Positions 1-64,000 of a stretch of 64,000 nt of DNA are shown here, piece by piece. The position numbers and the translations under genes are program-made. Numbering within the stretch: the stretch's first letter is position 1; the number at the start of each line of letters is the position of its first letter. The stretch comes from Streptomyces hyderabadensis (GTDB taxonomy: Bacteria; Actinomycetota; Actinomycetes; Streptomycetales; Streptomycetaceae), in contig NZ_JAIOJZ010000043.1 of the NCBI RefSeq assembly GCF_020404845.1, positions 1 through 64,000 on the forward strand. Reading direction: 5' to 3'. The notes beneath the pieces were generated by a model. That model was not told where the DNA came from. It saw only the letters and a program-made list of their open reading frames with translations, and made no database searches.

Positions 1-18
1 GGGCTCCCGACGGAGCCC
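1..18. terminator. Hairpin terminator of an upstream gene
   Basis: Arms GGGCTCC and GGAGCCC surround a 4-base loop at the left edge. There is no U tract, which is usual for Streptomyces terminators. It probably ends a gene lying outside the window, and it insulates the SoxR-type promoter that follows. Confidence 0.5.
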
Positions 19-60
19 CCTCGCCCCATGTGTCGCGTTTCAGTCGATATTGGAAGGGGG

Positions 61-91
61 TTGACCTCAACCTTGGTCGAGGTCGGAGGGT
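61..91 (+). promoter_or_regulatory. SoxR-type operator/promoter
   Basis: A dyad CCTCAA-N6-TCGAGG (65-82) matches the classical SoxR box CCTCAA-N6-TTGAGG with one arm base changed. It lies between a -35-like TTGACC (61-66) and a weak -10-like GAGGGT (86-91), giving the long 19-base spacer typical of MerR-family activated promoters. The next start codon is at 132. Known: the Streptomyces SoxR regulon includes a small monooxygenase gene. Inferred: this site drives the gene at 132-839. No soxR gene lies in the window. Confidence 0.72.
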
Positions 92-131
92 GGTGCCTGC
101 ACCCGACGAGCACCGATCACTGGAGGCCGGC

Positions 132-839
132 ATGACCCGCCGCACCGACGCCCACCCCGACCTCACCCGCCCCGACGTCCTGGCGCCCTTCTTCAGCACC
201 TGGCGGGTCGACACCCCCGAGCGGCAGCGGCAGACCGTCGACGCCATCGCCCGCACCTGGGAGAGCCGGCCCTGGCCCGCCGAGGACCTGCGCGGCTACC
301 ACGTCTACACCGGGCACGACGGCAGCACGCTGCTGCACCACTCCCAGTGGGCGAGCGAGCAGGCCTACGAGGCCTTCGTGCGCACCCACCGCCAGGAGCG
401 CGTCGACGAGATCGACACCGCCGTGCCGGGCATCGAGCGGCTGGGGCTCGGCCGGTACCGGCACTACCGCAGCGCGACCCGCCAGGACCGGGCACCCCTC
501 GCCCCCGGCTGCATCGTGATCGTCGACGTCGAGTTCGAGGGGCCCGACCCCGACCGGCAGCGCGCCTGGGTCGACGCCGTCTTCGAGGCCCTGGAGAGCG
601 AGCCGAACCCGCACCCCGGCGGCATCTCCGCCCACTTCCACCTCAGCACCGACGGCACCCGCGTGCTCAACTACGCCGAGTGGGAGAGCGCCGAGGCGCA
701 TCTCGACGCCCTCGCCGCACCCGGCGACGGAGTCGGCTCGGCGACGCCCCAGTGGAAGCGGGTGCAGAACTGGCCGGGCCTGACCGGTGGCGGCGGGGTC
801 AGCCGGTACGACCACGCCCTCGGCCTCGTGCCCCGCTGA
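132..839 (+). CDS. Antibiotic biosynthesis monooxygenase (ABM) domain protein, predicted SoxR target
   Basis: The 235-residue cytoplasmic protein appears to hold two dimeric alpha-beta barrel (ABM-like) halves. Both show the family pattern of a strand ending in a Y/E-W pair, LLHHSQWASEQAY and VLNYAEWESAEAH. I chose the ATG at 132 because the open frame upstream (from 30) runs through the operator and promoter. Such proteins act as small cofactor-independent oxygenases, often on quinones. The SoxR box in front suggests a role in response to redox-active pigments or quinones. The exact substrate is unknown. The domain call is good; the reaction is inference. Confidence 0.75.
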   Translation: MTRRTDAHPDLTRPDVLAPFFSTWRVDTPERQRQTVDAIARTWESRPWPAEDLRGYHVYTGHDGSTLLHHSQWASEQAYEAFVRTHRQERVDEIDTAVPGIERLGLGRYRHYRSATRQDRAPLAPGCIVIVDVEFEGPDPDRQRAWVDAVFEALESEPNPHPGGISAHFHLSTDGTRVLNYAEWESAEAHLDALAAPGDGVGSATPQWKRVQNWPGLTGGGGVSRYDHALGLVPR

Positions 840-869
840 CCCCCCGCACCCGCCCCCACCGGGAACCCG

Positions 870-2711
870 TCACGGACGGAACCGCAGCACCTGCGGGTCG
901 TGGTCGCTGATCTGGTCGTGGAACTCGGCGTTGACGTGCACGCTGTCGTAGGACAGGTGCCCGCCGCGCCGGACCGACGGGCTGACCAGGATCTGGTCCA
1001 GGACCTGGCTGTTGCCCTGGTAGACGTACGAGTAGCGCTCGCTCCTCGGCAGCGACTTCACCGCCGACCACAGGGCGCCGCCGTCCTCCAGGATGCGGGC
1101 GGTCCCGGAGAACTCGAAGTCGTTGATGTCGCCGAGGGTGACGACGTCCGCGTTCTTCTGGGCGGCCAGGATCTCCTTGACGAAGGTGTTCACCACCTTC
1201 GCCTGGGCGTGGCGCTGGGTCTCCGAGCTGCGCGACGGCGGCTGGTACTGCGCCGTCAGACCCTGGTCGCCGCCCTTGGAGTTGAAGTGGTTGGCGATGA
1301 CGAAGACCGTCCGGCCGCGGAAGACGAACTCGCCGGCCAGCGGCTTGCGGCTGTCCTCCCAGGCCGGGTCCGCCGGGTCGACCCGGCCGGGGGAGAGGGT
1401 CAGCGCCGCCTTGCCGCGCACCTTGCGCACCCCGGTCGCGGTGGTGGCGTCGCCGCCCGCGCGGTCGGTGAAGGAGACCCGCTCCGGGTTGAACAGGAAC
1501 GCCTGGCGGATGTTGCCGCCGGGCTCGCCGCCGTCCGCCTTGTCCACCGGGTCGATGCCCCGCCACTCGTAGCGCGGGCCGCCGGCCGCGACGATCGCGT
1601 CGATCAGCCGGCCGACCGTCTCGTCGGCCGACACCGTGCCGTCGTCCGTGGCACCGTTGTTGTCCTGGATCTCCTCCAGCGACACGATGTCGGGCGACTT
1701 CAAATTGTGCACGATCGTTTCCGCATGTGCGGCGAAGGTGTCGTCCGACGGGTCGAGGTTCTCCACGTTGTACGTCGCCACCGCCAGCTCGCGCGCGCTC
1801 TGCCGGCGCGTCGACTCGCGCTCCGTGCCGCCGCGCTCCAGGGCGCCGATCTCGCTCGCGACCAGGGTGTAGCCGCCGTACTGGTTGTAGTCCAGCGGAC
1901 CGGCGGTGGGGCCGGCGAGCGTGTCGCCCACGTCGGCGGCGGGGAAGTCGGCCGGTTTGCCCAGCGACTGGATCTGCAGCCGGCCGGTGTTCCGGTCGTC
2001 GTAGGAGCCGTAGACCGTGCCGCCGCGGCGGTTCGGGTGCTCCCAGGGCTTCACCGTGACCCACAGCTCGGTGTACGGGTCCGAGGCGCCGACCACCCGG
2101 GCGTCCAGGACGCGGACGTTCATGCCCTCCAGGGACTCGTAGTAGTCCAGGGCGTACGTCCCCGGCCTCAGGGTGAGGCCGTTGACCGAGCCGTTCGCCG
2201 CCGCGTCGCCGTCCGGGGCGTAGGCGCGGGGCACGGAGCGGGCGGAGACGGTCGTCGCGGCCGGGAGGGCGTTGCCGCTGGAGACGACGGCGACCGTCGG
2301 GCGGGTGATCTCGGTCAGCGACTGGTTCCCCGAGGAGGTACCGCCCGGGACGTACTCCGAGACCGTGCCGGAGACGGTGACCGCGTCACCGACGGCGACC
2401 TCGGGGGCCTTGCTCGTGAAGACGAAGACGCCCTCACTGGTGGCCGGGTCGGCGTCCGGTCGCGGGTCCTGGATCCAGAAGCCCTTGGACGAGCCGTAGC
2501 CGCGGACGCCGGTGACGATTCCGGCCACGTCCGTGACCTGCTTTCCGGCGTACGGGGACAGCCGGGTGGTGCCCTGGATGTCGTGGATGCGCACGGGATC
2601 GGCCGCCGCCGAACCGGCGTGTGCGGGCACGGTGAGGACGACGGTGGACGCCGCCGAGCAGACGGCGGCGACGGTGAGCGCGGCGAGGCGCGCGGAGGAC
2701 TTGCTGGCCAA
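870..2711 (-). CDS. Secreted endonuclease/exonuclease/phosphatase (EEP) family nuclease
   Basis: The 613-residue protein has an N-terminal Sec signal ending near VPAHAGS, then an OB-fold-like nuclease-associated region (about 45-300) and a C-terminal EEP domain. EEP signatures are ATYNVENLDPSD, SLEEIQDNNGA, ANHFNSKGGD, LGDINDFEFS and the terminal SDHDPQVL, which supply the Asn, Glu, Asp and His metal and catalytic residues. It resembles extracellular ExeM-like DNases, probably for nucleic acid scavenging. I place the start at a TTG (2711) because GGAGGGA sits 7 bases upstream; an ATG at 2759 adds 16 atypical residues before the signal peptide. It converges on the gene at 132-839. Confidence 0.82.
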   Translation of the reverse strand: MASKSSARLAALTVAAVCSAASTVVLTVPAHAGSAAADPVRIHDIQGTTRLSPYAGKQVTDVAGIVTGVRGYGSSKGFWIQDPRPDADPATSEGVFVFTSKAPEVAVGDAVTVSGTVSEYVPGGTSSGNQSLTEITRPTVAVVSSGNALPAATTVSARSVPRAYAPDGDAAANGSVNGLTLRPGTYALDYYESLEGMNVRVLDARVVGASDPYTELWVTVKPWEHPNRRGGTVYGSYDDRNTGRLQIQSLGKPADFPAADVGDTLAGPTAGPLDYNQYGGYTLVASEIGALERGGTERESTRRQSARELAVATYNVENLDPSDDTFAAHAETIVHNLKSPDIVSLEEIQDNNGATDDGTVSADETVGRLIDAIVAAGGPRYEWRGIDPVDKADGGEPGGNIRQAFLFNPERVSFTDRAGGDATTATGVRKVRGKAALTLSPGRVDPADPAWEDSRKPLAGEFVFRGRTVFVIANHFNSKGGDQGLTAQYQPPSRSSETQRHAQAKVVNTFVKEILAAQKNADVVTLGDINDFEFSGTARILEDGGALWSAVKSLPRSERYSYVYQGNSQVLDQILVSPSVRRGGHLSYDSVHVNAEFHDQISDHDPQVLRFRP

Positions 2712-2960
2712 CGGATCCCTCCGGGGATGTGACGTGGCGCGGGACTCTACGCGCGTCAATCTCCTGTCTGGCCACGCCGGTTGTCAAGGTTTCGGCCATG
2801 TACACCACCCGACGGGGAGATGAACCGGGCGGCATGGGGCGAAACCCGTCTAGGCTGAGCCGTTGAGCCGTACGCGGCCCGTACCCGGCCCGGACACGCG
2901 GTCCGGCGGGTCCGGACGCGGCCGTACGGCGGTCAAGAGGCGCGCGAGGAGAAACTTCCG

Positions 2961-4385
2961 ATGTCAGACAGCTCCACCCTGCCGCCCGCACGGCTGCGCC
3001 CCGAAGCGGAGCTGGCCCGCGACGCGCTGTCCGCGCCGGTGCTCGCCCGGGCCGCGCGACTGGCCCGCTGGGCCGGTCCCGACACCCGCGTCGACGCCGG
3101 CGGCGGACTCGTCGAGGAGCAGCTGCCCGCGGCGGCCGAGCAGCTCGGGCTGAGCGGGGACGACGCCGCCGCACACGCGAGCGAGGCCTGGCGGATCGCC
3201 GTGGACACCGGGCTCGTCGAGATCACCGACGAGGAGGCGGGCACCGTGGCCGCCGGCGACGACCTCGCCCTGCTCACCGGCTCCCCGCAGGACGTGCTCG
3301 GCGTCTGGCTCACCGCGCTGGAGGCGGTACTCGCCGACGCGAGCGTGCCCGACCTGGACGACCTGGTCGACGCGATGGCCGAGGGCGGCGAGGTCGACCT
3401 CTCCACCCTCGACTGGGACCCCGACGCCGAGTCCGAGTTCCTCGACGGCGTGCTCGGCAACCTCTACCTGCTCACCGTCGGCGAGGACGGCCCCGGCGAC
3501 GCCCCGGTGCCGCTGCCCGCGCTGGCCGCCTCGGTGATCGTGCCCAGCGACATGAGCGAGCCCAGCAACGAGGTCCTGGAGCAGGTGTCGGACGCGATGA
3601 TGCGCCTGGACGACCAGTTCCGGCTCCTCGAACCGGTCGGCCTCGTCGCGTACCAGCCGGTCGACGAGGCGCTCATGGCCGACGCCGACGAGGAGCCCGC
3701 CGCCCCCGTCGACGAGGCCGACGTCACCCGCTACGGCATGGTGCGGCTCACCCCGCTCGGGCTGTACGGCCTGCGCGCCCGGCTCCTGGACGCCGGCTTC
3801 GAGGCCCCCGCCGTCGGCGACCTCGCCGACAAGGGCGCCGACGCGCTGCTCGACGGCACCGCCCCCTACCCGCCGGCCGCGGCCCACGCCGAGACCGAGC
3901 TGTGGCTGGCCGGACGCGGCCCCCTCGACGCCGCCCGCGAACTGCTCGCCGCGGCCCGCGGCTTGGACGCCGGTGCGCCGCTGCGCCGACTCCGCTGCCA
4001 GCAGGCGCTCTCGCTCGTCGGCGCGGAGGCCGAGCCCGCGCTGCGGGAGGTGCTCGACGACGCCGAACTGGGCGGCCTCGCCCGGGTGTGGCTCACCGAG
4101 CACGGGGCCCGGGACGTGCCCGCGCCGAGCCAGGAGATGGTCTTCTGGCTGACCATCGACACCCTGGCCGCACAGCTCGCCGCCGAGGGCAACTCCGAGG
4201 AGCTGCGCGCCCTGGTGGAGGGACTGGCCCGCCAGCACAGCGGGTTCTTCGACACGGTCTGGCGGGTCGAGCACCCGGCCACGCCGGACGTCCTGGAGGC
4301 GATGGGGCGGCTGCACCCCGACAAGAAGGTCGCCAAGGAGGCCCGCAAGGCGGCGTTCAAGGCACGCTCCCAACAGGGCGGCTGA
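2961..4385 (+). CDS. Conserved hypothetical protein, acidic, cytoplasmic
   Basis: The 474-residue acidic protein has no signal peptide, membrane segment or motif that I can assign. The ATG at 2961 is preceded by GAGGAGAAA at 8-10 bases, a convincing ribosome binding site. The sequence is rich in Leu, Ala, Asp and Glu helices. The C-terminal half (about 300-470) has regularly spaced helices such as AARELLAAARGLD and ALREVLDDAELG that could form HEAT-like repeats, and the end is basic (KKVAKEARKAAFKARS). It is probably monocistronic. I do not recognise a function. Confidence 0.8.
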   Translation: MSDSSTLPPARLRPEAELARDALSAPVLARAARLARWAGPDTRVDAGGGLVEEQLPAAAEQLGLSGDDAAAHASEAWRIAVDTGLVEITDEEAGTVAAGDDLALLTGSPQDVLGVWLTALEAVLADASVPDLDDLVDAMAEGGEVDLSTLDWDPDAESEFLDGVLGNLYLLTVGEDGPGDAPVPLPALAASVIVPSDMSEPSNEVLEQVSDAMMRLDDQFRLLEPVGLVAYQPVDEALMADADEEPAAPVDEADVTRYGMVRLTPLGLYGLRARLLDAGFEAPAVGDLADKGADALLDGTAPYPPAAAHAETELWLAGRGPLDAARELLAAARGLDAGAPLRRLRCQQALSLVGAEAEPALREVLDDAELGGLARVWLTEHGARDVPAPSQEMVFWLTIDTLAAQLAAEGNSEELRALVEGLARQHSGFFDTVWRVEHPATPDVLEAMGRLHPDKKVAKEARKAAFKARSQQGG

Positions 4386-4560
4386 GCGGCGCACGGGGCG
4401 CGGCCGCGAGCGACGCATGGGGCGGGGCGTGGCCGAGCGGCGTACGGGGGCGGCCGCGAGCGGCGTACCGGGCAGGGCGGTGGCTGAGCGGTGTACGGGG
4501 CGGGCGGTGGCTGAGTGGGGTTCGGGGCGGGGTGGCGGACGGGGCGCGGCAGGGGATCCG
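4384..4560. repeat. Degenerate tandem repeat, about six units of 23-28 bases
   Basis: Units begin near 4384, 4408, 4435, 4458, 4486 and 4513 and share a core like GAGCGGYGTACGGGGCGG. They start on the stop codon of the preceding gene and end before the PHO-box-like element. I see no gene here; an open frame through the repeats has no ribosome binding site and repeats itself. It may be a terminator-like array or a slippage product. Confidence 0.6.
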
Positions 4561-4583
4561 CGGGCGGGGAGAGGTCTTCGCCA

Positions 4584-4622
4584 GTTCAACTCCCGTTCAG
4601 GCACCGGCGGCATCCCCGTTCA
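4584..4622 (+). promoter_or_regulatory. PHO-box-like PhoP binding region
   Basis: Three GTTCA units start at 4584, 4595 and 4618, so the first two are exactly 11 bases apart and the third lies 23 bases on. Known: Streptomyces PhoP binds direct repeats of 11-base units resembling GTTCACC. The site is 75-113 bases ahead of a phosphatase start codon, where a PhoP site would make sense. PhoP control is inferred. Confidence 0.6.
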
Positions 4623-4696
4623 GGCGCGGGCGCAACCGTGACGCCGGATCGAGGACCGCCACCCTCCACGGCTCGCCCACCGTCACAGGAGACACC

Positions 4697-6172
4697 ATGT
4701 CGCTCACCCGCAGGGACTTCGCCAGCCGATCCGCGCTCACCGGCGCCGGGGTCGTACTGGCGGGCAGCGTCGGCGCCCTCGCCACCGCCCCGAACGCCCT
4801 CGCGTCCACGGACACCGACAGCGTGGGGGAGGAGCACGGCCACGGGCAGGACGGTCACCACGGCGACGGTCACGGCGGGGTCGGCTACGGGCCGCTGCTC
4901 CCCGACCCGGACGGCATCCTCGCCCTGCCCGCCGGATTCCGGTACGAGATCATCACCTACTCCGGCCGGACCAAGCTGGAGTCCGGCGAGTACACCCCGT
5001 CCAACCACGACGGCACCGCCACCTTCGACGGCCCGCGCGGCACCACCCTCCTCGTCAACAACCACGAACTCGGCGGCCACCGCGACGACTGGCCGCACCC
5101 CGTCCCGCTCACCGAGGGCCTCGTCTACGACCCCGCAGCCGCCGGTGGCTGCACCGTCGTCGAGGTCCGCCGTGGCGGCCACGTCGCCGAATGGGTCGGC
5201 ATCGCCGGCACCGCCACCAACTGCGCGGGCGGCAGCACCCCGTGGGGCACCTGGCTGACCTGCGAGGAGACCGAGGACCGGGCCGGCGAGGAGGGGATGA
5301 CCAAGGACCACGGCTACGTCTTCGAGGTCGATCCCGAGGACCGCCGCGCCAACCGCGACCCCAAGCCGATCAAGGCGCTCGGCCGCTACGCCCACGAGGC
5401 CGTCGTCATCGACCCCAAGCGCGGCCACGCCTACCTGACCGAGGACGCCTCGGGACCCAACGGCCTGCTGTACCGCTGGACCCCGCCGGAGCACTTCCGG
5501 CACGGCCGCGGCCGGCTGCGCACCCTCGCCGACGACGCCGGGGTCCTCCAGGCCTTCAAGTGCTTCGACTCCGGCGGCAAGTTCGTCGACGACCTGTCCC
5601 GCGCCACCAGGACCGGCGTCGTCTACGGCGTCGACTGGATCGACGTCCCCGACCGCGACGCGCGGACCACCTCCGTGCGCAAGCAGTTCGCCGCCGGTGA
5701 GGTCACCCGCGCGCGCAAGCTGGAGGGGATGTGGTGGGCCGACGGCGGCGCCTACATCGTCTCCTCCTTCGCCCGTGACGAGAGCCCCGGCCGCCCGCAC
5801 GACGGCCAGGTCTGGTTCTACGACCCCAAGCGCCGCACCCTGACGCTCAAGGTCCTGCTCGGCGTCAACGCCGACCCGTCCGCCGACGGCGCCTTCGACG
5901 GCCCCGACAACATCACCGTCTCCCCGTACGGCGGCCTGGTCATCGCCGAGGACGGCGACGGCGTCCAGCACCTGTTCGGCGCCACCGACAGTGGCCGCAC
6001 CTACCCCATCGCCCGCAACGAACTGAACCTGGGCACCGAGGACGACCCCGAATACAGCGAGTTCACCGGCGTCACCTTCTCGCCCGACGGCCGGACCCTC
6101 TACGCCAACATCCAGACGCCGGGCATCATGCTGGCCATCACGGGGCCGTGGAAGCGGCAGAAGCGCCGGTAA
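4697..6172 (+). CDS. phoX: PhoX-family (DUF839) phosphatase, Tat-exported
   Basis: The 491-residue protein starts with a Tat signal (TRRDFASRSALTG, then a hydrophobic stretch ending near NALAS). After it comes a His/Asp/Gly-rich segment and the DUF839/PhoX beta-propeller region, with FEVDPEDR, GRYAHEAVVIDP, GHAYLTEDASGPNG and YEGMWWADGGAYI-like blocks. Known: PhoX enzymes are secreted Ca/Fe-dependent alkaline phosphatases. The PHO-box-like repeats upstream fit phosphate-starvation control. I chose the ATG at 4697 after AGGAGACACC. The family also contains non-enzymatic DUF839 proteins, so activity is likely rather than certain. Confidence 0.8.
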   Translation: MSLTRRDFASRSALTGAGVVLAGSVGALATAPNALASTDTDSVGEEHGHGQDGHHGDGHGGVGYGPLLPDPDGILALPAGFRYEIITYSGRTKLESGEYTPSNHDGTATFDGPRGTTLLVNNHELGGHRDDWPHPVPLTEGLVYDPAAAGGCTVVEVRRGGHVAEWVGIAGTATNCAGGSTPWGTWLTCEETEDRAGEEGMTKDHGYVFEVDPEDRRANRDPKPIKALGRYAHEAVVIDPKRGHAYLTEDASGPNGLLYRWTPPEHFRHGRGRLRTLADDAGVLQAFKCFDSGGKFVDDLSRATRTGVVYGVDWIDVPDRDARTTSVRKQFAAGEVTRARKLEGMWWADGGAYIVSSFARDESPGRPHDGQVWFYDPKRRTLTLKVLLGVNADPSADGAFDGPDNITVSPYGGLVIAEDGDGVQHLFGATDSGRTYPIARNELNLGTEDDPEYSEFTGVTFSPDGRTLYANIQTPGIMLAITGPWKRQKRR

Positions 6173-6182
6173 TTAATTCGAT

Positions 6183-6211
6183 CGCCCGAGCGACGGCCGC
6201 CCTTTTAGAGT
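6183..6211 (+). promoter_or_regulatory. Putative promoter of the Y RNA array
   Basis: A -10-like TAGAGT (6206-6211) lies 7-8 bases before the first base of the Y RNA 1 stem (about 6219), the right distance for transcription to begin on the stem. The -35 region 17 bases upstream is poor. Confidence 0.35.
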
Positions 6212-6212
6212 G

Positions 6213-6368
6213 ATGAACGTCCAGGTGCGAAGGCAGGACCTACTTCCACTCATAATGGGGCGGCCACGGGTTCGAGTCCCGTCACCGGCACAACGCGCCG
6301 GTGTAGCTCAGGGGTTAGAGCGCCTTGTCGGTTCCGCCGACCTGAACTCTGGACACCTGGAACTTCAT
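6213..6368 (+). ncRNA. Y RNA-like ncRNA 1 with circularly permuted tRNA-like module (YrlA type)
   Basis: An outer stem pairs 6220-6227 (TCCAGGTG) with 6354-6361 (CACCTGGA), extended by 6213-6217 with 6364-6368. Inside lies GGTGCGAAGGC (6224-6234), matched by CCGAC (6337-6341); these can form a helix with one bulged G, as in the Ro-binding stem of Y RNAs. The body is a tRNA cut open at the anticodon arm: stem GGCGG (6259-6263), T arm 6266-6282 with loop TTCGAGT, acceptor strand CACCGGC (6283-6289), 7-base loop, acceptor strand GCCGGTG (6297-6303), TA, D arm 6306-6321, 12 bases, then CCGCC (6334-6338). Known: bacterial YrlA RNAs mimic tRNA and bind Rsr/Ro60. The adjacent TROVE gene fits. Exact ends are inferred. 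Confidence 0.8.
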
Positions 6369-6449
6369 GCACCTCCCGGTGCGCAGGCTGCGGCTACTTC
6401 TTCTGCAAAAAGAATCCGCTGCCGCCGCCGACTTGATCTCGGGAGGCGC
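6369..6449 (+). ncRNA. Y RNA-like ncRNA 2, short form without a tRNA module
   Basis: CCTCCCG (6372-6378) pairs with CGGGAGG (6440-6446), plus two outer pairs (6369-6370 with 6448-6449). It has the same core elements as the flanking copies: GGTGCGCAGGC (6378-6388), TACTTC (6395-6400, the same 17-base distance) and CCGAC (6428-6432). In place of the tRNA-like module there is a short hairpin region (TTCT, AGAA and GCGGC/GCCGC arms). It abuts copy 1 with no room for its own promoter, so it may be processed from a longer transcript. Confidence 0.65.
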
Positions 6450-6460
6450 AGCAGAGGGTG

Positions 6461-6602
6461 GGGTGCCCGGTGCGCAGGCAGCGGATACTTCCTTTGATCG
6501 GACGGTTGCGGGTTCGAATCCCGTCATCGACTTCGGGTCGGTGTAGCTCAATCAGGCAGAGCATCCGCATAGTCCCGTCGCCGATTCCGACCTCGGGCAC
6601 CC
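6461..6602 (+). ncRNA. Y RNA-like ncRNA 3 with circularly permuted tRNA-like module (YrlA type)
   Basis: GGGTGCCCG (6461-6469) pairs with CGGGCACCC (6594-6602). The core is GGTGCGCAGGC (6469-6479), TACTTC (6486-6491) and CCGAC (6587-6591). The tRNA-like module has GACGG (6501-6505), T arm 6508-6524 with loop TTCGAAT, acceptor CATCGAC (6525-6531), short loop TTCGG, acceptor GTCGGTG (6537-6543), TA, D arm 6546-6562, 12 bases, then CCGTC (6575-6579). Relative to copy 1, the GGCGG/CCGCC stem becomes GACGG/CCGTC, a compensatory G-C to A-U change that supports the fold. The TROVE start codon follows 47 bases later. Confidence 0.8.
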
Positions 6603-6648
6603 TCCTTCTGCCGCGCCTTCCACCGAACGGAATTCGGGGGAATTCACC

Positions 6649-8250
6649 ATGGCGCGATTCAACACCAAGACCGCGAAGGCGCAGCCCACCTCGCGCGTGA
6701 CCTCCACGGGCCGCGTGCTGCGCACCTACGAGGGCGGCCGGGGCACCGAGCGCGACGCGCGCTCCGAACTGTTCTTGCTCGCGGTGGCCAACTTCGTGTC
6801 CCAGCAGACCTTTTACGAGTCCGGCGCCGCCCGTGACGACCGCTTCACCACGCTGGTGCGCGAACTCGCCCTCAGCGACCCGTCCTGGACGGCCGGCCTG
6901 CTCGGCTGGCTGCGCGGCGAGGGCAACCTGCGCACCGCCTCGATCGTCGGCGCCGCCGAGTACGTCAAGGCCCGCCTCGACTCCGGCGTCACCGAGGGAC
7001 CGTCCAACCGGCAGGTGATCGCCTCCGTTCTGCGGCGGCCCGACGAGCCCGGTGAACTGCTCGCCTACTGGACCGCGACGTACGGCCGCGCCGTGCCGAA
7101 GCCGGTCAAGCGGGGGATCGCCGACGCCGTACGGCGGCTCTACCACGGCAAGTCGCTGCTGAAGTACGACACCGCGTCCAAGGGGTACCGCTTCGGCGAC
7201 ATCCTCAACCTGGTGCACGCGGCGCCGGACCCGGACAAGCCGTGGCAGGGCGAGCTGTTCCAGTACGCCCTCGACCGCCGGCACAACCCGGACACCGCGG
7301 TGCCGCCCCCCTCGAACCACGTCTTGACCGCGCACCGCGAGCTGATGGCGCTGCCCGTCCCCGATCGGCGAGCGGTGGTCACGGCGCCCGACGGTGCCGA
7401 GCGGCTCGCGGCGGCGGGCATCACGTGGGAGATGCTGGCCGGCTGGCTCCAGGGGCCGATGGACAAGGCCGCCTGGGAAGCGGTGATCCCGTCCATGGGA
7501 ACGATGGCATTGCTCCGCAACCTGAGGAACTTCGACGAGGCCGGTGTCTCGGACGAGGTCGCGGCCCGGGTCGCGGCGCGGATCAGCGACCCGGCCGAGG
7601 TGGCGCGCTCGCGGCAGTTCCCGTTCCGCTACCTCGCCGCGTACCGGCACGCGCCGTCGCTGCGCTGGTCGTACCCGCTGGAGCAGGCGCTCGGTGAGTC
7701 GCTGGCCAACGTGCCCGCGCTGGGCGGCCGCACGCTGGTCCTCGTGGACCGGTCGGGTTCGATGTTCTACTCCCGGATGTCGGACCGCTCCGAGCTGACC
7801 CGGGCCGACGCGGCGGCGGTCTTCGGCACGGCGCTGGCGCTGCGGGCGGCCGACGCGGACCTGGTGGAGTTCGGTTCGTCCAGCAACCGGGTGACGTACC
7901 GCAGGGGCGAGTCGGTGCTGAAGATCCTGGACCGCTTCGGCGACCTCGGCGGCACCGACACCACCGAGGCGGTGCGGCGCCACTACCAGGACCACGACCG
8001 GGTGCTGATCGTCACCGACGAGCAGTACGCGTACAGCGGGCACGGCGACCCGACCGAGCAGGTCCCGGCGCACGTGCCCGTGTACACCTGGAACCTCGCC
8101 GGGTACCGGGCGGGTCACGGTCCGTCGGGCCGGGCGAACCGGCACACCTTCGGCGGGCTCTCCGACGCGGCGTTCCGGATGGTTCCGCTGCTGGAGGCGG
8201 GCCGGGACGCCGAGTGGCCCTGGGACGCCCGGGACGAGCACGCGCGGTAG
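6649..8250 (+). CDS. rsr: TROVE domain RNA-binding protein, Ro60 ortholog (Rsr)
   Basis: The 533-residue protein is colinear with Ro60/Rsr. A HEAT-like TROVE ring covers about 15-350 (ELFLLAVANFVSQQTFYE, LLGWLRGEGNLRTASIV, SVLRRPDEPGELLAYW). A C-terminal von Willebrand A domain has the MIDAS motif DRSGS (near 366-371), a downstream TDTTE and IVTDEQ. Known: Ro proteins bind misfolded RNAs in the ring and Y RNAs on its outer face, and bacterial Rsr can be tethered by a Y RNA to exoribonucleases such as PNPase. Three Y-RNA-like genes lie directly upstream on the same strand. The ATG at 6649 follows a GGGGGAATT ribosome binding site. The identity is very likely. Confidence 0.92.
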   Translation: MARFNTKTAKAQPTSRVTSTGRVLRTYEGGRGTERDARSELFLLAVANFVSQQTFYESGAARDDRFTTLVRELALSDPSWTAGLLGWLRGEGNLRTASIVGAAEYVKARLDSGVTEGPSNRQVIASVLRRPDEPGELLAYWTATYGRAVPKPVKRGIADAVRRLYHGKSLLKYDTASKGYRFGDILNLVHAAPDPDKPWQGELFQYALDRRHNPDTAVPPPSNHVLTAHRELMALPVPDRRAVVTAPDGAERLAAAGITWEMLAGWLQGPMDKAAWEAVIPSMGTMALLRNLRNFDEAGVSDEVAARVAARISDPAEVARSRQFPFRYLAAYRHAPSLRWSYPLEQALGESLANVPALGGRTLVLVDRSGSMFYSRMSDRSELTRADAAAVFGTALALRAADADLVEFGSSSNRVTYRRGESVLKILDRFGDLGGTDTTEAVRRHYQDHDRVLIVTDEQYAYSGHGDPTEQVPAHVPVYTWNLAGYRAGHGPSGRANRHTFGGLSDAAFRMVPLLEAGRDAEWPWDARDEHAR

Positions 8251-8287
8251 GGTGCCCGGAAGGTTGCCCGCTGTGCAGGGAGGGGCT

Positions 8288-8854
8288 GTGGCGCAGGTCA
8301 GGCCCATGCGGGCGGATGCCCGGCGGAACCGTGAGCGGTTGCTGGCGGTGGCGGCGGATGCGTTCGCCGAGCACGGTGAGGGCGCCTCGCTGGACGACAT
8401 CGCCCGGCGGGCCGGCGTCGGCGTCGGCACCCTCTACCGGCACTTCCCGACGCGGCAGGCGCTGCTGGAGGCCGCCTACCTGGAGCGCCTGGAGGCGATC
8501 GCGGCCCGCGCCGACGTGATCGCCGCCGCGAAGCCGCCGGGCGCGGCGCTGCTGGCGTGGCTCGACGAGCTGGCCGTCGGGATGCTCCGGGTGCGCGGGC
8601 TCAAGGCGCTGCTCGGGACGGCCGTCACCGGCGGCGGACCCGCGTGCGGCGACTGTGTGCGCGGGGCGGCCACCCGGCTGGTGCGGGCCGCGCAGGAGGC
8701 CGGTGCGCTGCGGCGGGACGTCGAGCCGGTCGAGGTGCTGCGGCTGGTGCACGGGATGGTGACGGCGGCCGAGGCGGCCGGCGAGGTGGACGGGGCGGCC
8801 GTGCGGCGGTATCTGGCGCTGCTCATGGAGGGACTTGGACGGGGACAGGGCTGA
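8288..8854 (+). CDS. TetR family transcriptional regulator
   Basis: The 188-residue repressor-type protein has a TetR N-terminal helix-turn-helix at about 20-60 (FAEHGEGASLDDIARRAGVG, then GTLYRHFPTRQALLEAAY). The C-terminal ligand domain is alpha-helical. I chose the GTG at 8288 because GGGAGGGG sits 4-11 bases upstream. The gene begins 37 bases after rsr, so it could be cotranscribed with it, but the ligand and targets are unknown. A strong hairpin overlaps its 3' end. Confidence 0.82.
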   Translation: MAQVRPMRADARRNRERLLAVAADAFAEHGEGASLDDIARRAGVGVGTLYRHFPTRQALLEAAYLERLEAIAARADVIAAAKPPGAALLAWLDELAVGMLRVRGLKALLGTAVTGGGPACGDCVRGAATRLVRAAQEAGALRRDVEPVEVLRLVHGMVTAAEAAGEVDGAAVRRYLALLMEGLGRGQG

Positions 8855-8887
8855 GGGGCGCCCCGGGTGCCCCTCAGCCCTGTCCCC
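8841..8887. terminator. Strong bidirectional hairpin terminator
   Basis: A perfect 19-base inverted repeat, 8841-8859 and 8869-8887, flanks a 9-base loop. It overlaps the last codons and TGA of the TetR gene (8852-8854) and stops 7 bases short of the end of the convergent terD-like gene. Confidence 0.85.
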
Positions 8888-8893
8888 GGTCGC

Positions 8894-10111
8894 TTACAGC
8901 GCCTGCGCGGCCGGCTTCACCATGCCGCGGACCGTGCGGGACTTGACGAAGTCGCCCATGGCGGTCATCTCCCACTCGCCGGAGTACTGGCGGATCAGCT
9001 TCGCCATCATCACGCCGGTCTGCGGCTCGGCGCTGGTGAGGTCGAAGCGGACCAGCTCCTCGCCGGTGGCGGCGTCCAGGAGGCGGCAGTAGGCCTTGGC
9101 GACCTCGGTGAACTTCTGGCCCGAGAACGAGTTCACCGTGAAGACCAGGCCGGTGACCTCCTGGGGCAGCCGGCCGAGGTCGACGACGATCACCTCGTCG
9201 TCGCCGCCGCCCTCACCGGTCAGGTTGTCGCCGGAGTGCTTGATCGCGCCGTTGACGATCGAGAGCTTGCCGAAGTAGCAGCTGTCGATGTGGTTGCGCT
9301 GCGGGCCGTAGGCGATGACGGACGCGTCCAGGTCGATGTCCTTGCCGCGGTACGCGGGCTCCCAGCCGAGGCCCATCTTGACCTGGGAGAGCACCGGCCG
9401 GCCGCCCTTGACGAGGGACACCGTCTGGTTCTTCTGGAGGCTGACCCGGCCCTTGTCGAGGTTGATCTTGCCGGTGCCCGGGGCGGGGGCCGGCGGCGCG
9501 GCGGGCGGTGCGGCCGGCATCGTGGGCGCGGCGGCGGGCGGGGGCGGGGGCGTGGCCGCGTGGGACCGCTGCGGGGCCGCCGGCTGGGCCGGGGGAGCGG
9601 CCGGCGCGGGCTCCTCCACCGTGACGCCGAAGTCCGTCGCGATGCCGGCCAGGCCGTTGGCGTAGCCCTGGCCGACCGCGCGGGCCTTCCAGGCGCCGTT
9701 GCGCAGGTAGACCTCGACGATCACCAGGGCGGTCTCGGTGCCGAGCTGCGGAGGCGTGAAGCTGGCGAGGACGGAGTTGTCGTCCGCGTTGCGGATGGTG
9801 GCGGTCGGCTCGATGCCCTGGAAGGTCTGTCCGGCGGCGTCCGGGCTGGCGGTGACGACGATCTTCTCGATGCCCGGCGGGACGGCGGCGGTGTCCACCA
9901 CGATCGCGTCCGGGGCGGTGCCGCCGCCGGAGCGGTAGGTCACGCCCTGGCCGGTGGGCTGGTTGTAGAAGATGAAGTCGTCGTCGGAGCGCACCTTGCC
10001 GTCGGCGGTGAGCAGCAGGCCCGATACGTCGAGCCGCACGGGCGCGGCGACGTCCACCGTCACGCGGGCGGCGGAGAGGGGGATGTTCGAGCCGGGGGTC
10101 ATAGCTGTCAT
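8894..10111 (-). CDS. TerD family protein with two TerD domains
   Basis: The 405-residue cytoplasmic protein has two TerD domains, about 1-185 (VTVDVAAPVRLDVSGLLL, SDDDFIFYNQP, ALVIVEVYLRNGAWKARAVG) and about 225-405 (KINLDKGRVSLQKNQTVSL, LDASVIAY, LTGEGGGDDEVIVVDL, GEWEMTAMGDFVKSRT). A 40-residue Ala/Pro linker joins them. Acidic clusters in both match the Ca-binding sites of TerD. Known: TerD proteins belong to tellurite and stress membrane-associated systems, and Streptomyces carries many paralogs affecting development. No other ter gene is nearby. The start could be either of two ATGs, codons 1 or 4. Confidence 0.85.
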   Translation of the reverse strand: MTAMTPGSNIPLSAARVTVDVAAPVRLDVSGLLLTADGKVRSDDDFIFYNQPTGQGVTYRSGGGTAPDAIVVDTAAVPPGIEKIVVTASPDAAGQTFQGIEPTATIRNADDNSVLASFTPPQLGTETALVIVEVYLRNGAWKARAVGQGYANGLAGIATDFGVTVEEPAPAAPPAQPAAPQRSHAATPPPPPAAAPTMPAAPPAAPPAPAPGTGKINLDKGRVSLQKNQTVSLVKGGRPVLSQVKMGLGWEPAYRGKDIDLDASVIAYGPQRNHIDSCYFGKLSIVNGAIKHSGDNLTGEGGGDDEVIVVDLGRLPQEVTGLVFTVNSFSGQKFTEVAKAYCRLLDAATGEELVRFDLTSAEPQTGVMMAKLIRQYSGEWEMTAMGDFVKSRTVRGMVKPAAQAL

Positions 10112-10203
10112 GCCGGGTGAACGAGCGGGGGCGTTTTACCGTTCCCTTACCCGCGGGCCAATCGGGGGGTGGGGTGGTGGGGGCGGCGGTCTCATGGTTT
10201 TTC

Positions 10204-10303
10204 GCCCCCGCCGCCCCTTCCCTTCCCGTCCCCTGGGGGCTGCCGCCCCCAGACCCCCGCCCTTCGGCCTGGACGGCCTCGTCCTCAAGCGCCGGACGGG
10301 CTG
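10204..10303 (+). repeat. Dispersed Streptomyces repeat, copy A (intergenic)
   Basis: This roughly 100-base element between the terD-like and dehydrogenase genes ends in CTCAAGCGCCGGACGGGCTG. It matches 60684-60787 on the opposite strand over nearly its whole length. It includes a CTGGGGGC/GCCCCCAG hairpin. The rest of the 10112-10330 gap holds nothing recognisable. Confidence 0.75.
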
Positions 10304-10330
10304 GGGGTGCCGGGCGTTGGCTGGGCAGTG

Positions 10331-11320
10331 CTACGGCACGACCACGATCTTCCTTCCCACGCCCGCCGCGAACTGCTCCAGCGCCTGCGGGTAGCGGGCC
10401 AGTTCGATGCGGTCGCTGATGAACACGTCCGGGTCCAGGACGCCGTTCGCGAACAGTTCCGCCGCGCGTTCGTAGCTGTGCAGGACGGCCATCGAGCCCG
10501 TGATGGTGATCTCCTGGTTGTAGATGCGGTACGGGTCGATCTGGACGCGGGTCGCGTAGTCGGCGACGCCGAACTGGAGGAAGGTGCCGGCCTTGGCGAC
10601 CCGGTCCAGGCCGTCCTGGATCGCCGCCGCGTTGCCGGTGGCGTCGATGACCAGGTCCCAGCCCTGGGGGCGGTCCAGTTCGTCGGGGGTGGCGGCCGAG
10701 GCCGAGACGCCGAGGGAGCGGGCCGTCTCCAGGCGGGCCGGGTTGAGGTCGACCATGTCGACGCTGGCCGCGCCGGTGCGCTTGGCCAGCTCCAGCATCA
10801 TCAGACCCATCGTGCCGGAGCCGTAGATCAGCACGTGGGCGCCGAGGCGGGACTGGAGGACGTCGTAGCCGCGGACGGCGCAGGAGAGCGGTTCGATCAG
10901 GGCCGCGTCCTGGGTGCGGACGTGCTCGGGGAGCTTCACGCAGTTCGCGACCGGTGCCACCGCGTACTGGGCCGCGCCGCCCGCCGTCGTCACGCCGATG
11001 GCCGCCCAGCGCTCGCAGAGGTTGTTGTGGCCGGTGCGGCAGTAGCGGCACTCGTAGCAGTAGAGGGAGGGGTCGACTGCGACCTGGTCGCCGACCGCCA
11101 CCTCCGTCACCTGGGCGCCGACGCCGACCACCGCGCCCGCGAACTCGTGGCCCGGCACGATCGGGAGCTTGGGCGCGAACTCGCCCTGCAGGATGTGCAG
11201 GTCGGTGCCGCACAGGCCGCAGGCGGCGACCTCGACGACGACCTCGCGCGGCCCTGGCGTCGGGTCGGGGACCTCGGTGACGACGGCGCGGCCCACGGAC
11301 TCGATGACGGCGGCCTTCAT
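10331..11320 (-). CDS. Zinc-dependent medium-chain dehydrogenase (polyol/sugar alcohol type)
   Basis: The 329-residue protein is an MDR-family alcohol dehydrogenase. The catalytic zinc site is CGLCGTDLH (about 35-43) with GHEFAG, and the structural zinc cysteines are in CYECRYCRTGHNNLC. The Rossmann nucleotide-binding motif is VLIYGSGTMGLM, followed by VDLNPARLE, with Asp suggesting NAD. It likely oxidises a sugar alcohol such as sorbitol, mannitol or arabitol imported by the ABC system encoded just upstream. The start codon overlaps the permease stop (ATGA, 11317-11320), so translation is probably coupled. The substrate is inferred from context. Confidence 0.85.
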   Translation of the reverse strand: MKAAVIESVGRAVVTEVPDPTPGPREVVVEVAACGLCGTDLHILQGEFAPKLPIVPGHEFAGAVVGVGAQVTEVAVGDQVAVDPSLYCYECRYCRTGHNNLCERWAAIGVTTAGGAAQYAVAPVANCVKLPEHVRTQDAALIEPLSCAVRGYDVLQSRLGAHVLIYGSGTMGLMMLELAKRTGAASVDMVDLNPARLETARSLGVSASAATPDELDRPQGWDLVIDATGNAAAIQDGLDRVAKAGTFLQFGVADYATRVQIDPYRIYNQEITITGSMAVLHSYERAAELFANGVLDPDVFISDRIELARYPQALEQFAAGVGRKIVVVP

Positions 11321-12195
11321 TTCACGGCTCCCAACGACAGGCCCTGGACCAGTTTGTCCTGGGCGGCGAACCCCGCGGCGAGCACCGGCAGGGAGATGAC
11401 GAGCGACGCGGCGCACACCTTGGCCAGGAAGAGGCCCTGGCTGGTGATGAAGCCGGTCAGGAAGACGGGGGCGGTCTCGGCGACCACGCCCGTCAGGACC
11501 CGGGCGAAGAGCAGTTCGTTCCAGCTGAAGATGAAGCAGATCAGGGACGTCGCGGCGATGCCCGGGAGGGCGATGGGGGCCACGACCCGGACCAGGATCG
11601 TGGGCAGTTTCGCGCCGTCCACCCGGGCCGCCTCGATGATCGCGACCGGGACCTCGGCCAGGAAGGACTGCATCATCCAGACCGCGATCGGCAGGTTCAT
11701 GGAGGTGTAGAGGATGACCAGCAGCCAGATGTTGTCCAGCATGTCGGTGTTCTTGGCGAACAGGTAGATCGGCAGCAGGCCCGCCACCACCGGCAGCATC
11801 TTGGTGGACAGGAAGAAGAACAGGACGTCGGTCCACTTCTTCACCGGGCGGATGGACAGGGCGTAGGCGGCGGGCAGGGCCAGGACCAGGACGAAGAGGG
11901 TCGAGGCGATCGACGCCACCGCCGAGTTGATCAGTGCGGGCCAGGGGCTGGCGCCGCCGCCCGCGCCGAAGAACTCGCGGTAGCCGTCCAGGGTGAGGGA
12001 CGCCGCGAAGGAGGGCGGGTTGGTGGCCGCGTCCGCCTCCGAGTGGAAGGAGGTCAGCGCCATCCAGGCGATGGGCAGGAAGAAGACGATGCCGACCAGC
12101 CAGGCCACCAGGCCGAGGCCGGCGCCGGCCCTGCGGCGGGTGCGTGCGGGCGGCTCGGTGTCGGTGACGACGGGTCGTACGGCGGTGGCGGTCAT
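11317..12195 (-). CDS. ABC sugar/polyol transporter permease (MalG-like)
   Basis: The 292-residue inner membrane protein has six predicted helices, beginning with GLVAWLVGIVFFLPIAWMAL. The EAA loop is EAARVDGAKLPTILVRVVAP at about 195, which contacts the ATPase. Both ends overlap neighbouring genes by 4 bases (ATGA), giving a tightly coupled operon of binding protein, two permeases and dehydrogenase. No ATPase gene is present; Streptomyces importers of this type usually share MsiK. Confidence 0.88.
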   Translation of the reverse strand: MTATAVRPVVTDTEPPARTRRRAGAGLGLVAWLVGIVFFLPIAWMALTSFHSEADAATNPPSFAASLTLDGYREFFGAGGGASPWPALINSAVASIASTLFVLVLALPAAYALSIRPVKKWTDVLFFFLSTKMLPVVAGLLPIYLFAKNTDMLDNIWLLVILYTSMNLPIAVWMMQSFLAEVPVAIIEAARVDGAKLPTILVRVVAPIALPGIAATSLICFIFSWNELLFARVLTGVVAETAPVFLTGFITSQGLFLAKVCAASLVISLPVLAAGFAAQDKLVQGLSLGAVK

Positions 12196-13136
12196 GCGCG
12201 GCCGACCTCCTCGCGGAACAGGGACGACACCACGCGCAGCGCGAAGGTCGCGATGATGATCGAGCCGATGACGACCAGGACGCCCGCGGCCGAGGCGAGG
12301 CCGTTCTCGTGAGCCTGGTAGAAGCTCTGGTAGACGGTGTAGGGCAGGTTGGCGGTGCCCAGGCCGCCGGAGGTGATGGTGAAGACGGCGTCGAAGTTCT
12401 GGACGATGTAGATCGAGCCGAGCAGGGCGCCCAGTTCCAGGTAGCGGCGCAGGTGGGGGAGAGTGAGGTGGACGAAGATCTGCCAGTCGCCCGCGCCGTC
12501 CACCCGGGCGGCCTCGATCTGCTGCTGGTCCCGGCTCTGCAGTCCGGCCAGCAGGATGAGCATCATGAACGGCGTCCACTGCCACACCAGTGAGGCCTCG
12601 ACCGCGAGCAGCGGGGTGTTGGAGATCCAGTCCGGCTGCGGTCCGCCGACGTAGTGCAGCAGGCCGTTGAGCAGGCCGTACTCGGGGTTGTAGAGGACGT
12701 GCTTCCACAGCAGGGCGGCCGCCACGGGGACCACGAGGAACGGGGCGATCAGGAGGGTGCGGACCACGCCGCGGCCCTTGAACCTCCGGTCGAGGAGCAG
12801 CGCGAGGGCCAGGCCGAGGACCAGGCTGACCAGGACGACCGCCACGGTGAGCAGAATCGTCGTCCACACCGACTTGCGCAGGGCCGGGTCGCTGAGGACG
12901 TCGCCGTAGTTGGCGAAGCCGGTGAAGTGGCGGGCGTCCGGGTAGAGGGCGTTCCAGTCGAAGAAGGAGATCACCAGGGTCGCCACGAAGGGCAGCTGGG
13001 TGACCACGATCATGAAGACCAGGGCGGGCAGGAGCGGGGCGCGGGTGGCCCAGGCGCGCAGCCGGCCGGACGGCGGGCGGACGGTGGGACGGGTGTTCTC
13101 TGGTGCGGCCGAGGGGGCCGTTGTGGTGGCGGTCAT
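12192..13136 (-). CDS. ABC sugar/polyol transporter permease (MalF-like)
   Basis: The 314-residue CUT1-type permease has a helix-rich body (LLPALVFMIVVTQLPFVATL near 35-55). The EAA motif is EAARVDGAGDWQIFVHLTLP near 220. The ATG at 13136 overlaps the stop of the binding-protein gene, and the stop overlaps the second permease. SmoF-like polyol importers have this organisation, but the sequence alone does not fix the substrate. Confidence 0.88.
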   Translation of the reverse strand: MTATTTAPSAAPENTRPTVRPPSGRLRAWATRAPLLPALVFMIVVTQLPFVATLVISFFDWNALYPDARHFTGFANYGDVLSDPALRKSVWTTILLTVAVVLVSLVLGLALALLLDRRFKGRGVVRTLLIAPFLVVPVAAALLWKHVLYNPEYGLLNGLLHYVGGPQPDWISNTPLLAVEASLVWQWTPFMMLILLAGLQSRDQQQIEAARVDGAGDWQIFVHLTLPHLRRYLELGALLGSIYIVQNFDAVFTITSGGLGTANLPYTVYQSFYQAHENGLASAAGVLVVIGSIIIATFALRVVSSLFREEVGRA

Positions 13137-14503
13137 CGTCCCTCGTACTCCTCGGAGATCTTCTCGGCGAGTTGCTGGGACTTCTTCAGGGCCTGTTCGA
13201 CGGACTGGCGTCCGGCGATGGCCGCGCTGATCTCCTGGGAGACCTTGGTACCGAGGTCGGTGAACTCGGGGATGCCGACGAACTGGATGCCGGGCGCGGG
13301 CCGCGGCTGCACGCCGGGGTCCTTGGGCTTGGCGCCCTCGATGGCCTTCCTGGTCATCTCCTGGAAGGCGGCGGCCTCCTTGACGTAGGCCGGGTTCTCG
13401 TACGTCGAGGCGCGCTTGCCGGCCGGGACGTTGGACCAGCCGATCTCGTCGCCGACCAGCTGCTCGTACTCCTTGCTGGAGGCCCAGGAGACGAACTTCC
13501 AGGCCTTGTCGGCGTTGCGCGAGGCCTTCTGGATGCCCCAGGCCCAGGTGTAGAGCCAGCCGGAGGAGTCCGTCTTCTCCACCGGGGCGGGCGCGTAGCC
13601 GACCTTGCCCTTGACGGGGGACTTGGCGGCGTCCAGGGAGCCGGCCGCGGAGGTGGCGTCGTACCACATGGCGACCTTGCCCTGCGTCATGTTGTTCAGG
13701 CACTCGGCGAAGCCGGACTGGGCGGCGCCGGACTCGCCGTGCTCGCGGACCAGGTCGACATAGAACTTCGTCGCCTTCTGCCACTCGGGGGAGTCGAGCC
13801 GGGCCTGCCAGTCCTGGTCGAACCAGGTGCCGCCGAAGGTGTTCACGACCGTCGTCAGCGGTGCCATCAGCTCGCCCCAGCCGGGCAGTCCGCGCAGGCA
13901 GATGCCCTTCATGCCGGGCTCGGACCCGTCGAGTTTCTCGGCGAACTCGGCGACCTGGGTCCAGGTGGGGTGCTCGGGCATGGTCAGACCGGCCTTGGCG
14001 AACAGGTCCTTGCGGTACATCAGGAAGGAGGACTCGCCGTAGAAGGGCTGGCCGTAGAGCTTGCCGTCGTCGCCGGTGAGGGACTCGCGCATCGGGCCGA
14101 GGATGTCCTGCTCGTCGTAGGCCGGGTCCTTTGCGACGTAGGAGTCCATCTCGTGCAGCCAGTCGTTGCGGGCGTAGATGGGTATCTCGTAGTTGGAGAG
14201 GGTGGCGGCGTCGTACTGGCCGGCCTGGTTGGCGAAGTCCTGGCTGATCTTGTCGCGGACGTCGTTCTCCGGCAGGACGGTGAAGTTCACCTTGATGCCG
14301 GTGTCCTTGGTGAAGTGGTCGGCGGTGAGCTTCTGCAGCTCGACCATCTGCGGGTTGTTGACCATCAGGACGTTGATGGCGTTGCCGCCGGATCCGGCGC
14401 CGCCCGCCCCGACCCAGCAGCCGGTGAGCAGCGGGGCGAGCAGCGTCCCTGCGGCGGCCATGGCGAGCGTGGCTCGCGGCCTCCGTCGGCTCTGGGTTCG
14501 CAT
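13133..14503 (-). CDS. ABC transporter substrate-binding lipoprotein (polyol/sugar)
   Basis: The 456-residue lipoprotein has a basic n-region, a hydrophobic core and lipobox LTGC (Cys near 28). The mature part is a CUT1 periplasmic-type binding protein (NAINVLMVNNPQMVELQKL, YGESSFLMYRKDLFAKAGL, WAWGIQKASRNADKAWKFV). It is the first gene of the transport operon, 90 bases after the DeoR gene. The leader holds two copies of ACCTCCCCAT (minus strand) and an AGGAGCGATCC ribosome binding site. SmoE-like polyol binding is the best guess. Confidence 0.88.
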   Translation of the reverse strand: MRTQSRRRPRATLAMAAAGTLLAPLLTGCWVGAGGAGSGGNAINVLMVNNPQMVELQKLTADHFTKDTGIKVNFTVLPENDVRDKISQDFANQAGQYDAATLSNYEIPIYARNDWLHEMDSYVAKDPAYDEQDILGPMRESLTGDDGKLYGQPFYGESSFLMYRKDLFAKAGLTMPEHPTWTQVAEFAEKLDGSEPGMKGICLRGLPGWGELMAPLTTVVNTFGGTWFDQDWQARLDSPEWQKATKFYVDLVREHGESGAAQSGFAECLNNMTQGKVAMWYDATSAAGSLDAAKSPVKGKVGYAPAPVEKTDSSGWLYTWAWGIQKASRNADKAWKFVSWASSKEYEQLVGDEIGWSNVPAGKRASTYENPAYVKEAAAFQEMTRKAIEGAKPKDPGVQPRPAPGIQFVGIPEFTDLGTKVSQEISAAIAGRQSVEQALKKSQQLAEKISEEYEGR

Positions 14504-14593
14504 GGATCGCTCCTGAACGTATGGGGAGGTATGGGGAGGTAAGGGGCAGTGCAGGGTGTGGGTGTGCTGTACGGGACCAGAGGTGAGGGGTTT

Positions 14594-15370
14594 TCAGACG
14601 CGGATGACCTGGGGGCCGAGCAGTGCGTAGCGGTGGGCCTCGGCCGAGGGGAGCAGCGTGCTGGTGACGATGGCCTCCAGGGCGCCGACCTCGGCGAAGC
14701 GGCAGAAGCTGGCCGCCCCGAACTTGGTGTGCGCGCCGACGAACACCGTGCGGCGGGCGGCCCGGACGGCCTGCGCCTTGACCTCGCTGACCGCGGGGTC
14801 GGGGGTGGTGAGACCGTGTTCGCGGGAGATGCCGTTGGCGCCGATGTACGCCAGGTCGATGACGAAGCCGGCCAGCATCTTCGTCGTCCAGTGGTCGACG
14901 GTGGCCAGGGTGCCCGAGCGGACCCGGCCGCCGAGCAGCAGGACGGAGGTGTCACCGGCCTCGGCCAGCGCGCCCGCGACCGGCAGGGACGCGGTGACCA
15001 CGGTCAGCGGCCGGTCCCGGGGAAGCGCCTCGGCGATGAGCTGGGGGGTGAAGCCCTCGTCGACGAAGACCGTCTCCGCGTCGCCGAGCAGTTCGGCGGC
15101 CGCGGCCGCGATCCGGCGCTTCTCGGGCACGTGGCTGGTGGCACGGAAGGCGAGCGTGGTCTCGAACCCGGCGCTCTCCACCGGGTAGGCGCCGCCGTGG
15201 GTGCGGCGGACCAGCCCGTGGTCCTCCAGGGCGCGCAGGTCCCGTCGTACGGTCTCCTTGGCGACGCCCAGTTCGGCGGCGAGCGCGGTGACGTCGACCG
15301 AGCCGGTGGCGCGGGCGACCCGCACGATCTCGTGCCGGCGTTCTTCCGTCGTCCTTGTACCCGTGCTCAT
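14594..15370 (-). CDS. DeoR family sugar-responsive transcriptional regulator
   Basis: The 258-residue protein has a DeoR helix-turn-helix (VDVTALAAELGVAKETVRRDL) followed by LEDHGLVRRTHGGAYP. The C-terminal DeoRC sugar-phosphate sensor domain has VFVDEGFTPQLIAEALP, LLLGGRVRSGTLA and IGANGISREHGLTTP. It precedes the transport operon on the same strand, so it most likely represses that operon until a phosphorylated polyol or sugar appears. A GTG three codons upstream (15379) is an alternative start; ATG 15370 is closer to family length. Confidence 0.87.
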   Translation of the reverse strand: MSTGTRTTEERRHEIVRVARATGSVDVTALAAELGVAKETVRRDLRALEDHGLVRRTHGGAYPVESAGFETTLAFRATSHVPEKRRIAAAAAELLGDAETVFVDEGFTPQLIAEALPRDRPLTVVTASLPVAGALAEAGDTSVLLLGGRVRSGTLATVDHWTTKMLAGFVIDLAYIGANGISREHGLTTPDPAVSEVKAQAVRAARRTVFVGAHTKFGAASFCRFAEVGALEAIVTSTLLPSAEAHRYALLGPQVIRV

Positions 15371-15590
15371 GCCGAACACCTGCCCTCACCGCCTCGTCGC
15401 CGTGTGGTTGCCCGTTCGGGCCCGTGTGGGCCTTGGGGGAAGTTCTACAGCGACCGCGCGGCACTGACCAGGCCTGTTGCGGACCCGATACTGCCCGGGT
15501 GGGCCCGTTTGCGGTGCCGGGTGCCCGTCGCGGACCTGGGGCGCAGCGCGGGGCGGGGTGAGAACGGGCAGTGCGGATGCCCGCATGCAC

Positions 15591-15623
15591 AAGCGGACGG
15601 GCCCGTTCGGTGCCCGTCCGCTT
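15591..15623. terminator. Hairpin terminator downstream of udh
   Basis: A perfect 12-base inverted repeat, AAGCGGACGGGC (15591-15602) and GCCCGTCCGCTT (15612-15623), with a 9-base loop lies 32 bases after the udh stop codon. The rest of the 15380-15654 gap also carries the DeoR gene's promoter region; I see no gene in it. Confidence 0.75.
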
Positions 15624-15654
15624 CCTCGGTCCTTCTCGTGTGGTCGTCTTCCGG

Positions 15655-16464
15655 TCAGTGCGGCCAGATCGGGGGGTCGGTCACGAAGTGGCCGCCCAGG
15701 CGGGCGTGGGCCGGGTTGCCGGGGTCCAGTTCGCCCTGTTCTGCCACGAGTTTCGCGGCGTACGGCTCGGAGTCGTCCTGGGGCTCGTAGCCGAGGGCCC
15801 GGGCGGAGGTCAGGTCCCACCACAGGCGGGTGTTGGCGGAGGAGCCGTGGACGACGGTGTGGCCGACGTTCTCGGCGGTGAGCGCCGCGTGGAAGAGGCG
15901 GGCGCCGTCCGCGGGGCTCATCCACACCGAGAGCATGCGCACGCTGGTCGGCTCGGGGAAGCAGGAGCCGATGCGGACGGAGACGGTCTCGATGCCGTGC
16001 TTGTCCCAGTAGAGCTGTGCGAGGTCCTCGCCGAAGCACTTGGACAGGCCGTAGAAGGTGTCCGGGCGGCGCGGCGTGCCGATGGGGATGAGGGGGTCGT
16101 CGCCCTGCGGGCGCGGGGTGTAGCCGACGGCGTGGTTGGAGGAGGCGAAGACGACGCGGCCGACGCCCTCCTCGCGGGCGGCCTCGTACAGGTTGTACGT
16201 GCCCTCGATGTTCGCCTTGAGGATCTTGTCGAAAGAGGCTTCCAGGGAGATGCCCGCCAGGTGGATGATCGCGTCGACGCCCCGGACCGCCTCGCGCAGG
16301 GCGTCCCGGTCGGCGAGGTCGGCGACGATCGCGTCCGGCTCGCCCTCGACCGGGCGCAGGTCGAGCAGGCGCAGCTCGTAGCCGTGTTCGGGGAGCAGTT
16401 CCCGCATCAGGGTGCCGAGGCCGCCGGCGGCGCCGGTGAGCAGAACGGTGCGGGGTGCGGGCAT
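15655..16464 (-). CDS. udh: Uronate dehydrogenase (NAD-dependent epimerase/dehydratase fold)
   Basis: The 269-residue short-chain dehydrogenase has the NAD motif TGAAGGLG at 10-17, the Udh block FASSNHAVGYTPRP and the catalytic YGLSK (Tyr-x-x-x-Lys). RIGSCFPEPTSVRM is also typical of Udh. Known: Udh oxidises D-galacturonate or D-glucuronate to the aldaro-lactone in the oxidative uronate pathway. It is divergent from a 5-dehydro-4-deoxyglucarate dehydratase gene, the later step of that route. Aldarolactonase and aldarate dehydratase genes are not seen in the window. Confidence 0.87.
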   Translation of the reverse strand: MPAPRTVLLTGAAGGLGTLMRELLPEHGYELRLLDLRPVEGEPDAIVADLADRDALREAVRGVDAIIHLAGISLEASFDKILKANIEGTYNLYEAAREEGVGRVVFASSNHAVGYTPRPQGDDPLIPIGTPRRPDTFYGLSKCFGEDLAQLYWDKHGIETVSVRIGSCFPEPTSVRMLSVWMSPADGARLFHAALTAENVGHTVVHGSSANTRLWWDLTSARALGYEPQDDSEPYAAKLVAEQGELDPGNPAHARLGGHFVTDPPIWPH

Positions 16465-16530
16465 CCTCGGGACTCCTAGGTCGGTCTGGGGAAGCGGCAG
16501 GCGTGCGCACGCGTGCCGGTGTGTGCCTCA

Positions 16531-16642
16531 CGTTCAGATGTGTGGACACGCTAAGGAGTCGGTGGTCAGGCGTCAAGAGGGCGCCTGCTTGACGGTGTTC
16601 GCGGGGCGGCTTAGCGTGGTCGCGTTCAGAAATGTAGACGCA
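16531..16642. promoter_or_regulatory. Paired operator-like direct repeats in the divergent udh/kdgD promoter
   Basis: Two 20-base copies, 16531-16550 and 16623-16642, start CGTTCAGA and share TGT-GAC, with about four differences. Each has a partial dyad (GT-N2-A-N-A-N2-T-N-T-N2-AC in the second copy). They lie near the two ends of the 188-base intergenic region, as expected for one regulator controlling both directions. The regulator is not identified. Confidence 0.5.
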
Positions 16643-16670
16643 GGTCATAGATATGGAATGGGGAGCGCCC

Positions 16671-17621
16671 GTGACCTCAGCCCCTCTCGCCGCCCGGCTC
16701 ACCGTGCCCAGCGGCCCGCTGTTCTTCCCCGTCACGGCGTACGGACCCGACGGCGGACTCGACCTGGACGTCTACCGCACCCATGTGCGCCGCGGGGTCG
16801 AGGCCGGGGCCGCCGCCGTGTTCGCCTGCTGCGGCACCGGCGAGTTCCACGCCCTGGCCCCCGAGGAGTTCGCGGCCTGCGTCCGCGTCGCCGTCGAGGA
16901 GAGCGCGGGCCGGGTGCCCGTCCTCGCGGGCGCGGGCTACGGCACCGCCCTCGCCGTGCGCTACGCCCGGCTGGCCGAGGAGGCGGGGGCCGACGGGCTG
17001 CTCGCCATGCCGCCCTATCTGGTGGTCGCCGGGCAGGAGGGACTGGTGCGGCACTACCGGGAGGTGGCCGCCGCGACCGCGCTGCCGGTGATCGTCTACC
17101 AGCGCGACAACGCCGTGTTCACCCCGTCCAGCGTCGTCGAACTGGCCCGCACGGACGGCGTCGTCGGCCTCAAGGACGGGCTCGGCGACCTCGACCTGAT
17201 GCAGCGGATCGTCAGCGCGGTGCGCACGGAGCTGCCCGGCGAGGAGTTCCTGTACTTCAACGGACTCCCGACCGCCGAACAGACCCAGCTCGCCTACCGC
17301 GCGCTCGGCGTCCCCCTCTACTCCTCCGCCGTGTTCTGCTTCGCCCCCGAGATCGCCCTCGCCTTCCACCGCGCGCTGCGCGAGGGCGACGACACCACCG
17401 TGCACCGGCTGCTGGACGGCTTCTACCGGCCGTTCGTCGAACTGCGCGCCCGGGGCCGCGGATACGCCGTCTCGCTGGTCAAGGCAGGCGTCCGGCTGCG
17501 CGGCCTGGACGTGGGGGAGGTGCGGACGCCGTTGCAGGAGCCGGCCGAGGAGCACGTGAAGCAGCTCGCGCAGATCGTCGAGCGGGGCCAGGCGCTGCTC
17601 GATCCGGAGGGGGACCGGTGA
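16671..17621 (+). CDS. kdgD: 5-dehydro-4-deoxyglucarate dehydratase (DapA superfamily)
   Basis: The 316-residue TIM-barrel enzyme of the DHDPS/NAL family has the GxxGE motif as CCGTGEF, Tyr in VIVYQRDN and Schiff-base Lys168 in VVGLKDG. Known: KdgD dehydrates and decarboxylates 5-dehydro-4-deoxyglucarate to 2-oxoglutarate semialdehyde. I chose the GTG at 16671 after GGGGAG; an ATG at 16653 would add six residues. It overlaps the next gene by 4 bases (GTGA), suggesting an operon. The call rests on the characteristic CCGTGEF and FFPVTAYGPDG blocks plus the udh neighbour. Confidence 0.87.
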   Translation: MTSAPLAARLTVPSGPLFFPVTAYGPDGGLDLDVYRTHVRRGVEAGAAAVFACCGTGEFHALAPEEFAACVRVAVEESAGRVPVLAGAGYGTALAVRYARLAEEAGADGLLAMPPYLVVAGQEGLVRHYREVAAATALPVIVYQRDNAVFTPSSVVELARTDGVVGLKDGLGDLDLMQRIVSAVRTELPGEEFLYFNGLPTAEQTQLAYRALGVPLYSSAVFCFAPEIALAFHRALREGDDTTVHRLLDGFYRPFVELRARGRGYAVSLVKAGVRLRGLDVGEVRTPLQEPAEEHVKQLAQIVERGQALLDPEGDR

Positions 17622-18790
17622 AGGCGTCGGCGTTCGTCTACCCCTGGGACGTCAACGGCGACCCCAAAGCCCCGGCGCGCATCGCGGACCTCGGTGTGGC
17701 GCAGGTGACCCTCGCCGCCGCCTACCACTCCACCCGCGCCCTCACCCCCCGGCACCCGCGCCACCGCGTCGTCACCGCCGAGCACGCCGCCGTCCTCTAC
17801 CCGCCGGACCCCGCCCGCTGGCAGAACCGCACGCTGCGGCCCCACGCGTCCGGCGACTGGGCGCCCGGCGACGCCCACGGCGAGGCCGCCGCCGCCCTCG
17901 CGGACGCGGGCCTCGACGTGCACACCTGGGTGGTCCTCGCCCACAACTCCCGCCTCGGCGCGGAGCACCCCGCCACCTCCGTCGTCAACGCCTACGGCGA
18001 CCGCTACCCCTGGGCGCCGTGCATCGCGCAGCCCGCCACGCGCGCCTACCTCACCGACCTGGCGGCCGAGGCGGCGGTGCGGCCCGGAGCGCGCGGCACC
18101 GAGCTGGAGTCCCTCGGCTGGTACGGGCTCGCCCACCTGCACGCCCACGACAAGACCGGCGGGGTGGCGCTCGGGGACGCCGGGCAGTACCTGATGTCGC
18201 AGTGCTTCTGCCCCGACTGCCGCGCGGGATACGGCACCCAGGGCCTGGACGCCGACGAACTGGCCGCTGCCGTACGCACCGCGCTGGAGCCGGTGTGGCG
18301 GGGGACGGAGCCGTCGGACGGGGGCTGGGCGGGCGTCGAGAAGCTGCTCGGCGCGGCGGCGGCGAACGCCACGCGCGCCTGGCGGGACGACCGGGCCCGC
18401 ACCCTCCAGGAGGCGGCGGTCTCGGCGGTCCGCGCCGCCGCGCCGGACGGCTTCCAGGTCCTGCTGCACGCCGACCCGGTCTCCTACCACTGCGGCGCCA
18501 ACGCCGGTGTCGACCCGGCGCACGTCCTGTCCGTCGCGGACGGGGTGGTCGTGCCCTGCACGGGCGGGGCGGGCCTGCTGACACCCTTCGCCGAGCAGCG
18601 GCGCGCCGGGGCCGTGCTCGCCGCCAACCTCACGGTGGTCTCCGGCATGGGCGGCAAACCCGGCGCCCTCGCCGCCGACGCGGCCCGGGCCCGCGACCTG
18701 GGGGCCACCGAACTGCGGCTCTACCACGCGGGGTTGGCGTCGGACGCGGACCTGGAGGGGGTGCGGGCGGGGCTCGCGACCCTCGCGTAG
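17618..18790 (+). CDS. Protein of unknown function coupled to kdgD, possible TIM-barrel enzyme
   Basis: The 390-residue soluble protein has no signal peptide. It opens with ASAFVYPWDVNGDP and has a central block with LESLGWYGLAHLHAHDKTGG and a cysteine pair in SQCFCPDCRAGYG (about 190-202). Cys-x-Cys-x-x-Cys blocks of this kind occur in TIM-barrel glycosidase-like families, and later strands (FQVLLHADPVSYHCG, VVVPCTGG, TELRLYHAGL) suit a barrel. The GTG start overlaps the kdgD stop, so it is cotranslated with the aldarate pathway. I cannot assign a reaction; a missing aldarate step or a glycoside-processing step is possible. Confidence 0.75.
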   Translation: MKASAFVYPWDVNGDPKAPARIADLGVAQVTLAAAYHSTRALTPRHPRHRVVTAEHAAVLYPPDPARWQNRTLRPHASGDWAPGDAHGEAAAALADAGLDVHTWVVLAHNSRLGAEHPATSVVNAYGDRYPWAPCIAQPATRAYLTDLAAEAAVRPGARGTELESLGWYGLAHLHAHDKTGGVALGDAGQYLMSQCFCPDCRAGYGTQGLDADELAAAVRTALEPVWRGTEPSDGGWAGVEKLLGAAAANATRAWRDDRARTLQEAAVSAVRAAAPDGFQVLLHADPVSYHCGANAGVDPAHVLSVADGVVVPCTGGAGLLTPFAEQRRAGAVLAANLTVVSGMGGKPGALAADAARARDLGATELRLYHAGLASDADLEGVRAGLATLA

Positions 18791-18869
18791 GGTGCGGGGA
18801 CGAGGGGGCCGGGCCGGTCGTCGGCACCGGCCCCGCAGGCCCTCGTCACGCTCTCGGGAGGGGATGCCC

Positions 18870-19262
18870 ATGGAACTGGCCCAGGTCCGCCTTCTGGTCA
18901 CCGACTTTCCCGGCTGCTACCGCTACTACCGGGACGTCCTCGGGCTGAAGCCGCAGTTCGAGGCGGAGGACGGCCCGTACGCGAAGTTCAGTCCCGACGG
19001 CGGCACCGCGGGCATCGCGCTGCAGGACCGCGCCCAGATGGCCCAGGTGCTGGACGGGCTCGCCGACGCGCCGGCCGGGCACCGGTCCCTCGTCGTCCTG
19101 CGGGTCGACGACCTGGACCGCTACTGCGAGGAGATCACCGCGAGGGGAGCCGAACTCGTCCACGGCCCGGCCCCCATGACGGACCGGATGCGGGTCGCCC
19201 ACCTCAGCGATCCGGCGGGCAACCTCGTCGAACTCCAGGAGTGGACCGCCCTACGCGGGTGA
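18870..19262 (+). CDS. VOC (glyoxalase/bleomycin resistance) superfamily protein
   Basis: The 130-residue single-domain protein has paired beta-alpha-beta-beta-beta modules: VRLLVTDFPGCYRYYRDVLG at the start, HRSLVVLRVDDLDRY in the middle and HLSDPAGNLVELQEW at the end, with the usual Glu metal ligand. I chose ATG 18870 because GGGAGGGG ends 6 bases upstream; another ATG two codons earlier is too close. It lies 79 bases after the unknown gene. Its last 12 bases overlap the convergent MFS gene. Confidence 0.82.
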   Translation: MELAQVRLLVTDFPGCYRYYRDVLGLKPQFEAEDGPYAKFSPDGGTAGIALQDRAQMAQVLDGLADAPAGHRSLVVLRVDDLDRYCEEITARGAELVHGPAPMTDRMRVAHLSDPAGNLVELQEWTALRG

Positions 19263-20498
19263 CGGCGTTCCCCGGCCGGCCGGCCGCCGCGCCGCCGCCA
19301 GTGCCGTCGCCGTGGCCAGCAGCACCGCCCCCACCACCGGCAGCAGCAGGCCCAGGCCGGTCAGCTCCACCAGGGCCGCGCCCGCGGCGAGGCCGAGCAC
19401 GTTGGGGGCGAAGACCAGGGAGTTGGCCGTCGCGGTCACCCGGCCCAGCAGCGGCCCCGGCGTCTCGCGCTGCACGGCGGTCAGCGCGGCGATCAGCACC
19501 GCGGGCAGCCCCGCGCCGATCGCCGCACTGGAGACCAGGGCCACGGCGTCGTACGGCGCCGCCCGCACCGCCACCGCCACCGCGAACAGGGCGACCCCCG
19601 CGGCGGCGAAGCGCCGCCCGCCCAGGCGCCGCACGGCCGCTCCGGCGAGGAGCCCCACCAGCACCGACCCGGCGCCCTGGACGGCGTACAGCGCACCGGC
19701 GTACGCGGGGGAGTGCCCGAGGGCGTCGACGACGGCGTAGACCGTGGCGCCGTTGACGCCCGCGCACAGCATCGTGACACCGCCCGCGAGGACCAGCGGG
19801 CGCAGACCGGGGTGCCCCCACAGGTGCCGGGCGCCCTCGGCCGTGCGCCGCCGCCAGCTCGTCGTGGGGCGCCGCGGTGGCGCCTCCCGCACCCGCAGGG
19901 CGGCGTACACGCCGGCGGCCAGCACGAACGTCGCCGCGTCCAGCAGCGCCACGCTCGGTCCGCCCCAGGCCGCGTACAGGCCCGCCCCGGCCAGCGGTGC
20001 CACCAGCTTCATGCCCTCGTTGGCGGTCATGCGCAGGCCGTTGAAGTCGCCGAGCAGCCCCGGGTCGACGGCGGCGGCCACCAGCGCGGACTCGGCCGCG
20101 TCGTGGACGACGCCCGCCGCGCCGTACACGAGGAGCACCGCGAAGAGCAGCCACAGACCCTCCCGGGAGTCCACGGCGAACAGCGCGCACAGCAGGCAGG
20201 CCATCAGCAGGCTCGTGCCGATCAGCAGCGGTCTGCGGCGGACCCGGTCCGCGACGGTGCCCAGCACCGGGCCCACGAGCGTCGGGGCCCACACCGCGAG
20301 CATGCACAGCGCCGCGAGTCCGTCCGAGCCGGTGAGGTCCTTCACCCACACACCGGCCGCCAGCCACAGCGCCGAGGTGCCGAAACCGGACACCACCACG
20401 CCGGCGAGACACAGGCCCGCGTCGCGGTCGCGCAGCACCCGCAGGAGGGGCCGGCGGCCGTCCGGGCCCGCGGGATTCTTCGTTCGTGCGGTCGTCAT
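19251..20498 (-). CDS. MFS transporter (MdtG/enterobactin-exporter-like)
   Basis: The 415-residue membrane protein has about 12 hydrophobic helices. The MFS motif A-like loop is GTVADRVRRRPLLIG after helix 2 (about 80-95), and there is an Arg/Pro/Thr-rich central cytoplasmic loop near 205-220. The C-terminus is Arg-rich. It resembles the enterobactin-exporter/TetV-like family of actinobacterial efflux proteins, but the substrate is unknown. It is divergent from the MDMPI-like gene across 140 bases. Confidence 0.82.
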   Translation of the reverse strand: MTTARTKNPAGPDGRRPLLRVLRDRDAGLCLAGVVVSGFGTSALWLAAGVWVKDLTGSDGLAALCMLAVWAPTLVGPVLGTVADRVRRRPLLIGTSLLMACLLCALFAVDSREGLWLLFAVLLVYGAAGVVHDAAESALVAAAVDPGLLGDFNGLRMTANEGMKLVAPLAGAGLYAAWGGPSVALLDAATFVLAAGVYAALRVREAPPRRPTTSWRRRTAEGARHLWGHPGLRPLVLAGGVTMLCAGVNGATVYAVVDALGHSPAYAGALYAVQGAGSVLVGLLAGAAVRRLGGRRFAAAGVALFAVAVAVRAAPYDAVALVSSAAIGAGLPAVLIAALTAVQRETPGPLLGRVTATANSLVFAPNVLGLAAGAALVELTGLGLLLPVVGAVLLATATALAAARRPAGRGTPSPA

Positions 20499-20638
20499 AC
20501 CCGGTCAGCGTGGGCCTAAGGCCCGGGTGCGGGCATCGGGCAGGTGCCCTAGTACCGGGCCCGGCGGCCGATGAGTTTCGCGGGTGCGATGAGTCCACCC
20601 TCCCGGAGAGCCGACCCGCACATCCCGAGGAGCAGCCG

Positions 20639-21238
20639 ATGACCGCCGAACCCGCCCCCCTCGACCTGGGACCGCAGACCCGGATCCTCGCCCGGCTCGC
20701 CGACGGCGTGCACGAGGACCGGCTCGCGGACCCGACGCCCTGCCCCGGCCTGGCGGTGCGCCACCTCCTCGGCCACCTGACGGGTCTCGCCGTCGCCTTC
20801 CGCGACGCCGCGCGCAAGGACCTGGGGCCCACCACGGACACCAGCCCCGAGGCGTCCGTGCCGGACATCGGGCCCGGCTGGCGCGAGCGGCTCGCCGCGG
20901 CGCTCGGGGAACTCGCCGAGGCGTGGCGCGAGCCCGCGGCGTGGACCGGCACGACCCGGGCCGGCGGCATCGACCTGCCCGGCGAGGCGGCCGGTGCGGT
21001 GGTCGCCGACGAACTGGTGATCCACGGCTGGGACCTGGCCCGCGCCACCGGCCAGGAGTACGCGCCCGACCCGGCCGCGCTCCAGGCGGCGTACGGGCTG
21101 CTCTTCGCCGCCGCCCAGGAGTCCGACCGGGACCAGGGCATGTTCGGTCCCGTCGTCGCCGTGCCCGACGACGCGCCGCTGCTGGACCGGGCGGTGGGCC
21201 TGAGCGGACGCGACCCGGGCTGGTCCCGCACCGCCTGA
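20639..21238 (+). CDS. TIGR03086-type metal-binding protein (mycothiol-dependent isomerase/DinB-like fold)
   Basis: The 199-residue four-helix DinB-like protein has the N-terminal MDMPI signature: DPTPCPGLAVRHLLGHLTGL provides one conserved His, and ADELVIHGWDLARATGQ provides the second metal-site His and Asp. Members of this actinobacterial family bind a divalent metal and may use mycothiol. The ATG at 20639 follows GAGGAG. No pathway partner is nearby. Confidence 0.8.
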   Translation: MTAEPAPLDLGPQTRILARLADGVHEDRLADPTPCPGLAVRHLLGHLTGLAVAFRDAARKDLGPTTDTSPEASVPDIGPGWRERLAAALGELAEAWREPAAWTGTTRAGGIDLPGEAAGAVVADELVIHGWDLARATGQEYAPDPAALQAAYGLLFAAAQESDRDQGMFGPVVAVPDDAPLLDRAVGLSGRDPGWSRTA

Positions 21239-21274
21239 CGAACAGCCCGTATCCAACTTCCTCTGTCAGAAGCA

Positions 21275-21303
21275 TTGACGCGGCCCCGCGCCCCTCTTAC
21301 CTT
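21275..21303 (+). promoter_or_regulatory. Sigma-70-type promoter of the GntR/dehydratase operon
   Basis: The -35 TTGACG (21275-21280), a 17-base spacer and the -10 TACCTT (21298-21303) form the best conventional promoter in the window. It lies about 100 bases before the GntR start. Confidence 0.6.
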
Positions 21304-21324
21304 CAACGCGTCGTACTCCGTACG

Positions 21325-21368
21325 TCATATATGAGACGCGATACGCGAGATCTGATGTCCGAGATCTG
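21325..21368 (+). promoter_or_regulatory. Operator-like palindrome and direct repeats before the GntR gene
   Basis: The perfect palindrome TCATATATGA (21325-21334) lies about 22 bases after the -10, followed by two copies of CGAGATCTG (21346-21354 and 21360-21368). FadR-subfamily regulators commonly bind short dyads like this and repress their own operon, so autoregulation is inferred. Confidence 0.5.
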
Positions 21369-21403
21369 TCCGCGCATCCGACGCGAGATTCCGAGAGGCG
21401 CGC

Positions 21404-22072
21404 ATGACCTCTGTGCCCACGCCGATCCCCTCCCGCACGCAGTACGTGCTGGAGGAGATCAAACGCCGCATCCTCACCGGCCGGCTCACCCCCGGCCAGG
21501 CCCTGGTCGAGACCGACCTCGCCGCACAGTTCGGGGTGTCCAAGACACCGGTGCGCGAGGCGCTCAAGACCCTGGCCGGTACCGGACTGGTCGTGATGAG
21601 CCAGTACAAGGGCGTCACGGTGCGCATGGTGGACGCGGACATGGCGCGCGAGGTCTACGACGTCCGGCTGCTGCTGGAGCCCGAGGCGCTCCGGCGCGCC
21701 GTGCGCCGCGGCGCCTCCCTGGACGCCGCCCGGGACGCGCTCACCCAGGCCGACCGGGCCACCGACACGGCCGAACGGTCGCTGGCCAACCGCGAGTTCC
21801 ACCGCGCCCTGTACGTGCCGTGCGGCAACCCGCTGCTCGGCCGGATGCTCGACGAGGTCCGCGACCAGGCGGCCCTCGTCTCCGCGGTCGCCTGGGCCGC
21901 CGACCCCTCCTGGGAACGGGAGGCCGGCGAGCACCAGGAGATCCTGCGCCTCGCCCTCGCCGGTGACGCGGACGGCGCGGCCCGCGCCCTGCACGCGCAC
22001 ATCGCGTCCTTCGTCGAGCGGGCCTTCCCCGAAGCGGGGACCGCGGCCCAGGAAGAGGACGGTCAGGCATGA
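21404..22072 (+). CDS. GntR family (FadR/FCD) transcriptional regulator
   Basis: The 222-residue protein has a winged helix (YVLEEIKRRILTGRLTPGQ, TDLAAQFGVSKTPVREALKTL) and an FCD ligand domain (VYDVRLLLEPEALRRAV, NREFHRALYVPCGNPLL, HQEILRLALAGDADGAARAL, with the His metal ligands of the family). It heads the operon and overlaps the DapA-like gene by 4 bases. It probably senses a sugar acid or keto-acid of the pathway and represses the operon. Confidence 0.88.
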   Translation: MTSVPTPIPSRTQYVLEEIKRRILTGRLTPGQALVETDLAAQFGVSKTPVREALKTLAGTGLVVMSQYKGVTVRMVDADMAREVYDVRLLLEPEALRRAVRRGASLDAARDALTQADRATDTAERSLANREFHRALYVPCGNPLLGRMLDEVRDQAALVSAVAWAADPSWEREAGEHQEILRLALAGDADGAARALHAHIASFVERAFPEAGTAAQEEDGQA

Positions 22073-22977
22073 CAGCGACGTTCGAGACCCAGCGGGCGGC
22101 CCTGGCCGACGTGGTGGCGATCCCGGTGACCCCGTTCGCCGAGGACGGCACCGTCGACCCCGCCACCTACCGGGCCCTGCTGCGTCGTCTCCTCGACGGT
22201 GGCATCACGACCCTCACCCCCAACGGCAACACCGGCGAGTTCTACGCCCTCGACCCGGCCGAGCGGCGCCTGGTCACCGAGCTGACGATCGAGGAGGCCG
22301 GGGAGCGCGCCCACATCCTGGTCGGCGTCGGCCACGACGTGCCCACCGCGGTCGCCTCCGCCCGGCACGCCCGCGAGCTGGGCGCCTCCATGGTGATGGT
22401 GCACCAGCCCGTCCACCCCTACGTCTCCCAGGGCGGCTGGGTCGACTACCACCGCGCCATCGCCGAGGCCGTGCCCGAACTGGGCGTCGTGCCCTACATC
22501 CGCAACGCCCAGCTCACCGGCGCCCGCCTCGCCGACCTCGCCGACGCCTGCCCCAACGTCATCGGCGTGAAGTACGCCGTGCCGGACGCCTCGAAGTTCG
22601 CCGCCTTCGCCCGCGACGCCGGTCTCGACCGCTTCGTCTGGGTCGCGGGGCTCGCCGAGCCGTACGCGCCCTCGTACTTCAGCGCGGGCGCCACCGGCTT
22701 CACCTCGGGACTGGTGAACGTCGCCCCGGCCGTCTCGCTGAACATGATCGAAGCGCTTCGATCCGGTGACTACCCGGGCGCCATGAAGGTCTGGGAGCAG
22801 ATCCGCCGCTTCGAGGAACTGCGCGCCGCCAACGGCTCCGCCAACAACGTCACCGTGGTCAAGGAGGCCCTCGCCTCGCTGGGCCTGTGCCGCCGGGAGG
22901 TCCGCCCGCCGAGCAAGCCGCTGCCCGAGAGCGAGCGCGCCGAGGTCGCCGCCATCGCCGCGGGGTGGTCGATATGA
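22069..22977 (+). CDS. DapA-family lyase, likely L-2-keto-3-deoxyarabonate dehydratase
   Basis: The 302-residue TIM barrel has GNTGEF (53-58), a Tyr in VVPYIRNAQ (143) and Schiff-base Lys168 in VIGVKYA. It overlaps both its neighbours, a GntR regulator and an IlvD/EDD dehydratase. Known: in the non-phosphorylative L-arabinose pathway an IlvD/EDD L-arabinonate dehydratase feeds a DapA-family 2-keto-3-deoxy-L-arabonate dehydratase that makes 2-oxoglutarate semialdehyde. An aldolase in a related route is the alternative. A perfect 18-base palindrome lies inside the gene at 22746-22763. Confidence 0.8.
   Translation: MTATFETQRAALADVVAIPVTPFAEDGTVDPATYRALLRRLLDGGITTLTPNGNTGEFYALDPAERRLVTELTIEEAGERAHILVGVGHDVPTAVASARHARELGASMVMVHQPVHPYVSQGGWVDYHRAIAEAVPELGVVPYIRNAQLTGARLADLADACPNVIGVKYAVPDASKFAAFARDAGLDRFVWVAGLAEPYAPSYFSAGATGFTSGLVNVAPAVSLNMIEALRSGDYPGAMKVWEQIRRFEELRAANGSANNVTVVKEALASLGLCRREVRPPSKPLPESERAEVAAIAAGWSI
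22746..22763. promoter_or_regulatory. Intragenic LacI-type palindrome
   Basis: GATCGAAGCGCTTCGATC is a perfect 18-base dyad centred on AAGCGCTT, the core of many LacI-family operators. It lies in the coding region of the DapA-like gene and shares AAGCGCTT with the site at 24743-24757. Confidence 0.35.
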
Positions 22978-24704
22978 CCGCCAGGAAGTCCCCGGAAGAG
23001 CTGCGCAGCCACCAGTGGTACGGCACCGACGGACTGCGCTCCTTCAGCCACCGGGCCCGCACCCGCCAGCTCGGCTACCTGCCCGAGGAGCACCTCGGCA
23101 AGCCCGTCATCGCGATCCTCAACACCTGGTCCGACATCAACCCCTGCCACGTCCACCTGCGCGACCGCGCCCAGGCCGTCAAGCGGGGGGTGTGGCAGGC
23201 GGGCGGCTTCCCGCTGGAGTTCCCGGTCTCCACGCTCAGCGAGACCTTCCAGAAGCCGACCCCGATGCTCTACCGCAACCTCCTCGCCATGGAGACCGAG
23301 GAGCTGCTGCGCTCCTACCCGGTCGACGGCGCCGTGCTGATGGGCGGCTGCGACAAGTCCACACCCGCCCTGCTCATGGGCGCCGCCAGCGTCGACCTGC
23401 CCGCCGTCTTCGTGCCCGCCGGGCCCATGCTCCCCGGGCACTGGCGCGGCGAGACCCTCGGCTCCGGCACCGACATGTGGAAGTACTGGGACGACAAGCG
23501 GGCCGGGCTCATCGGCGACTGCGAGATGCAGGAACTGGAGAGCGGCCTGGCCCGCTCGCCCGGCCACTGCATGACCATGGGCACCGCCTCCACGCTGACC
23601 GCCGCCGCCGAGGCCCTCGGCGTCACCGTCCCGGGCGCCTCCAGCATCCCGGCCGTCGACTCCGGGCACGACCGGATGGCCGCCGCGGCCGGACTGCGCA
23701 TCGTCGAACTGGTCCACCGGGACCGGAAACTGAGCGACATCCTCACCGCCGACGCCTTCGAGGACGCCGTCACCACCGTGCTCGGCCTCGGCGGCTCCAC
23801 CAACGCCGTGATCCACCTGATCGCCATGGCGGGCCGGGCCGGAGTCACCCTCACCCTGGACGACTTCGACCGGATCGCCCGCACCGTCCCCGTCCTGGCC
23901 AACGTCCGCCCCGGCGGACGGACCTACCTGATGGAGGACTTCCACTTCGCCGGCGGCCTGCCCGGCTTCCTCTCCCGCATCCCCGACCTGCTCCACCTGG
24001 ACCGGCCCACCGTCTGCCACGGCACCCTGCGCGAGCAGCTGGCCGGCGCCCTCGTCCACCACGACGACGTCATCAGGACCCGCGACAACCCCGTCGCGGC
24101 CGAGGGCGGGGTCGCCGTCCTGCGCGGCAACCTCTGCCCGGACGGCGCCGTCATCAAGCACATCGCCGCCGAGCCGCACCTGCTCAAGCACACCGGTCCC
24201 GCCGTCGTCTTCGACGACTACAGGACCATGCAGCGCACCATCAACGACCCGGACCTGGGCATCACCGCCGACAGCGTGCTGGTGCTGCGCAACGCCGGGC
24301 CCAAGGGCGGTCCGGGCATGCCCGAGTACGGCATGCTGCCCATCCCCGACCACCTGCTCAAGCAGGGCGTGCGGGACATGGTCCGGATCTCCGACGCCCG
24401 GATGAGCGGCACCAGTTACGGCGCCTGCGTGCTGCACGTGGCCCCCGAGTCGTACGTCGGCGGACCGCTCGCCCTCGTGCGCACCGGCGACTCCATCACC
24501 CTCGACGTCGAGGCGCGCTCCCTCCGGCTCGACGTGGACGACGAGGAGCTGGAGCGTCGCAGGGCCGCCTGGACACCACCGCCGGTCCGCTACGAGCGCG
24601 GATACGGCGCGCTCTACAACGAACAGATCACCCAGGCCGACACCGGCTGCGACTTCGAGTTCCTGGCCCGCCCGGGCAAGGTGCAGGACCCCTACGCCGG
24701 CTGA
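22974..24704 (+). CDS. IlvD/EDD-family sugar-acid dehydratase, likely L-arabinonate dehydratase
   Basis: The 576-residue protein has the three cluster cysteines Cys58 (DINPC), Cys126 (GGCDKSTPA) and Cys199 (GHCMTMGTAS), the arrangement of [2Fe-2S] pentonate dehydratases rather than 6-phosphogluconate dehydratase. The catalytic Ser region is DARMSGTSYGACVLH (about 480). Known family reactions are dehydration of L-arabinonate, D-xylonate or D-fuconate to the 2-keto-3-deoxy acid. ATGA overlap with the DapA-like gene implies coupled translation. The L-arabinonate preference is inferred from the gene pair and GH43 context. Confidence 0.85.
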   Translation: MTARKSPEELRSHQWYGTDGLRSFSHRARTRQLGYLPEEHLGKPVIAILNTWSDINPCHVHLRDRAQAVKRGVWQAGGFPLEFPVSTLSETFQKPTPMLYRNLLAMETEELLRSYPVDGAVLMGGCDKSTPALLMGAASVDLPAVFVPAGPMLPGHWRGETLGSGTDMWKYWDDKRAGLIGDCEMQELESGLARSPGHCMTMGTASTLTAAAEALGVTVPGASSIPAVDSGHDRMAAAAGLRIVELVHRDRKLSDILTADAFEDAVTTVLGLGGSTNAVIHLIAMAGRAGVTLTLDDFDRIARTVPVLANVRPGGRTYLMEDFHFAGGLPGFLSRIPDLLHLDRPTVCHGTLREQLAGALVHHDDVIRTRDNPVAAEGGVAVLRGNLCPDGAVIKHIAAEPHLLKHTGPAVVFDDYRTMQRTINDPDLGITADSVLVLRNAGPKGGPGMPEYGMLPIPDHLLKQGVRDMVRISDARMSGTSYGACVLHVAPESYVGGPLALVRTGDSITLDVEARSLRLDVDDEELERRRAAWTPPPVRYERGYGALYNEQITQADTGCDFEFLARPGKVQDPYAG

Positions 24705-24742
24705 GCCCGCCGACGGCGGGGGACGGCACGCCGCTGCCCATC

Positions 24743-24757
24743 GAGAAAGCGCTTCCC
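24743..24757 (+). promoter_or_regulatory. LacI-type operator-like site before the permease genes
   Basis: GAGAAAGCGCTTCCC is centred on AAGCGCTT and sits 54 bases before the permease start, in the only sizeable gap (106 bases) of this operon. It could mark an internal promoter under a LacI/CebR-type repressor encoded elsewhere. Confidence 0.5.
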
Positions 24758-24810
24758 ACCAGCTCCGCGAACGCCCGCACGACCCAGACGTACTAGAACG
24801 GAGAACTGTC

Positions 24811-25746
24811 ATGGCCCAAGCCGCAGCCGTGGCGAAACCGCCCGCGCCACCCCGGCGGCGCCGTGCCTCGGCCACGCCGCGCAGGCTCCCGTACCTGCTG
24901 ATCGGACCGGCCGCCCTGCTGATGCTGGGCTTCATCGCCTACCCGGTGATCAGCGTCTTCTACTACAGCCTGCAGGAGTACAACCCCACCAAGCCGTGGC
25001 GGAACGGCTTCGCGGGCTTCGACAACTTCGTCAAGATCTTCACCGAGGACCCGGTGTTCTGGGACACCCTCGTCTTCAGCGCCAAGTGGGTCTTCGTCGA
25101 GGTCGGACTGCAGCTGCTGTTCGGTCTGGCACTGGCGCTCATCGTCAACCAGACCTTCGTGGGCCGGGGCATCGGGCGGGCCATGGTCTTCTCCCCGTGG
25201 GCCGTCTCCGGCGTGCTGACCTCCGCGATCTGGGTGCTGCTCTACAACTCCCAGACCGGCGTCACCCGCTACCTCGCCGACATGGGCATCGGCTCGTACG
25301 GCACCAGCTGGCTCTCCGACACCTCGACCGTGTTCTCCGCGGCGGTGGTCGCCGACCTCTGGCGGGGCGTGCCCTTCTTCGCGATCCTCATCCTCGCCGA
25401 CCTCCAGTCCGTCTCCAAGGACCTGTACGAGGCCGCCGAGGTCGACGGCGCCAGCCGCCTCAAGCAGTTCTGGCACATCACGCTGCCGCACCTGAAGGAC
25501 GCCATCATCCTGTCCACGCTGCTGCGCGCGGTGTGGGAGTTCAACAACGTCGACCTGCTCTACACCCTGACCGGCGGCGGACCCGCGGGCGAGACCACGA
25601 CGCTGCCCCTGTACATCGCCAACACCAGCGTCGACGCCCACGACTTCGGCTACGCGTCGGCCCTCACCACGGTCGCGTTCGTGATCCTGCTCTTCTGCTC
25701 GATCGTCTACCTGCGGCTGAGCAAGTTCGGAGGCGAGAACAAGTGA
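24811..25746 (+). CDS. ABC sugar transporter permease (MalF-like)
   Basis: The 311-residue CUT1 permease has a cytoplasmic Ala/Pro/Arg-rich start, first helix YLLIGPAALLMLGFIAYPVI and six helices in all. The EAA loop is YEAAEVDGASRLKQFWHITLP near 210-230. The stop overlaps the next permease (GTGA). It probably imports arabinose, arabinose oligosaccharides or pectin-derived sugars together with the lipoprotein at 30279-31649. Confidence 0.9.
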   Translation: MAQAAAVAKPPAPPRRRRASATPRRLPYLLIGPAALLMLGFIAYPVISVFYYSLQEYNPTKPWRNGFAGFDNFVKIFTEDPVFWDTLVFSAKWVFVEVGLQLLFGLALALIVNQTFVGRGIGRAMVFSPWAVSGVLTSAIWVLLYNSQTGVTRYLADMGIGSYGTSWLSDTSTVFSAAVVADLWRGVPFFAILILADLQSVSKDLYEAAEVDGASRLKQFWHITLPHLKDAIILSTLLRAVWEFNNVDLLYTLTGGGPAGETTTLPLYIANTSVDAHDFGYASALTTVAFVILLFCSIVYLRLSKFGGENK

Positions 25747-26639
25747 TCACCAAGGAGGCCGTCGCGGCCGCCCCCGCCCCCGCCCCGGCCGCCCCCGCGC
25801 CGACGCGGCCCGGCAAGAAGCGCCCGGCCTGGGACGAGGTGCCCCGCTGGCAGATCTACCTGCCGCTCGGGATCTACCTGGTCTTCACCCTGATCCCGTT
25901 CTACTGGATCCTGCTCTTCGCGGTGCGCCCGGCCGGCTCGACCTCGCTCGTGCCCTGGCCGATGACCACCGAGCACTTCGAGAAGGTGTGGACCGACCGC
26001 GGCTTCGGCACCTACTTCACCAACAGCGTGTACGTCGGGCTCGCGACCCTGGTGATGACCACGCTCGTCGCACTGGCCGGCGGCTACGCCCTCGCCCGGT
26101 TCGACTTCAAGATCAAGCGGGTCTTCATGCTGGCCCTGCTCTGCTCCCAGTTCGTGCCCGGCGCGCTGCTCCTGGTGCCGCTGTTCGAGATCTTCGCCGG
26201 GCTCCAAATGATCAACTCGCTGGGCAGCGTCATCATCGCCGAGACGGTCTTCCAGCTGCCGCTGTCGATCATCCTGATCAGCAACTTCATCAAGAACGTG
26301 CCGTACTCCCTGGAGGAGGCCGCCTGGGTCGACGGCTGCGGCCGGTTCCGGGCCTTTAGGATCGTCGTACTGCCGCTGCTGCGGCCGGGGCTGATCGCCG
26401 TGGGTTCCTTCGCCTTCGTGCACTCCTGGAACCACTTCCTGTTCGCCCTGATGTTCCTCAACAACCAGCACAAGCAGACCATCCCGGTCGGCCTCAACTC
26501 CCTGATGAGCGCGGACAGCGTCGACCTCGGCGCGCTCGCCGCGGGCGGCATCGTCGCCGCCGTCCCCGTCGTGATCGTCTTCGCCTTCATCCAGAAGTGG
26601 CTGATCACCGGCTTCAGCGCGGGGGCGGTGAAGGGATGA
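25743..26639 (+). CDS. ABC sugar transporter permease (MalG-like)
   Basis: The 298-residue permease starts at a GTG overlapping the previous stop. After an Ala/Pro-rich cytoplasmic leader come six helices (IYLPLGIYLVFTLIPFYWIL first). The EAA loop is LEEAAWVDGCGRFRAFRIVVLP near 200. It overlaps the Gfo/Idh gene by ATGA. No ATPase gene is present, consistent with use of MsiK. Confidence 0.9.
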   Translation: MITKEAVAAAPAPAPAAPAPTRPGKKRPAWDEVPRWQIYLPLGIYLVFTLIPFYWILLFAVRPAGSTSLVPWPMTTEHFEKVWTDRGFGTYFTNSVYVGLATLVMTTLVALAGGYALARFDFKIKRVFMLALLCSQFVPGALLLVPLFEIFAGLQMINSLGSVIIAETVFQLPLSIILISNFIKNVPYSLEEAAWVDGCGRFRAFRIVVLPLLRPGLIAVGSFAFVHSWNHFLFALMFLNNQHKQTIPVGLNSLMSADSVDLGALAAGGIVAAVPVVIVFAFIQKWLITGFSAGAVKG

Positions 26640-27811
26640 GTGCAGTCCCCGGGACGAGCCCGGTCCCCGTCGTCCTCGCCGGCGCCCGCGGCCACGGCCG
26701 CTGGCACGTCGCCAACCTCCGCCGTCTGGAGCGGGCGGGACTGGTCCGGCTGGCCGGCATCTGCGAGCTGACCCCGCTGACCGAGCAGGAGGCCGGGGGA
26801 GAACTGCCCGAGCAGTCCGCCGACTTCGGTGCCCTGCTCGACTCCACCGGCGCCCGGATCGCCGTGATCTGCACGCCGATCCCCACCCACACCGACCTCG
26901 CCCTGACCGCCGCCCGGCGGGGTGTGCACCTGCTCCTGGAGAAGCCCCCGGCCCCGTCGTACGACGAGTTCCGGCGGATGGCCGACGGGGTCGAGGAGGC
27001 CGGGGTCGCCTGCCAGATCGGGTTCCAGTCGCTGGGCTCGCACGCCGTGCCCGCCATCCGGGAGCTGGTCGCCGAGGGCGCCATCGGGGAGGTCGTGGGC
27101 ATCGGCGCGGCCGGTGCGTGGGTGCGCGACGAGGCCTACTTCCGCCGGGCCGCCTGGTCTGGCAAGCGGCGGCTGAACGGCGCCGACGTGATCGACGGCG
27201 CGCTGACCAACCCGCTGGCGCACGCCGTCGCCACCGCCCTCGCGCTCGGCGGCACCGCCCGCGCCGAGGACGTCACCGGTATCGAGACCGAGCTGAGCCA
27301 CGCCAACGACATCGAGGCCGACGACACCTCCTGCGTGCGGATCGGCACCGCGCGCGGGCACCGGGTCACCGTCGCCGCGACCCTGTGCGCGGAGCGGGCC
27401 GAGGAGCCGTACGTCCTGGTGCACGGCTCCAGCGGGCGCGTCACCTTCTGGTACAAGCAGGACCGGGTCCTGCTCCAGCGCGGCGGCCACGGCCCCGAGG
27501 AGTTCCAGCACGGCCGCACCGACCTGCTGGAGAACCTGGTCGACCACCTCACCACCGGGACCCCGCTGCTGGTCCCGCCGGCGGAGACCGGCGCCTTCAT
27601 GCGGGTCGTCGAGGCGATCCGCCGGGCCCCCGACCCGGAACCGCTGCCCGCCGCCGCCTGGCACCGGGTCCCCGGCGAGGGGCGCCGGGTGGTCCCCGGC
27701 ATCGACGCCCTCGTGGCCGCCGCCGCCGACACCCTCTGCCTCTACTCCGAACTGGGCGCGCCCTGGGCGCCGCGCACCGAGCACCCGCGACACGAGGTGA
27801 GCACCCGATGA
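26636..27811 (+). CDS. Gfo/Idh/MocA family oxidoreductase, candidate sugar 1-dehydrogenase
   Basis: The 391-residue NAD(P)-dependent enzyme has a Rossmann start PVVLAGARGHGRWH, VICTPIPTHTDLAL, the family EKP motif in LLLEKPPAPSYDEF and a C-terminal Gfo/Idh substrate domain (RLNGADVIDGALTNPLAHAV holds the His/Asp region). Known: the Azospirillum L-arabinose 1-dehydrogenase is of this family. In an operon with arabinonate-type dehydratases this gene is therefore a candidate first step, arabinose to arabinono-lactone. An alternative is a role with the GH43 enzyme on modified sugars. Confidence 0.83.
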   Translation: MSAVPGTSPVPVVLAGARGHGRWHVANLRRLERAGLVRLAGICELTPLTEQEAGGELPEQSADFGALLDSTGARIAVICTPIPTHTDLALTAARRGVHLLLEKPPAPSYDEFRRMADGVEEAGVACQIGFQSLGSHAVPAIRELVAEGAIGEVVGIGAAGAWVRDEAYFRRAAWSGKRRLNGADVIDGALTNPLAHAVATALALGGTARAEDVTGIETELSHANDIEADDTSCVRIGTARGHRVTVAATLCAERAEEPYVLVHGSSGRVTFWYKQDRVLLQRGGHGPEEFQHGRTDLLENLVDHLTTGTPLLVPPAETGAFMRVVEAIRRAPDPEPLPAAAWHRVPGEGRRVVPGIDALVAAAADTLCLYSELGAPWAPRTEHPRHEVSTR

Positions 27812-28653
27812 CCGGCATCGACTCCCCGGTACTGCGCGTGGCGGGCCGCCCCGTCGCCCGGTACGTCACCCGGCCCGAGCTGCCCCGCCGGCTCTCGCCG
27901 CGCCCGTACCTGCACCCCGTCACCACCCTGGCCGGCACGGCCGTGACCGAGTTCAGCCCCGCCGACCACCTCCACCACCTCGGCGTCGGTGTCGCCGTTC
28001 CCGACGTCGAGGGGCACAACTTCTGGGGCGGGCGCACCTTCGTCCGGGGCCGGGGGCCGACCGAGCTGGACAACCACGGCACCCAGCGGCACACCTCCTT
28101 CCAGCTCCGCGACCCCGACGGCTTCGTCGAGGAGCTGCGCTGGGTCGCCGCCGGTACCGAGCTGCTGCGCGAGCGCCGCACGGTCGCGGCCACCGAACTC
28201 ACCGCCACCGCCTGGGCACTGGACTTCACCTTCTCGCTCACCAACGTCACCCCCAACCCGCTCACCATCGGCAGCCCCGCCACCAACGGGCGCCCCGGCG
28301 CGGCCTACGGCGGCTTCTTCTGGCGCGCCCGCAAGGAGAGCGCGGCGCCCAGGGTCTTCACCGCGGACCGGGACGGCGAGCGGGCGGTGCATGGCAGCGG
28401 CGCCGACTGGCTCGCCATGACCGGGGAGACCTGGTCGCTGGTGTTCGCCGGTGCCACCGCACCCACCCGGCGCGACCCGTGGTTCGTGCGCACCGAGGAG
28501 TACCCGGGCGTCGGGTCCTCCCTGGCCCACGACGACCGGGTGGCCGTCGCCCCGCGCGACACCCTGGTCCGCCGGATCGTCACCGTCGTCGCCGACGGCC
28601 GCCTCGACGCGGACGGTGCCGCCGCCCTGGTACGCAAGGCGGTGAGCCCGTGA
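27808..28653 (+). CDS. DUF6807 (PmoA) family protein
   Basis: The 281-residue protein matches the PmoA/DUF6807 family by PYLHPVTTLAGTAVTEFSPADHLHHLGVGVAVPDVEGHNFWGG and by FFWRARKE and DPWFVRTEEYPGVGSSLAHDD. No enzymatic activity is firmly known for the family. Its conserved His cluster (DHLHHLG) and sugar-operon contexts suggest a carbohydrate enzyme. It overlaps genes on both sides by 4 bases. In this operon a lactonase or epimerase role is conceivable but unproven. Confidence 0.8.
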   Translation: MTGIDSPVLRVAGRPVARYVTRPELPRRLSPRPYLHPVTTLAGTAVTEFSPADHLHHLGVGVAVPDVEGHNFWGGRTFVRGRGPTELDNHGTQRHTSFQLRDPDGFVEELRWVAAGTELLRERRTVAATELTATAWALDFTFSLTNVTPNPLTIGSPATNGRPGAAYGGFFWRARKESAAPRVFTADRDGERAVHGSGADWLAMTGETWSLVFAGATAPTRRDPWFVRTEEYPGVGSSLAHDDRVAVAPRDTLVRRIVTVVADGRLDADGAAALVRKAVSP

Positions 28654-30206
28654 CCGCCGCCGAGACTGTCCCCGGCACCCCGGGGACGTACACCAACCCC
28701 GTCCTGAACGCCGACTGGTCCGACCCGGACGTCGTCCGCGTCGGTGACGACTTCTACCTCACCGCGTCCAGCTTCGGCCGCGTCCCCGGACTGCCGCTGC
28801 TGCACTCCCGGAACCTGGTCGACTGGACCCTGGTCGGGCACGCCCTGGAGCGCCTGGAGCCCGAGCGGGAGTTCGCGAAGCCCCGCCACGACTGCGGCGT
28901 CTGGGCACCGTCCCTGCGCCACCACGCGGGCCGCTTCTGGATCTTCTGGGGCGACCCGGACCAGGGCCTCTTCCAGGTCAACGCCCCCGACATCCGGGGC
29001 CCGTGGACCGCGCCCCACCTGGTCAAGGCGGGCAAGGGTCTGATCGACCCCTGCCCCCTGTGGGACGAGGAGAGCGGCGAGGCGTACCTCGTGCACGCCT
29101 GGGCCCGTTCCCGCTCCGGGATCAAGAACCGCCTCACCGGCCACCGCATGCGCCCCGACGGCACCGGGCTCCTCGACGACGGCAAGGTGATTGTCGACGC
29201 CGACCGGCTCCCCGGCTGGTTCACCCTGGAGGGCCCCAAGCTCTACCGGCACGACGGCTGGTACTGGATCCTCGCCCCGGCCGGCTCGGTGGAGACCGGC
29301 TGGCAGGGCGCCTTCCGCTCCCGCGACTTCTTCGGGCCGTACGAGGAGAAGGCCGTCCTGGAGCAGAAGGACACCGGCGTCAACGGCCCCCACCAGGGCG
29401 GCTGGGTGCGCACCGGCTCCGGCGAGGACTGGTTCCTGCACTTCCAGCAGCGCGGCGCGTACGGGCGGGTGGTCCACCTCCAGCCGATGCGGTGGGACCC
29501 GGACGGCTGGCCGGTCCTCGGCGACGACGGCGCCCCGGTCACCGAGCACCCGCGTCCCGCGCTGCCTCCGCAGCCGCCCGCCGCGCCCGCCACCGACGAC
29601 GACTTCCCCGGCGGACGGTTCGGCCGCCAGTGGTCGTGGACGGCCAACCCCCGCGAGGGCTGGGCCACCCGGCACGCCGGGGACGGGCTGCGCCTCGCCT
29701 GCGTGCGCACGGCCGACGCGCACGACCTGCGGCTGCTGCCGAGCGTCCTCACCCAGCGCTTCCCCGGCGAGCCCGCGGTGATCGAGGTCGAGCTGCGCCT
29801 GGACGGCGCGGAGCCCGGGGCGCGGGCCGGGCTCGCGGTGCTCGGCGACGCCTACCGCTGGATCGGGCTCCAGCGGGACGCCGACGGGCGCGTGCACCTG
29901 GTGCACCGGTTCGCCGAGTCGGTGGCCGAGGCCGAGCGGGACGCCGACCGGCCCCGCCCCGCACCCGGGGGACGGGCCCGGCTGCGGATCGAGACGGTCC
30001 CCGGGGCGCGCTGCCGCTTCTCCTACGACCTCGGCGGCGCCGGCCTCGACGACGGTCCGCATCCCGTCGGCCGGGAGTTCGCCGCCACGCCCTGGCGCTG
30101 GGTCGGCGCACTGCTCGGCCTGTTCGCCCTCGCACCCGCCGGACCGGGACCGGCCGGCACCGCCACCTTCACGCGGTTCCGCGTCGGGCCCCACCGCACC
30201 CACTGA
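28650..30206 (+). CDS. Glycoside hydrolase family 43, beta-xylosidase/alpha-L-arabinofuranosidase type, cytoplasmic
   Basis: The 518-residue protein has an N-terminal five-bladed GH43 propeller (about 15-310). The catalytic base is Asp in ADWSDPDVVRVGDDFY, the pKa modulator is in GLIDPCPLW and the acid Glu is in TLEGPKLY. A C-terminal DUF1349/GH43-C2 beta-sandwich follows at about 320-515. There is no signal peptide, so it acts on imported oligosaccharides. The GTG start overlaps the DUF6807 stop. It likely releases L-arabinose or D-xylose inside the cell for the dehydratase pathway. Confidence 0.88.
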   Translation: MTAAETVPGTPGTYTNPVLNADWSDPDVVRVGDDFYLTASSFGRVPGLPLLHSRNLVDWTLVGHALERLEPEREFAKPRHDCGVWAPSLRHHAGRFWIFWGDPDQGLFQVNAPDIRGPWTAPHLVKAGKGLIDPCPLWDEESGEAYLVHAWARSRSGIKNRLTGHRMRPDGTGLLDDGKVIVDADRLPGWFTLEGPKLYRHDGWYWILAPAGSVETGWQGAFRSRDFFGPYEEKAVLEQKDTGVNGPHQGGWVRTGSGEDWFLHFQQRGAYGRVVHLQPMRWDPDGWPVLGDDGAPVTEHPRPALPPQPPAAPATDDDFPGGRFGRQWSWTANPREGWATRHAGDGLRLACVRTADAHDLRLLPSVLTQRFPGEPAVIEVELRLDGAEPGARAGLAVLGDAYRWIGLQRDADGRVHLVHRFAESVAEAERDADRPRPAPGGRARLRIETVPGARCRFSYDLGGAGLDDGPHPVGREFAATPWRWVGALLGLFALAPAGPGPAGTATFTRFRVGPHRTH

Positions 30207-30278
30207 CCCCCACGTTGTCGTTCCACCGCTTTGTCGGATCCAGCAGACCCAGCAGACCCGGAAGAAGAGAGCCGACCA

Positions 30279-31649
30279 ATGAGGATCAGCATGCTCAGCA
30301 GCAGAGACAAAGGCACAGTCAGGCGCCGCACGTCCGCCGCCGTCGCCCTGGGGGCCGTGCTCGCGCTGACCGCCACCGCCTGCGGTGACGACGGCAGCGG
30401 GGCCGGCGGCGACAAGGGGGCCGAGGGCAGCGGCACGGGGAAGATCGTCTTCTGGGACAACAACGGCGGCATCCGCACGGCCGTCTGGAAGGAGATCATC
30501 GCCGACTTCGAGAAGGCGAACCCGGACATCGACGTGGAGTACGTCGGGATCGCCGCCACCGAGTACCAGTCCAAGGTCGACACCGCCATCCAGGGCGGCG
30601 GCCTGCCGGACGTCGGCGGCGTGACGGCGTCGATGCTCGCGGGCTTCTCCGCCCAGGGCGCTCTGGAGCCGCTGGACGAGCGGCTCACCAAGTCCCCGCT
30701 GAGCGGCAAGCTCAACAAGGACATGGTCGAGTCCCTCAAGGCGGCCGGCGGCGGCGACGGCACCCTCTACTCGATGCCGACCTCCGCGAACAACGGCGTC
30801 CTCTACTACCGCACCGACCTGTTCGAGAAGGCCGGGCTCGACGCGCCGACGACCTGGGACAAGTTCTACGAGGCCGCCGAGAAGCTGACCGACGCCGGCA
30901 AGAACGAGTTCGGCTACACCATCCGCGGCGGCTCCGGATCCATCGCCCAGGCGTTCGACGCGATGTACGGGCAGTCCGGCATCACCTCGTTCTGGGACGC
31001 CGACAAGAAGAAGACGACCGTCAACGACCCGAAGAACGTCGAGGCGCTGGAGAAGTACGCGGCCCTCTACAAGAAGGTCACGCCGGCCGCCGACGTCAAC
31101 AACGACTTCGCCAAGATGGTCGCCCAGTGGGACACCGGCACCATCGGCATGGTCAACCACAACCTGGGCTCCTACCAGGACCACGTGAAGGCGCTCGGCG
31201 TCGAGAAGTTCCGCGGCATCCCGCAGCCGGTCGGCGCCTCCGGCAAGCGGGTCCAGGTCTCCAACCCGGTCGACGGGCTCGGCATGTTCAAGAGCTCGAA
31301 GAACAAGGAGGCCGCCTGGAAGTTCATCGAGTTCGCCACGTCGAAGGAGCAGAACTCGAAGTTCAACGAGTCGGCCGGGCAGGTGCCGTCCAACACCGAG
31401 GCCGCGAACGACGCGTGGATCCAGCAGGCGGAGCCGACGAAGCTGGCGGCGCAGGCGCTGAACGACGGGTCGACGACCATCGTCCAGCTGCCGTACTACC
31501 TGCCGGACTGGAACACGCTGTCCAAGTCGGAGAGCGAGCCGGGGTTCCAGAAGGTGCTGCTGGGTGACATGAGTGCGAAGGACTTCCTGGACGGGTTGGC
31601 CGAGAAGCTGAATGAGGCGCAGGCCGAGTGGACGGAGCAGATGGGTTAG
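30279..31649 (+). CDS. ABC transporter sugar-binding lipoprotein
   Basis: The 456-residue lipoprotein has a basic n-region, hydrophobic core and lipobox-like TATAC (Cys near 31), followed by a Gly/Asp/Ser-rich linker. The solute-binding domain has FWDNNGGIRTAVWKEI, YSMPTSANNGVLYYRTDLFEKAGL and FIEFATSKEQNSKFNESAGQ. It sits after the GH43 gene instead of before the permeases, but no other binding protein accompanies them. ATG 30279 was chosen after GAAGAAGAGA; the longer frame lacks a signal peptide start. Confidence 0.88.
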   Translation: MRISMLSSRDKGTVRRRTSAAVALGAVLALTATACGDDGSGAGGDKGAEGSGTGKIVFWDNNGGIRTAVWKEIIADFEKANPDIDVEYVGIAATEYQSKVDTAIQGGGLPDVGGVTASMLAGFSAQGALEPLDERLTKSPLSGKLNKDMVESLKAAGGGDGTLYSMPTSANNGVLYYRTDLFEKAGLDAPTTWDKFYEAAEKLTDAGKNEFGYTIRGGSGSIAQAFDAMYGQSGITSFWDADKKKTTVNDPKNVEALEKYAALYKKVTPAADVNNDFAKMVAQWDTGTIGMVNHNLGSYQDHVKALGVEKFRGIPQPVGASGKRVQVSNPVDGLGMFKSSKNKEAAWKFIEFATSKEQNSKFNESAGQVPSNTEAANDAWIQQAEPTKLAAQALNDGSTTIVQLPYYLPDWNTLSKSESEPGFQKVLLGDMSAKDFLDGLAEKLNEAQAEWTEQMG

Positions 31650-31715
31650 CCGGCGGGTTCGGTTCCGGGTTTCGCCGTGGGCGGTCCGTGGTTCGTCGCG
31701 GGCTGCGGGCCGCCT

Positions 31716-31752
31716 GTGGCTTGTCGCGCAGTTCCCCGCGCCCCCAAGGGGG
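31716..31752 (+). repeat. Dispersed 29-base repeat plus hairpin, copy 1
   Basis: Bases 31716-31744 are identical to 41999-42027 (GTGGCTTGTCGCGCAGTTCC and nine more bases). Here the repeat continues into a CCCCC-AA-GGGGG hairpin. It lies between the binding-protein gene and the acetylesterase gene, and probably acts as a terminator or REP-like element. Confidence 0.75.
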
Positions 31753-31783
31753 CTGTCCCACCCTTCGTTGAAAGGTACCCCGC

Positions 31784-32587
31784 GTGTCACTCAGCCGAAG
31801 ACAGGTCGCCGCTGCCGCCGTCTCCTCCATTCCCCTGGCGTTCGCCGCCACCGGTACCGCCCGAGCCGGCGGACGCCACCGCCCCCGCACCCTCTACATC
31901 GCCGGTGACTCCACCGCCGCGCAGAAGTACTCCGACGCCGCGCCCGAGACCGGGTGGGGCATGGCCCTGCCGTTCTTCCTCCGCAAGGAGCTGGACGTCG
32001 CCAACCACGCCGTGAACGGGCGGAGTTCCAAGAGCTTCGTCGACGAAGGGCGGCTGGACGCCGTCCTCGGCGCGGTCCGGCCCGGCGATCTCCTGCTGAT
32101 CCAGTTCGCGCACAACGACGAGAAGGCCGAGGACCCCACCCGCTACACCGAGCCCTGGACCACGTACCAGGACTACCTGCGGAGGTACGTCGACGGCGCG
32201 CGGGCCCGCGGGGCGCGGCCGGTGCTGGCCACGCCCGTGGAGCGGCGCCGGTTCGACGCGGCGGGCAACGCCGTGCCGAGCCACGGCGAGTACCCGGCGG
32301 CGATGCGGGCCCTCGCGCGGCGGGAGGGTGTGACGCTGCTCGACGTGCAGGCGCTGTCGCTCGCGTTGTGGCAGCGGCTCGGTGCCGAAGCGACCAAGGC
32401 GTACTTCAACTGGACCGCCACCGAGCAGGACAACACCCACTTCAATCCGCCGGGCGCGATCGCGGTCGCCCGGCTCGTCGCCCGGGAGCTGCTGCGCGGG
32501 CGTGTACTGGCGCACCGGGACGTGCGCCGGCTGGACGAGGAGATCCCCGAGTCCTGGATCAGCTGGCCCGCACCGGCCACCGCGTGA
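31784..32587 (+). CDS. Secreted SGNH esterase, rhamnogalacturonan acetylesterase-like
   Basis: The 267-residue protein has a Tat-like signal (SRRQVAAAAVSS, cleavage after ARA). The SGNH blocks are GDSTAA (catalytic Ser), NGRSS (Gly block), FAHND (Asn block) and DNTHFN with the Asp/His pair. Known: rhamnogalacturonan acetylesterases remove acetyl groups from pectin hairy regions. The pectate lyase and pectinesterase genes following on the same strand support that role. GTG 31784 follows GAAAGG. Confidence 0.87.
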   Translation: MSLSRRQVAAAAVSSIPLAFAATGTARAGGRHRPRTLYIAGDSTAAQKYSDAAPETGWGMALPFFLRKELDVANHAVNGRSSKSFVDEGRLDAVLGAVRPGDLLLIQFAHNDEKAEDPTRYTEPWTTYQDYLRRYVDGARARGARPVLATPVERRRFDAAGNAVPSHGEYPAAMRALARREGVTLLDVQALSLALWQRLGAEATKAYFNWTATEQDNTHFNPPGAIAVARLVARELLRGRVLAHRDVRRLDEEIPESWISWPAPATA

Positions 32588-32633
32588 CACCGACGACCGT
32601 CGACCCACACCCAGAGCAAGGGAGAGCCGCAGC

Positions 32634-33968
32634 ATGAACACCCGTGGATGGCATGGGCATGCCATTGAGAGAAGCGCCGCACTCGTCGGCTGCACCGCCC
32701 TCGTACTGAGCCTGACCGCCGCCACCGCCGAGGCCCGCCCCGGCCACCACCACCCCCGGGACACCGCCCGGCAGACGCTGCCCGCGAACGACGGCTGGGC
32801 CTCCCACGGCTCCGGCACCACCGGCGGGGCCGCCGCCGACGCGGAGCACGTGTACACCGTCTCCACCTGGGCCGAGTTCAAGGCCGCCCTCGCCGTCGAG
32901 GGCACCGCCCCGCGGATCATCAAGGTCAAGGGCACCGTCGACGCCGTGTCGGAGGGCTGCGAGGCCTTCGCGGCGCCCGGCTACGACTTCGACGCCTACC
33001 TGGAGAAGTACTCCCCCGAGAACTGGGGCATGGAGACCGACCTGAGCGCCGAGCCCGACGACAGCCCCGAGGGCCTGCGCCGCGCCTCCGCCGCCCAGCA
33101 GGACCGGTCCATCAAGGCGAACGTCCCCGTCAACACCACCATCGTCGGCGTCGGCCGGGGCGCCGCGCTCAAGGGGGCCAGCCTCCAGATCAAGGACGTG
33201 GACAACGTCATCGTCCGCAACCTGACCTTCGAGAGCCCCGTCGACTGCTTCCCCCAGTGGGACCCCACGGACGGGGACAGCGGCAACTGGAACTCCGAGT
33301 ACGACAGCGCCGTGGTGTACGGCTCCACGCACGTGTGGCTGGACCACAACACCTTCACCGACGGCGAGCACCCCGACAGCGCGGCGCCCACCTACTTCGG
33401 CATGCTCTACCAGCAGCACGACGGCCAGCTGGACATCGTCAAGGGCGCCGACTACGTCACCGCGTCCTGGAACGTCTTCACCGAGCACGACAAGACGATC
33501 CTGATCGGCAACAGCGACAGCGAGTCCACCGCCGCCGTGGACCGCGGCCACCTCAGGGCGACGTTCCACCACAACCTGTTCAAGAACCTCGTCGAGCGCG
33601 CGCCCCGCGTCCGCTTCGGCCAGGTCGACGTCTACAACAACCACTTCGTGGCCTCGGACGACTACGCCTACAGCTTCGGCGTCGGCAAGGAGTCCGCCAT
33701 CGTCGCCGAGCACAACGCCTTCACCCTGCCGGCCGGGGTCAGTCCCGCGCAGGTGCTCAAGCGCTGGAACGACTCGCCGCTGAGCGCCGCCCACAACCGC
33801 GTCAACGGCCGCACCGTCGACCTGATCGCCGCCCACAACGCCGAGAACCCGGACGCCACCCTCCGCTCCGGCGCGGGCTGGACGCCCACGCTGCGCACCA
33901 AGGTCCTGCCGTCCCGGGCGGTCCCCTCCGCCGTCGACCACGGGGCCGGCGCCGGCCGGCTGCGCTGA
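32634..33968 (+). CDS. Secreted pectate lyase, polysaccharide lyase family 1
   Basis: The 444-residue protein has a Sec signal ending near AEARP. It carries a PL1 right-handed beta-helix with VPVNTTIVGVGRGA, DNVIVRNLTFESP, HVWLDHNTFTDGE (Ca-binding aspartates), HDKTILIGNSDS and VERAPRVRFGQVDVYNNHF, which provides the catalytic Arg. It cleaves alpha-1,4-polygalacturonate by beta-elimination outside the cell. A 46-base gap follows the acetylesterase gene, so the two are likely cotranscribed. A strong terminator follows. Confidence 0.92.
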   Translation: MNTRGWHGHAIERSAALVGCTALVLSLTAATAEARPGHHHPRDTARQTLPANDGWASHGSGTTGGAAADAEHVYTVSTWAEFKAALAVEGTAPRIIKVKGTVDAVSEGCEAFAAPGYDFDAYLEKYSPENWGMETDLSAEPDDSPEGLRRASAAQQDRSIKANVPVNTTIVGVGRGAALKGASLQIKDVDNVIVRNLTFESPVDCFPQWDPTDGDSGNWNSEYDSAVVYGSTHVWLDHNTFTDGEHPDSAAPTYFGMLYQQHDGQLDIVKGADYVTASWNVFTEHDKTILIGNSDSESTAAVDRGHLRATFHHNLFKNLVERAPRVRFGQVDVYNNHFVASDDYAYSFGVGKESAIVAEHNAFTLPAGVSPAQVLKRWNDSPLSAAHNRVNGRTVDLIAAHNAENPDATLRSGAGWTPTLRTKVLPSRAVPSAVDHGAGAGRLR

Positions 33969-33984
33969 ACCCGTCCCACGAACC

Positions 33985-34013
33985 GGGCCGGGGCGCCCGC
34001 ACCGCCCCGGCCC
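33985..34013. terminator. Hairpin terminator after the pectate lyase gene
   Basis: Perfect 11-base arms GGGCCGGGGCG and CGCCCCGGCCC enclose a 7-base loop, 16 bases past the stop codon. Confidence 0.75.
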
Positions 34014-34057
34014 ACCCCTACCCCTCACCTCCTCGTCCGCCGTGAAGGAGCACCCGC

Positions 34058-35188
34058 ATGCCCCGACCCGCCCCCTCCCGCCGAGGCTTCCTCCTGACGA
34101 CCGCCGGCGCCGGCGCCGCCCTCGGCCTCGGCCTGGCGGCAGCCGGCCCCGCCGTCGCAGACAGCCGCCCGCGCCCCTTCGGCCGGTACGGCTCACCCGC
34201 CGCCCGCCGCGGCCCGAAGACCCTGTACGTCGACCCGCAGGGCCGCGGCGACTTCACCGCCGTCCAGGCCGCCGTCGACGCCGCCGCAGGCGACGGCTGG
34301 ACGCTCGTCCTCGCCCCCGGCACCTACCGCGAGACGGTCTCCGTCGACGCCGACCGCACCGGGGCCACCTGGATCGGCGCCTCCGGCGACCCGCGCGACG
34401 TCGTCATCGTCTACGACAACGCCGCCGGCACCCCCAAGCCGGACGGCTCCGGCACCTACGGCACCAGCGGCTCGGCCACCACCACCGTGCGCGCCGACGG
34501 CTTCACCGCCCGCGCGATCACCTTCGCCAACGACTGGCTGCGCGCCGACCGGCCCGACTGGACCGGCACCCAGGCGGTCGCGATCAAGGTCATGGGCGAC
34601 CGGTCCGCCTTCCACGACTGCCGCTTCCTCGGCCACCAGGACACCCTGTACGCCGACACCCGCGACCTCGGCCTCTTCGCCCGCCAGTACTACGAGCGCT
34701 GCTATGTCGAGGGCGACGTCGACTTCGTCTTCGGCCGGGCGACCGCGGTGTACGAGCAGTGCCACTTCCGCACCCTGGTCCGGCCCGACCTCGACGCCGC
34801 CCCCTACGGCTTCGTCTTCGCGCCGTCCACCGCGGGCGCCAACCCGCGCGGCTACCTGGTGGTCCGCGGCCGGGTCAGCAGCGAGGCCCCCGACGGCTAC
34901 TACAAGCTGGCCCGCCCCTGGGTGCCCAGCTCCGACACCACCGCCCGCCCGATGCTCACCGTGCGCGAGACCCACCTCGGCGCGGGCATCGACGCGGTGG
35001 CGCCGTACGCGAACATGCGGGACGCGTACCCCTGGCAGGAGCAGCGGTTCCGCGAGTACCGCAACACCGGGCCCGGCGCCGCGACCACCGTCCCCGAGAA
35101 CCGGCCCCAGCTCAGCCGCGCCGAGGCCGCCGCGCACACCCGGGAGGCGTACCTGGGCGACTGGCGGCCGTACGACCGGCGGCGCTGA
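34058..35188 (+). CDS. Secreted pectinesterase (pectin methylesterase), CE8
   Basis: The 376-residue protein has a Tat signal (SRRGFLLTTAGAG, cleavage near AVADS). The beta-helix carries CE8 motifs in order: FTAVQAAVDAA, GTQAVAIKVMGDR, GHQDTLYADT (catalytic Asp), VEGDVDFVFGRA (second Asp) and KLARPW (Arg/Trp). It demethylates homogalacturonan so that pectate lyase can act. The ATG at 34058 follows GAAGGAG. It has its own transcription unit after the terminator. Confidence 0.92.
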   Translation: MPRPAPSRRGFLLTTAGAGAALGLGLAAAGPAVADSRPRPFGRYGSPAARRGPKTLYVDPQGRGDFTAVQAAVDAAAGDGWTLVLAPGTYRETVSVDADRTGATWIGASGDPRDVVIVYDNAAGTPKPDGSGTYGTSGSATTTVRADGFTARAITFANDWLRADRPDWTGTQAVAIKVMGDRSAFHDCRFLGHQDTLYADTRDLGLFARQYYERCYVEGDVDFVFGRATAVYEQCHFRTLVRPDLDAAPYGFVFAPSTAGANPRGYLVVRGRVSSEAPDGYYKLARPWVPSSDTTARPMLTVRETHLGAGIDAVAPYANMRDAYPWQEQRFREYRNTGPGAATTVPENRPQLSRAEAAAHTREAYLGDWRPYDRRR

Positions 35189-35305
35189 CCTGTCGGCCGT
35201 CGACCGGCACTTGACCTGCTTGACGCGATCTTTGCCAGATACGGGGGCGCGAATCCGGCCACGGGTCTCGCGCTCACCCGGGTGACGCGCGTAGAAACCT
35301 GTGTC

Positions 35306-36103
35306 ATGCATAAACCACTGCGCATCGCGACCGTCACCGCCGCCTGTGCCGTCGCCGGTGCCGTCCTGTACGGCACGGGCGCCGCCACCGCAGGCCAGTC
35401 GACGGCCAACTCCACCCACGAGCCGTACAACATCGGGGTGCTGGCCAAGGACATCGACGCCTACTACGGCACCACGCTCGACGCCGACGGCGTCTACCAG
35501 GCGTCGCCGGACAGCCCGTACGCCGCCGACCTGGCGCGCATCGATGCCGCCGCGAAGCAGCAGATCGACCGGGCCGCCCGCGCGGCGCACCACAAGCACA
35601 CCAGGCCCGCCGTCGTCTTCGACATCGACGACACGCTGCTGCTCAGCCTCGACTACGAGAAGAAGAACAACTACGGCTACGACGGCACCACCTGGGCCGC
35701 CTACGTCGACCGCGCCGACCGCCCCGCCGTCCCCGGCAGCCCCGAACTGGCCCGGTACGCCGAGAAGAAGGGCGTCGAGGTCTTCTACAACTCCGGACTC
35801 GGCGAGGCACAGCGCACCGCCGCCGTCGAGAACCTGAAGAAGGTCGGCGCCGACGTGAACCTCGACACCGGCCACGTCTTCCTGAAGGACAAGGCGAACC
35901 CGCCGTCCTACCTGGCCCACTGCGCCACCCCGGGCACCTGGAAGTGCACCACCGTGCAGTACAAGGCGGGCACCCGCCGGCACATCGAGCGGGACCTCGG
36001 GTACGAGATCGTCGCCAACTTCGGCGACCAGTACTCCGACCTCCAGGGCGGCTACGCGGACCGCACCTACAAGCTGCCCAACCCGACGTACTTCGTCGAG
36101 TAG
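35306..36103 (+). CDS. Secreted HAD superfamily acid phosphatase (class B-like)
   Basis: The 265-residue protein has a signal peptide (RIATVTAACAVAGAVLYGTG, cleavage near TAGQ). HAD motif I is VVFDIDDTLLLS with the nucleophile and acid Asp, followed by EVFYNSGL (motif II region) and NFGDQYSDLQGG (motif IV). It resembles plant-VSP/class B acid phosphatases of Gram-positive bacteria, acting outside the cell. I chose ATG 35306; it has no obvious ribosome binding site and an in-frame GTG or ATG upstream is possible. Confidence 0.82.
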   Translation: MHKPLRIATVTAACAVAGAVLYGTGAATAGQSTANSTHEPYNIGVLAKDIDAYYGTTLDADGVYQASPDSPYAADLARIDAAAKQQIDRAARAAHHKHTRPAVVFDIDDTLLLSLDYEKKNNYGYDGTTWAAYVDRADRPAVPGSPELARYAEKKGVEVFYNSGLGEAQRTAAVENLKKVGADVNLDTGHVFLKDKANPPSYLAHCATPGTWKCTTVQYKAGTRRHIERDLGYEIVANFGDQYSDLQGGYADRTYKLPNPTYFVE

Positions 36104-36114
36104 CGGGCCGTTGC

Positions 36115-36822
36115 TCAGCCGCCCGGGGTGAAGCCGCCCCGGACCGCGAGGGGGCCGGACGCCGCGGTGGCCGCCGCCGAGTAGCGGTCGCCGCCCGCGT
36201 CCCGGCCGCCCCGCCCGTGGTTGTACTGACCGGCGAACATCCACTCGCCGGCCGGGACGGTCCGGCCCTCCTTGAGCGTCCACCGGTAGACGAGGAAGCC
36301 GTCCCGCTCGTCCAGCGTGAACGTGAAGTCGTCCGCCGGCAGCGACCGCCAGGCCCCGGTCGAGGTCACCGAGCCGGTCTGCGCCACCCGCAGTTCGACG
36401 GTGAGCGCGGTCAGCGCAGTGCTCGTGCCCAGGGTGATGTTGCTCTGCGCCCAGAACTCGTTGCTGTGCGGGTCCACCGCGCCGCTCGACCACAACGGGC
36501 CGGCCTCCCGCGAGCCGGCCTCCGGCGAGCCGGTCTCCCGCGAGCCGGGCGGGGCGGCGACCGGGTGCCGTGCGGGCGCGTCGTCCCGCACCACCGAGGC
36601 GACGGCGCAGCCGCCGGCCACCAGCACGCCCGCCACCGCCGCCGTAGCACCGGCCACCCGCACCCAGTCCGGCAGCCGGGGCCGGGCCGGCTCCTGGTCC
36701 TCGGCCGCCCTGCCGCGCTCCACCCGGGCCAGGATCCGGGCCCGGTCGGGCCGGTGTACCCCGGCCGCCTCGCGCAGCCGGGCGCGCAGCTCCCCGTCCG
36801 GGTCCCGCCGCGGCCCGGTCAT
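36115..36822 (-). CDS. Single-pass membrane protein paired with the sigma factor, possible anti-sigma or regulator
   Basis: The 235-residue protein has a charged cytoplasmic N-terminus (about 1-50), one transmembrane helix (WVRVAGATAAVAGVLVAGG, near 52-72), a repeated ETGSPEAGSREAG linker and an extracellular beta-rich domain (LTVELRVAQTGSV, AGEWMFAGQYNHG). The start overlaps the sigma factor stop (ATGA), so they are coupled. The layout is that of anti-sigma factors, but I see no zinc-binding HxxxCxxC motif. Confidence 0.78.
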   Translation of the reverse strand: MTGPRRDPDGELRARLREAAGVHRPDRARILARVERGRAAEDQEPARPRLPDWVRVAGATAAVAGVLVAGGCAVASVVRDDAPARHPVAAPPGSRETGSPEAGSREAGPLWSSGAVDPHSNEFWAQSNITLGTSTALTALTVELRVAQTGSVTSTGAWRSLPADDFTFTLDERDGFLVYRWTLKEGRTVPAGEWMFAGQYNHGRGGRDAGGDRYSAAATAASGPLAVRGGFTPGG

Positions 36823-37391
36823 CGGGCCCCGCCCGCGGCGCCGCCGCTGCGCGCGATCGCCGCCCGCACCTGCCGAGGGGCACGGGGAGCGGCCCGGGTG
36901 CCGAGCAACCGCTGGAGTTCGGCCACCCCCTTCGACGTCTGGCTCTTGACCGTGCCCACCGACACGCCCAGGGCGAGCGCCGTGTCCCTCTCGGACAGGT
37001 CGAAGGCGTGCCGCAGCACCACGCACGCCCGCTTGCGGAACGGCAGCCGGCGCAGCGCCTCCCGTACGTCCACCACGCCCGCGACGTCCGGGTTCTCCGC
37101 CCGCTCCGCGCGCTGCGACCAGAACAGGGCGACGCGTCTGCGCTCGCGCACGGCGGTCCGCACGCGGCTGCGGGCGAGGTTGGCGACGACACCGCGCGCG
37201 TAGGCCACCGGGTGGTCGGCCGCGCGGACCCGGTCCCAGCGGTGCCACAGGGCCAGCAGGGCGTCCGCCGCGAGGTCGTCGGCGCTGTCCGGCTCGCCCG
37301 TCAGCAGGTGGGCGAGCCGGGCCAGTTCGGCATAGTGGCGTTCGAAGAAGGCGTGGAACTCCGCGGAGGCGGCGTCGTCGGCTGTCCTCAC
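36819..37391 (-). CDS. SigE-type ECF RNA polymerase sigma factor
   Basis: The 190-residue protein has region 2 (FFERHYAELARLAHLLTGEPDSADDLAADALLALWHRWDRV) and region 4 (ALRRLPFRKRACVVLRHAFDLSERDTALALGVSVGTVKSQTSKG). It fits the Actinobacterial SigE70-type ECF group. GTG 37391 follows GAGGAG at 10 bases. It is cotranscribed with the membrane protein gene downstream. The regulon is unknown. Confidence 0.9.
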   Translation of the reverse strand: MRTADDAASAEFHAFFERHYAELARLAHLLTGEPDSADDLAADALLALWHRWDRVRAADHPVAYARGVVANLARSRVRTAVRERRRVALFWSQRAERAENPDVAGVVDVREALRRLPFRKRACVVLRHAFDLSERDTALALGVSVGTVKSQTSKGVAELQRLLGTRAAPRAPRQVRAAIARSGGAAGGAR

Positions 37392-37483
37392 GGCGGACTC
37401 TCCTCGCAGCGGCTTCCCGGGTGCCGGTGCCGGACACCGTACGGCAGACCGCATCCCGGCGGCCCCGGGAAGGTCCGGGAAAG

Positions 37484-38947
37484 TCAGCCGTCGAGCGCCG
37501 CCGTCATCATCGCCTTGGCCACCGGGGCCGCCAGGCCGTTGCCGCTGACCTCGCTGCGGGCCGCGTCGGACTGCTCGACGATGACCGCCACCGCGACCTC
37601 CTTGCCCGACGTGTCGGACTTGGCGTACGAGGTGAACCAGGCGTACGGCGTCTTGCTGTTGTTCTCGCCGTGCTGGGCGGTGCCCGTCTTGCCGCCCACC
37701 GTCGCCCCGGGGATCTGCGCGTTCGACCCGGTGCCCTCCTCGACGACGGTCTCCATGGCCGACTGCAACTGGTCGGCGGTGGAGGAGCTGACGATCCGCT
37801 TCGCGTCCGTGTCGGTGTGGTCCTCCAGCACGTCGCCGCCGCTGTCGGTGACCTGCGACACCATGTGCGGGGAGACCAGCTCGCCGCCGTTGGCGAGGGC
37901 CGCGGAGACCATCGCCATCTGCAGCGGGGTCGCCGTCACGTCGAACTGGCCGATGCCGGTCAGCGCCGTGGACGACCGGTTCATGTCCTTCGGGTAGACG
38001 CTGGTGTAGGCCCGCACCGGAACGTCCTGCGTCTCGTCGTTGAAGCCGAACTTCTCGGCCATCGCGCGCAGCTCGTCCTGGCCGAGGTCGACGGCCATCT
38101 TCGCGAAGACGTTGTTGCACGAGTACTGCAGCGCGGTGCGGATCGTGGCGTTCTCGCAGGGGGCGTTCGGATTCTCGTTGGTCAGGTCCGTCGTGGTGTC
38201 CGGCAGGGTGTACGGGTCGGGGCTGTCGGTCTTCTCGTCCACCGAGCCGTACAGCCCGTTCTCCAGCGCGGCGGCCGCCACGACCAGCTTGAACGTCGAG
38301 CCCGGCGGCAGCGGCTGGCGCAGCGCACGGTTGGTCAGCGGCTTGTCCGGGTCGCCGGTGAGCTTCTTCCAGGCCTCACCCGCGGTGTTGGCGTCGGTCA
38401 GCGACGTCGGGTCGTACGAGGGGGTCGACACGACCGAGAGGATGCGGCCCGTCTTGGGGTCGATCGCCACGGCGGCGCCCTTGGTGTCGCCCAGCGCGTC
38501 GAACCCGGCCTTCTGCACGTCCGGGTCGATCGTCGTGACCACGTTGCCCGGCTCGGCCCGGGCGTCGGTGACCGTGTCCAGCACGGTCTTCAGCCGCGGA
38601 TCGGTGCCGTTGAGCACGTCCTGGTAGATGCCCTCCAGCTGGGTCGGCGCGTACGCCTGCGAGGCGTAGCCCGTCACCGCCGCGTACAGCTTGCCGTTCT
38701 CGTACGTGCGTTTGTACGCGAGGTCGCCGCCCTCCGTCGGCGCCGAGCCGGTGACCGACCGGCCGCCCACGACGATGTTCCCGAGCGGCTCCGCGTAGGT
38801 CTCGATCGCGCCCCGCCGGTTGTCCTTGCTGTCCGCGAGCGCCTGGCCCTCGTAGAACTGCACCCAGGTGGCCCTGATCAGCAGAGCGAACACCAGGAGC
38901 AGCGTGAAGACCGAGGCCCGCCTGATCGTCTTGTTCATCCCGTTCAT
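37484..38947 (-). CDS. Class B penicillin-binding protein (PbpA/PBP2-like transpeptidase)
   Basis: The 487-residue protein has an N-terminal membrane anchor (ASVFTLLLVFALLIRATWVQF), a dimerisation domain and the transpeptidase domain. Its motifs are SxxK in PPGSTFKLV (near 243), SxN in QYSCNNVF and KTG in GGKTGTAQHG. It crosslinks peptidoglycan at the membrane surface and is close to actinobacterial PbpA, which works with RodA/FtsW-type partners, none of which is nearby. ATG at codon 1 or 4 are both possible. It is a stand-alone gene, consistent with the accessory PBPs of Streptomyces. Confidence 0.9.
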   Translation of the reverse strand: MNGMNKTIRRASVFTLLLVFALLIRATWVQFYEGQALADSKDNRRGAIETYAEPLGNIVVGGRSVTGSAPTEGGDLAYKRTYENGKLYAAVTGYASQAYAPTQLEGIYQDVLNGTDPRLKTVLDTVTDARAEPGNVVTTIDPDVQKAGFDALGDTKGAAVAIDPKTGRILSVVSTPSYDPTSLTDANTAGEAWKKLTGDPDKPLTNRALRQPLPPGSTFKLVVAAAALENGLYGSVDEKTDSPDPYTLPDTTTDLTNENPNAPCENATIRTALQYSCNNVFAKMAVDLGQDELRAMAEKFGFNDETQDVPVRAYTSVYPKDMNRSSTALTGIGQFDVTATPLQMAMVSAALANGGELVSPHMVSQVTDSGGDVLEDHTDTDAKRIVSSSTADQLQSAMETVVEEGTGSNAQIPGATVGGKTGTAQHGENNSKTPYAWFTSYAKSDTSGKEVAVAVIVEQSDAARSEVSGNGLAAPVAKAMMTAALDG

Positions 38948-39045
38948 CCCGCTGACAGGACGAACGGGCGGGCGGCGGTCGTTCCCGTGTGCCCCGTTTT
39001 CTCATCTTTCTCATGCTTCTCAGCGCGCGCTCATCGGCGAGGTCC

Positions 39046-39516
39046 TCACTGTGCGAGGTGCAGGACGACCTCGTCGATCTCCTCGCCGCGGGCCGCCGCG
39101 AACCCCCGCGCCCACGCGCTGGTCACGAAGCCGCATTTCTCCAGCACGCGCCGCGATCCCGTGTTGTCGGCCGCGGCGCGCGCGTACAGCGGGCGGTCCG
39201 GCACCTCGGCGAGCAGGGCCCGCAGCGCGGCGGTCGCCACGCCCTGCCCCCAGTACGCCCTGTCCACCCAGTACGTCACCTCGCGTTCGCCCGGCTCCCC
39301 GTACACCGCCGTGCTGCCGACGACGTCACCGTCGCCGAGGATGGTCCGCACGACGTCGCCGGAGGCCCGGATCTTCGCCCAGTGGACCGCGAACGCCTCC
39401 CAGTCGGAGGGGTCTCTCCCTATGAAGGCCGCCATCCGCACGGCCTCCGGATCGTTCATCTGCCGGAAGAAGACGGGCAGATCGCTGTCGTGTACCTCGC
39501 GCAGTGCGATGTGCAT
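39046..39516 (-). CDS. GNAT family N-acetyltransferase
   Basis: The 156-residue protein resembles the RimJ/Acetyltransf_3 type: an opening IALREVHDSDLPVFF, YWVDRAYWGQGVATAALRAL (acetyl-CoA loop Q/RxxGxA-like) and ARAAADNTGSRRVLEKCGF. It probably acetylates a small molecule or protein N-terminus; the substrate is unknown. It starts 3 bases after the end of the IclR gene on the same strand, so the two are likely cotranscribed. Confidence 0.87.
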   Translation of the reverse strand: MHIALREVHDSDLPVFFRQMNDPEAVRMAAFIGRDPSDWEAFAVHWAKIRASGDVVRTILGDGDVVGSTAVYGEPGEREVTYWVDRAYWGQGVATAALRALLAEVPDRPLYARAAADNTGSRRVLEKCGFVTSAWARGFAAARGEEIDEVVLHLAQ

Positions 39517-39519
39517 GGA

Positions 39520-40293
39520 TCAGAGCCTACGCGTGGCCAGTGTCAGCCGGTCCCGCGCGTCGAACAGCGCGTCCTTCACCATCTGTTCGTGCGCGGGCGT
39601 CAGCCGCGCCACCGGCACCGAGCAGCTGATCGCGTCCCGCGCGGGGGTGCGGTAGGGGACCGCCACCCCGAAGCAGCGCAGCCCCAGCGTGTTCTCCTCG
39701 CGGTCCACGGCGAAGCCCTGCTCCCGCACCAGGTGCAGCTCCTCGATGAGCTTCTCCCGGTCGGTGATGGTGTGCTCGGTCAGCGCCGGGAGGGTCTCCG
39801 GGAGCAGCTTGCGGACCTGCTCGTCGCTGTACGTGCTCAGCAGCGCCTTGCCCAGCGAGGTCGAGTGCGCGGGCAGCCTGCGGCCGACCCGGGTGAAGGG
39901 CCGCAGGTAGTGCTGGGACTGGCGGGTGGCCAGGTAGACCACGTTGGTGCCGTCCAGGCGGGCGAGGTGGATGGTCTCCGTCGTGTCGTCGGAGAGCCGG
40001 TCCAGCGTGGGCCGCGCCGCCGCGACCACCTCGTCGCCGTCGATGTACGAGGTGCCGACCAGCAGCGCCCGCACCCCGATGCCGTACCGCGTGCCCGTGG
40101 CGTCCGTCTCCACCCAGCCCAGCTCCACCAGCGTGCGCAGCAGCATGTACAGACTGGACTTGGGGTAGCCGACGGCCTCCTGGACCGACGCGAGGGAGTG
40201 CATGCCGGGGCGCCCGGCGAAGTACTCGAGCAGCTCAACCGTCCGCACCGCGGACTTGACCTGCGCTCCGCCCCCCGTCTCGACAGCCGACAT
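39520..40293 (-). CDS. IclR family transcriptional regulator
   Basis: The 257-residue protein has a winged helix (MHSLASVQEAVGYPKSSLYMLLRTLVELGWVE, about 30-62) and an IclR effector domain (HLARLDGTNVVYLATRQS, LPAHSTSLGKALLS, VREQGFAVDREENTLGLRCFGVAV). It is divergent from the aldehyde dehydrogenase gene, which is its likely target together with itself. The effector may be an aldarate or a semialdehyde pathway intermediate. ATG 40293 follows AAGGGGTCAAGG. Confidence 0.88.
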   Translation of the reverse strand: MSAVETGGGAQVKSAVRTVELLEYFAGRPGMHSLASVQEAVGYPKSSLYMLLRTLVELGWVETDATGTRYGIGVRALLVGTSYIDGDEVVAAARPTLDRLSDDTTETIHLARLDGTNVVYLATRQSQHYLRPFTRVGRRLPAHSTSLGKALLSTYSDEQVRKLLPETLPALTEHTITDREKLIEELHLVREQGFAVDREENTLGLRCFGVAVPYRTPARDAISCSVPVARLTPAHEQMVKDALFDARDRLTLATRRL

Positions 40294-40332
40294 CGCCTTG
40301 ACCCCTTCGTTCGACGAGAAGCTGAAGTTATA

Positions 40333-40381
40333 GTCTCGAACAGCATATTCATCAGTAGAGACAGCGTTCAGTATATCGAAC
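40333..40381. promoter_or_regulatory. IclR-type operator region in the divergent promoter
   Basis: The dyad GTTC-N8-GAAC (GTTCAGTATATCGAAC, 40366-40381) and the arms GTCTC (40333-40337) and GAGAC (40358-40362) lie in a relatively A/T-rich 121-base intergenic region. IclR proteins often bind GTTC/GAAC-like dyads. Binding is inferred. Confidence 0.5.
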
Positions 40382-40414
40382 GACATCAGTGCAGAGCACG
40401 TGGAGGGACCCGCG

Positions 40415-41947
40415 GTGGCAGCAGCACCAGTCTGGAGTGTCGACCCCCGTACCGGGAAGCAGCGTGAACAGGTCGCGGTGGAAGCCACGGCCCAGGAGGT
40501 GGACGCCGCCGTCCGGGCCGCGCACGCCGCCCGGGACGCCCTCGCCGACCGCACCGTCCGCGCGGCCTTCCTGCGCAGCGCCGCCGACGAGCTGAAGGCG
40601 GCCGAGAGCACCCTCGTCGAGGTCGCCGACGCGGAGACCGCGCTCGGCCCGGTCCGGCTCACCGGCGAACTCGCCCGCACCTGCTACCAGCTGCGGGCCT
40701 TCGCCGACATCGTGGACGAGGGCGAGTACCTCGGCGTGGTCGTCAACCACCCCGACGACACCGCCACCCCGCCCATCCCGGACCTGCGCCGCTACAAGGT
40801 GCCGCTCGGCGTCGTCGCCGTCTACTCGGCCTCCAACTTCCCCTTCGCCTTCTCCGTCCCCGGCGGCGACACCGCGAGCGCGCTCGCGGCCGGCTGCCCG
40901 GTCGTGGTCAAGGCCCACCCCGACCACCCGGCCCTGTCCGAGCTGGTCGCCAAGGTGCTGCGCCGGGCCGCGGCCCGCCACGGCATCCCGGACGGGGTCC
41001 TCGGCCTGGTGCACGGCTTCGAGGCGGGCGTCGAGCTGATCAAGCACCCGCTGGTCGCCGCGGCGGGCTTCACGGGGTCGGTGCGCGGTGGCCGCGCGCT
41101 GTTCGACGCGGCGGCGGCGCGTCCGGTGCCGATCCCCTTCCACGGCGAGCTGGGCTCGCTGAACCCGGTCGTCGTCACGGAGGCGGCGGCGGCCGAGCGG
41201 GCGGAGGCGATCGGCGCGGGGCTGGCCGGTTCGATGACGCTGGGTGTCGGGCAGTTCTGCGTGAAGCCCGGCCTGGTGCTGGTGCCGGCGGGCGACGCCG
41301 GTGACGGCCTGGTCAAGTCCCTCACCGACGCGGTCAGCGCCACCGACGCCGGTGTGCTCCTCGACCACCGCATGCGGGACAACTTCGTCGCGGGCGTCGC
41401 CGAGCGCGCCGCGCTGCCCGACGTCGACTCCCCGGTGACCCCGGGCGCGGGCGGCGAGCACACCGTCAGCCCCGGGTTCCTCACGGTGCCGGCGGCGCGG
41501 CTGGCGGACGGGGGCGAGCACGACCTGCTCCTGGAGGAGTGCTTCGGGCCGGTCACCGTGGTGGCCCGGTACGCCGACGAGGGGGAGGTGCGGGGGGTGC
41601 TGTCGCGACTGCCGGGGAACCTGACGGCGACCGTGCAGCTCTCTGCCGAGGAGGCGGCGGGAGAGAGTGCCGGGGCGGCTGCTCTTCTCGCCGAGGTGAC
41701 GCCGCTGGCGGGGCGGGTGCTGGTCAACGGCTGGCCTACGGGGGTTGCCGTGGCGGCGGCTCAGCAGCACGGGGGGCCGTACCCGGCGACGACTTCGACG
41801 TCCACGTCGGTGGGGGGTACGGCTATCGAGCGGTGGCTGCGGCCGGTGGCCTATCAGGGGGTGCCGGAGGCCTTGCTGCCGGTGGAGCTTCGGGATGACA
41901 ATCCGCTGGGGCTGCCGCGGCGGTTCAACGGAGTGCTTGAGCGGTAG
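40415..41947 (+). CDS. Aldehyde dehydrogenase, likely 2-oxoglutarate semialdehyde dehydrogenase
   Basis: The 510-residue protein belongs to the NADP-dependent ALDH branch that includes 2-oxoglutarate semialdehyde dehydrogenase. Features are YSASNFPFAFSVPGGDTASALAAGCPVVVKAHP (cofactor-binding Asn and Lys), GFTGSVRGGRALFDAAA, FHGELGSLNPVVV (Glu) and LGVGQFCVKPGLV (catalytic Cys). It would convert the semialdehyde made by KdgD and by the DapA-like enzyme to 2-oxoglutarate. GTG 40415 lies 6 bases after GGAGGG. It is divergent from the IclR gene. Confidence 0.86.
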   Translation: MAAAPVWSVDPRTGKQREQVAVEATAQEVDAAVRAAHAARDALADRTVRAAFLRSAADELKAAESTLVEVADAETALGPVRLTGELARTCYQLRAFADIVDEGEYLGVVVNHPDDTATPPIPDLRRYKVPLGVVAVYSASNFPFAFSVPGGDTASALAAGCPVVVKAHPDHPALSELVAKVLRRAAARHGIPDGVLGLVHGFEAGVELIKHPLVAAAGFTGSVRGGRALFDAAAARPVPIPFHGELGSLNPVVVTEAAAAERAEAIGAGLAGSMTLGVGQFCVKPGLVLVPAGDAGDGLVKSLTDAVSATDAGVLLDHRMRDNFVAGVAERAALPDVDSPVTPGAGGEHTVSPGFLTVPAARLADGGEHDLLLEECFGPVTVVARYADEGEVRGVLSRLPGNLTATVQLSAEEAAGESAGAAALLAEVTPLAGRVLVNGWPTGVAVAAAQQHGGPYPATTSTSTSVGGTAIERWLRPVAYQGVPEALLPVELRDDNPLGLPRRFNGVLER

Positions 41948-41998
41948 GTTCGCGGTCGCGCCGTAGGGGTGCGGTTGCATGGCGAGTGCGGCGTCGTC

Positions 41999-42027
41999 GT
42001 GGCTTGTCGCGCAGTTCCCCGCGCCCC
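41999..42027 (+). repeat. Dispersed 29-base repeat, copy 2
   Basis: Identical to 31716-31744; here it runs on into GCCCC-TTA-GGC. It is in the 115-base gap after the aldehyde dehydrogenase gene and just before the DUF1349 gene. Confidence 0.75.
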
Positions 42028-42062
42028 TTAGGCGACTTCCCTCCGCCTGCGAAGATCAGTGC

Positions 42063-42671
42063 ATGACTCTTGAACTTGCCGAACTGCCGTTTCCCCTCCG
42101 TCCTTATGGGCCCGACGGCCAATGGTCCTACGCCGACGGTGTGCTCACCGGGGTCGCCGGGGCCCGGCAGGACCGGTTCGTGCCGCCCACCGGGGAGTCG
42201 CTGGAGTCCGTGGCCGACGCGCCGCGGTTGCTGGGGGCGCCCGAGGGGGACTTCCAGCTGATCGCCCGCGTCACCGTCGGGTTCCGCGGGGCCTTCGACG
42301 CCGGAGTGCTCTATGTGCACGTGGGGGAGCGGGCCTGGGCCAAGCTGTGTCTTGAGTACTCGCCGGACGTGGCCACCGTCTGCACGGTGGTCACCCGGGG
42401 GCACTCCGACGACTGCAACTCCTTCACCGTCGAGGGGGACTCCGTCTGGTTCCGGGTCAGCCGCAGCGGACGGGCCTTCGCCTTCCACGCCTCCCTGGAC
42501 GGGGAGCGCTGGACCTTCGTACGGCTCTTCACGCTGGGTGACGAGAGGGAGACGGGTGCGGCCCTGGTCGGGTTCCTGGCGCAGGCGCCGACGGGGGAGG
42601 GCTGCACGGTGACGTACGACCACCTGGAGTTCCGGGCGGGCTGGCCCGCGGACCTGCGGGACGGCAGCTGA
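42063..42671 (+). CDS. DUF1349 domain protein (concanavalin A-like fold)
   Basis: The 202-residue soluble protein of beta-sandwich type matches DUF1349 by GDFQLIARVTVGFRGAFDAGVLYVHVGERAWAKLCLEYS and HSDDCNSFTVEGDSVWFRVSRSGRAFAFHASLDG. Relatives bind carbohydrates or accompany GH43 modules; the function here is unknown. The GH43 protein at 28650-30206 has a similar C-terminal fold. Confidence 0.84.
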   Translation: MTLELAELPFPLRPYGPDGQWSYADGVLTGVAGARQDRFVPPTGESLESVADAPRLLGAPEGDFQLIARVTVGFRGAFDAGVLYVHVGERAWAKLCLEYSPDVATVCTVVTRGHSDDCNSFTVEGDSVWFRVSRSGRAFAFHASLDGERWTFVRLFTLGDERETGAALVGFLAQAPTGEGCTVTYDHLEFRAGWPADLRDGS

Positions 42672-42759
42672 CGGCGGGAATGGGACGCGCTGCTTGAACG
42701 TTCACGTACGACGGCGGAGAGGGTCTCCGCCGCCGTACGACCTGGAGAAGAGCCGAGAC

Positions 42760-43473
42760 ATGCGCGTCGAGATCTGGAGCGACATCGCCTGCCCCTGGTG
42801 CTACGTGGGCAAGGCCCGCTTCGAGAAGGCGCTCGCGGCCTTCCCGCACCGGGACGGGGTCGAGGTGGTCCACCGTTCCTTCGAGCTGGACCCCGGGCGG
42901 GCCAAGGACGACGTGCAGCCGGTGCTGACGATGCTCACCGCCAAGTACGGCATGAGCCAGGCGCAGGCGCAGGCCGGTGAGGACAACCTCGGCGCTCAGG
43001 CCGCCGCCGAGGGCCTGGACTACCGCACCCGGGACCGCGACCACGGCAGCACCTTCGACATGCACCGCCTGCTGCACCTGGCCAAGGAACGCGGGCGGCA
43101 CGAGGCCCTGCTGGACGCGTTCTACCGGGGCAACTTCGCCGAGGAGCGCTCCGTGTTCAACGACGACGCCCGGCTCGTGGAGCTGGCCGTCGGCGCCGGG
43201 CTCGACGCCGAGGAGGTGCGCGCGGTGCTCGCCGACCCCGCCGCCTACGCCGACGCGGTGCGCGCCGACGAGCGCGAGGCCGCCCAGCTCGGGGCCACCG
43301 GGGTGCCGTTCTTCGTCCTCGACCGCGCCTACGGCGTCTCGGGCGCCCAGCCCGCCGAGGTCTTCACGAAGGCGCTGACCCAGGCGTGGGGCGAGCGCAC
43401 GCCGCTGAAGCTGGTCGACGACGGGGACGCCCAGGCCTGCGGTCCGGACGGGTGCGCGGTGCCCCAGGAGTGA
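42760..43473 (+). CDS. DsbA family oxidoreductase (FrnE-like)
   Basis: The 237-residue cytoplasmic thioredoxin-fold protein has the active site CPWC in EIWSDIACPWCYVGKARFE. The helical insert is DNLGAQAAAEGLDYRTRDRDHGSTFDMHRLLHLAKERG, with cis-Pro in GATGVPFFVLDRAYGVSGAQP. It belongs to the FrnE/2-hydroxychromene isomerase-like group of cytoplasmic disulfide or GSH/mycothiol-linked enzymes. ATG 42760 starts the domain directly; upstream in-frame codons are unsupported. Confidence 0.87.
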   Translation: MRVEIWSDIACPWCYVGKARFEKALAAFPHRDGVEVVHRSFELDPGRAKDDVQPVLTMLTAKYGMSQAQAQAGEDNLGAQAAAEGLDYRTRDRDHGSTFDMHRLLHLAKERGRHEALLDAFYRGNFAEERSVFNDDARLVELAVGAGLDAEEVRAVLADPAAYADAVRADEREAAQLGATGVPFFVLDRAYGVSGAQPAEVFTKALTQAWGERTPLKLVDDGDAQACGPDGCAVPQE

Positions 43474-43580
43474 AGGGCCGGCCGCAAGCCCAGGTGAGGG
43501 CCCGTGCATAAGCGATGCTTGGAGAAACCGCGTAGAAATACGCAATGGACGGGGAGGTCGCGGGGCCGCACAGTGGTGCC

Positions 43581-44639
43581 ATGGAGAGCTTCGAGAATGT
43601 CGTCCGTACCGAGTTCGCCCCGAAGACCACCTATCTGAACACCGCCAGCACCGGCCTGCTGCCCGCCCGGACCCTCGTGGCCATGCGCGACGCAGCGGCC
43701 TCGGCGGCCGAGGGGCAGCCGCTCGACATGTTCGCCGACGTCGAGGCGTCCCGGGCCGCGTACGCCCGGCTCGTGGGGGTGCCCGCCACCCGGGTGGCGA
43801 CCGGCGCGTCCGTCGCCACGTTCAGTGGGCTCGTCGCCGCGTCGCTGCCTCCGGGGGCCGAAGTCCTCACCGCGGAGGCCGACTTCAGCTCCCTGGTGAA
43901 CCCGCTGTACACCCGCGGGGACCTGAAGGTGCGCAGCGTGCCGCTGGAACGGCTCGCCGAGTCCGTGGGGCCGGACACCGCGCTCGTCGCGGTCAGTTCC
44001 GTGCAGTCCGCCGACGGGCGGCTCGCCGACCTGACCGCGCTGCGGGACGCCGCCCGGGCGCACGGGGCGCGGACGCTGATCGACGTCTCCCAGGCGAACG
44101 GCTGGCTGCCGACGGCCGCGGACGACTTCGACTACGTCACCGCCGTCGGCTACAAGTGGGTGCTCTGCCCGCGCGGCGTCGCCTTCCTCGTCGTGCCCGA
44201 GGACCTGGGGGCGGCGGCCGGGCTGACGCCGCTGTTCGCCGGGTGGGCGACCGGTGAGCGCCCCTGGGACAGCTGCTACGGCCCCGTCGAGGAACTCGCG
44301 CACTCCGCACGGCGGTTCGACGAGAGCCCCGCGCTGTTCTCGTACACCGGTGCCCGGCACTCCCTGGCCCTGATGGAGGAGCTGGGCGTCGACGCGGTGC
44401 ACGCCCACGACACCCGGCTGGCCGACCGGTTCCGCGCGGGGGTGCGCTCGCTGGGGCACGAGCCGGTGGACGCGCCGGGCTCGGCGATCGTGTCCGTGCC
44501 GGGACTCGGCCACCGGCAGGGCGGACTGGGCGAGGCCGGCGTCCAGGTCTCCGACCGGGCGGGCAACCTGCGGGCCGCCTTCCACGTGTACAACACCGAG
44601 GCCGACGTGGACCGGCTGCTCGACGTGCTGGCGGGCTGA
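43581..44639 (+). CDS. Class V aminotransferase family PLP enzyme
   Basis: The 352-residue fold-type I PLP enzyme of the kynureninase/isopenicillin-epimerase/cysteine desulfurase-like class has TYLNTASTGLLP, TLIDVSQANGWLPTAADDFDYVTAVGYKWVLCPRG (PLP Asp and Lys) and FSYTGARHSLALMEELG. The reaction is unknown. ATG 43581 or 43545 are both possible; neither has a strong ribosome binding site. A terminator shared with ectD follows. Confidence 0.82.
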   Translation: MESFENVVRTEFAPKTTYLNTASTGLLPARTLVAMRDAAASAAEGQPLDMFADVEASRAAYARLVGVPATRVATGASVATFSGLVAASLPPGAEVLTAEADFSSLVNPLYTRGDLKVRSVPLERLAESVGPDTALVAVSSVQSADGRLADLTALRDAARAHGARTLIDVSQANGWLPTAADDFDYVTAVGYKWVLCPRGVAFLVVPEDLGAAAGLTPLFAGWATGERPWDSCYGPVEELAHSARRFDESPALFSYTGARHSLALMEELGVDAVHAHDTRLADRFRAGVRSLGHEPVDAPGSAIVSVPGLGHRQGGLGEAGVQVSDRAGNLRAAFHVYNTEADVDRLLDVLAG

Positions 44640-44666
44640 CCCGCGGCAGGGCCGGGAAGAAAATAT

Positions 44667-44708
44667 CGGGCAGGGGCCTCCCGTCCCACACGAAAAGGCC
44701 CCTGCCCG
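44667..44708. terminator. Bidirectional terminator between the aminotransferase gene and ectD
   Basis: Perfect 13-base arms, 44667-44679 and 44696-44708, surround a 16-base loop between two convergent genes. It ends the ectABCD transcript from one side. Confidence 0.85.
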
Positions 44709-44723
44709 AGTCTCAGACGCGGG

Positions 44724-45620
44724 TCACTTCACCGGGGTGAAGTCCCGCGCGCCGATGAACTCCGGCCGCCGGATGGGAGCCGCGAACGGCTCCACGGCCG
44801 TGTTCTCCACGCTGTTGAACACGATGAACACGTTGCTGCGCGGGAACGGCGTGATGTTGTCGCCCGACCCGTGCATGCAGTTGCAGTCGAACCAGGTCGC
44901 CGAGCCCGCCTTGCCGGTGAACAGCTTGATGCCGTACTCGGAGGCCATCTTCGTCAGCGCCTCGTCGGACGGCGTCCCCGCGTCCTGCATCTGCAGGGAC
45001 TTCTTGTAGTTGTCCTTCGGCGTGGCCCCCGCGCACCCGAGGAACGTCTTGTGCGACCCCGGCATGATCATCAGACCGCCGTTGGTGTCGAAGTTCTCCG
45101 TGAGCGCGATCGAGACCGAGATCGTGCGCATGTTGGGCAGGCCGTCCTCGGCGTGCCAGGTCTCGAAGTCCGAGTGCCAGTAGAAGCCGCTGGCCCCGAA
45201 GCCCGGCTTGACGTTGATCCGCGACTGGTGGACGTAGACGTCCGAGCCCAGGATCTGCCGGGCCCGCCCGACCACGCGCTCGTCGCGCACCAGCTTGGCG
45301 AAGACCTCACTGATCTTGTGCACCTCGAAGACCGACCGGATCTCCTTGGACTGCGGCTCCACGATCGAGCGCTCGTCCGCGCGGATGGCCGGGTCGGTGG
45401 TGAGCCGCTCCAGCTCCCGCTGGTACTCGGCGACCTCCTCCGGCGCGATCAGCTGGTCGATGGCGAGGAAGCCGTCGCGGTCGAGGGACTGGAGGTCACC
45501 CGCCGAGACCGGACCGGGCGTGTCCGGGGAACCCCAGACCACCGGGTCCTGCCGGGGAGTCGCCACCTCGGTGGCGCCGCGGGTGGGATAGAGGTCGGTG
45601 ACGTTCGTGGTCGTGGTCAC
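44724..45620 (-). CDS. ectD: Ectoine 5-hydroxylase
   Basis: The 298-residue 2-oxoglutarate/Fe(II) dioxygenase has the EctD signature FYWHSDFETWHAEDGLPNMR, with the His-x-Asp iron ligands, and the distal His in DCNCMHGSGDN. SRINVKPGFGASG and LGCAGATPKDNYKKSLQ also match EctD. It converts ectoine to 5-hydroxyectoine. It is the last gene of the operon, 6 bases after ectC, followed by a terminator. Confidence 0.96.
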   Translation of the reverse strand: MTTTTNVTDLYPTRGATEVATPRQDPVVWGSPDTPGPVSAGDLQSLDRDGFLAIDQLIAPEEVAEYQRELERLTTDPAIRADERSIVEPQSKEIRSVFEVHKISEVFAKLVRDERVVGRARQILGSDVYVHQSRINVKPGFGASGFYWHSDFETWHAEDGLPNMRTISVSIALTENFDTNGGLMIMPGSHKTFLGCAGATPKDNYKKSLQMQDAGTPSDEALTKMASEYGIKLFTGKAGSATWFDCNCMHGSGDNITPFPRSNVFIVFNSVENTAVEPFAAPIRRPEFIGARDFTPVK

Positions 45621-45626
45621 GGTGAC

Positions 45627-46025
45627 TCACACCTCCTCGGTGAGCAGCGGGTAGACGCCGTTCTCGTCGTGATCCTCCCGTCCGGTGACGGGCGGGTTGA
45701 AGACACAGATGCAGTGGAAGTCCTCCTTGACCTTGAGCGTGTGCCGCTCGTGGCCGTTGAGGAGGTACATCGTGCCCGGCGTGATGTGGTACGTCTTCCC
45801 CGTCTCGCGGTCGGTCAACTCGGCGTCGCCCTTGGTGCAGACGACGGCCTCGATGTGGTTGGCGTACCACATCGACGTCTCCGTACCCGCGTACAGGATC
45901 GTCTCGTGCAGGGAGAAGCCGACCTTCTCCTTGGCGAGGACGATCCGGGTGCTTTCCCAGGTGCCGGACGCGCTCTTCACGTGCCGGTCGGTGCCTTCGA
46001 ACTCCTTGAACGAACGGACGATCAC
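45627..46025 (-). CDS. ectC: Ectoine synthase
   Basis: The 132-residue cupin has the EctC hallmarks [39 protein letters not shown] and [17 protein letters not shown], including the metal ligands Glu, Tyr and His. It cyclises N-gamma-acetyl-diaminobutyrate to ectoine. The GTG at 46025 is the only plausible start; GGAGG lies 12 bases upstream, longer than usual. The 101-base ectB-ectC gap contains a stable hairpin. Confidence 0.96.
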
Positions 46026-46066
46026 GGTGTTGCGATGCCTCCTAGGTGAAGGATGTGCAAGGGTCC

Positions 46067-46101
46067 CCGGCGCCTTCGGCCGCGCGGGCGGAAGGCGCCG
46101 G
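46067..46101. terminator. Intercistronic hairpin between ectB and ectC
   Basis: Perfect 11-base arms CCGGCGCCTTC and GAAGGCGCCGG surround a 13-base loop, inside an operon that must be read through. It may act as an attenuator, partial terminator or mRNA-stabilising element setting the EctB to EctC ratio. Confidence 0.65.
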
Positions 46102-46126
46102 AAGCTTGGGTGGTGCGACGTGCGGG

Positions 46127-47398
46127 TCAGGCCGTCTCGCGCACGGCCCGGGCCAGGGTCTTCATGCCCTCGTCCAGCTCGTCGGGCGTGATGGTGAGCG
46201 CGGGCAGCAGCTTGACGACCTCGCTCTCGGGGCCGGAGGTCTCGATGAGCAGGCCCAGCTCGAAGGCGCGCCTGGCGACCCGGCTCGCGCGGCCCTTGTC
46301 GTGGAACTCCAGGCCCCAGACCAGCCCGCGGCCGCGGTACTCCTTGATGTCGGCGAGGTTCTCCTCGGTGATGGCGATCATGTGCTGCTCGACCTGCTCG
46401 CCGCGCTTGCGGGTCTGCTTCTCCATCGCCGACCCGTCGGTCCAGTAGGCCTCCAGCGTGGCGGTCGCCGTGACGAAGGCCGGGTTGTTGCCGCGGAAGG
46501 TGCCGTTGTGCTCGCCCGGCTCCCAGACGTCCAGCTCCGGCTTGAACAGGGTCAGCGCCATGGGCAGGCCGTAGCCGCTGATCGACTTGGAGACGGTGAC
46601 GATGTCCGGCGTGATGCCCGCCTCCTCGAAGGAGAAGAAGGCACCGGTACGGCCGCAGCCCATCTGGATGTCGTCGACGATGAGCAGCATGTCCTGGCGC
46701 TCGCACAGGTCGGCCAGGGCGCGCAGCCACTCGGCCCGGGCGACGTTGATGCCGCCCTCGCCCTGCACCGTCTCGACGATCACGGCGGCCGGCTTGTTCA
46801 GCCCGGAGCCCTGGTCCTCCAGCAGCCGCTCGAACCAGATGAAGTCCTCGACGGTGCCGTCGAAGTAGTTGTCGAACGGCATGGGCGTGCCGTGCACCAG
46901 CGGGATGCCGGCACCGGCCCGCTTGAAGGCGTTGCCGGTCACCGCGAGGGAGCCCAGCGACATGCCGTGGAAGGCGTTGGTGAACGACACGATCGACTCG
47001 CGCCCCTTCACCTTGCGCGCCAGCTTGAGCGCGGACTCGACGGCGTTGGTGCCCGTCGGGCCCGGGAACATGACCTTGTACGGCAGGTCGCGCGGGCGCA
47101 GGATGGTGTTCTGGAACGTCTCCAGGAAGCGGCGCTTGGCGGTCGTCGACATGTCGAGCCCGTGCGTGACGCCGTCCCGCTCCAGGTAGTCGATCAGCGC
47201 GCGTTTCAGGACGGCGTTGTTGTGCCCGTAGTTGAGCGAGCCCGCTCCGGCGAAGAAGTCGAGGTACTCGTGGCCGTCCTCGTCGTACATGCGGCTGCCG
47301 ACCGCACGGTCGAAGACGGTGGGCCAGCCGCGGCAGTAGCTGCGCACCTCGGACTCGACGGTCTCGAAGACGCTGAGGTCGGGCTGGGTGATGGTCAC
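46127..47398 (-). CDS. ectB: L-2,4-diaminobutyrate:2-oxoglutarate aminotransferase
   Basis: The 423-residue class III PLP aminotransferase of EctB type has [60 protein letters not shown] (PLP-contacting Asp) and [14 protein letters not shown] (Schiff-base Lys). It makes diaminobutyrate from aspartate semialdehyde, the first step of ectoine synthesis. GTG 47398 follows GAGGAG. The 125-base gap to ectA holds small hairpins only. Confidence 0.96.
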
Positions 47399-47523
47399 GA
47401 CGAATCGCTCCTCGTGGGGTGAGGTGGGAGAGGAAGGTCGTACGGATCCGGGGACCGGTGCGGTCCGCCGGGAAGTCTGTGGGGCCCACTGGCACGGGGT
47501 GCCGGGCCGTCCGGGCGGCCGGG

Positions 47524-48036
47524 TCAGCCGGTGGCGGACAGGGGGCCTATGCGGTACAGCACCTCGGGCTCGTGCGGTCCGTCGGGGAACACGTCCGTGT
47601 CGAACAGCACCTCGCGCTCCAGCCGGGCGCCGCGGCGCTCGGCGAACGAGGTGAACAGCCGCTGGGAGGCGGTGTTGTCGGGGGAGATGGTGGTCTCCAG
47701 GGTGGTCAGCCCGTGTTCCGCGACGGTCCGCTCGGCCAGCCCGTCGAGCAGGGACGCGGCGAGCCGGCGCCCGCGGTACGCCTCGTCCACCGCCACCTGC
47801 CACACGAGCAGGGTGTCCGGGCGGTCCGGTCGTACGTATCCGGTGACGAAGCCGACCGGCTCACCGCTCTCGTCGCGGGCGACGGCCGACGTGGCGGCGA
47901 AGTCCCGGCACCAGAGCAGATAGCTGTAGGAGGAGTTGAGGTCGAGGACCTTGGAATCCCTCGCTATCCGCCACAGGGCGGCGCCGTCGGCCACTCTCGG
48001 ACGATCGATTTGCAGGTCTGCTTGCGCGGCAGTCAT
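47524..48036 (-). CDS. ectA: L-2,4-diaminobutyrate N-gamma-acetyltransferase
   Basis: The 170-residue GNAT enzyme has the EctA motif [18 protein letters not shown], the acetyl-CoA loop [20 protein letters not shown] and [13 protein letters not shown]. It acetylates diaminobutyrate. ATG 48036 gives the normal family length. No Shine-Dalgarno sequence precedes it; instead a large A/T-rich dyad abuts the start codon. It is the first gene of ectABCD. Confidence 0.95.
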
Positions 48037-48071
48037 GCAAATTGAATTTACCGAGCGAAATTCAAAATTGC
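48037..48071. promoter_or_regulatory. Large A/T-rich dyad abutting the ectA start codon
   Basis: The arms are GCAA-a-TTGAATTT (48037-48049) and AAATTCAA-aa-TTGC (48058-48071), with an 8-base centre. The core TTGAATTT/AAATTCAA is perfect. Its composition stands out from the surroundings. It could be a repressor operator or a leader hairpin occluding the ectA start. The rest of the gap up to 48318 carries the presumed ect promoter and no gene I can support. Confidence 0.65.
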
Positions 48072-48318
48072 ATCGCCGGATGGGGTTACGAATGGGCGCC
48101 TCGTGTGTTATCACGCGGGCGCGTGCTTCCGCGCGAGGCGGCGGCGTTATGAGGGGATTTGCCGGGGAGGTAAGCCGCAAAGCGGGCAGCATGTGGATCG
48201 GGTCACAATCGCGTAACCCGTGCGAGACGTGTCCGAAATGTGAAGATCGGCAGTCGTGAAATCTTTGTGTTTAGGTCCGGGGAAAGCGGGCAGAAGAATA
48301 CGGGAAGCTGCGCTGAGT

Positions 48319-48358
48319 GGAATTCCGGAAATCTGCTTGTGCGAGTATCCGGAATTCC
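48319..48358. terminator. Inverted repeat after the class V aminotransferase gene
   Basis: GGAATTCCGGA (48319-48329) and TCCGGAATTCC (48348-48358) form a perfect 11-base hairpin 8 bases past the stop of the minus-strand gene at 48366. Each arm also contains the palindrome GGAATTCC. Confidence 0.6.
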
Positions 48359-48365
48359 CTCCGAT

Positions 48366-49493
48366 TCACCCTTCCGAAAGACCGGGTCCGGCCGGCCGCT
48401 GCCACGTCTCCTCGACGGCCCGCCGGGCGGCCTCCGGGTCGGCCTTCACACCACGCTCGGCCAGCGCGGCACCCAGTGCCGCCAGGCAGGACTGCACGGC
48501 CCCGCGCGTCGCGTTGGGACCGTAGTGGTTGACCCGGATCATCTCGCCCGCCAGCGCGCCGCCGCCCGCGGCCAGCGGCAGCGCCGGATCGGACTCCAGG
48601 GCCCGGGACACCAGCGCGGACGCGTCGACGTCCGGCGGGGTGCGCAGCGTCGTCGCGACCGGCGCCGCCTCCCGCGCCTCGTACACGTACGGCTCGACGC
48701 CGCCCAGCGCGAGCGCGCCGGCCCGGGTGGCCGCCGCGGCCAGGGCGTGCCGCGCCATCACCGTCTCGGCACCCGCCGCCTCGATGCGCTCGACACAGGC
48801 CTCCAGCGCGAGCATCTCCAACTGCGCCGGCGCGTGCAGCAGAGCCTTGCGCCCGCCGTCGATCCACCGCTCCTTCCAGTCGAGGAGCGACAGGTACGAG
48901 TGGCGCGGGGCGTTCGGGTTCGCCGCCATCCGCGCCCAGGCCCGCTCGCTCACCGACACCGCCGAGACCCCGGCCGGACCGCCCATCGCCTTCTGCGCGC
49001 CGATCACGCACAGGTCCACGCCCCACGCGTCCGGCAGCACCGGCTCGGCGCCCACGGAGGCCACCGCGTCCAGGTAGAAGAGCGCCCCGTGCGCCCGCAC
49101 CACCTCGCCGACTTCCGCGACCGGGTTGGTGTTGCCGGTCGCCGCCTCGGCGTGCACGAGGGACACGAAGTCGATCTCCGGGTGTTCGGCGAGGGCCAGC
49201 CGCACCTGCTCCGCGGAGACGGCGGTGTGGAACGGCACGGTGAGGTCGTGCACGGTCGCGCCGCAGTCCCGCAGCCAGTTCCCGAAGGTCTGCCCGTACG
49301 GCCCCGTGACGACGTTCAGCGCGACGGTGCCGGGCCCCGCGGCGGCGCGGATGGCGCCCTCCAGCGGCAGCAGCGCCTCGCCCTGCATGACCACCACGTC
49401 CTGCCCGGTGCCCAGCAGACGCGCGACCCGGTCCTCGATCGCGGCGAAACGTGCGGCGCTCAGCGGGGGGAGGTCCAGGAAGGGGTGGGTCAC
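48366..49493 (-). CDS. Alanine-glyoxylate-type class V aminotransferase
   Basis: The 375-residue PLP enzyme has DVVVMQGEALLPLEGAIRAA, TGPYGQTFGNWLRDCGA, AEAATGNTNPV, DAVASVGAEP (PLP Asp) and CVIGAQKAMGGPAG (Schiff-base Lys). It is close to the serine-pyruvate/alanine-glyoxylate/ureidoglycine aminotransferase group (PucG-like), but no purine catabolism genes are nearby. GTG 49493 was chosen from family length. It is on the same strand as ectABCD but separated by a hairpin and 329 bases. Confidence 0.84.
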   Translation of the reverse strand: MTHPFLDLPPLSAARFAAIEDRVARLLGTGQDVVVMQGEALLPLEGAIRAAAGPGTVALNVVTGPYGQTFGNWLRDCGATVHDLTVPFHTAVSAEQVRLALAEHPEIDFVSLVHAEAATGNTNPVAEVGEVVRAHGALFYLDAVASVGAEPVLPDAWGVDLCVIGAQKAMGGPAGVSAVSVSERAWARMAANPNAPRHSYLSLLDWKERWIDGGRKALLHAPAQLEMLALEACVERIEAAGAETVMARHALAAAATRAGALALGGVEPYVYEAREAAPVATTLRTPPDVDASALVSRALESDPALPLAAGGGALAGEMIRVNHYGPNATRGAVQSCLAALGAALAERGVKADPEAARRAVEETWQRPAGPGLSEG

Positions 49494-49691
49494 GGCGGTG
49501 CTCTCTTCGCTGACGGCGGGTGTGCGGCGCGGGAACGCCGCGTACGGACGCGCGTACGTCACGTACGGAGTCGAGAGTAACCGTGGCGCCCGCCGCCACT
49601 CGCGCCGGAGTGCTTCCGTTGCGACACCCCCACGCCCGGAACCGTGGCTTCCGTCACAGCCGAAGCGCTCGCCGCCTGATGGACTGGCCCG

Positions 49692-50174
49692 GTGTTCCTG
49701 ATACTCCTGCTGGTCGTCGTGGTCGCCGTGGTGACGGCCGTCGGTCTGACCGGCCACGGCGCGAGCGTCCTCGCCGCCCGCCGCGAACGGGGCCCGGGGC
49801 CCGGACCGGTGCTGCGCGCCCTCGCCGCCTTCGCCGGTGCCGCGGCCGTCGTCGTGTACGCCTGGGGGCTGCTGCACGTGACCGGCGCCGTCATGGAGTC
49901 CAACGGTGGCGCGAGTTCCGCACCGGCGCCGCCCTGCCGCGGCCACGGGAACGAGGAGCGCGCCCGCCACGTCGTCGACCAGTCGGTCTCCTTCCTGCCC
50001 CTGGGCTTCGTCTGCGAGACCGCCGACGGCGGCGAGTACACCAGCGGGGACGTCCCCGGCTACGTCAACCCCGTCACCGCCGCCCTGGCCCTGGCCGCCG
50101 TCGCGAGCGCCGTCGGGGCCGGGTACGCGGCCGAGTCGCGTGCCCGTGCGGCAGCGCGCGGCGGCCGCCGGTGA
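49692..50174 (+). CDS. Small membrane protein of unknown function
   Basis: The 160-residue protein starts at a GTG directly with a hydrophobic helix (FLILLLVVVVAVVTAVGL). It has a second helix at about 43-63 and a third near the C-terminus (AALALAAVASAVGAGYAA). Between helices 2 and 3 is a likely extracellular loop with two Cys (APPCRGHG and GFVCETADG) that could form a disulfide. It lies upstream of the amidohydrolase gene on the same strand. I do not recognise a family. Confidence 0.7.
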   Translation: MFLILLLVVVVAVVTAVGLTGHGASVLAARRERGPGPGPVLRALAAFAGAAAVVVYAWGLLHVTGAVMESNGGASSAPAPPCRGHGNEERARHVVDQSVSFLPLGFVCETADGGEYTSGDVPGYVNPVTAALALAAVASAVGAGYAAESRARAAARGGRR

Positions 50175-50217
50175 CCGGCCCCGGACCGGCGCGCGGGCAC
50201 CGTCTAGGGTGCGGGGC

Positions 50218-51309
50218 ATGAGCGATCGCGCGGTGCTGCACGTGAAGGGTCGGGTGCTCGTCGGACCGGAGGAGGTCCGGGACGAGGTGTGGGTGATCGA
50301 CGGCCGGATCTCGTACGACCGCCCCACCGGCGCGGCCGACGTGCGCACCGTCGAGGGGTGGGCGCTGCCCGGCCTGGTCGACGCGCACTGCCACGTCGGC
50401 CTGGACCAGCACGGTGCCGTCCCCGCGGACGTCGCCGAGAGGCAGGCGCTGACCGACCGCGAGGCGGGCACGCTGCTCATCCGCGACGCGGGCTCGCCCT
50501 CCGACACCCGCTGGATCGACGACCGCGAGGACCTCCCGAAGATCATCCGGGCCGGGCGGCACATCGCCCGCACCCGCCGCTACATCCGCAACTACGCCTG
50601 GGAGGTCGAGCCCGAGGACCTCGTCGCCTACGTCGCCCAGGAGGCCCGGCGCGGCGACGGCTGGGTCAAGCTGGTCGGCGACTGGATCGACCGCGACCTC
50701 GGCGACCTGTCGGCCTGCTGGCCGCGCGGCGCGGTCGAGGCGGCCATCGCGGAGGCCCACCGCCTGGGCGCCCGGGTCACCGCGCACTGCTTCGCCGAGG
50801 ACTCCCTGCGCGATCTGGTCGAGGCCGGGATCGACTGCGTCGAGCACGCCACGGGGCTCACGGACGACACCATCCCGCTGTTCGCCGAGCGCGGCGTCGC
50901 CATCGTGCCCACGCTCGTCAACATCGCCACCTTCCCCGCGCTGGCCGACGGCGGCGAGACTCGCTTCCCGCGCTGGTCGGCCCATATGCGCCGGCTGCAC
51001 GAACGCCGCTACGACACCGTGCGCAACGCCTACGACGCGGGAATCCCGGTCTTCGTCGGCACCGACGCGGGCGGCGCCCTGGCCCACGGGCTGGCGGGGG
51101 CCGAGGTCGCGGAGCTGGTCACCGCCGGCATCCCGCCCGTCGCGGCCCTTGCCGCGACCACCTGGGCCGCCCGGCGCTGGCTGGGCCGTCCGGGCCTGGA
51201 GGAGGGCGCACCGGCGGACCTGGTGGTGTACGAACAGGACCCGCGCGCGGACGTGCGCGTGCTCACCGCTCCGCGCCGGATCGTGCTGAACGGGCGGGTC
51301 GTCGGTTAG
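50218..51309 (+). CDS. Amidohydrolase family metal-dependent hydrolase
   Basis: The 363-residue TIM-barrel amidohydrolase has the metal motif DAHCHVG (near 58-64), GWVKLVGDW (Lys), RVTAHCFAED, CVEHATGLTDD (His ligands) and VFVGTDAGGA (Asp). The terminal beta-sandwich part is GAPADLVVYEQDP. It is imidazolonepropionase/prolidase-like in style; the substrate is unknown. ATG 50218 follows the membrane protein gene by 44 bases. Confidence 0.87.
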   Translation: MSDRAVLHVKGRVLVGPEEVRDEVWVIDGRISYDRPTGAADVRTVEGWALPGLVDAHCHVGLDQHGAVPADVAERQALTDREAGTLLIRDAGSPSDTRWIDDREDLPKIIRAGRHIARTRRYIRNYAWEVEPEDLVAYVAQEARRGDGWVKLVGDWIDRDLGDLSACWPRGAVEAAIAEAHRLGARVTAHCFAEDSLRDLVEAGIDCVEHATGLTDDTIPLFAERGVAIVPTLVNIATFPALADGGETRFPRWSAHMRRLHERRYDTVRNAYDAGIPVFVGTDAGGALAHGLAGAEVAELVTAGIPPVAALAATTWAARRWLGRPGLEEGAPADLVVYEQDPRADVRVLTAPRRIVLNGRVVG

Positions 51310-51506
51310 CCGACGGGAGTGACGCCGGGGAACACCCGTGCCGGTCGATGCGACGAAGTTTCGAATACGTTCGCCAAAACCCCACGAAGGGGTGAAGTGC
51401 CCCCGGTTCACTGACGGTTCGGCCGACGCGGGGACATTCTGTCCGGGTCCCAAGCACGTCGCTCATGCGTGCCCCGCACGCATGTCTCACTGGGGGTCCC
51501 ACCACC

Positions 51507-52451
51507 TTGAACGGCAACACCTTCCGCATGCCCGCACGCCGTCTCGCCACCGTCGCGGCGGCCACGGCCCTGGCCGCGGGCCCCGCGGCCCTGGCCGGCG
51601 CGGGATCCGCCCACGCGACCGGCGACCACGGCCGCGCGAGCGCCACCGTGCTGCGTACCGGGCTCGACGTCTCGCTGCTCAACAAGACCGTGAACGTCCC
51701 GCTCGCGGTCACCCTCAACGAGGTGCAGGCACCCGGGAACGCCGAGAAGACCGCGCTCACCGCCCGACTGGACGGCGTCGACGGAGGCAAGCCCTTCAGC
51801 GTCCTGCGCGCCGACGTCGCCGAGGCGAAGGCGACGGCCACCGCCGAGAAGAGCGAGGGCACCACCACACTGGCCCGCGCCAGGCTCCACGTCCCCGGCC
51901 TGCCGCTGCTGTCGGTGGTCGAGGTCCAGGAGGTCACCTCCACGGCGACCTGCGAGGCCGGGAAGAAGCCGGTCGCCGACGCCAACCTCCTGGGGCCGGT
52001 GACGGTCCTCGGCAAGAAGGTCACCCTCACCACCGGCGGCACGACGGACGTGAAGGTGCCCGGCGTCGGCGAGGTACGGCTCGACCTCTCGAAGGAGGAG
52101 ACCACCTCCGGCACGGCCGCCGCCACCGCGCTCGAACTCAAGGTCTCCGTCAACCCCGGCGACCTGAACGTCGCCGAGGTCGACGGCACCGTCACCCTGG
52201 CCAAGGCGACCTGCGAGTCCCCGGCCGCCCCGGCGGAGGAGGCCGAGCAGCCCCCGGCCGAGGCCGCCGAACCCCCGGCCGGGCAGGACGCCGAACCCGC
52301 GGCCGAGGTGCAGGCCCAGGGCGCCCGCACCGAGCCCGACCTGGCCGAGACCGGCGGCAGCTCCGCGACCCCGTACGTCGCGGCAGGCGCCGCGGCCCTG
52401 GTCCTGGCGGGCGGCGGCGCACTGGTCCTGGCCCGGCGCAAGCGCGGCTGA
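51507..52451 (+). CDS. SCO1860-type LAETG-anchored surface protein
   Basis: The 314-residue protein has a signal peptide (RRLATVAAATALAAGPAALAGAGSAHA), an adhesin-like beta-rich middle (about 50-235), a Pro/Glu/Ala stretch and a C-terminal sorting signal: LAETG, a hydrophobic helix and RRKRG. Known: Streptomyces sortases of class E cleave LAXTG, and an exported S. coelicolor protein of this kind (SCO1860) has been described. I chose a TTG at 51507 after GGGGGTCCC; ATG 51528 lacks a ribosome binding site. No sortase gene is nearby. Confidence 0.88.
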   Translation: MNGNTFRMPARRLATVAAATALAAGPAALAGAGSAHATGDHGRASATVLRTGLDVSLLNKTVNVPLAVTLNEVQAPGNAEKTALTARLDGVDGGKPFSVLRADVAEAKATATAEKSEGTTTLARARLHVPGLPLLSVVEVQEVTSTATCEAGKKPVADANLLGPVTVLGKKVTLTTGGTTDVKVPGVGEVRLDLSKEETTSGTAAATALELKVSVNPGDLNVAEVDGTVTLAKATCESPAAPAEEAEQPPAEAAEPPAGQDAEPAAEVQAQGARTEPDLAETGGSSATPYVAAGAAALVLAGGGALVLARRKRG

Positions 52452-52461
52452 CATCCGGTCG

Positions 52462-52478
52462 GGGCCGCGGCGGCCCCG
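52462..52478. terminator. Short hairpin between convergent genes
   Basis: GGGGCC and GGCCCC with a 5-base loop, 11 bases after the LAETG gene. The remainder of the 52479-52675 gap is G/C-rich and holds no gene I can support. Confidence 0.5.
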
Positions 52479-52675
52479 GGCTGGTTCCGGCCGGGGTGTC
52501 CGGGTGGAGGCGCCCCGGCCGGAGGCGGTCGCCGCCGTGAGCGGCAGCGGTTCCGCGGCGCCGACCGGCCCGGCCGGTGCCGCCGCCCCGGTCCCGGGCG
52601 GCGCAAGCGCGACCGACCCGGCCGGGGAGGCGAGACCGGCCCAGACCGTACGTGCGCACGCACGCGCCCGTACGC

Positions 52676-53815
52676 TCAGGCCGGTTCCGCCCGGGCCGTC
52701 TGCCCCGCTTCCGCCTGCGCCGGTTGCGCCTCCTGCGCCGTCGTCGCCACCGCCCGCTCCAGCGCGCGCAGGAAGCCGTCCGTCGTCGTCCGGTCCCGCA
52801 CCGCCAGGCGCAGCCACCCCTCGCCCAGCCCCGGGAACGTGTCCCCGCGCCGGACGGCGTACCCGAGTTCGCGCAACCGGCGGCGTACGGCGGACGCGTG
52901 CGGGACGCCGACCAGGACGAAGGGCCCCTCGGCCGGTCCGGCGACCCGCACCCCGGCACCGGCGAACCGCGCCAGCCCGGCGACCAGACGGTCCCGGTCG
53001 GCGGCGATGCGGTGGGCGGCGTGGGCGGCCTCCGCCAGCGCCCGCGGCGCCACGCACGCCTCGGCCGCCGCCAGCGCGGGCGTGGACACCGGCCACAGCG
53101 GCTGGGCGCGCGCCAGCTCGCCGACCGTCTCCGGGTCCGCCAGCACGTACCCGATGCGCAGCCCCGCAAGGCCCCACGTCTTGGTGAGGCTGCGCAGGAC
53201 GACGAGCCCCGGCACGTCCGTCCGCCCGGCCAGCGCCTCCCGCTCGCCCGGCACCGCGTCCATGAACGCCTCGTCCACGACCAGCGTCCGGCCCGGCCGG
53301 GCCAGCGAGCCGAGCACGTCCGCCGGGTGCAGCACCGAGGTCGGGTTCGTCGGGTTGCCGACCACCACCAGGTCGGCGTCCTTAGGGACGGCGGCGGGGT
53401 CGAGGCGGAAGCCGTCCGCCGCCCGCAGCAGCACCCGGCCGACCGTGTGCCCCGCGTCCCGCAGCGCCGCCTCGGGCTCGGTGAACTGCGGGTGCACCAC
53501 GACCGGCCGGCGCACCTTCAGCGCCCGCGCCAGCAGCACGAACGCCTCCGCCGCCCCCGCCGTCAGCAGCACCCGCTCCACCGGCAGCCCGTGCCGCGCC
53601 GCCACCGCCGCCCGCGCGGCCCGCCCGTCCGGATAGGCGGCGAGCGAGCCGAGCGAGGCGGCGACGTGCTCACGCAGCCAGGCCGGGGGAGTGTCCGCGC
53701 GGACGTTCACCGCGAGGTCCACCAGCGCCGAACCGTCGTCGCGCACCTCGGCGTCCCCGTGGTGCCGCAGGTCCGGACCGCCGGGATCAGTGTGCGTGAG
53801 AGTGTGCGTGTCCAT
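52676..53815 (-). CDS. cobC: Threonine-phosphate decarboxylase-like PLP protein (Rv2231c-type CobC)
   Basis: The 379-residue fold-type I aminotransferase-like protein has DLAVNVRADTPPAWLREH, LGSLAAYPDGRAARAAVAARHG, VVVGNPTNPTSVL (PLP Asn), LVVDEAFMDAVPGE and VLRSLTKTWGLAGLRIGY (Schiff-base Lys). It matches the actinobacterial CobC/HisC-like proteins placed with cobalamin genes, thought to make the aminopropanol phosphate arm from threonine phosphate. Its start overlaps the His-rich end of cbiX by 29 bases. It is the last gene of this cob operon. Confidence 0.88.
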   Translation of the reverse strand: MDTHTLTHTDPGGPDLRHHGDAEVRDDGSALVDLAVNVRADTPPAWLREHVAASLGSLAAYPDGRAARAAVAARHGLPVERVLLTAGAAEAFVLLARALKVRRPVVVHPQFTEPEAALRDAGHTVGRVLLRAADGFRLDPAAVPKDADLVVVGNPTNPTSVLHPADVLGSLARPGRTLVVDEAFMDAVPGEREALAGRTDVPGLVVLRSLTKTWGLAGLRIGYVLADPETVGELARAQPLWPVSTPALAAAEACVAPRALAEAAHAAHRIAADRDRLVAGLARFAGAGVRVAGPAEGPFVLVGVPHASAVRRRLRELGYAVRRGDTFPGLGEGWLRLAVRDRTTTDGFLRALERAVATTAQEAQPAQAEAGQTARAEPA

Positions 53816-54704
53816 GCCCGTGATGGTGCCCGTGGTGGTGGTCGCCGTCGTCGTCGGGGTGGAAGTGCGGCTGCTGCGGCAGCCCCACCTTGTCCTCGAA
53901 CCCCGGCAGCGCGATCCGGTACACGCAGCTGTCGCAGTTCATCCGGAGATCGCCCTTCACCGCCTCCTCGTACCGCTCCCACACCAGGTCCAGCAGCTCC
54001 GGCTCGGGACCGATCACGTCCGCCGACCGCACCTCCGTCTCCGGGTGCGCGGCGGCCCACTCCTCGGTCTGGTGCCGGACCCGGTCCGGGAGGATGCCGG
54101 TGAACAGGAAGTACGGCAGCGCCACGACCCGCCGCGCCCCCAGCCGCGCGCACCGGTCCAGGCCGCCCGGCACGTCCGGCTTCGCCAGCGACACGAACGC
54201 CGTCTCCACGGCCGCGTAACCGCGCCCCTCCCACAGCAGCCGCGCCGCCTTGAACACCTCGGCGTTGGCGTCCGGGTCCGTCGACCCGCGCCCCACCAGC
54301 AGCACCGTCACCTCGGCGGGGTCCCAGGCCGGGTCGACCGCCTCCGCGAGGCGCCGCTCCAGCACCCGCAGCAGCGCCGGGTGCGGGCCCAGCGGGCGGC
54401 CGTAGGTGTAGGAGATGCCGGGGTGGCGCTCCTTCTCGCGGGACAGCGCCGCCGGGATGTCGCCCTTGGCGTGCCCGGCGGACACCAGCATCAGCGGCAC
54501 CGCGGCGAACCGCCGCACACCGCGCTCCACCAGCTCCGTGACCGCATCGCCCAGGGGCGGCGGGGACAGCTCGATGAAACCGCCCGCGACGGGCAGTTCG
54601 GGGTGGCGTCGGCCCAGCTCGCGCACGAAGTCGCGGAACGCCTCGGCTCCGGCCTCGTCCCGGGTGCCGTGTCCGGCGATGAGCAGGGCGGGCGGGGTCG
54701 TCAC
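53787..54704 (-). CDS. cbiX: Sirohydrochlorin chelatase (CbiX family) with His-rich tail
   Basis: The 305-residue chelatase has two CbiX halves: LLIAGHGTRDEAGAEAF and LMLVSAGHAKGDIP in the first (metal-site histidines), and VLLVGRGSTDPDANAE and LPYFLFTGILPDRV in the second. There is a Cys pair (NCDSCVY) and a C-terminal tail with 12 His in about 17 residues, a probable cobalt store. It inserts metal into sirohydrochlorin. The GTG overlaps the cobJ stop (GTGA). Confidence 0.9.
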   Translation of the reverse strand: MTTPPALLIAGHGTRDEAGAEAFRDFVRELGRRHPELPVAGGFIELSPPPLGDAVTELVERGVRRFAAVPLMLVSAGHAKGDIPAALSREKERHPGISYTYGRPLGPHPALLRVLERRLAEAVDPAWDPAEVTVLLVGRGSTDPDANAEVFKAARLLWEGRGYAAVETAFVSLAKPDVPGGLDRCARLGARRVVALPYFLFTGILPDRVRHQTEEWAAAHPETEVRSADVIGPEPELLDLVWERYEEAVKGDLRMNCDSCVYRIALPGFEDKVGLPQQPHFHPDDDGDHHHGHHHGHGHAHSHAH

Positions 54705-56461
54705 AGGTTCTCCTCGGGGTTCTCGGATTCGGACGTCCCGGACCCGCGGGTCCGGGCAGGTGCGGCAGGGGAGCGGCGGGTCGCCGGGTCCTCCTGCCAG
54801 CGGTAGCCGCGCGGCGTCACCATGCGCCCGGCGATCTGGCGGGTCGCGGTGTTGCCCACCGTGACGACCGTCATCATGTCGACGGTCGCCGGGTCGAGCG
54901 CGGCGAGCGTGGACAGGCGGCTCGACTCGTCGGCGCGCGAGGCGTTGCGCACCACCCCCACCGGAGTCGCCGGCCCGCGGTGCTCGGCGAGGATCGCCAG
55001 CGCCTTCGGCAGCTGCCAGTCGCGGCCCCGGCTGCGCGGGTTGTAGAACGTCACGACCAGGTCCGCCTCGGCCGCCGCCCGCACCCGGCGTTCGATGACC
55101 TCCCACGGCGTGTGCAGGTCGGACAGGCTGATCGACACGTGGTCGTGGCCCAGCGGCGCGCCCAGGATCGCCCCGGCCGCCAGCGCCGCCGTCACGCCCG
55201 GCACTCCGACCACGTCGATGTCGTCGGACGCCTCGGCCAGCGCGGGCGAGGCCATCGCGTACACCCCGGCGTCCCCGCTGCCGATCAGCGCGACGGCGTG
55301 GCCGCGCCGGGCCTCCTCGACGGCCGTCCGGGCCCGCTCCTCCTCCGCGCCGAGCCCCGACTCCAGCACCCGCGTGCCGGGCCGCAGCAGATCGCGGATC
55401 TGGTCGACGTACTGGTCGAGCCCGACCAGCACCGACGCCCGCCGCAGCTCCGCCCGGGCCCGCGGCGTCACCAGGTCCCGGGCGCCCGGCCCGAGCCCGA
55501 CCACCGCGAGCCGCCCGCGCCCCGGACGCCGCACGACCGCGCAGGTCGCCATCGCGGGCACCGCCGCCGACTTCCGCTTGGGCACGAGGAGTTCACCCCC
55601 GCGGATCAGGGCCGCCGCCTCCGCGACCGACGCGGTGCCCACGGCCGCCAGCGGCGCGTCCGAGGGGTTGGGCACCTCGACGCCCGCCAGCTCCTCGGCC
55701 GGGTACGTCACCAGGGGCACGCCCAGCCGCTCGGCGGCGCCGACGATCCCGGGCTCCTCCGCCTTGACGTCCACCGTGGCCAGCTCGGCGACCGACGCGG
55801 CGGACAGCCCCGCCTCGCGCAGGGCCCCCTCCACCAGCCCGAGCACCTCGTCCACCGGCGCCCCCCGGGACGCGCCGACCCCGACGACCAGGGACGGCGG
55901 TCGCAGGACGACCTCGCCCCCGGCAGGCTGCACCGCACGGTCCGTCACCCGGATGCCGTACGCCCCTTCGGCGGTGACCGGCAGCGGCGGCAGCGGCCAG
56001 GCCACCTCGGCCCGCAGTGCCACCGGCTCGCCGTCCAGCAGCGCCCGCGACACCCCGGCGACGTCGCCCTCCACGGGCAGCCCCAGCGTGTCCAGACCGG
56101 CCAGCCCGACCGCGTCGGTCGCCGTCGTCACCACCGGCTGAGCACCCAGCACCTCGCCGACCGCGCGGGCGAGTTCGTTCGCGCCGCCCCCGTGCCCGCC
56201 GACCAGCGACACGGCGAACCGCCCGCCCTCGTCGACGCACACCACACCCGGGTCGGTGCGCTTGTCGTCCAGCAGCGGTGCCACGAGCCGGACCACGGCC
56301 CCCGTGGCCAGGAAGCACACCAGCCGCTCGCACTCGGCGAACGCGGTCCGCACGGCGTCCGCGACCGGACCCTCGTACACCCGCGTGCGGTCCGGCCACG
56401 CCGCGGCCAGCCGGTCGCGCGCCGCCGCTCCCGCCGCCGTGGCGGAAATCAGGCCGATCAA
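54701..56461 (-). CDS. cobJ: CbiG-CobJ fusion: cobalt-precorrin-5A hydrolase-like plus precorrin-3B C17-methyltransferase
   Basis: The 586-residue bifunctional protein has an N-terminal CbiG part at about 1-330 (ATGAVVRLVAPLL, SLVGGHGGGANELARAV, VVGVGASRGAPVDEVLGL) and a C-terminal SAM methyltransferase of CobJ/CbiH type (LAVVGLGPGARDLVTPRA, ALIGSGDAGVYAMASPAL, VVTFYNPRSRGRDWQL, RNASRADESS). It catalyses ring contraction and C17 methylation. I chose TTG 56461 because AAGGAG lies 7 bases upstream and the CbiG domain begins there. It overlaps its neighbours by 4 bases on both sides. Confidence 0.9.
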   Translation of the reverse strand: MIGLISATAAGAAARDRLAAAWPDRTRVYEGPVADAVRTAFAECERLVCFLATGAVVRLVAPLLDDKRTDPGVVCVDEGGRFAVSLVGGHGGGANELARAVGEVLGAQPVVTTATDAVGLAGLDTLGLPVEGDVAGVSRALLDGEPVALRAEVAWPLPPLPVTAEGAYGIRVTDRAVQPAGGEVVLRPPSLVVGVGASRGAPVDEVLGLVEGALREAGLSAASVAELATVDVKAEEPGIVGAAERLGVPLVTYPAEELAGVEVPNPSDAPLAAVGTASVAEAAALIRGGELLVPKRKSAAVPAMATCAVVRRPGRGRLAVVGLGPGARDLVTPRARAELRRASVLVGLDQYVDQIRDLLRPGTRVLESGLGAEEERARTAVEEARRGHAVALIGSGDAGVYAMASPALAEASDDIDVVGVPGVTAALAAGAILGAPLGHDHVSISLSDLHTPWEVIERRVRAAAEADLVVTFYNPRSRGRDWQLPKALAILAEHRGPATPVGVVRNASRADESSRLSTLAALDPATVDMMTVVTVGNTATRQIAGRMVTPRGYRWQEDPATRRSPAAPARTRGSGTSESENPEENL

Positions 56462-57699
56462 GGGGCAACTCCTTCGGTACGGCCGTGCGGCCTGACGCCC
56501 CACAGCAGGAAGACGGGATTGGTGGCCGCGAGCCGGGTCACGTCCCCCGGCAGCGGCGCGAGCCGCGAGGACTGCAGCAGCACCCCGTCGCAGTCGAAAC
56601 CGGCGCCCAGCAGCGCCTCGCGGGCCGCCGGCACCCGGTCGAGGGCGGCCACGGCGACGACCACCGCGCGCCGGGCCCGGCGCGCGCACGCGGCGACGAT
56701 CGCGGGCAGCTCGCGCCCGCCACCGCCCACGAACACCGCGTCCGGGTCCTCGTCCAGGTCGGACAGCGCCGCGGGCGCCGCCCCGTGCACCACCCGCACG
56801 TCGACCCCGTGCGCGGCGGCGTTGGCACGGACCCGCCCGACCCCGTCCGGCGTCTTCTCGACGGCGGTGACGGCGGCGCCCAGCCGCGCGCACTCCACCG
56901 CCACCGACCCCGAGCCCGCGCCGACGTCCCACACCAGGTCGCCGGGGCGCGGCCCGAGCCGGGCCAGCGCCAGCGCCCGCACCTCGAACTTGGTGATCAT
57001 GGAGTCGCGGTGGGCGAACTCCGCCTCTTCCAGCGCCCACCCGGCCGGCCCCGTCCGCGGCCCCGCCACCGCCCGCACCGGCCCCAGGGCCCGCGCCTCG
57101 TCCAGGCAGAGCACCACGCTCACCGCCGTCCCCCAGTCGCGTCCGGCAGCCTCGGCGGGCGTCACCCGCGCCACGCGCTCCTCGGCCGAGCCCAGTGCGG
57201 AGGCGACGACGAGCACCCGCCCGTCGTCCCGCAACGCGGCCCCCAGCTCCGCCGGACCCGCCCCCGGACCGGTCAGCACGGCGACCTTGGGATGCGCCCG
57301 GCACAGGTGCACCGCCGTCCTGAGGTCCCGCCCGTGCGCGCTCGCCACCACGGCGTCGTCCCACGGCAGCCCCACCCGCGCGAAGGCCGCGGCGACGGAG
57401 GAGACCCCCGGCCGCACGTCCAGCCGCTCGGCACCGAACCGCTCGGCCAGCGCCCGCACGATCCCGAAGAACCCCGGGTCACCCGAGGCCAGCACGGTCA
57501 CCGGCCGCTCCTCGGCGACGTACTCCGCGACCGTGTCCAGGGCGGGCGCCAGCGCTCCGAGGACGACCGCCCGGGCCCCCTCCGGCAGCCGTACGGCGTC
57601 CAGGTGCCGGCGCCCGCCGACGACCAGCTCCGCACCGGCGGCGACGTCCCCCGCGGGAGCCGCACCCGGAGAGACACCCATCCCGACCACGGTGATCAC
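56458..57699 (-). CDS. cobL: Precorrin-6Y C5,15-methyltransferase (decarboxylating), CbiE-CbiT fusion
   Basis: The 413-residue protein has an N-terminal CbiE tetrapyrrole methylase half (TVVGMGVSPG, VTVLASGDPGFFGIVRAL, SSVAAAFARVGLPWDDA) and a C-terminal CbiT half with class I SAM fold (LVWDVGAGSGSVAVECARLG, DAVFVGGGGRELPAIV). HRDSMITKFEVRALAL links them, as usual. It methylates C5 and C15 and decarboxylates C12. The GTG overlaps the cobM stop. Confidence 0.93.
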   Translation of the reverse strand: MITVVGMGVSPGAAPAGDVAAGAELVVGGRRHLDAVRLPEGARAVVLGALAPALDTVAEYVAEERPVTVLASGDPGFFGIVRALAERFGAERLDVRPGVSSVAAAFARVGLPWDDAVVASAHGRDLRTAVHLCRAHPKVAVLTGPGAGPAELGAALRDDGRVLVVASALGSAEERVARVTPAEAAGRDWGTAVSVVLCLDEARALGPVRAVAGPRTGPAGWALEEAEFAHRDSMITKFEVRALALARLGPRPGDLVWDVGAGSGSVAVECARLGAAVTAVEKTPDGVGRVRANAAAHGVDVRVVHGAAPAALSDLDEDPDAVFVGGGGRELPAIVAACARRARRAVVVAVAALDRVPAAREALLGAGFDCDGVLLQSSRLAPLPGDVTRLAATNPVFLLWGVRPHGRTEGVAP

Positions 57700-58508
57700 G
57701 TGCTCGCACCCCGCTCGCGCAGCTCCCGGCGCGCCTCGGGGTCGGCCCTGCGATAGCCGTGGAAGTGCCCCGGGTGGTACAGGTGCGAGCGGGTGCCGTG
57801 CGCGGCCAGCGCCGGGCCGACCAGGAACAGGGTGTGCTTCCAGAGCTTGTGCTCCTTGACCGTCTCCTCCAGCGTCCCGATCGTGCACCGCACGACCAGC
57901 TCCTCCGGCCAGGTCGCCTGGTAGGCGACGACCACCGGCGTCTCGGTCGGATAACCGCCCTCCAGCAGCTCCCGCACCAACTGCCCACTGCGGGCCGCCG
58001 ACAGGAAGACCGCCATGGTCGTCCCGTGCCTCGCGAACTCACGCACCTCCTCCCCGGGCGGCATCGGCGTCTTGCCCCCGCCGAGCCGGGTGAGGACCAC
58101 CGACTGCGCCACCTCGGGGATCGTCAGCTCCCGCTGCGCGACCGCGGCCACCGCCGAGAACGCGGAGACACCGGGCACCACCTCGGTCGCGACGCCGATC
58201 TCCGCACACCGGTCGAGCTGCTCCTGCGTGCCGCCCCACAGCGCCGGGTCGCCGGAGTGGATGCGGGCCACCCGCAGACCCTCCTCGCGGGCCCGCCGGT
58301 ACACGGCGACGACGTCCTCCAGCGACATCGTGGCCGAGTCCAGCACCTCGGCGTCCTCGCGCGCGTGCTGGAGCACCTCCGCCTGGACGAGGCTCGCCGC
58401 CCAGATCACCACGTCCGCCTCGGCGATGGCACGCGCCGCACGGAACGTCAGCAGATCGGCGGCGCCGGGACCGGCACCGACAAAGGTCACCTTGGCCTCG
58501 GAATCCAT
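57696..58508 (-). CDS. cobM: Precorrin-4 C11-methyltransferase
   Basis: The 270-residue tetrapyrrole methylase has TFVGAGPGAADLLTFRAARAI, ARIHSGDPALWGGTQEQLD, PGVSAFSAVAAVAQRELTIPEVAQS and LTRLGGGKTPMP, the CobM/CbiF signature. It heads the cobM-cobL-cobJ-cbiX-cobC operon and is divergent from the ZIP transporter gene. I see no cobalamin riboswitch in the 95-base gap. Confidence 0.94.
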   Translation of the reverse strand: MDSEAKVTFVGAGPGAADLLTFRAARAIAEADVVIWAASLVQAEVLQHAREDAEVLDSATMSLEDVVAVYRRAREEGLRVARIHSGDPALWGGTQEQLDRCAEIGVATEVVPGVSAFSAVAAVAQRELTIPEVAQSVVLTRLGGGKTPMPPGEEVREFARHGTTMAVFLSAARSGQLVRELLEGGYPTETPVVVAYQATWPEELVVRCTIGTLEETVKEHKLWKHTLFLVGPALAAHGTRSHLYHPGHFHGYRRADPEARRELRERGAST

Positions 58509-58603
58509 CGTTTTCGGTCCTCTCCTGTGCATCCTGCGCATATTTACTGCGGTTGCTGCTGTCGTACGCGCGTGAACGCGACGTGATCGGATACCAAAGG
58601 CCC

Positions 58604-59332
58604 ATGGCGGTCTTCGTCGCGCTCGGCGCGTTCCTGATGACGCTGGCCGGCGGCTGGACGGCACAGCGCGTGACCGACCGGCGCCACCTGGTCCTGGGCC
58701 TGGCCGGCGGCCTCATGCTGGGCGTGGTCGGCCTCGACCTGCTGCCGGAGGCCCTGGAGGCGGCGGGCGACGAGGTGTTCGGCGTGCCCGAGGCACTGCT
58801 GCTCTTCGTCGCCGGATTCCTGCTCGCGCACCTCGTGGAACGCCTGCTGGCGGCCCGCCGCGCCGCACACGGCGCCGACGAGCACGGCCACCGCTCGCCC
58901 GAGGTGGGCCTGACGGCCGCGGCCGCGATGGTCGGGCACAGCGCGATGGACGGCGTCGCCATCGGCGCGGCCTTCCAGGTCGGCGGCGGCATGGGCGTGG
59001 CGGTCGCGCTGGCGGTGATCGCGCACGACTTCGCGGACGGCTTCAACACCTACACACTGACCAGCCTGTACGGCAACGCCCGCCGCCGCGCCATCGCGAT
59101 GCTGGTGGCCGACGCGATCGCCCCCGTCCTCGGCGCGGCCTCCACCCTGCTCTTCACCATCCCGGAGGGAGCACTCGGCGCCTATCTCGGCCTCTTCGGC
59201 GGCGTGCTCCTCTACCTCGCCGCGGCCGAGATCCTCCCCGAGGCCCACCACGAACACCCCGCCCGCTCGACCCTGCTGTGCACGGTGGCCGGCGCGGCGT
59301 TCATCTGGCTGGTGGTGGGCATCGCCGAGTGA
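58604..59332 (+). CDS. ZIP family metal transporter
   Basis: The 242-residue membrane protein has eight hydrophobic segments. Helices 4 and 5 carry AAMVGHSAMDGVAIGAAF and AVIAHDFADGFNTYTL, the His-x-x-x-Asp/Glu metal-binding pattern of ZIPs. A His-containing loop (GADEHGHRS) precedes them. Lying between two cobalamin operons, it may import cobalt, though zinc is the family norm. ATG 58604 is preferred to an earlier frame start with no ribosome binding site. Confidence 0.86.
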   Translation: MAVFVALGAFLMTLAGGWTAQRVTDRRHLVLGLAGGLMLGVVGLDLLPEALEAAGDEVFGVPEALLLFVAGFLLAHLVERLLAARRAAHGADEHGHRSPEVGLTAAAAMVGHSAMDGVAIGAAFQVGGGMGVAVALAVIAHDFADGFNTYTLTSLYGNARRRAIAMLVADAIAPVLGAASTLLFTIPEGALGAYLGLFGGVLLYLAAAEILPEAHHEHPARSTLLCTVAGAAFIWLVVGIAE

Positions 59333-59352
59333 ACGCCACGATCGAGGGGCGG

Positions 59353-60084
59353 TCACAGCTTCCCGCCCCGCCCGCCCTCGCGCCGCGCGGGCGCGATGAG
59401 CGTCGACAGATACGGCAGCGGCGCCCCGTCCAGCTCCCCGGCGGGCCGCACCGACTCCTCCGGCAGCCCCAGCGCCGACCCCCACACCGCGTCTGCCAGC
59501 CGCCCGCTCTCCCGCAGCGCCTCGGCCACCTCGGCCGCCTGCCGGCCGAACTTGTACGCGACGACCGTGCCCGGCCCGTGCAACGCCTCCTTGAGCACGG
59601 CGGCCCCCGCCGTGACCGGCACCAGCGTCAACGGCTCGGTCCCCTCGGTCAGCACGGCCCCCGACCGCGCCGCGAGGTCCTGCATGGCGGTGATCCCCGG
59701 CACGGTCTCCACGACCGTCCCCGGCACCAGCACCCCGACGGTCTGCGCGAGATAGGTGAACGTCGAGTACACGTTGGGATCCCCGATGGTCGCGAAGGCG
59801 ACGGAGGCATGCGCCCGCAGCAGCCCGGCGACCCGCTCCCCGGCCGCGTCCCAGGCAGCCTCCCGCCGCGCCCGGTCGGTGCGCTCGTTCAACGCGAACA
59901 CCACCCGCACGACCTTCTCGGCGCCCACGTAGTGCAGCACGGTCGCCTCGGCGCGCCCGCGCTCTCCCGTGTCCATCACCGGCACGACCACGACATCGGC
60001 GTCCCGCAACGCGTTGACGCCCTTCACGGTCACCAGCTCCGGATCCCCGGGCCCGACCCCCACCCCGATCAGCCTGCTGCTCAT
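59353..60084 (-). CDS. cobI: Precorrin-2 C20-methyltransferase
   Basis: The 243-residue tetrapyrrole methylase has IGVGVGPGDPELVTVKGVNAL, VAFATIGDPNVYSTFTYLAQTV and VPGITAMQDLAARSG, typical of CobI/CbiL. It overlaps the cobB stop by ATGA and converges on the ZIP gene 20 bases away. It is the last gene of the chelatase-cobO-cobB-cobI operon. Confidence 0.94.
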   Translation of the reverse strand: MSSRLIGVGVGPGDPELVTVKGVNALRDADVVVVPVMDTGERGRAEATVLHYVGAEKVVRVVFALNERTDRARREAAWDAAGERVAGLLRAHASVAFATIGDPNVYSTFTYLAQTVGVLVPGTVVETVPGITAMQDLAARSGAVLTEGTEPLTLVPVTAGAAVLKEALHGPGTVVAYKFGRQAAEVAEALRESGRLADAVWGSALGLPEESVRPAGELDGAPLPYLSTLIAPARREGGRGGKL

Positions 60085-61535
60085 GACGTCCGGCACCTCT
60101 CCACGAACCGACGGGCGACACCGGGCTCGGCCGCCCAGTGCGTGTGCAGATAACTCGCGTGCACACCGCGCTCCACGAATCCCTCGACGCGCCGCTCGGG
60201 CGCCCGCACCCCCCAGGCCGGCGCCGCGCCGGCCCCCGGCTCCACCACCGTCCGGTGGAACTCGTGCCCCCGCAGCCGCGTCCCCGCCCCGGCCAGCACG
60301 CTGTCGGACACGGCCACGGCGTCCCGGTAGCCGAGGGTCAACCGCTTGGACATCCGCGCGGAGGCGTCCAGCACCCCGCACATCGGCAACCCGTCCAGTT
60401 CCCGGCACAGATACAGCAGCCCCGCACACTCGGCGGCGACCGGAGCACCGCTCGACGCCAGCTCGGCGACGGACTTCCGCAGCCCCTCGTTGGCGGACAG
60501 CTCGGCGGCGTACACCTCGGGGAACCCGCCCCCGATCACCAGCCCGGCGGTCCCCGCGGGCAACTCCTCGTCCCGCAACGGATCGAAGGTGACGACCTCG
60601 GCCCCGGCGGCGGCGAGCAACTCGGTGTGCTCGGCGTAGGAGAAGGTGAAGGCGGCCCCGCCGGCGACGGCGACACGCGCCTTCAGCCCGTCCGGCGCTT
60701 GAGGACGAGGCCCGTTCAGGGCCGAAAGCGGGGGTCCGGGGGCGGCAGCCCCCGGGGTAGGGACGGGAAGGGGCGGCGGGGGCGGGGAAACCAAGGCCTC
60801 ACCCGCGTCCCAAGCCGCACAGGACAACGCACCGGCACTACGCGCCAGCCCGACCAACGCCTCCAGATCACACCCGTCGGCGACCTGCGCGGCCATCGCC
60901 GCAACCGCCTCCACCGCCTGCGCACCCCGCTCGGCCACAGGAACCAACCCCAGATGCCGCGACGGCACGTCGACCCGCGCGGCCCGCCGCAACACCCCCA
61001 GCACCGGCACCCCGACGGAGTCCAGCGCCTCCCGCAGCAACCCCTCGTGCCGATCCGAGGCGACCTTGTTCAGGATCACGCCCCCGACCCGCACCTCCGG
61101 GTCCCAGGACACGAACCCGTGCACCAGCGCCGCCACCGACCGCGACTGCGACGAGGCGTCCACGACGAGCACGACGGGCGCCCGCAACAACTTGGCGACC
61201 TGCGCGGTGGACGCGAGTTCGCCCTCGCCCGCCGCCCCGTCGTACAGCCCCATCACACCCTCGACCACGGCGATGTCGCACCCGCGCGCCCCGTGCCGGA
61301 ACAACGGCCCGATCAGCTCGGGCCCGCACAGGTACGCGTCGAGGTTGCGCCCCACCCGTCCGGTCGCGAGCGCGTGGTACCCGGGGTCGATGTAGTCCGG
61401 CCCGACCTTGTGCGGCGACACGGCGAGCCCGCGCCCGGCGAGCGCGGCCATCAGCCCGGTGGCGACGGTGGTCTTGCCGCTCCCCGAGGAGGGCGCGGCG
61501 ACGACCAGCCGGGGCACGGAGGAAGGCGAGGTCAC
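60081..61535 (-). CDS. cobB: Cobyrinate a,c-diamide synthase with a repeat-derived linker
   Basis: The 484-residue glutamine amidotransferase has an N-terminal P-loop synthetase domain (VVAAPSSGSGKTTVATG, HKVGPDYIDPGYH, VEGVMGLYDG) and a C-terminal class I GATase domain (about 285-484). The catalytic Cys is in VAAECAGLLYLC and a conserved His in HASYLHTHW. Between them, residues about 249-284 are a Pro/Ala/Gly-rich stretch encoded by a dispersed repeat that is intergenic elsewhere in the window. The GTG start overlaps the cobO stop. Confidence 0.93.
   Translation of the reverse strand: MTSPSSVPRLVVAAPSSGSGKTTVATGLMAALAGRGLAVSPHKVGPDYIDPGYHALATGRVGRNLDAYLCGPELIGPLFRHGARGCDIAVVEGVMGLYDGAAGEGELASTAQVAKLLRAPVVLVVDASSQSRSVAALVHGFVSWDPEVRVGGVILNKVASDRHEGLLREALDSVGVPVLGVLRRAARVDVPSRHLGLVPVAERGAQAVEAVAAMAAQVADGCDLEALVGLARSAGALSCAAWDAGEALVSPPPPPLPVPTPGAAAPGPPLSALNGPRPQAPDGLKARVAVAGGAAFTFSYAEHTELLAAAGAEVVTFDPLRDEELPAGTAGLVIGGGFPEVYAAELSANEGLRKSVAELASSGAPVAAECAGLLYLCRELDGLPMCGVLDASARMSKRLTLGYRDAVAVSDSVLAGAGTRLRGHEFHRTVVEPGAGAAPAWGVRAPERRVEGFVERGVHASYLHTHWAAEPGVARRFVERCRTS
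60684..60787 (-). repeat. Dispersed Streptomyces repeat, copy B (inside cobB)
   Basis: Read on the minus strand this matches 10204-10303 closely and ends in the same CTCAAGCGCCGGACGGGCTG. It is in frame in cobB and encodes only the interdomain linker, so the gene stays open. Confidence 0.78.
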
Positions 61536-62131
61536 CACTCGATGCCCCTCTGCCCCTTCTGCCCCGCGTCCATCGGATGCTTGACCTTGGACATGTCGGT
61601 GACGAGATCGGCGAAGTCCACGAGGGCCTCGGGTGCGTTCCGCCCGGTGATCACGACGTGCTGGGTCCCGGGCCGCTCCCGCAGCACGGACACCACCTCG
61701 TCGGTGTCGACCCATCCCCAGTGCATCGGGTAGGCGAACTCGTCCAGCACGTACAGCTTGTACGTCTCGGCGGCCAGGTCCCGCTTGACCTGCGCCCAGC
61801 CCTCCCGGGCCTTCTCCTCGTTGTCCAGCTGGGCGTCGCGCTGGACCCAGGACCAGCCCTCGCCCATCTTGTGCCAGTCGACCGACCCGCCCTGGCCGCT
61901 GGCGCCCAGCACCCGCAGCGCGTTCTCCTCGCCGACCTTCCACTTCGCCGACTTGACGAACTGGAACACCCCGATCGGCCAGCCCTGGTTCCAGGCCCGC
62001 AGCGCCAGCCCGAAGGCGGCGGTGGACTTGCCCTTCCCGATGCCGGTGTGCACGACGACCAGCGGACGATTGCGCCGCTGACGGGTGGTCAGCCCGTCGT
62101 CCGGCACGACACTCGGCTTGCCCTGCGGCAC
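61532..62131 (-). CDS. cobO: Cob(I)yrinic acid a,c-diamide adenosyltransferase
   Basis: The 199-residue CobO/BtuR enzyme has the P-loop VHTGIGKGKSTAAFGLALRA, VFQFVKSAKWKVGEE, YVLDEFAYPMHWGWVD and VVITGRNAPEALVDFADLVTDM. It transfers the adenosyl group from ATP to Co(I) corrinoids. The GTG at 62131 shares its G with the TAG stop of the chelatase gene (TAGTG), and its stop overlaps cobB. Confidence 0.95.
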   Translation of the reverse strand: MPQGKPSVVPDDGLTTRQRRNRPLVVVHTGIGKGKSTAAFGLALRAWNQGWPIGVFQFVKSAKWKVGEENALRVLGASGQGGSVDWHKMGEGWSWVQRDAQLDNEEKAREGWAQVKRDLAAETYKLYVLDEFAYPMHWGWVDTDEVVSVLRERPGTQHVVITGRNAPEALVDFADLVTDMSKVKHPMDAGQKGQRGIEW

Positions 62132-64000
62132 TACGCGGCCCTCCTGCTGCCCTGAACGTCCTTGACCAGCCCGGCGATCGAGTCCGCCCGCAGCTCGTCC
62201 AGCGTCACCGCCGTACCGCCCAGCTCACCCGCGAGCCGCCCGGCGAGCCCGAGTCGCACCGGCCCCGACTCGCAGTCCACGACGACGGAGGCGGTGCCCT
62301 CGGCGGCGAACAGCCGCGCGGCACGCGAGGCGAGCGCGACGGGCTCCGGACCGCCCGTGGCCCGGCCGTCGGTCACGACGACCACCAGCGGCCGGCGAGC
62401 CGGATCCCGCAACCGCTCCACCCGCAGCACCTCGTGCGCGCGCAGCAGCCCGGCCGCGAGCGGCGTACGCCCGCCCGTCGGCAGCGACTCCAGCCGCACC
62501 GCCGCCGCGTCCACCGACGAGGTCGGCGGCAGCGCCACCTCGGCCGCCGAACCCCGGAAGGTCACCAGCCCCACCTTGTCCCGCCGCTGGTACGCGTCCA
62601 GCAGCAGCGACAGCACGGCACCCTTGACGGCGCTCATCCGCTGCCGCGCGGCCATCGACCCGGAGGCGTCGACGACGAACAGCACGAGGTTGGACTCGTG
62701 CCCCTCGCGCACCGCCTGCCTCAGATCGTCCCGGCGCACCACCAGCCCCGGACCTCTGCGGCCCCGCGCCCGCTGGTGCGGTGCGGCGGCCTGCACGGTG
62801 GCGGCCAGGTGCAGCTTGGTCAGGGCACCCCGCGGCCGCCGGGCGCCCGTGGTCCGCCCCTGCTCGCTCCGTGCCCGCGAACGCCGCCCGGCGGCACCCT
62901 CGCCCAGCCCCGGCACGCTGAGCACCTTGGTCCGGAACGGCTCGGCAGCCCGCGCGGGGGACTGCTCACCGGCGCCACCGGAGGGCTGCGGCTCGCCACC
63001 CTCTGCGGCCTCGGGCCGCGCGGCGGTGTCCCCGTCCCCCCGGGGCGCGTCGTCGGGCTCGGGCTGCCCGCCGGGACCGCCGCCGGGGCCGGGGTCCGGA
63101 TCGTCGTCGCCGTCGCCGTCGTCCTGCCCGCCGAACTCCTCCAGCGTCTCGTCCAGCTTGTCCTCGTCCAGCCCGGGGGCGTCGAACGGATTGCGCCGCC
63201 GCCGGTGGGGCAGCGCGAGCAGCGCCGCCTGCCGTACGTCCTCCGCCAGCACCTCCGTCCGCCCGGCCCACGCCGCCAGCGCGGTCGCCGTCCGGGCCAT
63301 CACGATGTCGGCCCGCATGCCGTCCACCTCGAAGGCGGCACAGGTCGCCGCGATCTGCCGCAATGCCCCGTCGCCCAGCCGCACCGAGGGCAGCAGCTCC
63401 CGCGCCGCCACGATCCGCGCCCGTACGGCGGCCTCCTCGTCGGCCCAGCGCGCGGCGAATGCGGCCGGGTCGTCGTCGTACGCCAGCCGACGCCGTACGA
63501 CCTCGACGCGCTGGTCGGGCTCGCGCGAGGCGGCGACCTCGACGGTGAGGCCGAAGCGGTCCAGCAACTGCGGCCGCAGCTCGCCCTCTTCGGGGTTCAT
63601 GGTGCCGACCAGCAGGAACCGCGCCGCGTGCCGCACCGAGACGCCCTCGCGCTCGACGTAGGAGGCGCCCATCGCGGCGGCGTCCAACAGCAGGTCCACG
63701 AGGTGGTCGTGGAGGAGGTTGACCTCGTCGACGTACAGGATCCCGCGGTGCGCGTCGGCCAACAGGCCCGGTTCGAAGGCTTTGACGCCCTCCGCCAGCG
63801 CCCGCTCGATGTCCAGGGCGCCGACCAGCCGGTCCTCGGAGGCCCCGACGGGCAGTTCGACCATCCGCGCGGGGCGCGAGACGAAGGCACCCGGCTCGTG
63901 CGGGCCGTCCGGGCACCCCGGGTCGGGAGAGTCGGGGTCACACGAGAACCGGCACCCGGAGACGACGTCCACCTCCGGCATCAGCGCCGACAGCGCCCGC
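62131..64000 (-). CDS. Magnesium/cobalt chelatase AAA-vWA fusion subunit, partial at the right edge
   Basis: At least 622 residues of a ChlI/ChlD-type fusion are present; the start and Walker A lie beyond 64000. Visible are the Walker [22 protein letters not shown], sensor [22 protein letters not shown], a Pro/Asp/Gly-rich acidic linker (about 310-360 from the visible start) and a C-terminal vWA domain with MIDAS DASGSM and TDGRATGG. In a cobO-cobB operon it is likely the motor subunit for CobN cobaltochelatase, whose gene may lie just outside the window. No frameshift is seen. Confidence 0.9.

Follow-up and report, generated by a model that had tools for sequence, protein, structure and literature searches.

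A predicted array of three Y RNAs with tRNA-like parts upstream of the Ro60 orthologue rsr in Streptomyces

Directly upstream of a gene for a Ro60-like protein in Streptomyces hyderabadensis lie three consecutive elements, each closed by a stem, which raise the question of what kind of RNAs they specify and what their tRNA-like parts might do. The window analysed here is a stretch of 64,000 nucleotides (contig NZ_JAIOJZ010000043.1, assembly GCF_020404845.1, positions 1 to 64,000 of the forward strand). A 2014 survey is reported to have found Y RNAs in more than 250 species, every one of which had a tRNA-like Y RNA or several. A preliminary description of the window had read the array as Y-RNA-like, and the analyses below support that reading; judged from sequence and context, the three elements are actinobacterial Y RNAs.

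When the window sequence was re-read, the three closing-stem elements were found ahead of the TROVE/Rsr gene (Table 1), and the blocks said to be common to them were at the stated positions. The shared box GGTGCGNAGGC starts at 6224, 6378 and 6469, and TACTTC starts at 6241, 6395 and 6486, in each copy 17 nt after the start of the box. CCGAC likewise starts at 6337, 6428 and 6587, but the homologous position in element 3 reads CCGAT (6581), so that the third CCGAC is partly a coincidence. The closing stems differ in sequence yet pair (GTCCAG/CTGGAC, CCTCCCG/CGGGAGG and GGTGCCCG/CGGGCACC). The elements thus have two features of bacterial Y RNAs in the broad sense, a gene adjoining an rsr/TROVE gene and a conserved lower stem formed by the 5' and 3' ends. 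The product of the adjoining gene matches Pfam TROVE (9.4e-14) and solved TROVE proteins (6.5e-30), in agreement with its assignment as a Ro60 orthologue. The remark that one element is of a different type was also correct: a tRNA-like core is present in elements 1 and 3 and absent from element 2. Scores under our model R1 were 140.2 bits for element 1 (by construction), 46.5 for element 2 and 98.9 for element 3. Over the whole window, Rfam gave no match at gathering level and a tRNA gene search found none. A coding reading of the region was rejected: among mechanical open reading frames of at least 100 aa, only an antisense one (6394-8430) reaches into it. A Pfam scan of seven proteins of the neighbourhood identified phoX-like, rsr, tetR-like and terD-like genes and three proteins without a match; the TerD-domain gene lies at 8894-10111 on the opposite strand, two genes downstream of rsr.

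Table 1. Positions of features at the rsr locus, in window coordinates.
Feature	Position	Strand	Evidence or remark
-10-like box TAGAGT	6206-6211	+	7 nt upstream of first closing stem
Element 1, predicted Y RNA with complete circularly permuted tRNA-like domain	6219-6354	+	closing stem, covariation, Rfam YrlA, R1
Element 1, anticodon arm TTCCA-CTCATAA-TGGGG (5-bp stem, 7-nt loop CUCAUAA)	6244-6260	+	hairpin counts, pairing
Element 1, T arm ACGGG-TTCGAGT-CCCGT	6266-6282	+	covariation helix 4
Element 1, acceptor stem CACCGGC/GCCGGTG (7 bp, closed by 7-nt loop)	6283-6303	+	covariation helix 5
Element 1, D arm GCTC-AGGGGTTA-GAGC	6306-6321	+	covariation helix 6
Element 2, predicted short Y RNA lacking T, acceptor and D arms	6370-6446	+	fold z-score, covariation, R1
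Element 2, anticodon-arm-like hairpin TTCTT-CTGCAAA-AAGAA	6398-6414	+	counts in 115 short elements
Element 3, predicted YrlA-like Y RNA with class-I tRNA core	6464-6599	+	Rfam YrlA, R1, consensus fold of 41 relatives
Element 3, T arm	6508-6524	+	YrlA alignment
Element 3, acceptor stem CATCGAC/GTCGGTG (7 bp, closed)	6525-6543	+	position only
Element 3, D arm GCTC..GAGC	6546-6562	+	position only
Palindrome GAATTCGGGGGAATTC (16 bases) around the rsr ribosome-binding site	6630-6645	+	invariant in 14 aligned Streptomyces loci
rsr, TROVE/Ro60 orthologue, 533 aa	6649-8250	+	Pfam TROVE; TROVE proteins PDB 9l5y/9kop

Three such elements in tandem had been thought unusual, a view that did not survive comparison with other loci. 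We built a finder from the anatomy of the elements (X-[GA]TGCG ... T-rc(X), followed by TACTTC in which one mismatch was allowed) and applied it to the 700 nt upstream of rsr, where it returned exactly three matches in the window. It was run on 135 Rsr upstream regions, namely the window, 80 named Streptomyces loci, 51 loci from elsewhere in the family or class and three more stretches, with five fetched stretches that had no rsr match excluded. At least one element was present in 134 of the 135, with 0/135 on the reverse strand and 1/135 in shuffled regions. One region held none, 12 held one, 59 two, 56 three, five four and two five, in a sample weighted towards close relatives (the window and its 80 best Streptomyces matches make up 81 of the 135). 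Tandem Y RNA arrays, mostly of two or three elements, are therefore common, and the shared blocks, rather than being lost in relatives, are kept across Streptomyces and in other actinobacterial families. Loci L123-L126, from another actinobacterial family, hold arrays of four to five elements, some of which (L124) have D arms that we take to be tRNA-Gln-like (TGGTGTAA..GGCAGCA).

A promoter-like -10 box precedes only the first element, and in nearly all loci the later elements lack one. Of 134 loci, 96 have a TANNNT that ends 4-14 nt upstream of the first element (at 7 nt in 71), and none has one in a control window 60 nt farther upstream; the box was found before element 2 in 1/122 loci and before element 3 in 1/63. 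In the window, transcription probably starts at about 6217-6219. At the other end of the array, the palindrome GAATTCGGGGGAATTC could hide the start of rsr.

Element 1 is built, from outside to inside, of the closing stem, the box GTGCGNA and a helix of GGC/GCC with GGACC/GGTTC; above this lower helix come an unpaired UAC (of TACTTC), a five-pair hairpin, the T arm, the acceptor stem and the D arm. This order, with the hairpin as anticodon arm, is that of a circularly permuted tRNA. Covariation was assessed in 20 copies (18 diverse picks from 76, plus two like elements of other families). Pairing is kept while sequence drifts, as the preliminary description had proposed: 98.9% of 696 cells are paired and 18 of 35 pairs carry changes on both sides, none of 500 shuffles reached any of five measures, and slid versions pair in 32-51%. 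Two-sided changes affect 6/7 pairs of the acceptor stem (helix 5); the D arm has no covariation support, because helix 6 never varies in this set. The lower stem (helix 1) is paired in 100% of cells, and its evidence lies in the two-sided changes (3/6 pairs in element 1, 4/6 in element 2), since the finder that chose the rows already requires such a stem. Folding energy by itself is no strong evidence: z-scores were -0.90 for element 1, -2.98 for element 2 (on 6368-6446) and -1.49 for element 3, elements 1 and 3 thus folding no better than many shuffles. For element 1 alone, the best ViennaRNA fold (-54.0 kcal/mol) lies 7.9 kcal/mol below the proposed one (-46.1); it retains the anticodon hairpin, whose pairs have ensemble probabilities of only 0.25-0.36.

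When element 1 was re-ordered into the linear arrangement of a tRNA, ARAGORN called a tRNA in 73 of 75 tested copies (of 76, the one left out having no hairpin), compared with 0/75 shuffled versions and 4 calls on 76 copies in natural order. The two failures, L095 and L116, both have irregular hairpins. The isotypes called were 32 Met, 24 Ile, 6 Lys, 4 Asn, 3 Ser, 2 Thr, 1 Phe and 1 Gly. Element 1 is not a tRNA gene recognised as such in its natural order, nor does it have the isotype-consistent body and CCA end of a permuted tRNA gene: in the window sequence no CCA follows the acceptor strand, and in the 18 of 75 copies listed, the closest own-genome tRNA is 71-77% identical and of an isotype that does not track the element-1 anticodon.

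The anticodon arm of element 1 follows tRNA rules closely. A hairpin with a 7-nt loop sits in the TACTTC box in 75 of 76 copies, and in 67 of the 76 the loop is exactly the anticodon loop of a tRNA of the same genome (53 distinct tRNA sequences were compared). Hairpins of at least four pairs number 74/76 (16.5 expected from shuffles), of which 66 have Y32-U33-R37 (0.81 expected) and 66 an exact tRNA loop (0.03 expected). Among 137 other tRNA-like elements, mostly element 3, counts are low, with 56 hairpins of at least four pairs (36.9 expected), 14 with Y32-U33-R37 (2.9) and eight with an exact tRNA loop (0.11), so that the arm belongs chiefly to elements 1 and 2. Part of the agreement has a simple source. 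CTNNTAA loops make up 64 of 75 element-1 hairpins, and 10 of the 16 possible ones occur among the tRNAs of this genome; matches to real tRNA loops therefore follow largely from the grammar of the loop, and these counts weaken the case for any further correspondence between element-1 loops and real anticodons.

To compare arms more widely, 24 chosen examples (23 distinct) were taken from arrays and stand-alone copies as well as from a phage and a plasmid, omitting L094, L238 and L240, whose arms repeat others. Stems include TTCCA/TGGGG, TTCCG/CGGGG, TTCTC/GAGAG, TTCGC/GCGGG, TTCGT/ACGGG and TTCGA/TCGAG; 96.5% of cells are paired and 23 show two-sided changes, compared with 7.0 in shuffles (reached in 0 of 500). 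The pair-count and type-count measures stay within shuffle range (reached in 481 and 374 of 500), because only two of the five pairs vary on both sides. On a tree of 68 Streptomyces copies, C32 changed once, U33 once, U36 twice, A38 once and A37 seven times, as against 17 changes at N34 and 11 at N35. Other loop positions of element 1 changed equally fast (19, 17 and 16 changes), so the turnover of the triplet may be drift. The anticodon as a whole changed at least 25 times while the body stayed alike, and 300 shuffles gave a mean of 30.1 and a minimum of 25; it thus carries almost no phylogenetic signal.

Element 2 consists only of the putative Ro-binding helix, with the same lower helix as element 1, and the anticodon-arm-like hairpin. 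Of 115 short elements, 99 form a hairpin with a 7-nt loop and 3 bp or more at this place; 80 have Y32 U33 R37, and in 38 the loop is identical to that of a tRNA, for example CTGCAAA (Cys) or CTTCCAA (Gly). With a minimum of four pairs, 72 of the 115 have such a hairpin (10.2 expected). In 16 rows chosen from 33 for covariation analysis, 90.8% of cells are paired and 9/18 pairs show two-sided changes; the hairpin is hard to align and has no two-sided change there. In nine of 81 loci (L038, L039, L051, L063, L065, L066, L068, L072 and L073), element 2 is reduced to a closing stem of 30-35 nt that keeps CTCGGGAGG and is either a remnant or a minimal form; none was found in three loci.

Element 3 has no hairpin of this kind and instead forms an anticodon stem from its flanks (6499-6502 with 6564-6567), as seen in the Rfam alignment and in a consensus fold of 41 relatives. 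A long element 3 is present in 77 of 81 loci, with a class-I D arm in 42 and a D arm of the GTGGCGGAA type, which by tRNA consensus we take to be tRNA-Leu-like, in 35. In a wider set of 39 class-II copies, 25 have a long variable region, and all 25 form a hairpin of at least three pairs there, with 18 different arms (raw counts without a shuffle control). Mapped onto an rsr gene tree of 93 Streptomyces, the class of element 3 (88 rows) changed at least 18 times (shuffled mean 29.0) and the presence of element 1 changed 13 times (shuffled mean 22.2), figures that are upper readings because the tree was built quickly and its weak branches were kept. Between rsr genes 94-97% identical, class differs in 7/29 pairs and the element-1 anticodon in 9/18; at 97% identity or more, the respective figures are 0/4 and 2/5.

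How far this array resembles known systems was judged by comparison with YrlA (Rfam RF02553, Salmonella), which is circularly permuted relative to tRNA (PMC11472068) and modified by DusA and TruB (PMC8394870); papers given by PMC number are cited for the parts consulted. A search with a YrlA model had been proposed as a check: element 3 matched with 45.9 bits (E 9e-9, on 6478-6587) and element 1, over part of its length, with 34.3 bits (E 2e-5, on 6259-6324), both short of the gathering score of 69, and element 2 had no Y RNA match in Rfam. At nine further loci, the same model gave six matches of 37.6-47.1 bits in five and none in the other four (E 0.001). The likenesses are a lower Rsr-binding stem, the T-acceptor-D order with a closed acceptor (present in elements 1 and 3, absent from element 2) and a place adjoining rsr. 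Element 3 also pairs its core flanks into an anticodon stem, as in the YrlA consensus, whereas element 1 closes its anticodon arm as a local hairpin. Unlike YrlA, element 2 is without a tRNA core, and element 3 of many relatives resembles class-II tRNA-Leu.

Other comparisons are more distant. The Deinococcus radiodurans Y RNA, likewise an Rsr partner, tethers PNPase and has two hairpins, one of them T-arm-like; it is not described as a full tRNA mimic in the part of that source consulted, unlike element 1 (PMC6181284). In the Salmonella rsr-yrlBA-rtcBA operon Y RNAs also lie by rsr (PMC7790460), but there are two of them, as against three here, and a scan of seven neighbouring proteins showed no rtcBA. 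The permuted tRNA genes known from algae and an archaeon share with element 1 a 3' half placed ahead of the 5' half; the break in element 1 falls between D arm and anticodon arm, its acceptor is closed by a short loop, and nothing found for it points to maturation. Bacterial Y RNAs near rsr, their tRNA-like domain and phage candidates were already known (PMC8394870, PMC7790460, PMC11472068, PMC12282133). A literature search, with primary papers outside its scope, returned no description of the Streptomyces array, of anticodon arms in Y RNAs or of phage Ro-like proteins with Y RNAs. The anticodon arms, the arm-only element and the class-II cores with their repeated exchange thus appear to be new, as do the stand-alone family and the phage tRNA annotations described below.

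The link between these RNAs and Rsr holds across genomes. Among the matches listed for 150 Streptomyces genomes, full-length matches to the element-1 model occur in 75, all of which have rsr or, in G464, its remnants. A strong rsr match is found in 81 genomes, seven of which (G383, G386, G400, G402, G412, G481 and G485) are without a full-length match among those listed; these seven have a divergent Rsr type, 57-70% identical. Of 296 genomes of the class, 37 have rsr, and all 34 with full-length matches of at least 62 bits belong to these; genomes lacking rsr gave two weak full-length matches, of 54 and 50 bits. Partial matches (model positions 26-104, about 55-62 bits), seen in many Streptomyces, some without rsr, were rejected as extra Y RNAs because the two examined are tandem tRNA-Asn genes. 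In the source genome, full-length matches above 40 bits are the three window elements only.

In rsr-bearing genomes, 12 Y RNA loci (L234-L245) lie away from rsr, on other contigs or hundreds of kilobases off. They comprise 11 single elements and one short/long pair, 13 elements in all. When re-ordered, 12/12 long copies were called tRNA and none of 72 shuffled versions was; isotypes were Glu (3), Asp (2) and one each of Tyr, Pro, Lys, Met, Cys, Ser and Leu. Their arms have 5 bp and a 7-nt loop, nine long elements starting TTCTC, TTCGC or TTCGT and two TTCCA; for L244 the script chose another register, and the arm also fits TTCGC-CTCTCAA-GCGGG. By eye and without a control, a GC-rich terminator-like hairpin follows the copies and a -10-like box precedes the single ones. 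Stand-alone copies with such a hairpin argue for RNAs acting in trans, and suggest RNA genes that are not only leaders. Ten neighbouring proteins from five of the 12 loci gave no partner common to all; L240 and L242 share CMD and BacA genes. Two extra hits of the loose finder, in L239 and L244, were judged spurious; a stricter box did not return them.

Rsr relatives were also found in 87 phage records, and we read the surroundings in seven (four Streptomyces, two Gordonia and one Arthrobacter phage). A tRNA cluster encloses the gene in the four Streptomyces phages and the Arthrobacter phage, but not in the two Gordonia phages. All seven records, as well as a Rhodococcus plasmid, have full-length model matches with E 1e-5 or better, those of the Arthrobacter phage sitting just behind rsr. 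Phage copies and stand-alone copies are built on the same plan as the array elements. Three deposited tRNA features fall within Y elements, tRNA-Ser(gct) in Alone3 (L253:2274-2347), tRNA-Arg(cct) in GiJojo (L255:2269-2343) and tRNA-Arg(tct) in VanLee (L256:2204-2275), and are probably misannotated Y RNAs. At E 0.001 the Rfam tRNA model did not match those of Alone3 and VanLee; it matched the other 10 of the 11 annotated tRNAs in the Alone3 stretch and 12/12 in the BRock stretch.

What these RNAs might do has to be weighed against an array, a paired structure, tRNA-like cores and a conserved neighbourhood that are read from the sequence. We think it rather likely that they are Rsr-bound tRNA surrogates that dock a tRNA-handling protein. 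A single transcription unit would give one precursor from which three Y RNAs are cut out, and the Rsr ring protein would bind the conserved lower helix (closing stem, GGTGCGNAGGC, TACTTC and GCCGA..CTC), a role assigned because of its place and of published Y RNAs (PMC4726728, PMC6181284). The top halves would serve as the surrogates: element 1 would offer a complete tRNA body, its acceptor closed and its anticodon arm included, element 2 the arm alone and element 3 a tRNA core without an anticodon loop. On Rsr they would dock PNPase, as in D. radiodurans, or a modification or processing enzyme, giving several Rsr complexes that differ in partner choice. We rank such a tether first because a published precedent exists, although a pure tether has no need of an anticodon loop. 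The rival reading is that of decoys, in which tRNA bodies and anticodon arms would be offered to tRNA-cutting nucleases or toxins and Rsr would hold, protect or dispose of the bait. We entertain this tentatively and rank it second, because it agrees with the arms, with an anticodon that turns over fast and with the phage tRNA clusters. The grammar of the arm is kept in element 1 and in the stand-alone copies, N34 and N35 change far more often than C32, U33, U36 and A38, the anticodon is almost devoid of phylogenetic signal, Streptomyces phages have Rsr together with Y RNAs within their tRNA clusters, and a role as competitive inhibitor has been suggested for YrlA (PMC7790460). Free drift would explain the triplet too, however, given the equally fast positions elsewhere in the loop; no nuclease has been linked to the array, and in the part of PMC7790460 consulted fragments of Salmonella YrlA are reported not to have been detected, so that it was not a substrate of that nuclease.

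The remaining readings fare worse. That the elements form a cis-acting leader, through which Rsr binds its own transcript and rsr is regulated, would fit their place directly upstream on the same strand, the rarity of -10-like boxes between them and the conserved palindrome over the ribosome-binding site; the 12 loci away from rsr, with their terminator-like hairpins (by eye), make it improbable. It is very improbable that element 1 is a permuted tRNA gene maturing into a working tRNA, even with all four arms present and the ARAGORN calls after re-ordering, given the 71-77% identity to own-genome tRNAs in the copies listed, the isotypes that do not follow the anticodon, the missing CCA in the window and an anticodon that turns over on a body that stays similar; maturation of the known permuted genes, moreover, involves a BHB motif and a circular intermediate (PMC3978253). 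Decay of former tRNA genes, or repeats clustered by chance, would account for tRNA-like cores, but covariation in elements and arms and conservation of the array led us to reject them as having a negligible chance of being right.

Beyond the docking of a tRNA-handling protein, one may speculate, with a good deal of doubt, that actinobacteria and their phages use Rsr-bound tRNA surrogates with exchangeable parts, namely fast-turnover anticodon triplets and cores that are replaced across tRNA classes I and II. Such surrogates would serve as bait for tRNA-cutting enzymes, or as sensors of them, when cells, phages and toxins come into conflict. If so, phage tRNA clusters would carry Rsr and Y RNAs for the same reason as they carry tRNAs. 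Whatever their role, the full anticodon arm, the arm alone and the class-II core are natural domain swaps within one type of locus in tractable Streptomyces, with which tether and decoy can be compared directly and each part can be matched to the tRNA enzymes that recognise it; the role of the tRNA-like part of bacterial Y RNAs is a question that this design makes easier to test. The phage copies link Rsr and Y RNAs to phage tRNA clusters and suggest that Y RNAs are present among the tRNA genes deposited for phages. In the same clusters we also observed matches to the manA RNA family below its cut-off of 55.2, at L252:4579-4742 (49.7 bits) and L253:4467-4699 (47.8 bits).
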